Assembly: GCA_030531135.1 (NCBI GenBank)
Contig: JAUNOJ010000025.1
Location: 1 to 13,418 of the forward strand
Length of the DNA: 13,418 nt
Origin: Sutterellaceae bacterium
GTDB lineage: Bacteria > Pseudomonadota > Gammaproteobacteria > Burkholderiales > Burkholderiaceae_F
Direction: 5' to 3'
The position numbers and the translations under genes are program-made. The notes below the pieces were generated by a model. The model did no database searches. It saw nothing but the letters and a program-made list of their open reading frames with translations, and was not told where the DNA came from. This document shows positions 1 to 13,418 of this stretch, one piece after another (within the stretch, counting starts at the first letter, position 1; the number at the start of each line of letters is the position of its first letter).

Positions 1-132
1 GCCAACCGCTTGTGTACTTCGAGTGAAATCGCCGCTTATGAGACGATGAAACTCGGTTACACCAACGTCATGCAGATGCCAGAAGGCATTTACGGATGGA
101 AAATGAGCGGTCGCCAGTACGAACTGCCTTAA
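1..132 (+). CDS. Rhodanese-like domain protein, C-terminal end (partial)
   Basis: The open frame entering from the left edge encodes 43 residues ending at a TAA at 130-132. The tail reads AAYETMKLGYTNVMQMPEGI followed by YGWKMSGRQYELP, which is the typical end of a rhodanese domain: helix after the active-site loop, a GYTNV-type strand, then an EGG-like turn and a GW motif. In this family the catalytic cysteine lies in a short loop just before the helix; here the visible loop starts ANR, so the cysteine, if present, would be immediately upstream of the window. The cysteine that is visible (residue 5, in NRLCTS) is not at the usual position. Rhodanese domains carry or transfer sulfane sulfur. 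Its placement 53 bases ahead of a periplasmic isomerase in the same direction suggests cotranscription with the respiratory genes. Whether the full protein is exported cannot be seen. Confidence 0.75.
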   Translation, partial: ANRLCTSSEIAAYETMKLGYTNVMQMPEGIYGWKMSGRQYELP

Positions 133-185
133 GATTACGTTGGATTACGTCGAAGACGTGACAAAAACATTTGAGTAGAAGTTTT

Positions 186-950
186 ATGTTTACCCTGAAA
201 AAAATCGTGTTGTGCTCCTGCGCTGCTTTGTGTGCGAGCTCTATGGCCTTTGCCGCAGGCATCGAAACGCAGCAGGACAAGGAAGCTTACAGCATGGGGG
301 CTTCTGTCGGTAACTACGTGGCCGAGCAAATCGCCTCTCAGACCAAAATGGGTGCCAAGGTTGACGCCGCACTTGTTGCCAAGGGCTTCGAAGAAGCTTT
401 GGCCGGCAAGAGCCAGTTGACCAAGGACGATGTGGTCAAGTACCTCAACAGTCGTGCCGAAAAGCTCAACAAGCTTTACGAGGCAGCCCAGAAGAAGTTG
501 GCCGAGGAAAATTCTGCAAAAGCCAAAGACTTTTTGGCCAAGAACGCCAAGAAAAAGGGCGTGAAGACCACTGAGTCCGGCTTGCAGTACGAAGTGCTCA
601 AGGCCGGTAAGGGTGAAAAACCCAGAACCGAAGATGTTGTCACGGTGGATTATGTCGGTACTTTGATGGACGGTACGGTTTTCGAAAGTACCTATGAAAC
701 CAAAGAACCCGCACGCTTTGTTTTGATGAGTGTGATTCCCGGACTCGAAGAAGGCATCCGCATGATGGAACCCGGTGCGCGCTATCGTTTCACGATTCCC
801 GCGAACTTGGCATACGGTGCGGACGGCGCAGGTCAGATTCCTCCGGAATCTCCCCTGGTTTTCGAGTTGCAATTGGTCAAGGTTGAGAAAGTCAAAGCTC
901 ATTCGAACTTTGGCAATGCCAATCTGAAAGGAATGGTCAGCCCTCACTAA
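186..950 (+). CDS. Periplasmic FKBP-type peptidyl-prolyl cis-trans isomerase (FkpA/Mip-like)
   Basis: A 254-residue protein with an N-terminal Sec signal (MFTLKKIVL, hydrophobic core, cleavage near SMAFA-AG about residue 23), an all-helical Mip/FkpA-type dimerisation domain (about 25-125, with the family's YSMGASVGNYVAEQ start) and a C-terminal FKBP domain (about 145-234). FKBP hallmarks seen are VDYVGTLMDGTVFEST, VIPGLEEGI, IPANLAYG and LVFELQLVKV. The Trp normally at the base of the proline pocket (PGW) is Leu here (PGLEE), which may weaken isomerase activity while leaving chaperone function. I chose ATG 186 over an in-frame TTG at 171 because the signal peptide starts there; neither has a strong ribosome site. 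The gene lies first in a run with NrfG-, NrfC- and NrfD-like genes. A prolyl isomerase gene (mccB) follows the cytochrome gene in the Wolinella mcc locus, so a role in folding a periplasmic multihaem enzyme is inferred. Confidence 0.88.
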   Translation: MFTLKKIVLCSCAALCASSMAFAAGIETQQDKEAYSMGASVGNYVAEQIASQTKMGAKVDAALVAKGFEEALAGKSQLTKDDVVKYLNSRAEKLNKLYEAAQKKLAEENSAKAKDFLAKNAKKKGVKTTESGLQYEVLKAGKGEKPRTEDVVTVDYVGTLMDGTVFESTYETKEPARFVLMSVIPGLEEGIRMMEPGARYRFTIPANLAYGADGAGQIPPESPLVFELQLVKVEKVKAHSNFGNANLKGMVSPH

Positions 951-990
951 TCTGAGGTTTGTCCAAGCTCTTTAAAAAGCAGGGAGTTAG

Positions 991-1641
991 ATGAACGGTT
1001 TAACAGCTTTGATAGCTGCGGTTGTTGTCATTGTCGCAGTCGGTGCGATTATCTATCGCACCGTCTGTGGCCGCACGACAAAAAACACACTGTTCATCGC
1101 GAGTTTCACCGGGCTCGTTCTTGTCGTCAGTGTTTGCTTGTATGCAACGCTCGGGCGATGGTCCGATTACGGCGTGAAAAAAGTCGATGAAGAAACCGAC
1201 TATTTGCTCACCGCCAAGATCACGCAAGCTCAAAGGCAAGTGAAAAACATGCCCAAGAGCCTGACGGCACAACAGGAACTGGCTCAGGCCTATCTCGAAG
1301 CCGGTCGATATAAAGAAGCAGCCGAAACGTATGACGTCTGTCTGACGTTGGGCGGGGACCAAATCGACCTCATGGGTAAAAAGGCATATGCCCTTTACTA
1401 CAGAGACGGCAGAAAGATCGGTGAAGAAACTCGACAATTGATCGATACGATTCTGGCCAAGAATCCTTTGGAAGTTCAAACCAGAATGCTTTTGGGACAG
1501 GATGCTTTCATGCACGAACGTTACCAAGAAGCGATCGGTCAATGGAAAATGCTTCTGGATTCAGGAGCGGCTCCCGGGCAAAGAAGAGCCCTTGAAAACG
1601 CGATTGCCAATGCCGAGCAAAAGGCTCGGATGAAGGACTAA
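991..1641 (+). CDS. Membrane-anchored TPR protein, NrfG/CcmI-like cytochrome c maturation factor
   Basis: This 216-residue protein has two predicted membrane helices (about 4-22 and 33-52) joined by a loop of about ten residues (RTVCGRTTKN), followed by a soluble, presumably periplasmic, TPR-like region (about 75-210) with repeats such as LTAQQELAQAYLEAGRYKEA and RMLLGQDAFMHERYQEAIGQ. In the CcmHI/NrfG family, the TPR part grips the C-terminus of apocytochrome c and presents it to the CcmF/NrfE haem lyase. The two-helix anchor matches CcmI, but CcmI usually has a much longer cytoplasmic loop. ATG 991 is preceded by GGAG at 983-986. It stands 40 bases after the isomerase gene and 49 before the NrfC-like gene. 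The partner lyase genes lie about 6 kb downstream (7557-9925), so the trio is split. The assignment rests on architecture and context; TPR sequence alone is weak evidence. Confidence 0.72.
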   Translation: MNGLTALIAAVVVIVAVGAIIYRTVCGRTTKNTLFIASFTGLVLVVSVCLYATLGRWSDYGVKKVDEETDYLLTAKITQAQRQVKNMPKSLTAQQELAQAYLEAGRYKEAAETYDVCLTLGGDQIDLMGKKAYALYYRDGRKIGEETRQLIDTILAKNPLEVQTRMLLGQDAFMHERYQEAIGQWKMLLDSGAAPGQRRALENAIANAEQKARMKD

Positions 1642-1680
1642 TTGGTGGATTTTGACCGAATAAGGACAAAATCTGTCTGT

Positions 1681-1684
1681 GGAG
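1681..1684 (+). promoter_or_regulatory. Ribosome binding site deciding the nrfC-like start
   Basis: GGAG lies six bases before GTG at 1691. An in-frame GTG at 1679 has no comparable site and overlaps this one, so 1691 is the likelier start; it also places the twin arginine at residues 7-8. Confidence 0.6.
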
Positions 1685-1690
1685 AATATT

Positions 1691-2380
1691 GTGAGCGAAA
1701 AGATCGACAGGAGAAAATTTCTCGCTGGTGCCGGTGCTGCAAGCTCTTTGCTCGTGCTCCCGTTAGCGGGTTGCGGTACGGGCGGAAAGCAGGCCGGTGG
1801 CGATCAGCCGCACTATGCGATGGTCTTTGACCAGAACAAGTGTGTCGGTTGTCGCGACTGCCGAGATGCCTGCAATGAAACGAACAAGTTGCCCAAGGGC
1901 CGCTCTCGTTTGTTGCTCGAATTGCAGGGTGGTAAGGTCGAAGGCGAACGCGGTTATGCCGCCGAACGTCGCTACGTTCGTGTTTCTTGCCAGCAGTGCA
2001 AGGACGCGCCTTGCGTTACGGTTTGCCCGACGGGTGCTGCCTATCGCGATGCCAAGACCGGCATCGTGACGATGGATCCCAGCAAGTGCGTCGGTTGCAA
2101 GTACTGTATCGTGGCTTGCCCCTACAACGTACGTTATATCAATGAGGAAACCAAGGTTGCCGACAACTGCGACTTCTGCCTGCACTCTCGTTTGGAAAAG
2201 AACGAAGAACCTGCATGCGTGGAAAGCTGCAAGTACGACGCCTTGATCTTCGGTGACATCAAGGATCCGAAGTCCTATGTAAGCAGACTGTTGGCCGTGA
2301 AGGATTCCGTGCGCATTCGCCCGGAACTCGGCACCGAACCCAGCCTGCGCTACATTCCCATTGTTAAGAAAGGAGTGTAA
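1691..2380 (+). CDS. nrfC: NrfC-like Tat-exported 4x[4Fe-4S] electron transfer protein (SirC/MccC type)
   Basis: The 229-residue protein begins with a twin-arginine signal (DRRKFLAG, residues 6-13) and has four cysteine groups, 16 cysteines in all, placed as in NrfC: 51/54/57/61 (CVGCRDCRDAC), 100/103/108/112 (CQQCKDAPCVTVC), 133/136/139/143 (CVGCKYCIVAC) and 160/163/176/180 (CDFC ... ACVESC). It would hold four cubane clusters in the periplasm and carry electrons from the membrane quinol dehydrogenase encoded directly downstream (two bases between the genes) to a periplasmic cytochrome. An extra cysteine (28) follows LPLAG, a good lipobox, so it may be a Tat lipoprotein; E. coli NrfC lacks this. 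Start GTG 1691 is preferred on its ribosome site. Family assignment is strong; the actual terminal reductase (sulfite, nitrite or other) is inferred from context. Confidence 0.93.
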   Translation: MSEKIDRRKFLAGAGAASSLLVLPLAGCGTGGKQAGGDQPHYAMVFDQNKCVGCRDCRDACNETNKLPKGRSRLLLELQGGKVEGERGYAAERRYVRVSCQQCKDAPCVTVCPTGAAYRDAKTGIVTMDPSKCVGCKYCIVACPYNVRYINEETKVADNCDFCLHSRLEKNEEPACVESCKYDALIFGDIKDPKSYVSRLLAVKDSVRIRPELGTEPSLRYIPIVKKGV

Positions 2381-2382
2381 AG

Positions 2383-3309
2383 ATGGACATGAACTTTACA
2401 CTTGGCTTGACACAGGGTATCAGCTGGCCGTGGCCCATCGCCCTCTATCTGTTTTTGGCAGGTATTTCGGGCGGTGCAGTGGCAGTAGCCATTATTCTGA
2501 ACCTGTATCGTAAGCAGACTGCGCAGAACACGCCGGTTTTGAAGGCTGCAACGCTCATTGGCGCTGTGACCATCATCCTCGGTATGGTTTGCTTGGTCTT
2601 GGACTTGACCAATCCGCTGGTTTTCTGGCGCATTTTGGTTTATTACAACCTGACCTCGGTGATGAGCTTGGGCGTGATCGCTCTGCTCTTCTACATCCCC
2701 TTGGTCTGCATCCTCACGCTGGTTGCACTTCGTCAGGAAGTGAAGAACAGTTTCTTGGGGTTCCTCGACGGCTTGATCGGCTGGTTTGACAGCCATCGTT
2801 GCGGTCTGCAGTGGATCGTGTTGGTGCTCGCACTGACGATCTGCGCATACACGGGCTTCCTCATCTCTGCTCTGATCCGCTTCCCGTTGATCAACCAGGC
2901 TGTGTTGCCGGCTTTGTTCGTCGCCTCCGGTCTTTCTGCCGGTGCCGCCGCTGCCAAGATGATTGCTGTCGGTGTGTTCGGTGACGACGCCCATAGCGCA
3001 GACTTGAAGTTGTTGCACGGCGCCGAATGGCCGATTATGGCTGCCGAAGCATTGTGCATCTTCATGATCGCTGTTGCTTTGATCAGCGGCAACGCTGCAG
3101 CTCAGGTCGCTGCTCAGGCCTTCTGTACGGGTCCGTGGGCAACCGAGTTCTGGGTCGGTGTGGTTGGTGTCGGCTTCATTTTGCCGATCCTGTTTAACTT
3201 CATGAAGGCAAGTGCCGCGACGCTTTATCTGTCCGGTCTTGCATCTGTTGCCGGCATGATGTGCTTGCGACTCTTCATCCTGTACGCCGGCCAGCTCTAT
3301 AGCCTCTAA
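2383..3309 (+). CDS. nrfD: NrfD-like integral membrane quinol dehydrogenase (SirD/MccD type)
   Basis: This 308-residue protein is hydrophobic throughout, with about eight membrane helices, and opens with WPWPIALYLFLAGISGGA, the NrfD/PsrC family signature near the first helix. Its length is close to E. coli NrfD (about 318). NrfD-type subunits oxidise menaquinol without haem and pass electrons to the partner FeS protein, here the NrfC-like product encoded two bases upstream. ATG 2383 follows AGGAG at 2371-2375 with seven bases between; a second in-frame ATG at 2389 is less well placed. The gene is the last before an intrinsic terminator at 3336-3385, so it closes the first transcription unit. 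NrfD paralogues serve nitrite, sulfite, polysulfide and tetrathionate reductases, so substrate cannot be read from this gene alone. Confidence 0.92.
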   Translation: MDMNFTLGLTQGISWPWPIALYLFLAGISGGAVAVAIILNLYRKQTAQNTPVLKAATLIGAVTIILGMVCLVLDLTNPLVFWRILVYYNLTSVMSLGVIALLFYIPLVCILTLVALRQEVKNSFLGFLDGLIGWFDSHRCGLQWIVLVLALTICAYTGFLISALIRFPLINQAVLPALFVASGLSAGAAAAKMIAVGVFGDDAHSADLKLLHGAEWPIMAAEALCIFMIAVALISGNAAAQVAAQAFCTGPWATEFWVGVVGVGFILPILFNFMKASAATLYLSGLASVAGMMCLRLFILYAGQLYSL

Positions 3310-3335
3310 GCTGTGTGAGTTGACATAAGTCAGTG

Positions 3336-3385
3336 AAGGGCTTCGGTCCGCACGCTACTCGTAGTGGTGCGGCCGGGGCCTTTTT
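3336..3385 (+). terminator. Intrinsic terminator after the nrfD-like gene
   Basis: A GC-rich hairpin has left arm GGCTTCGGTCCGCAC (3339-3353) and right arm GTGCGGCCGGGGCC (3367-3380), paired with one bulge and two G-U pairs. CTA/TAG in the loop extends it, and five T residues follow (3381-3385). It divides the isomerase-to-nrfD unit from the copper and haem maturation genes; partial read-through is possible, since all later genes face the same way. Confidence 0.82.
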
Positions 3386-3427
3386 CCATATCAAAATCTT
3401 GAATTCGTCTTTGTGGAAGTTTGATCC

Positions 3428-3928
3428 ATGGTCAAAAAATTGATGTTAACAATGCTGGGTGCCTTGATGCTCGGTGTCGGGCTTCAAAACGCAACGGCTG
3501 CGCAACCAGATGCCGTTGCACTCACGGAAAAAGACCAATGTGCCTCTTGCGGGATGTGGGTTACCCGCTATCCCGGTCCCAAGGGCGAAATGATTCAAGA
3601 AGACGGCTCGGCTTTGAAATACTGTTCGGCTCGCGGCATGGCCTGCGAGTATTTAAAGTTGGATTCAGCCGCTCAGATTAAAGTTAAAGCGCTGTATGTA
3701 CACAATGCCCACGGCAACGATTGGAAAAAGCCCGATGATGCGCTTTTTATCGATGCCAAAGAGGCTTGGTACGTTTACGGCTCCTCCATGAAGGCCGTGA
3801 TGGGGCCCTCGTTGGCGCCCTTTGCCGATCGCGAATCGGCTCAAGCTTTTCAAAAACAATACGGCGGGACGTTGTATCGTTTCGAGGATTTGACCCGAGA
3901 AATTCTCGGTTGTAAAGAACGCAATTGA
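3428..3928 (+). CDS. nosL: NosL-family copper chaperone, soluble periplasmic form (first of two)
   Basis: A 166-residue protein with a Sec signal peptide (MVKKLMLTML, cleavage near ATAA-Q about residue 25) and the NosL core. The copper motif CASCGM lies at 38-43, followed by YPGPKGEM, a KYCS segment (Cys66), and the conserved AWYVYGSSMKAVMGP and ESAQAFQKQYGG blocks. NosL proteins bind Cu(I) in the periplasm and deliver it, with NosDFY, to a copper enzyme. Unlike typical NosL it has no lipobox cysteine, so it should be released into the periplasm. A third cysteine pair (66, 73) is present. ATG 3428 follows GGAAG at 3415-3419. The next gene, ten bases downstream, is a second NosL. In Wolinella, the NosL-like MccL accompanies the haem c-copper sulfite reductase, which supports a copper-loading role here even though no nosZ is seen. 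Confidence 0.88.
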   Translation: MVKKLMLTMLGALMLGVGLQNATAAQPDAVALTEKDQCASCGMWVTRYPGPKGEMIQEDGSALKYCSARGMACEYLKLDSAAQIKVKALYVHNAHGNDWKKPDDALFIDAKEAWYVYGSSMKAVMGPSLAPFADRESAQAFQKQYGGTLYRFEDLTREILGCKERN

Positions 3929-3938
3929 AACTGTTGCC

Positions 3939-4427
3939 ATGAAAAAAGTTTTCGTCATTTTGGCTGCAGCCGGCGTACTCTTGACCGGTTGCGGGGAAGA
4001 TTCCAAAAAGCAAACCTTTACGCCGGTTGCTTTTGATGCGCACGACAGATGCAATCTGTGCGGCATGGTGATTTCTCACTACGAAGGTCCCAAGGCAGAA
4101 CTTTTCATCAAGGGCGCCGAAGACACGGCTGTGAAATTTTGCTCGGGACGCGATGCGTTTACTTTTGCCCTGCAGCCTGAAAATGCCCGTCGTTTGCTCG
4201 CGTTTTTCGTGCACGATTTAGGTGAGACCTCTTGGGCCATGCCCGAGGATAAGGCGCTCATTGATGCAACGAAAGCAACCTATGTTTACGGACACGATCA
4301 AGCCGGCGTGATGGGCAACGAACCTGCGGCATTTTCGACCAAAGAAAGCGCGCAAGCCTTTGTCGAAAAGCACGGCGGCAAGATCTATTCTTATGCCGAC
4401 ATCACGTTGGAACTTCTCGACAAATAA
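3939..4427 (+). CDS. nosL: NosL-family copper chaperone lipoprotein (second of two)
   Basis: A 162-residue protein with a lipoprotein signal (MKKVFVILAAAGVLLTGC, lipobox LTGC, acylated Cys18), as in most NosL. The CNLCGM motif is at 38-43, the same positions as in the upstream paralogue, and is followed by HYEGPKAEL, KFCS, ATYVYGHDQAGVMGNE and ESAQAFVEKHGG. The two proteins align without large gaps, so they are probably an old tandem duplication, though they have diverged well beyond a recent copy. After the lipobox the next residues are GED, so an Asp at +2 (inner membrane retention) is not present; outer membrane sorting is possible. No clear ribosome site precedes ATG 3939. It is 12 bases from the nosD start, forming one unit with nosDFY. 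Confidence 0.92.
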   Translation: MKKVFVILAAAGVLLTGCGEDSKKQTFTPVAFDAHDRCNLCGMVISHYEGPKAELFIKGAEDTAVKFCSGRDAFTFALQPENARRLLAFFVHDLGETSWAMPEDKALIDATKATYVYGHDQAGVMGNEPAAFSTKESAQAFVEKHGGKIYSYADITLELLDK

Positions 4428-4429
4428 TC

Positions 4430-4435
4430 GGTGAT
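4430..4435 (+). promoter_or_regulatory. Probable ribosome binding site for nosD
   Basis: GGTGAT can pair perfectly with the ATCACC stretch of the 16S rRNA 3' end and lies four bases before GTG 4440. The alternative in-frame GTG at 4431 sits inside this element and has no site of its own. Confidence 0.45.
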
Positions 4436-4439
4436 CGGC

Positions 4440-5777
4440 GTGAAGACGAGACATTGTTTGTTCGCGGTGACTTTCTTGACGGCAATGCTCGGCACTGCCG
4501 AGGCTGCGCATATTCGCGTCACGCCCGCCGACGATGTTGCCAAGATTGTGGAGTCCGCCAAAGAGGGCGACGTCATCGAATTTTCGCCCGGCGTCTACAA
4601 GACCAATCTTGTCGTGCGTACTTCCGTCACATTGACCGGAACGCACGAGGCCGTGATCGACGCTCAAGGCAAGGGCTCGGGCATCATGGTGCGCTGGCCC
4701 AAGGCACGCGTTGAAAATCTGACGGTGAAAAACTTCGGCGCGAGTCTTTACGATCGCAATGCCGGGGTGCGCGTCACCGACGGGGCCGACGATGTCGTGA
4801 TTAAAAACATGGTGATCGAGGGACCGGCCTTCGGGATTCGTGCCGACCGATTAAATCGCTTGACTGTCGAAGATTGCAAAATTACCGGGATTGCCAAAAA
4901 GAAACTTTTGGATCGCGGCGACGGCGTTTATCTCAATTATGTGCGCTACCCCAAATTGACGGGCAACGTCGTCAAGGACACGCGCGACGGATTTTATTTT
5001 GAAAACGTCGACGGCAGCGTTTCGCGCGAAAATGCTTTTTCGGGTGGCCAGTACGGCATTCATTACATGTATACCAGAAACGATTCCGGGTATGACAACT
5101 TCACGACGGGAGCCGTGGGCGGGTACGCCTTGATGAGTTCAAGACAAGTGAAGCTTGAGCGCAATACGGCCGTCGATTCGGTGGAATTCGGCATCTTGGT
5201 CAACGTCTGCGAGCGATGCACCGTAACCGGCAATCGTGTCGAGGGCGTCTACAACCCCAAGGGCAAGGCCGTTTTGGATACCGAAGGCAAGGCGCTTTTC
5301 ATCTACGGACCCGGTGCAAGCACCGTGACCGGCAACTACTTTGCCGATGCGCAAATCGGCGTGGGCGTGGCCATGGGCGGCGAGGGTGTGAAGATGAGTC
5401 AAAACGCTTTTGTGGACAATCGCATTCAGGTGCGCTATGTCGGCAAAACCGCTTTGGAGTGGAGCGTTGCCGGCAAAGGCAATTATTGGAGCACTTTTAT
5501 GGGGTGGGACTTTGACGGCGACGGATTGGCCGAAAAGCCCTATCAGCCCAACGACAGCCTCGATCGCATTTTCTGGATTTATCCGGAAGCCCGTTTTTTG
5601 ATGGACAGTCCCGTGGTGGCATTGCTGCGTTGGCTTGCCCTGCAGTTTGAAATTGATCGCGGCAAAGGTATCACCGACAGTCATCCCTTGATCAAGTGTC
5701 CGGAAATTGTGGGCGCTCAAGGCCGTTTTGCATCCGGATTTCCCCATGCCGATGCGTCCCAATCAACCGCTCCGTAA
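4440..5777 (+). CDS. nosD: NosD-like periplasmic right-handed beta-helix protein of copper ABC system
   Basis: With the GTG start at 4440 the product is 445 residues: a Sec signal (about 1-22, VKTRHCLFAV to TAEA-A), then a long parallel beta-helix built of CASH/PbH1-type repeats, with phrases such as VIKNMVIEGPAFGIRADRLN, GDGVYLNYVRYPKLTGNVV, GFYFENVDGS, GGQYGIHYMYTRND and GNYFADAQIGVG, and a C-terminal GNYWSTFMGWDFDGDG block typical of NosD. The length is normal for the family. NosD works with the NosFY ABC transporter to supply copper (or a sulfur species) to periplasmic copper sites; in N2O reducers this is the CuZ site. A start at 4431 would add three residues. The gene is between nosL and nosF. 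Here the likely client is a copper-containing cytochrome, not NosZ, but this is inference. Confidence 0.92.
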   Translation: MKTRHCLFAVTFLTAMLGTAEAAHIRVTPADDVAKIVESAKEGDVIEFSPGVYKTNLVVRTSVTLTGTHEAVIDAQGKGSGIMVRWPKARVENLTVKNFGASLYDRNAGVRVTDGADDVVIKNMVIEGPAFGIRADRLNRLTVEDCKITGIAKKKLLDRGDGVYLNYVRYPKLTGNVVKDTRDGFYFENVDGSVSRENAFSGGQYGIHYMYTRNDSGYDNFTTGAVGGYALMSSRQVKLERNTAVDSVEFGILVNVCERCTVTGNRVEGVYNPKGKAVLDTEGKALFIYGPGASTVTGNYFADAQIGVGVAMGGEGVKMSQNAFVDNRIQVRYVGKTALEWSVAGKGNYWSTFMGWDFDGDGLAEKPYQPNDSLDRIFWIYPEARFLMDSPVVALLRWLALQFEIDRGKGITDSHPLIKCPEIVGAQGRFASGFPHADASQSTAP

Positions 5778-5781
5778 GCCC

Positions 5782-5786
5782 AAGGA
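5782..5786 (+). promoter_or_regulatory. Ribosome binding site deciding the nosF start
   Basis: AAGGA lies seven bases before ATG 5794. Earlier in-frame start codons from 5707 on would overlap nosD and lack such a site. Confidence 0.65.
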
Positions 5787-5793
5787 AAGAATC

Positions 5794-6681
5794 ATGACCG
5801 AAATTGCAGTCGTCTGCGAAAACCTCGTTTTCAAGCGCGCAGACAGAGCCTATTTGGACGATGTGACGTTTTCTTTACCCCAAGGCAAACTCATGGGGTT
5901 GATCGGACACAACGGTGCCGGCAAGTCGACGTTGCTCAAAGTCATTTTGGGACTGTTAAAGCCTTTTTCGGGCACTGTAACAGTGTTGGGGAGTCAACCG
6001 GGTACTCAACCCTTACAGGTGGGGTATTTGCCCGAGAACGTGAGTTTTTACAATCACATGACGGTGCAAGATCACCTCGATTACTTTGCGGGTTTAAAAC
6101 GCGTAAATGCCGCTCGCATCCGAGAGCTTTCCGACGAGTTGGGGTTGGCAGAGGTGGCCAAACAAAAACTCGGACAATGCTCCAAAGGCCAAAGACAACG
6201 TTTGGGCTTGGCGCAAGCACTGTTGACGCGCCCCAAACTGTTGATTTTGGACGAACCCACCGTGGGGCTTGATCCGGCAGCTTCTCTGTTGATGTACCGA
6301 GAGCTTTCGAAGCTTCGCGACTCGGGCTGTTCGGTGATTGTCTGTACACACGAATTGGCGTTGGTGGAGTCGTATTTGGATACGGCGCTTTTATTGGCCC
6401 ACGGCAAGATGCGTGCTTTCGGGGCGTTGCATGAATTGAGTCGTCAAGCCGATTTGCCGGTCAGTGTTTTGCGCGTGGGCAATGCCCAAGCTTTGAAAGA
6501 CGATCGTTTTGCCGGTTGCGTTGTCGGCGACGGTTTGCGCGTACCCGAACATCGCTTGAGCGAGGTGCTGGAAATCTTAACGCAGACGTATCGTTGCTTT
6601 GATTTTGAAGTAAAAAAAGCCGATCTCGGCGAAATTTTCAGGCACTTTGTGCTTGAAGACCAAACGGTCAAGGGGAAGTAA
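5794..6681 (+). CDS. nosF: NosF-like ABC transporter ATP-binding protein
   Basis: This 295-residue cytoplasmic ATPase shows Walker A GHNGAGKST (38-46), the NosF-type PENVSFYNHMT segment (80-90), an ABC signature CSKGQRQRLGLAQALL (129-144, with SKGQ where most ABC proteins have SGGQ, as is usual in NosF), Walker B LLILDEPTVGLDP (149-161) and switch histidine in VCTHEL (His186). A C-terminal extension of about 80 residues follows the ATPase core, a normal feature of the NosF/CcmA-like group. It would energise the NosY permease encoded three bases downstream, and work with the periplasmic NosD. ATG 5794 is chosen for its ribosome site 16 bases after the nosD stop. Confidence 0.93.
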   Translation: MTEIAVVCENLVFKRADRAYLDDVTFSLPQGKLMGLIGHNGAGKSTLLKVILGLLKPFSGTVTVLGSQPGTQPLQVGYLPENVSFYNHMTVQDHLDYFAGLKRVNAARIRELSDELGLAEVAKQKLGQCSKGQRQRLGLAQALLTRPKLLILDEPTVGLDPAASLLMYRELSKLRDSGCSVIVCTHELALVESYLDTALLLAHGKMRAFGALHELSRQADLPVSVLRVGNAQALKDDRFAGCVVGDGLRVPEHRLSEVLEILTQTYRCFDFEVKKADLGEIFRHFVLEDQTVKGK

Positions 6682-6684
6682 AAA

Positions 6685-7485
6685 ATGTCGAGCATTTTGA
6701 TTGTGGCGAAAAAAGAATTTCGCGATTGCTTGGCAAGCCGTTGGCTGGTCTTCGGCTCGCTTTTGTTTGCCATTTTGTCGGTGGCGGTCTTTTTCGGAAC
6801 GGCGGCCATCGGCGGCTCGTTACAGTATCAGCCCTTGGCAACGGTCATGAGCTCATTGCTGAGTTTGACGGTGTTTTTGTTGCCGCTCTTGGCGCTTTTG
6901 TTGTGTTACGACGCTTTTGTGGGCGAAGACGAATCGGGCACGCTTTTGTTGATGCTCACTTATCCGATTTCCCGCACCCAATGGCTTTTGGGCAAGGCTC
7001 TCGGTCAGGGCGCGGCGCTTTTGGCTGTTTTGGTTTTGGGCTTTTTGGCTTTGCCGGTCATTCAGCTGGCTTTGGCCGTGCCGTATTCGATGGCCGATCT
7101 CTTGAAATCTTTGGCTGTGCTGGTCGTCAGCGGCTGGGGCTTGGGCGTGATTTTCATGCTCGTTGCCTACTGGGTGAGCTTGTCGGTTCGTCACAAAGCG
7201 CAGGCTTTGGCATTGCTTTTGGTCGTGTGGTTCGTTTCGGTTCTTCTTTACGATTTGGCTCTGTTGGTGATTTCGGTGGCCGGTGCCGACTTCTTTAGCC
7301 GCGAGACGCTCACGGCTTTAATGCTTGCCAATCCGGCGAGCGTCTTTCGACTGCTCAATCAGTCCGTGCTCGGCGTCGTGACCTTCAAGATTCCTTCGGT
7401 CGGCGTCTTGGCAGGCGTACTCGCGGTTTGGATTGTTGTGCTCTTTGCGATTTGCCGAACGGTTTTTGTCAGAAGAAAACTGTGA
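6685..7485 (+). CDS. nosY: NosY-like ABC transporter permease
   Basis: A 266-residue membrane protein of the ABC-2 permease type. It starts with IVAKKEFRDCLASRWLV, the cytoplasmic coupling segment characteristic of NosY, has about six membrane helices, and carries the family's YDAFVGEDESGTLLLMLTYP segment with the following RTQWLLGKALGQ between helices two and three. Two copies with two NosF would form the membrane channel that NosD docks on. Start ATG 6685 lies three bases after the nosF stop, with a GGGGAAG ribosome site inside the end of nosF. The 71 bases that follow are AT-rich and carry only the ribosome site of the next gene. Confidence 0.92.
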   Translation: MSSILIVAKKEFRDCLASRWLVFGSLLFAILSVAVFFGTAAIGGSLQYQPLATVMSSLLSLTVFLLPLLALLLCYDAFVGEDESGTLLLMLTYPISRTQWLLGKALGQGAALLAVLVLGFLALPVIQLALAVPYSMADLLKSLAVLVVSGWGLGVIFMLVAYWVSLSVRHKAQALALLLVVWFVSVLLYDLALLVISVAGADFFSRETLTALMLANPASVFRLLNQSVLGVVTFKIPSVGVLAGVLAVWIVVLFAICRTVFVRRKL

Positions 7486-7544
7486 GACCTTCAGCGCAAA
7501 ACAAGGAAAATTCGCTAAAGTAATTTATTGATTTTTACCTTCGA

Positions 7545-7549
7545 AAGGA
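7545..7549 (+). promoter_or_regulatory. Ribosome binding site for the TTG start of the haem lyase gene
   Basis: AAGGA lies seven bases before TTG 7557. The product then starts MIPELGHF, the canonical CcmF/NrfE N-terminus, so the TTG start is well supported. Confidence 0.75.
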
Positions 7550-7556
7550 AAGCATC

Positions 7557-9464
7557 TTGATTCCCGAACTCGGACATTTTCTTTTGGCGCTTGCCGCGAT
7601 TGCAGCCCTTTTCGGCGCCGCCGCCGTGTATTGGGGAATTCTGAAAAGCCGGACAACCTGTTCGGGGCTTTGGCGATTCGTCACACCCGTGACCGCCCTG
7701 TCTTTGACGGCGAGTGCCGCCACGTTGATCTACGCGTTTTTGACTGATGATTTTTCGGTGCGCTACGTGGCCGATCACTCCAACACGCAGTTGGAGACGA
7801 TTTATAAGTTTGCCGCACTCTGGGGCAGTCACGAAGGCTCGATGTTGCTGTGGGTTGTCTTGATTGCCTTGTGGGCTTTGGGTGCCGGGCTTGCCAATAC
7901 GCTTCGCACGCATGACGACGAGTTGATGGCCAAAATTCAGTGCGTCATGCTCTTTATTGTGGGGCTCTTTAGCGCCTTTTTGTTGGCAACATCCAATCCC
8001 TTTATCCGCAACCTTCCGTTGGTGCCGCCCGAAGGGCGAGATTTGAATCCGATTTTGCAAGACATCGGCATGATTTTGCACCCGCCCGTGCTTTTTATGG
8101 GCTACGCCGGTTTGGCGCTTTGCTTTGCCGCAGCCGTTGCTCTGCTTTGGAAGGGCGAATGGTCCAAAACGGCGCTGCGGTTTTGCACCGTTTCGGTCAT
8201 CGTCACTTGGATCTTTTTAACGGCGGGTAACGCCCTGGGTTCTTGGTGGGCTTATACCGAACTCGGTTGGGGCGGTTGGTGGTTCTGGGATCCTGTGGAA
8301 AACGCTTCCTTTATTCCGTGGCTGGGGACGTCAGCCTTGTTGCATGCACTTTTGATGGCGTGCTACAAAGGTGAAATGAAACGCCTGTGCGTGGCTTTGA
8401 TGTTGGTGTGCTTTGCGTTTTGCTTGCTCGGCACCTTTATCGTACGCTCGGGCGTGATGGCATCCGTGCACGCCTTTGCTTCGGATCCCAATCGCGGTGT
8501 GGCGATCATGGTCGTATCTCTTTTGGTCTTGGTGCCGGCCCTCGTCTTGTATTGCCTGCGCATCGATCGCGTCTGCCAAAAGAGCGAAGCCGAATTGACC
8601 AACGCCGATATTTTGATGACGGCTGGCGTCTATCTGCTTGTTGTTGCCACCGTGGCCGTTTTGATCGGCACCGTCTATCCGCTTTTCCACGACATGTTGG
8701 GCTTGGGCAGTCTGACGGTGGGGGCGCCCTACTTCAACAGTTTCTTTGCACCGATGACAATCATTGCCGCAGCGATGATCGGCGTCGTTCAGTTGATGCG
8801 TTTGAAAGAACTGTGGCCTGCGGTGCTGTGTGCAAGTTTGACCGTCGGTGCATCCGTGGTGGCCGTGTGTTTGACCGAGCCGCGAGACACTTGGATGACG
8901 TTGGCGGGGTTTGCCGGTGCCTTTTGGATTTTCTTTACGTTGATTGCCAACCTTTTTGCCGGCAAAGCGAGAATGACGGCAGCCGCCTTGACGGCGCATG
9001 CGGCTGTGGCCGTGTGCATGATCGGCGCCACGGGATCGACCCAATACGAACAAGAAGCCCTGGTGCGTATGGCGCCCGGCACGGGGCGTCCGATGGCAGA
9101 CATTGTCTTTGTGCATACCGATACTTATAAGGTCAACACACATGCGTACTTTGGCGACGCTGCGCGCATCGAAGTGTTGGATGCTAAGGACGAGACGATG
9201 GAAACGGTTCTGTTTCCGATGCGTCAAACCTTTATCAGCACCGGCATGCAGATGTCGGCGGCAGGCATCCGTCATGGTTTGTGGCGAGACTATTACGTTT
9301 CGATGGGCAATCAACTCTCGCAAACCGAGTGGCTTGTGCGCTTGAGTATCAAACCTTTGGTGAGTTGGCTTTGGTTGGGGGCGGCCTTGATGATGCTCTC
9401 GGGTGTTTTGGTTTTGGTGCGCCGTCGCAAGAGTTTTGAAATGAGTGAGGAGTCGACCCGATGA
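7557..9464 (+). CDS. nrfE: CcmF/NrfE-family cytochrome c haem lyase subunit
   Basis: A 635-residue membrane protein with about 14 helices. It has the tryptophan-rich haem-handling motif WGGWWFWDPVEN (238-249) and the family histidines: His92 in SHEGS, His175 in LHPPVLFMGY, His263 after the WWD motif, His305 in SVHAFASDPNRG and His481 in the late membrane segment. The ends are typical too: MIPELGHF at the start, and GIRHGLWRDYYVSMG followed by a final helix at the end. CcmF/NrfE joins haem to apocytochrome c thiols in the periplasm. It overlaps the NrfF-like gene by four bases (ATGA), as in nrfEF operons. Because the cluster holds no ccmABCDE genes, it is likely a dedicated lyase for an unusual haem site in one client cytochrome, relying on general Ccm genes elsewhere. 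In Shewanella, SirE plays this part for SirA. Start codon is TTG. Confidence 0.93.
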   Translation: MIPELGHFLLALAAIAALFGAAAVYWGILKSRTTCSGLWRFVTPVTALSLTASAATLIYAFLTDDFSVRYVADHSNTQLETIYKFAALWGSHEGSMLLWVVLIALWALGAGLANTLRTHDDELMAKIQCVMLFIVGLFSAFLLATSNPFIRNLPLVPPEGRDLNPILQDIGMILHPPVLFMGYAGLALCFAAAVALLWKGEWSKTALRFCTVSVIVTWIFLTAGNALGSWWAYTELGWGGWWFWDPVENASFIPWLGTSALLHALLMACYKGEMKRLCVALMLVCFAFCLLGTFIVRSGVMASVHAFASDPNRGVAIMVVSLLVLVPALVLYCLRIDRVCQKSEAELTNADILMTAGVYLLVVATVAVLIGTVYPLFHDMLGLGSLTVGAPYFNSFFAPMTIIAAAMIGVVQLMRLKELWPAVLCASLTVGASVVAVCLTEPRDTWMTLAGFAGAFWIFFTLIANLFAGKARMTAAALTAHAAVAVCMIGATGSTQYEQEALVRMAPGTGRPMADIVFVHTDTYKVNTHAYFGDAARIEVLDAKDETMETVLFPMRQTFISTGMQMSAAGIRHGLWRDYYVSMGNQLSQTEWLVRLSIKPLVSWLWLGAALMMLSGVLVLVRRRKSFEMSEESTR

Positions 9465-9925
9465 CAATGCGAAAGAGCTTTAAGAACTGGCTTTGGGTTG
9501 TGTCCTTTGCGTTGACGGCGGTTTTGACTTCGCAAGCTTCACTGGCGCAAAGTGCACCTGCCGCACAAAATCCGCAGACCGAGCAAAGTGCAACTAAACC
9601 GGCCGGTTTAAGCGGAAAGGCGCTTTATGACGAAGCTATTTCGATTTCCAAACTGTTGCGCGATCCGGCCTCTGCCAACTACACGCTGTTTGATTCGGAA
9701 AGTGCGATTGCCGGCGAACTGAAAGCGCGTATTTACGAGATGTTGCGCGAAGGTAAAACCAGGGAAGAGATTTTTGATTTTATGGTGGCTCGCTACGGCG
9801 AGATGATTCGCTACGAGCCCGACTTCAATGCCAAGACGGCGCTTCTTTGGATGGCGCCTTGGGCAGTGTTGATCGCCGGCGACGTGCTCCTTGTTTTGAG
9901 AATGCGTCGGCGTGTCAAGAAATAA
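9461..9925 (+). CDS. nrfF: NrfF/CcmH-like protein lacking the redox CxxC
   Basis: This 154-residue protein has a signal sequence (about 1-29, cleavage near SLAQ), a Pro/Gln/Ala-rich linker (30-48), a helical domain and one C-terminal membrane helix (about 129-147) ending in RMRRRVKK. The helical domain clearly matches CcmH/NrfF: ELKARIYEMLREGKTREEIF, DFMVARYGEMIRYEPDF and a KTALLWMAPW block. Where the family has RCLVCQNQ, this protein has RDPASANY (residues 67-74), in register, so both active-site cysteines are lost; the whole protein contains no cysteine. CcmH normally reduces apocytochrome disulfides or accepts thiols from them. Here that job could be left to the thioredoxin encoded next, while this protein keeps a structural role with the haem lyase. 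ATG 9461 follows GAGGAG at 9447-9452. Confidence 0.85.
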   Translation: MTMRKSFKNWLWVVSFALTAVLTSQASLAQSAPAAQNPQTEQSATKPAGLSGKALYDEAISISKLLRDPASANYTLFDSESAIAGELKARIYEMLREGKTREEIFDFMVARYGEMIRYEPDFNAKTALLWMAPWAVLIAGDVLLVLRMRRRVKK

Positions 9926-9955
9926 GCCGATTGGCACTACGAACACGAATTTGCT

Positions 9956-9960
9956 AGGAG
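9956..9960 (+). promoter_or_regulatory. Ribosome binding site deciding the thioredoxin start
   Basis: AGGAG lies eight bases before ATG 9969. The longer frame from 9912 would overlap the NrfF-like gene and would put polar sequence before the signal peptide. Confidence 0.7.
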
Positions 9961-9968
9961 AAAAAACA

Positions 9969-10598
9969 ATGAAAAAGACACTTTTGATGTGCGCTATGCT
10001 CTTGGGCTTGCAGTGCGCGACAGTGGGCTCGGCCGTGAGCGCCGATCTTCCGGGCTTTCAGGTCAAGACCTGCGAAAACGGCGATCCCATTGCCGAAAAG
10101 CCGGGCGTGTTGCTCGACTTCATCGAACTGCGTCATGCGCGCGGGTTTTCCAAGGCCGTGCTCAAGGACCTGGAAGGCAAGAGCCATGCTTTAAACGGCT
10201 ATAAGGGCAAGTTGGTAATGGTCGACGTTTGGGCGACGTGGTGCGAACCCTGCATTCGCTCGTTGCCGGCCATTAAAAAGCTCCAAGATCGCTACAACAA
10301 CGATCCCAAGAGCGATATTCAAATCGTGTCGGTCTCGGTGGACAGGACCGTAGACGAAGTGAAGAAATTCCTGAAGTTGCACAATATTCAAGGTTTTGAT
10401 TCTCTCATCGATCCGCAGCAGCTCTTGGGCAACGACATGCCCATGGACGTGGTTCCGTCCGTGTTTATGGTGGACGGTCAGGGCAATTTGGTCGGGTTTG
10501 TTCGCGGCTTCGTCGATTGGGCCGACGATTCGGTGCACGGCTATTTGACCGCCTTGGCAAAGAAATATGCCAAGCGCGACGGTGACATCGTGAACTGA
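9969..10598 (+). CDS. Periplasmic TlpA/ResA/CcmG-like thioredoxin-fold protein
   Basis: A 209-residue protein with a Sec signal (MKKTLLMCAMLLGLQ, cleavage near VSA-D about residue 25), a stretch of about 35 residues unlike thioredoxin, and then a thioredoxin fold (about 60-200). The active site is WCEPC (91-95) in the VDVWATWCEPCIRSLPAI context, and the cis-proline is Pro163 in VVPSVFMVDG. The WCEPC dipeptide is the one found in ResA and many CcmG/TlpA proteins, which reduce apocytochrome c disulfides before haem attachment. It is the last gene of the plus-strand run, 43 bases after the cysteine-free NrfF-like gene, and is the only thiol-disulfide protein visible among the maturation genes. 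An additional cysteine at 35 lies outside the core. No membrane anchor or lipobox is seen, so it should be soluble in the periplasm. Confidence 0.9.
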   Translation: MKKTLLMCAMLLGLQCATVGSAVSADLPGFQVKTCENGDPIAEKPGVLLDFIELRHARGFSKAVLKDLEGKSHALNGYKGKLVMVDVWATWCEPCIRSLPAIKKLQDRYNNDPKSDIQIVSVSVDRTVDEVKKFLKLHNIQGFDSLIDPQQLLGNDMPMDVVPSVFMVDGQGNLVGFVRGFVDWADDSVHGYLTALAKKYAKRDGDIVN

Positions 10599-10621
10599 TA
10601 TTGACCTTTTCGGATCAAAGA

Positions 10622-10656
10622 AAACGAGGCATCGGAAAAAATTCCTTGCCCCGTTT
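10622..10656. terminator. Hairpin terminator between convergent genes
   Basis: Arms AAACG-A-GGCA-TC-GGAA and TTCC-T-TGCC-C-CGTTT fold around an AAAA loop: 13 pairs with one mismatch and one bulge. On the minus strand it is followed by TTTTCTTT, so it is a good intrinsic terminator for the AsmA-family gene. On the plus strand the trailing sequence (TTTGCTTATT) is less ideal but may still work for the thioredoxin gene. Confidence 0.7.
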
Positions 10657-10673
10657 GCTTATTGCGAAATTCG

Positions 10674-13196
10674 TCAGAAGCTGAAGAAGTCTTTGACGCT
10701 TTGCCACAAACTCTTCGTTTCTTCCTTGGGTTTGGGCGTTTCGGTGGGCTTAGCCACTTCCACAGGGGGCTTACCTTGCGCACGGCGCAGTGCCGTATTG
10801 GCTTGGGTCCATCCGAATTGCCAGTGCGGTGCGGAAGCCAAACCGGAAATGTCAGCCGTGATATGCACCGACGGAATGCCGTGCATGGGCGAGAACGTGT
10901 TTTGAACGTTGGCTTTGAGTTCGCCGGTTTGCAAATTGACGACGGCCTGAGCGGAAGACTTCAAAGCGATGCCGCGAGCGGAGATTTTGGAAATCGTCAT
11001 CGTGACGCCGTCGATGTCGACATTGGCCGTGGCTTCGTCCAAAGCGGTTTGAGCGCCCTGGCGCGTCACTGCCTCTTCACTGCCGGCACCGACAATAAAG
11101 TTACGGGCGGCTTGCGCGTCCACGCCGTTGTATGCGGCACGCAAAACACGAACCTGTGCCTGACCTTTGAGCGTTGTCGGATCGTCGCCCGTACCCGACA
11201 GGGTCAAATGGCCGCTCGTGACACCCGAAAGGGTCGGTGCGGTTTCAAAACCTGTGAGAATCTTGGCTAAGCTTACGCCGTCCAACTTACCTTCAAAGTT
11301 CCAAGAAGTATCTTCGTTAAATTCGCCGTTACCGGTCAGACGGCCGTCAGCGGTGTTGACGATCATATCGGTGAGCGTGGCCTTGCCGTCGAATAAGGCC
11401 AAATCGCAGTGCAGTTGCGTGGCCGAAAGCTGACGCCACAAAATCTGACCGACACGCAAAGAACCGTCGAAATTGACTTTGTGCATCCAATCGAGCGACT
11501 GGAATGCCGGAACGGTGGCGGTATTGATTTCGCCGATCATCAATTCGCCGGCAAACTTCGGCTGAGACAATTGCGAAACGACGCCGTTATAAGAAAACGG
11601 CGCATTGGCAAATGAGCCCGATAAGCCCACTTTGGCAGAGTCGGCGACGTGATCCACATGGATAAAGCCTGAAAGCGAGGCGGCAAAGTCGACCGGCAAC
11701 GTCGGATCTCCCGTGACCGTCACGCGAGAGGCAAAGTTTTCCAAGTCGGTTTTGTGATTGACAAGATCTGCTTTGACAGCGCTCGTGATTTCCAGAGTCG
11801 TGGTGCGCGTTTCGCTTTCCTTGGCGTAGGACAAACGCAATTCGGGGCTTTCAAAAACACCCGGACGGAGTCTGAAGTCCACTGCACCGAGGTGCACGTC
11901 GCCCGAGAGTTGTTGCGGACGAGAAAGTGCAGCCGTGGCGTTGTTGCCCGAAACTTCTTCATCCTTAAAACGGATGCGATCGGCCGTTGCGACAACCGTG
12001 AAAGGTTCGGAAGCAATCGTCGTTTCACCCGAGAAACGCACGTCTTCAAAGACGACATAGCGGTCTTGAGACGAAATGGTGAGCGTGCCCTTGGCAGAAA
12101 AAGCGCCCGAACTTGTTTCCGGATTAAAGCTCAGGAAAATGGCTTCATTTTGAATAAAGTCGGGAGCTGCGGCATAAACGGGGTCGATCCCCAGTGTTTG
12201 CCACAAGGAAACGGTCGGCTCGGCAGGCGTTTCCGGAACTGTGGCAGGCGCCGTTTCATCGGTTGGCTGACTCGTTTGGTCTTGAGCCGGCGTTTCTACA
12301 GACGGAGTATTGGCGTCGGTCGGAGCCTGTGCCGGTGCTTCGACGTTTTCGGGCGCTTCATTGACATAAGCCTTGTCGGAATCGATGGGGGCTTTGTCGC
12401 TCGTTTCGGCAACGGAGTCTTCTTCCGGTGTTTGTTCCGAGGCAGATTGCGGAGCCGTTTCGGGAGCGCTTTCAGGGGCTTGTTCTTGTGTTTCGGGCGT
12501 TACGACCGGTGCCGTTTGTTCTTGATTTTGCGGCGCTTCGTATGTTTTTTGCGCGGTTTCATCGGACACGGCAGGTGTCGTTGTAGAGATATCTGCGGTT
12601 GTTAAAGGGTCGAAACGAGCGGAAATTTCAAAGGGGGTGGTGACTTCCGGGGAGAACTTGCCCATCGAGACATAAAGGTCTGACAAGCGATAGCCGTAAT
12701 GCGTTTCGTGTGCCGTCACCGTCAAATCGAGTTTGGCGTTTTTAAACGTCACCGATTGGATGCGCAGATCGTCGGGGAATTTGATATTGGCAAAGGTGGC
12801 GTCGAAAAGGGCGTTTCCCGACAGTTGCGGTACGTCGAGCTTGCTTTCCAAGCCGGTTACGACGGCTGACTGCACCTGCACGGCACCCAAGGCCAGCGAC
12901 CACATCGAAACTTCGGCTTGGATGCCTGCCACGCGACCGATCACGACTTCCGGATTGTCTTTTTCAACAAAAGTCATGGCAGGCAGTTGCACCTGCATGG
13001 AACTCATGCGCGAAACTTTCACCGGGCCGTCGAAAACGACGGTTGCGCCCAAAGCTTTGGCCGACAAATCCTCTACGGTCTTTTTTACGGAGTCTTCGTT
13101 GACGCGATAAAAAAGAGCCGCAATAACACCGGCCACGGCCAGCGCGATAACAACGATGAAAATGAGCGCAAAGCGCAAAAGTCTGTTGGCAAACAT
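10674..13196 (-). CDS. AsmA-family inner-membrane-anchored protein with PETA-rich insert
   Basis: An 840-residue protein with one N-terminal membrane helix (about 8-30) followed by a large periplasmic part. The opening (helix, then LFYRVNEDSVKKTVEDLSAKALGA and VVFDGPVKVS) and the C-terminal region (GRLTGNGEFN, LSGVTSGHLTLSGTGDDPTT, LKGQAQVRVLRAAYNGVDAQ, and a tail with FSPMHGIPSVHITADISGLA) match AsmA-family proteins, which are long beta-groove proteins linked to phospholipid transport and outer membrane homeostasis. Residues about 200-330 (roughly 12210-12600) are a low-complexity stretch of Pro, Glu, Thr, Ala, Gln and Ser not usual for AsmA. The end is Lys/Pro-rich and finishes KSLWQSVKDFFSF, an amphipathic-looking segment. 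The gene faces the respiratory run and is probably unrelated to it. ATG is at 13196; no good ribosome site is visible upstream. Confidence 0.85.
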   Translation of the reverse strand: MFANRLLRFALIFIVVIALAVAGVIAALFYRVNEDSVKKTVEDLSAKALGATVVFDGPVKVSRMSSMQVQLPAMTFVEKDNPEVVIGRVAGIQAEVSMWSLALGAVQVQSAVVTGLESKLDVPQLSGNALFDATFANIKFPDDLRIQSVTFKNAKLDLTVTAHETHYGYRLSDLYVSMGKFSPEVTTPFEISARFDPLTTADISTTTPAVSDETAQKTYEAPQNQEQTAPVVTPETQEQAPESAPETAPQSASEQTPEEDSVAETSDKAPIDSDKAYVNEAPENVEAPAQAPTDANTPSVETPAQDQTSQPTDETAPATVPETPAEPTVSLWQTLGIDPVYAAAPDFIQNEAIFLSFNPETSSGAFSAKGTLTISSQDRYVVFEDVRFSGETTIASEPFTVVATADRIRFKDEEVSGNNATAALSRPQQLSGDVHLGAVDFRLRPGVFESPELRLSYAKESETRTTTLEITSAVKADLVNHKTDLENFASRVTVTGDPTLPVDFAASLSGFIHVDHVADSAKVGLSGSFANAPFSYNGVVSQLSQPKFAGELMIGEINTATVPAFQSLDWMHKVNFDGSLRVGQILWRQLSATQLHCDLALFDGKATLTDMIVNTADGRLTGNGEFNEDTSWNFEGKLDGVSLAKILTGFETAPTLSGVTSGHLTLSGTGDDPTTLKGQAQVRVLRAAYNGVDAQAARNFIVGAGSEEAVTRQGAQTALDEATANVDIDGVTMTISKISARGIALKSSAQAVVNLQTGELKANVQNTFSPMHGIPSVHITADISGLASAPHWQFGWTQANTALRRAQGKPPVEVAKPTETPKPKEETKSLWQSVKDFFSF
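12210..12600 (-). repeat. Low-complexity Pro/Glu/Thr/Ala/Gln-rich coding segment
   Basis: Within the AsmA-family gene, about 130 residues consist of recurring ET, AP, PET, QE and TP units (for example TPETQEQAPESAPETAPQ). The codons are kept varied and the reading frame stays open, so it is translated sequence, probably a flexible extended linker between the N-terminal domain and the rest. The repeats are irregular, with no fixed unit length. Confidence 0.7.
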
Positions 13197-13418
13197 AGCG
13201 GTAAAGAGAAGTCAGATAACGAGTTTGCCATATTTTGGTCGGCTTGGCGCACTTCGATTGTCGCGACCTTATCCCAAAGCGAAAAACCGTTGTGTTTTTG
13301 GCAAAAAGAAGCGTGAGAAATTAAGGGTTTTTCCCGTGTAACAAGGATCGTTCTCATTCACTCCGTGAACTGGGCTAATTTTTATAACGAGCCTTCCTCA
13401 ACGGACGGAATGGGCACC
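13197..13418. other. Region upstream of the AsmA-family gene, no defensible gene
   Basis: I see no convincing promoter, RNA gene or complete coding frame here. Two small palindromes occur: GGGTTTTTCCC around 13325-13335 and TTCACTCCGTGAA at 13357-13369. A minus-strand frame entering from the right edge ends at a TAA at 13382-13384 after only eleven codons (VPIPSVEEGSL); it could be the tail of a gene lying beyond the window, in the same direction as the AsmA gene, but eleven residues are too few to judge. Confidence 0.3.

Follow-up and report, generated by a model that had tools for sequence, protein, structure and literature searches.

Which terminal reductase is served by a run of genes that look partly like the accessory genes of nitrite reduction and partly like those of nitrous-oxide reduction? 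MccA is a haem c-copper enzyme that lets some bacteria respire sulfite, with the release of hydrogen sulfide. An earlier note on the DNA studied here proposed that the run is the accessory part of a locus for such an MccA/SirA-type enzyme. The window, by which we mean the whole stretch analysed, is the complete contig C189 (13,418 b) of a draft Duodenibacillus (Sutterellaceae) genome (G000, 87.6% complete), with position 1 being the contig start and zero sequence upstream of it. Based on the presence of MccA in the same genome, the gene order in relatives, the grouping of NrfC and NrfD and the co-occurrence of the haem lyase with MccA, we consider, with a probability of about 0.94, that the window forms the downstream portion of a locus for sulfite respiration of the sir/mcc type, in support of that proposal.

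Genes in the window

Profile searches find all the genes that the earlier note had named, on the + strand and in the order given there (Table 1). What its list missed is the C-terminus of a rhodanese-like protein at the very start of the window: frame 0 resembles the C-terminus of the open reading frame located behind MccA in relatives, with the window start aligning there, and the full-length rhodanese-like protein of a relative matches PF00581 with E 4.9e-10.

Table 1. Features of the window and the matches or signals that identify them
Feature	Position	Strand	Evidence and remarks
Rhodanese-like periplasmic protein, C-terminal 43 residues	1..132	+	Start in assembly gap
FKBP-type peptidyl-prolyl isomerase	186..950	+	PF00254 E 2.5e-27, PF01346 E 2.7e-22; ATG at 186, frame open from TTG 171; start signal-peptide-like
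NrfG/SirG-like TPR apocytochrome chaperone	991..1641	+	PRK10370 E 5.6e-19 (68.6 bits, below cut-off 306)
MccC/SirC-like (NrfC) protein	1679..2380	+	TIGR03149 E 4.2e-69, tree; four [4Fe-4S] cysteine groups; Tat-like RRKFL start
MccD/SirD-like NrfD-family membrane quinol dehydrogenase subunit	2383..3309	+	PF03916 E 2.8e-62, tree
NosL-like protein 1	3428..3928	+	PF05573 E 2.2e-38; no lipobox seen
NosL-like protein 2	3939..4427	+	PF05573 E 1.6e-43; lipoprotein-type start LLTGC
NosD-like periplasmic beta-helix protein	4431..5777	+	TIGR04247 354.4 bits, cut-off 300
NosF-like ABC ATPase	5794..6681	+	PF00005 E 1.7e-33; ATG at 5794
NosY-like ABC permease	6685..7485	+	PF12679 E 7e-29
NrfE/SirE-type haem lyase	7557..9464	+	PF16327 E 1.3e-58, PF01578 E 5.2e-40
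NrfF/CcmH-like thiol oxidoreductase	9461..9925	+	PF03918 E 1.8e-29
TlpA/ResA-like periplasmic thioredoxin, SirH-like	9969..10598	+	PF00578 E 3.4e-13; PRK03147 ResA E 1.8e-21, below cut-off; ATG at 9969

It is noted that the NrfC, NrfD, NrfF and NrfE proteins score too low for the NCBIfam models specific to nrf (TIGR03149, TIGR03148, TIGR03147 and TIGR03145, respectively), all being below cut-off, and that NrfE is above the cut-off of the subfamily model PRK10369 (416.1 bits vs 394). These scores would fit Sir-like rather than Nrf proteins, a fit that is not a proof. Scans for promoter-like sites (1 vs 6.2 expected) and for terminator-like sites (29 vs 23.2 expected) gave nothing usable.

The cytochrome and its neighbourhood in relatives

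The octahaem cytochrome predicted in the earlier note, with about seven CXXCH motifs plus a long-spaced one, is present in the same genome at the end of contig C353 (C353:5260-7293), the last residues being cut by the contig end. It matches the MccA of PDB 4rkm over nearly the full length (E 2.8e-204), and this match to a solved structure settles the fold. By the alignment, the protein carries seven CXXCH motifs and one CX15CH motif. The residues that we take to be catalytic (Y123, K208, Y285, R366 and K393 in Wolinella numbering), together with the presumed copper ligands C399 and C495, fall in invariant columns in all 12 MccA sequences with one constant offset of 12, where Y123 was placed by reading the pairwise alignment with the solved structure.

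As MccA and the window lie on separate contigs, it is the arrangement in relatives that points to their being linked. In four relatives the gap from the end of C353 to the window start would be about 430, 453, 456 and 481 bp, and in two others about 395 and 474 bp by extrapolation only. Moreover, among 20 regions from the same family that were fetched around NrfD matches, 13 have a cytochrome with seven CXXCH motifs and the long-spaced motif upstream of the rhodanese, FKBP, NrfC and NrfD genes, while the other seven comprise six with a half-length MccA and one contig fragment without that part. This arrangement supports the cytochrome that the earlier note expected upstream, with the correction that a rhodanese-like gene stands between the cytochrome and the isomerase.

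With MccA used as the query, the 42 named loci contain rhodanese in 42, FKBP in 41, NrfG in 39, NrfC and NrfE in 36 each, NrfD in 35, NosL and NosD in 33 each and NosY in 32; neither NrfC nor NrfD is found in five of them, all from Shewanella. MccA is present in 8 of 10 Duodenibacillus genomes, and MccA loci occur in gut Sutterellaceae of the genera Duodenibacillus, Sutterella, Parasutterella and Turicimonas.

Phylogeny of NrfC and NrfD

In the tree of concatenated NrfC and NrfD, the proteins of the window group with those of the Sutterellaceae mcc loci and the Shewanella and Ferrimonas sir loci, far from E. coli Nrf, which bears out the earlier view that the pair is of the Mcc/Sir type. The tree has 42 rows, of which E. 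coli Nrf is the single outgroup and has a very long branch; 13 named loci taken as repeats of genomes already sampled were left out, and each locus kept had to have a single usable NrfC and a single usable NrfD. Ydh-type pairs fall among the Sutterellaceae mcc rows, which for this reason are not a single clade (AU p 0.0347). An earlier tree of NrfD with distant NrfD-like outgroups was unusable, since several of its rows aligned over few columns or had very long branches.

Comparison with known systems

The sir locus of Shewanella oneidensis consists of sirAIGCDJKLM with sirEFH, and shares with the present system SirG, SirC, SirD, SirEF, SirH and a SirA with the motif CX12NKGCH, i.e., a 15-residue spacer (PMC6976685, in its available text). 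By their order, sirJKLM would be the Nos-like genes. Other Shewanella species have, as here, homologues of rhodanese, FKBP, NosL, NosD, NosF and NosY in the sir loci examined. By contrast, two NosL genes are present in the window, no SirR-like regulator is among its genes, and its NrfE-NrfF-TlpA genes lie downstream on the same strand, whereas most Shewanella loci have them upstream and on the other strand. In the MccA of Wolinella succinogenes (PDB 4rkm, 4rkn) the atypical haem motif likewise has a spacer of 15 residues, and the presumed active-site residues align; the lyase of Wolinella is CcsA1, according to the part of PMC6976685 at hand, while that of the window is NrfEF-like. E. coli nrfABCDEFG encodes homologues of the window's NrfC, NrfD, NrfE, NrfF and NrfG, but its reductase is NrfA and no NosL-, NosD-, NosF- or NosY-like gene is annotated alongside.

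Other explanations of the gene set

The genome also encodes a PF02335 cytochrome with seven CXXCH motifs and one CXXCK on contig C256, and the lyase of the window is NrfEF-like, so that the lyase, chaperone and NrfCD could be supposed to mature and feed this NrfA/ONR-like protein in nitrite reduction. Against this stands the distribution of the genes. The genome has two CcmF_C proteins, i.e., a haem lyase in addition to the general CcmF, and the 8 of 10 genus genomes that have this second lyase are precisely those that have MccA, whereas PF02335 occurs in all 10, including the two that lack both MccA and the second lyase, and in these two the CXXCK motif is present as well. The cytochrome adjoining the locus in relatives is MccA, and the nrfA neighbour that the earlier note would have counted against its reading was not found, the NrfA-like cytochrome being on a separate contig; the E. 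coli-type arrangement, with a CXXCK-bearing NrfA beside nrfCD and nrfEFG, is absent. The NrfC, NrfD and NrfE of E. coli are 48, 36 and 37% identical to those of the window, less than those of four Shewanella and Ferrimonas loci (61-69, 59-64 and 42-48%). In Shewanella, sirEF is required for the reduction of sulfite and not of nitrite (PMC6976685, available text). We regard service to nitrite reduction as very improbable, while in principle the CXXCK cytochrome could be another client of the window's lyase. It is hardly credible at all that the copper genes are those of a nitrous-oxide reductase and stand next to the remaining genes by chance. The window does have NosL, NosD, NosF and NosY domains, and such homologues are classic nos accessory genes; however, NosZ is found in one of 10 genus genomes (with TIGR04246 as the one NosZ model searched), and the present genome (87.6% complete) gives no TIGR04246 match, so that the nosZ named as a refutation did not appear. 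The neighbours of the copper genes are sir-type genes, and NosL and NosY accompany MccA in most named loci (33 and 32 of 42), Shewanella included.

A further proposal, which we consider unlikely, is that MccA works together with the rhodanese-like protein, so that the physiological reaction goes beyond sulfite to free sulfide. Its gene directly follows all 44 MccA genes in the 42 named loci, with a CX4C loop in 42 of the 44, is more constant at these loci than NrfC and NrfD, and, in four of the six Sutterella loci fetched for MccA2, also stands behind this divergent MccA. Against this, one MccA2 locus (L108) lacks the gene (in another, L117, the contig ends before that point), and rhodanese is not mentioned in the available text of PMC6976685. 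Rhodanese has been reported beside distant SirA-like cytochromes (22-23% identity) in Dethiobacter (PMC10376724, available part), the only report of rhodanese beside SirA-type cytochromes that we found among the accessible portions of the open literature. The linkage of rhodanese with MccA and the half-MccA operon described below are more novel than the sir/mcc locus itself.

Proposed pathway of sulfite reduction

For the sir/mcc locus, with the substrate, the lyase specificity and the direction of electron flow taken by analogy with Shewanella and Wolinella, we propose the following. In the membrane, the NrfD-like MccD would oxidize menaquinol; the electrons would then travel via MccC, an Fe-S protein, to MccA, the octahaem c and copper enzyme encoded about 0.45 kb upstream across the gap, which would reduce periplasmic sulfite to sulfide. 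The NrfE/NrfF lyase, the NrfG-like chaperone and the TlpA-like reductase would attach the haem at CX15CH, and the FKBP isomerase would aid the folding of MccA. NosL, NosD, NosF and NosY might provide or retain the copper of the active site, and some role of the rhodanese-like protein is conceivable. Note that the system does not strictly need the copper module, since NosL gives no match in Parasutterella G029 (99% complete), which has a canonical MccA, and none in G033, whose only MccA is the divergent MccA2.

Sulfite in the gut

In a survey of sulfur genes in the human gut, the final step of sulfite reduction is assigned to two enzymes, Dsr and Asr (PMC9016944, available text). A term search of the available text of PMC9016944, PMC8564485 and PMC13232883 did not find Sutterella, and each 'mcc' or 'mccA' match read there was either the name of an author or a gene of cysteine degradation. 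According to a survey of NrfD-like subunits from 2021, MccD occurs in 51 species, including 35 gammaproteobacteria and 15 epsilonproteobacteria (PMC8076601, available part). We found no paper on octaheme sulfite reduction in Sutterella in the open literature. DsrA (TIGR02064) is found in none of the 10 genus genomes. Xsc (TIGR03457) gives matches in nine of them, none above cut-off; as such sub-cut-off matches occur in 14 of 14 control genomes too, Xsc is unsupported as an internal source of sulfite. If active, the gut Sutterellaceae with MccA loci would be a little-noticed sink of sulfite and source of H2S.

A half-length MccA in a YdhV-type operon

Contig C368 of the same genome carries an operon that encodes a YdhV-type molybdo/tungsto-oxidoreductase, MccC/MccD-like proteins and the C-terminal tetrahaem half of MccA. 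This half keeps three CXXCH motifs and the CX15CH motif, the CXXCH sites of haems 1-4 have no counterpart, and both copper cysteines are lost. The MccC/MccD-like pair branches inside the Sutterellaceae mcc clade. There is, in our estimation, an even chance that the half of the sulfite reductase concerned with electron wiring was copied in Sutterellaceae and plugged into a different enzyme, with the lyase of the window then having two clients. A 739-aa open reading frame behind the half-MccA operon of G083, considered as a candidate lyase, matched no Pfam family. In the six examined genomes with canonical MccA, all nine half-MccA genes have CX15CH, whereas in two genomes in which no canonical MccA was found, related Sutterella that are not independent of each other, both genes have CX16CH; this split by the presence of canonical MccA hints at the two clients of the lyase.

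Identity of the locus

The locus in the window is of the already known sir/mcc kind. When G000, the window's own genome, was searched with a 687-aa ORF that lies upstream of matching accessory genes in a relative, a match of 88% identity was found on contig C353, which has 7,295 b and thus stops just past the match. The C353 protein aligns to MccA of W. succinogenes (PDB 4rkm) with residues 36-677 aligned (E 2.8e-204), this being the sole PDB sequence matched at E up to 0.001, and it has seven CXXCH motifs and CARTANAEQGVMNNKGCH, i.e., CX15CH or CX12NKGCH, the latter being present likewise in the Shewanella SirA according to passages of PMC6976685. This is the cytochrome, with about seven CXXCH motifs plus a long-spaced one, that the earlier note expected upstream of the window. 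Seven residues that we take to be catalytic or copper-binding in the Wolinella MccA fall on invariant columns, with one constant offset, in all 12 aligned relatives. From the positions in four regions of relatives, L036, L037, L039 and L040, the end of C353 lies ~456, 453, 481 and 430 b, respectively, from the window start; in L038 and L041, where the first part of the window is unaligned, extrapolation gives a gap of ~474 and ~395 b, respectively.

It is noted that the gene content described before is confirmed, with 12 complete genes and one truncated gene on the + strand of the window (contig C189, 13,418 b, in an assembly of 403 contigs that is 87.55% complete). The sir/mcc interpretation of these genes is supported by the cytochrome in G000, by the NrfC/NrfD tree and by the co-occurrence of the second lyase with MccA. 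In the NrfC+NrfD tree of 42 rows, the window clusters with the mcc rows of Duodenibacillus and Sutterella (96/91), and this group is nested in a Sutterellaceae clade (100/100) adjacent to the Shewanella sir rows (97/96), with the root unsure because the only outgroup row, E. coli Nrf, is on a very long branch.

All 10 genomes of the genus (probably Duodenibacillus) have one high-scoring CcmF, and a second, lower-scoring NrfE-like protein is present in exactly the eight that have MccA, one of the eight proteins being truncated by the end of its contig. All 10 also have a PF02335 cytochrome, with seven CXXCH and one CXXCK in the four genomes checked, two of which are without the second lyase. 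NrfA is a five-haem protein and octahaem nitrite reductase an eight-haem family; with its eight haem sites, the PF02335 cytochrome of G000 appears more like the latter. That the second lyase tracks MccA, with the CXXCK cytochrome occurring also without it, agrees with passages of PMC6976685, where the loss of Shewanella sirEF abolished sulfite reduction and kept nitrite reduction.

Coordinates of the features discussed
Feature	Location	Strand	Remarks
MccA match	G000, C353:5260-7293
Rhodanese-like gene (truncated)	window 1-132
NosL tandem pair	window 3428-4427		one with lipobox-like start, one without
AsmA-family gene	window 10674-13196	-	closes contig; convergent with locus
Half-MccA operon	G000:C368 = L004:45-5810		YdhV-type oxidoreductase, YdhW-like protein, cytochrome, NrfC/NrfD
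PF02335 cytochrome	G000:C256 = L102:2409-4097		563-aa frame, eight haem sites
NosL pair, D. massiliensis	G007, C22:87564-88484		~370 kb from mcc locus
Mucispirillum region	L098:9854-19061		699-aa ORF with rhodanese-like stretch right after MccA
Sensor kinase region, Turicimonas	L046:17184-19668		behind mcc locus
Sensor kinase, Parasutterella	L043:12772-14817		behind mcc locus

Neighbourhood of MccA in relatives

The interest of the locus lies in its host group, in the constant rhodanese neighbour and in the half-MccA operon. With the NrfD of the window as query, a match was found in 24 of 61 genomes (G000 included). Among 20 regions fetched around the best matches, 13 have MccA, rhodanese, FKBP, NrfC and NrfD, six have a half-MccA operon and the last is a piece of contig that covers just NosL to NrfE. 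When species genomes were scanned with the MccA alignment, 42 named loci were obtained, all having MccA by construction, from Sutterellaceae, one unclassified Burkholderiales, Shewanella, Ferrimonas and one Mucispirillum. Since many of these loci end at contig or fetch borders, the tallies are minimum counts: at least 42 have rhodanese, 41 FKBP, 39 NrfG, 36 NrfC, 36 NrfE, 35 NrfD, 33 NosL, 33 NosD, 32 NosF, 32 NosY, 31 NrfF and 29 TlpA, and at least 33 have MccA, rhodanese, FKBP, NrfG, NrfC and NrfD together.

The rhodanese-like gene is directly downstream of MccA for all 44 MccA genes (42 named loci, L059-L100), with a CX4C loop in 42 of the 44 proteins, and in the named loci it is more constant beside MccA than NrfC/NrfD. 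In five Shewanella sir loci (L075, L076, L080, L081 and L082) no NrfC/NrfD match is present, and in the three of them inspected (L075, L080 and L081) NosL directly follows NrfG, so that something other than NrfC/NrfD may feed SirA there.

Among the seven genomes searched for NosL, G000, G004 and G007, all with MccA, have two NosL copies each, and G001 and G003, both without MccA, have no NosL; thus NosL tracks MccA in the five genus genomes. Outside the genus it does not, with no NosL in G029 (Parasutterella, canonical MccA) or G033 (divergent MccA2 only), which argues against a strict role in copper delivery.

MccA2, at 48-51% identity, occurs in six fetched Sutterella loci (L108, L109, L110, L113, L117 and L118), with all seven presumed active-site or copper residues kept in the three proteins aligned. 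Rhodanese and an ABC ATPase adjoin it in four (L109, L110, L113 and L118), a MacB/FtsX-type permease is by it in both loci checked (L109 and L110), and no NrfD is within the six fetched stretches.

Half-MccA in a YdhV-type operon

In the operon on C368, the YdhV-type oxidoreductase scores 867.7 bits against the PRK09849 cut-off of 868 and the YdhW-like protein 95 bits against 203. The 335-aa cytochrome aligns to the C-terminal, tetrahaem half of MccA, from about residue 407 onward, with 43-46% identity, and NrfC/NrfD are 61/64% identical to those of the window. Leaving aside G088 and G089, which have four fragmentary matches, half-MccA ORFs of 336-418 aa amount to 12 genes in nine of 67 family genomes. 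The 11 genes aligned (L004, L049-L054, L107, L111, L112 and L119, with G090 left out) each have exactly three CXXCH, with the CXXCH sites of haems 1-4 and both copper cysteines absent from all 11, and a long-spaced motif that is CX15CH in nine and CX16CH in two (G083 and G085). An MccC/MccD-like pair (NrfC and NrfD) adjoins 10 of the 11, the contig of the eleventh (L119) being cut. In a 2026 classification (PMC13328260), Sutterella and Parasutterella have class V tungsten-type oxidoreductases, a group in which cytochrome-containing subunits occur; its passages on this group do not mention MccA.

Minor observations

In two Ferrimonas loci, L084 and L087, the MccA-rhodanese-FKBP-NrfG-NrfC-NrfD block occurs twice in tandem. 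Farther on in the Mucispirillum region, a 961-aa ORF has weak likeness to NrfE (26%). An AsmA-family gene adjoins the mcc locus also in L036 and L037. The kinase behind the Turicimonas and Parasutterella mcc loci, which has a phosphonate-binding-like domain, is a candidate sulfite sensor; a LuxR-type response regulator also lies behind the locus in Turicimonas (L046).
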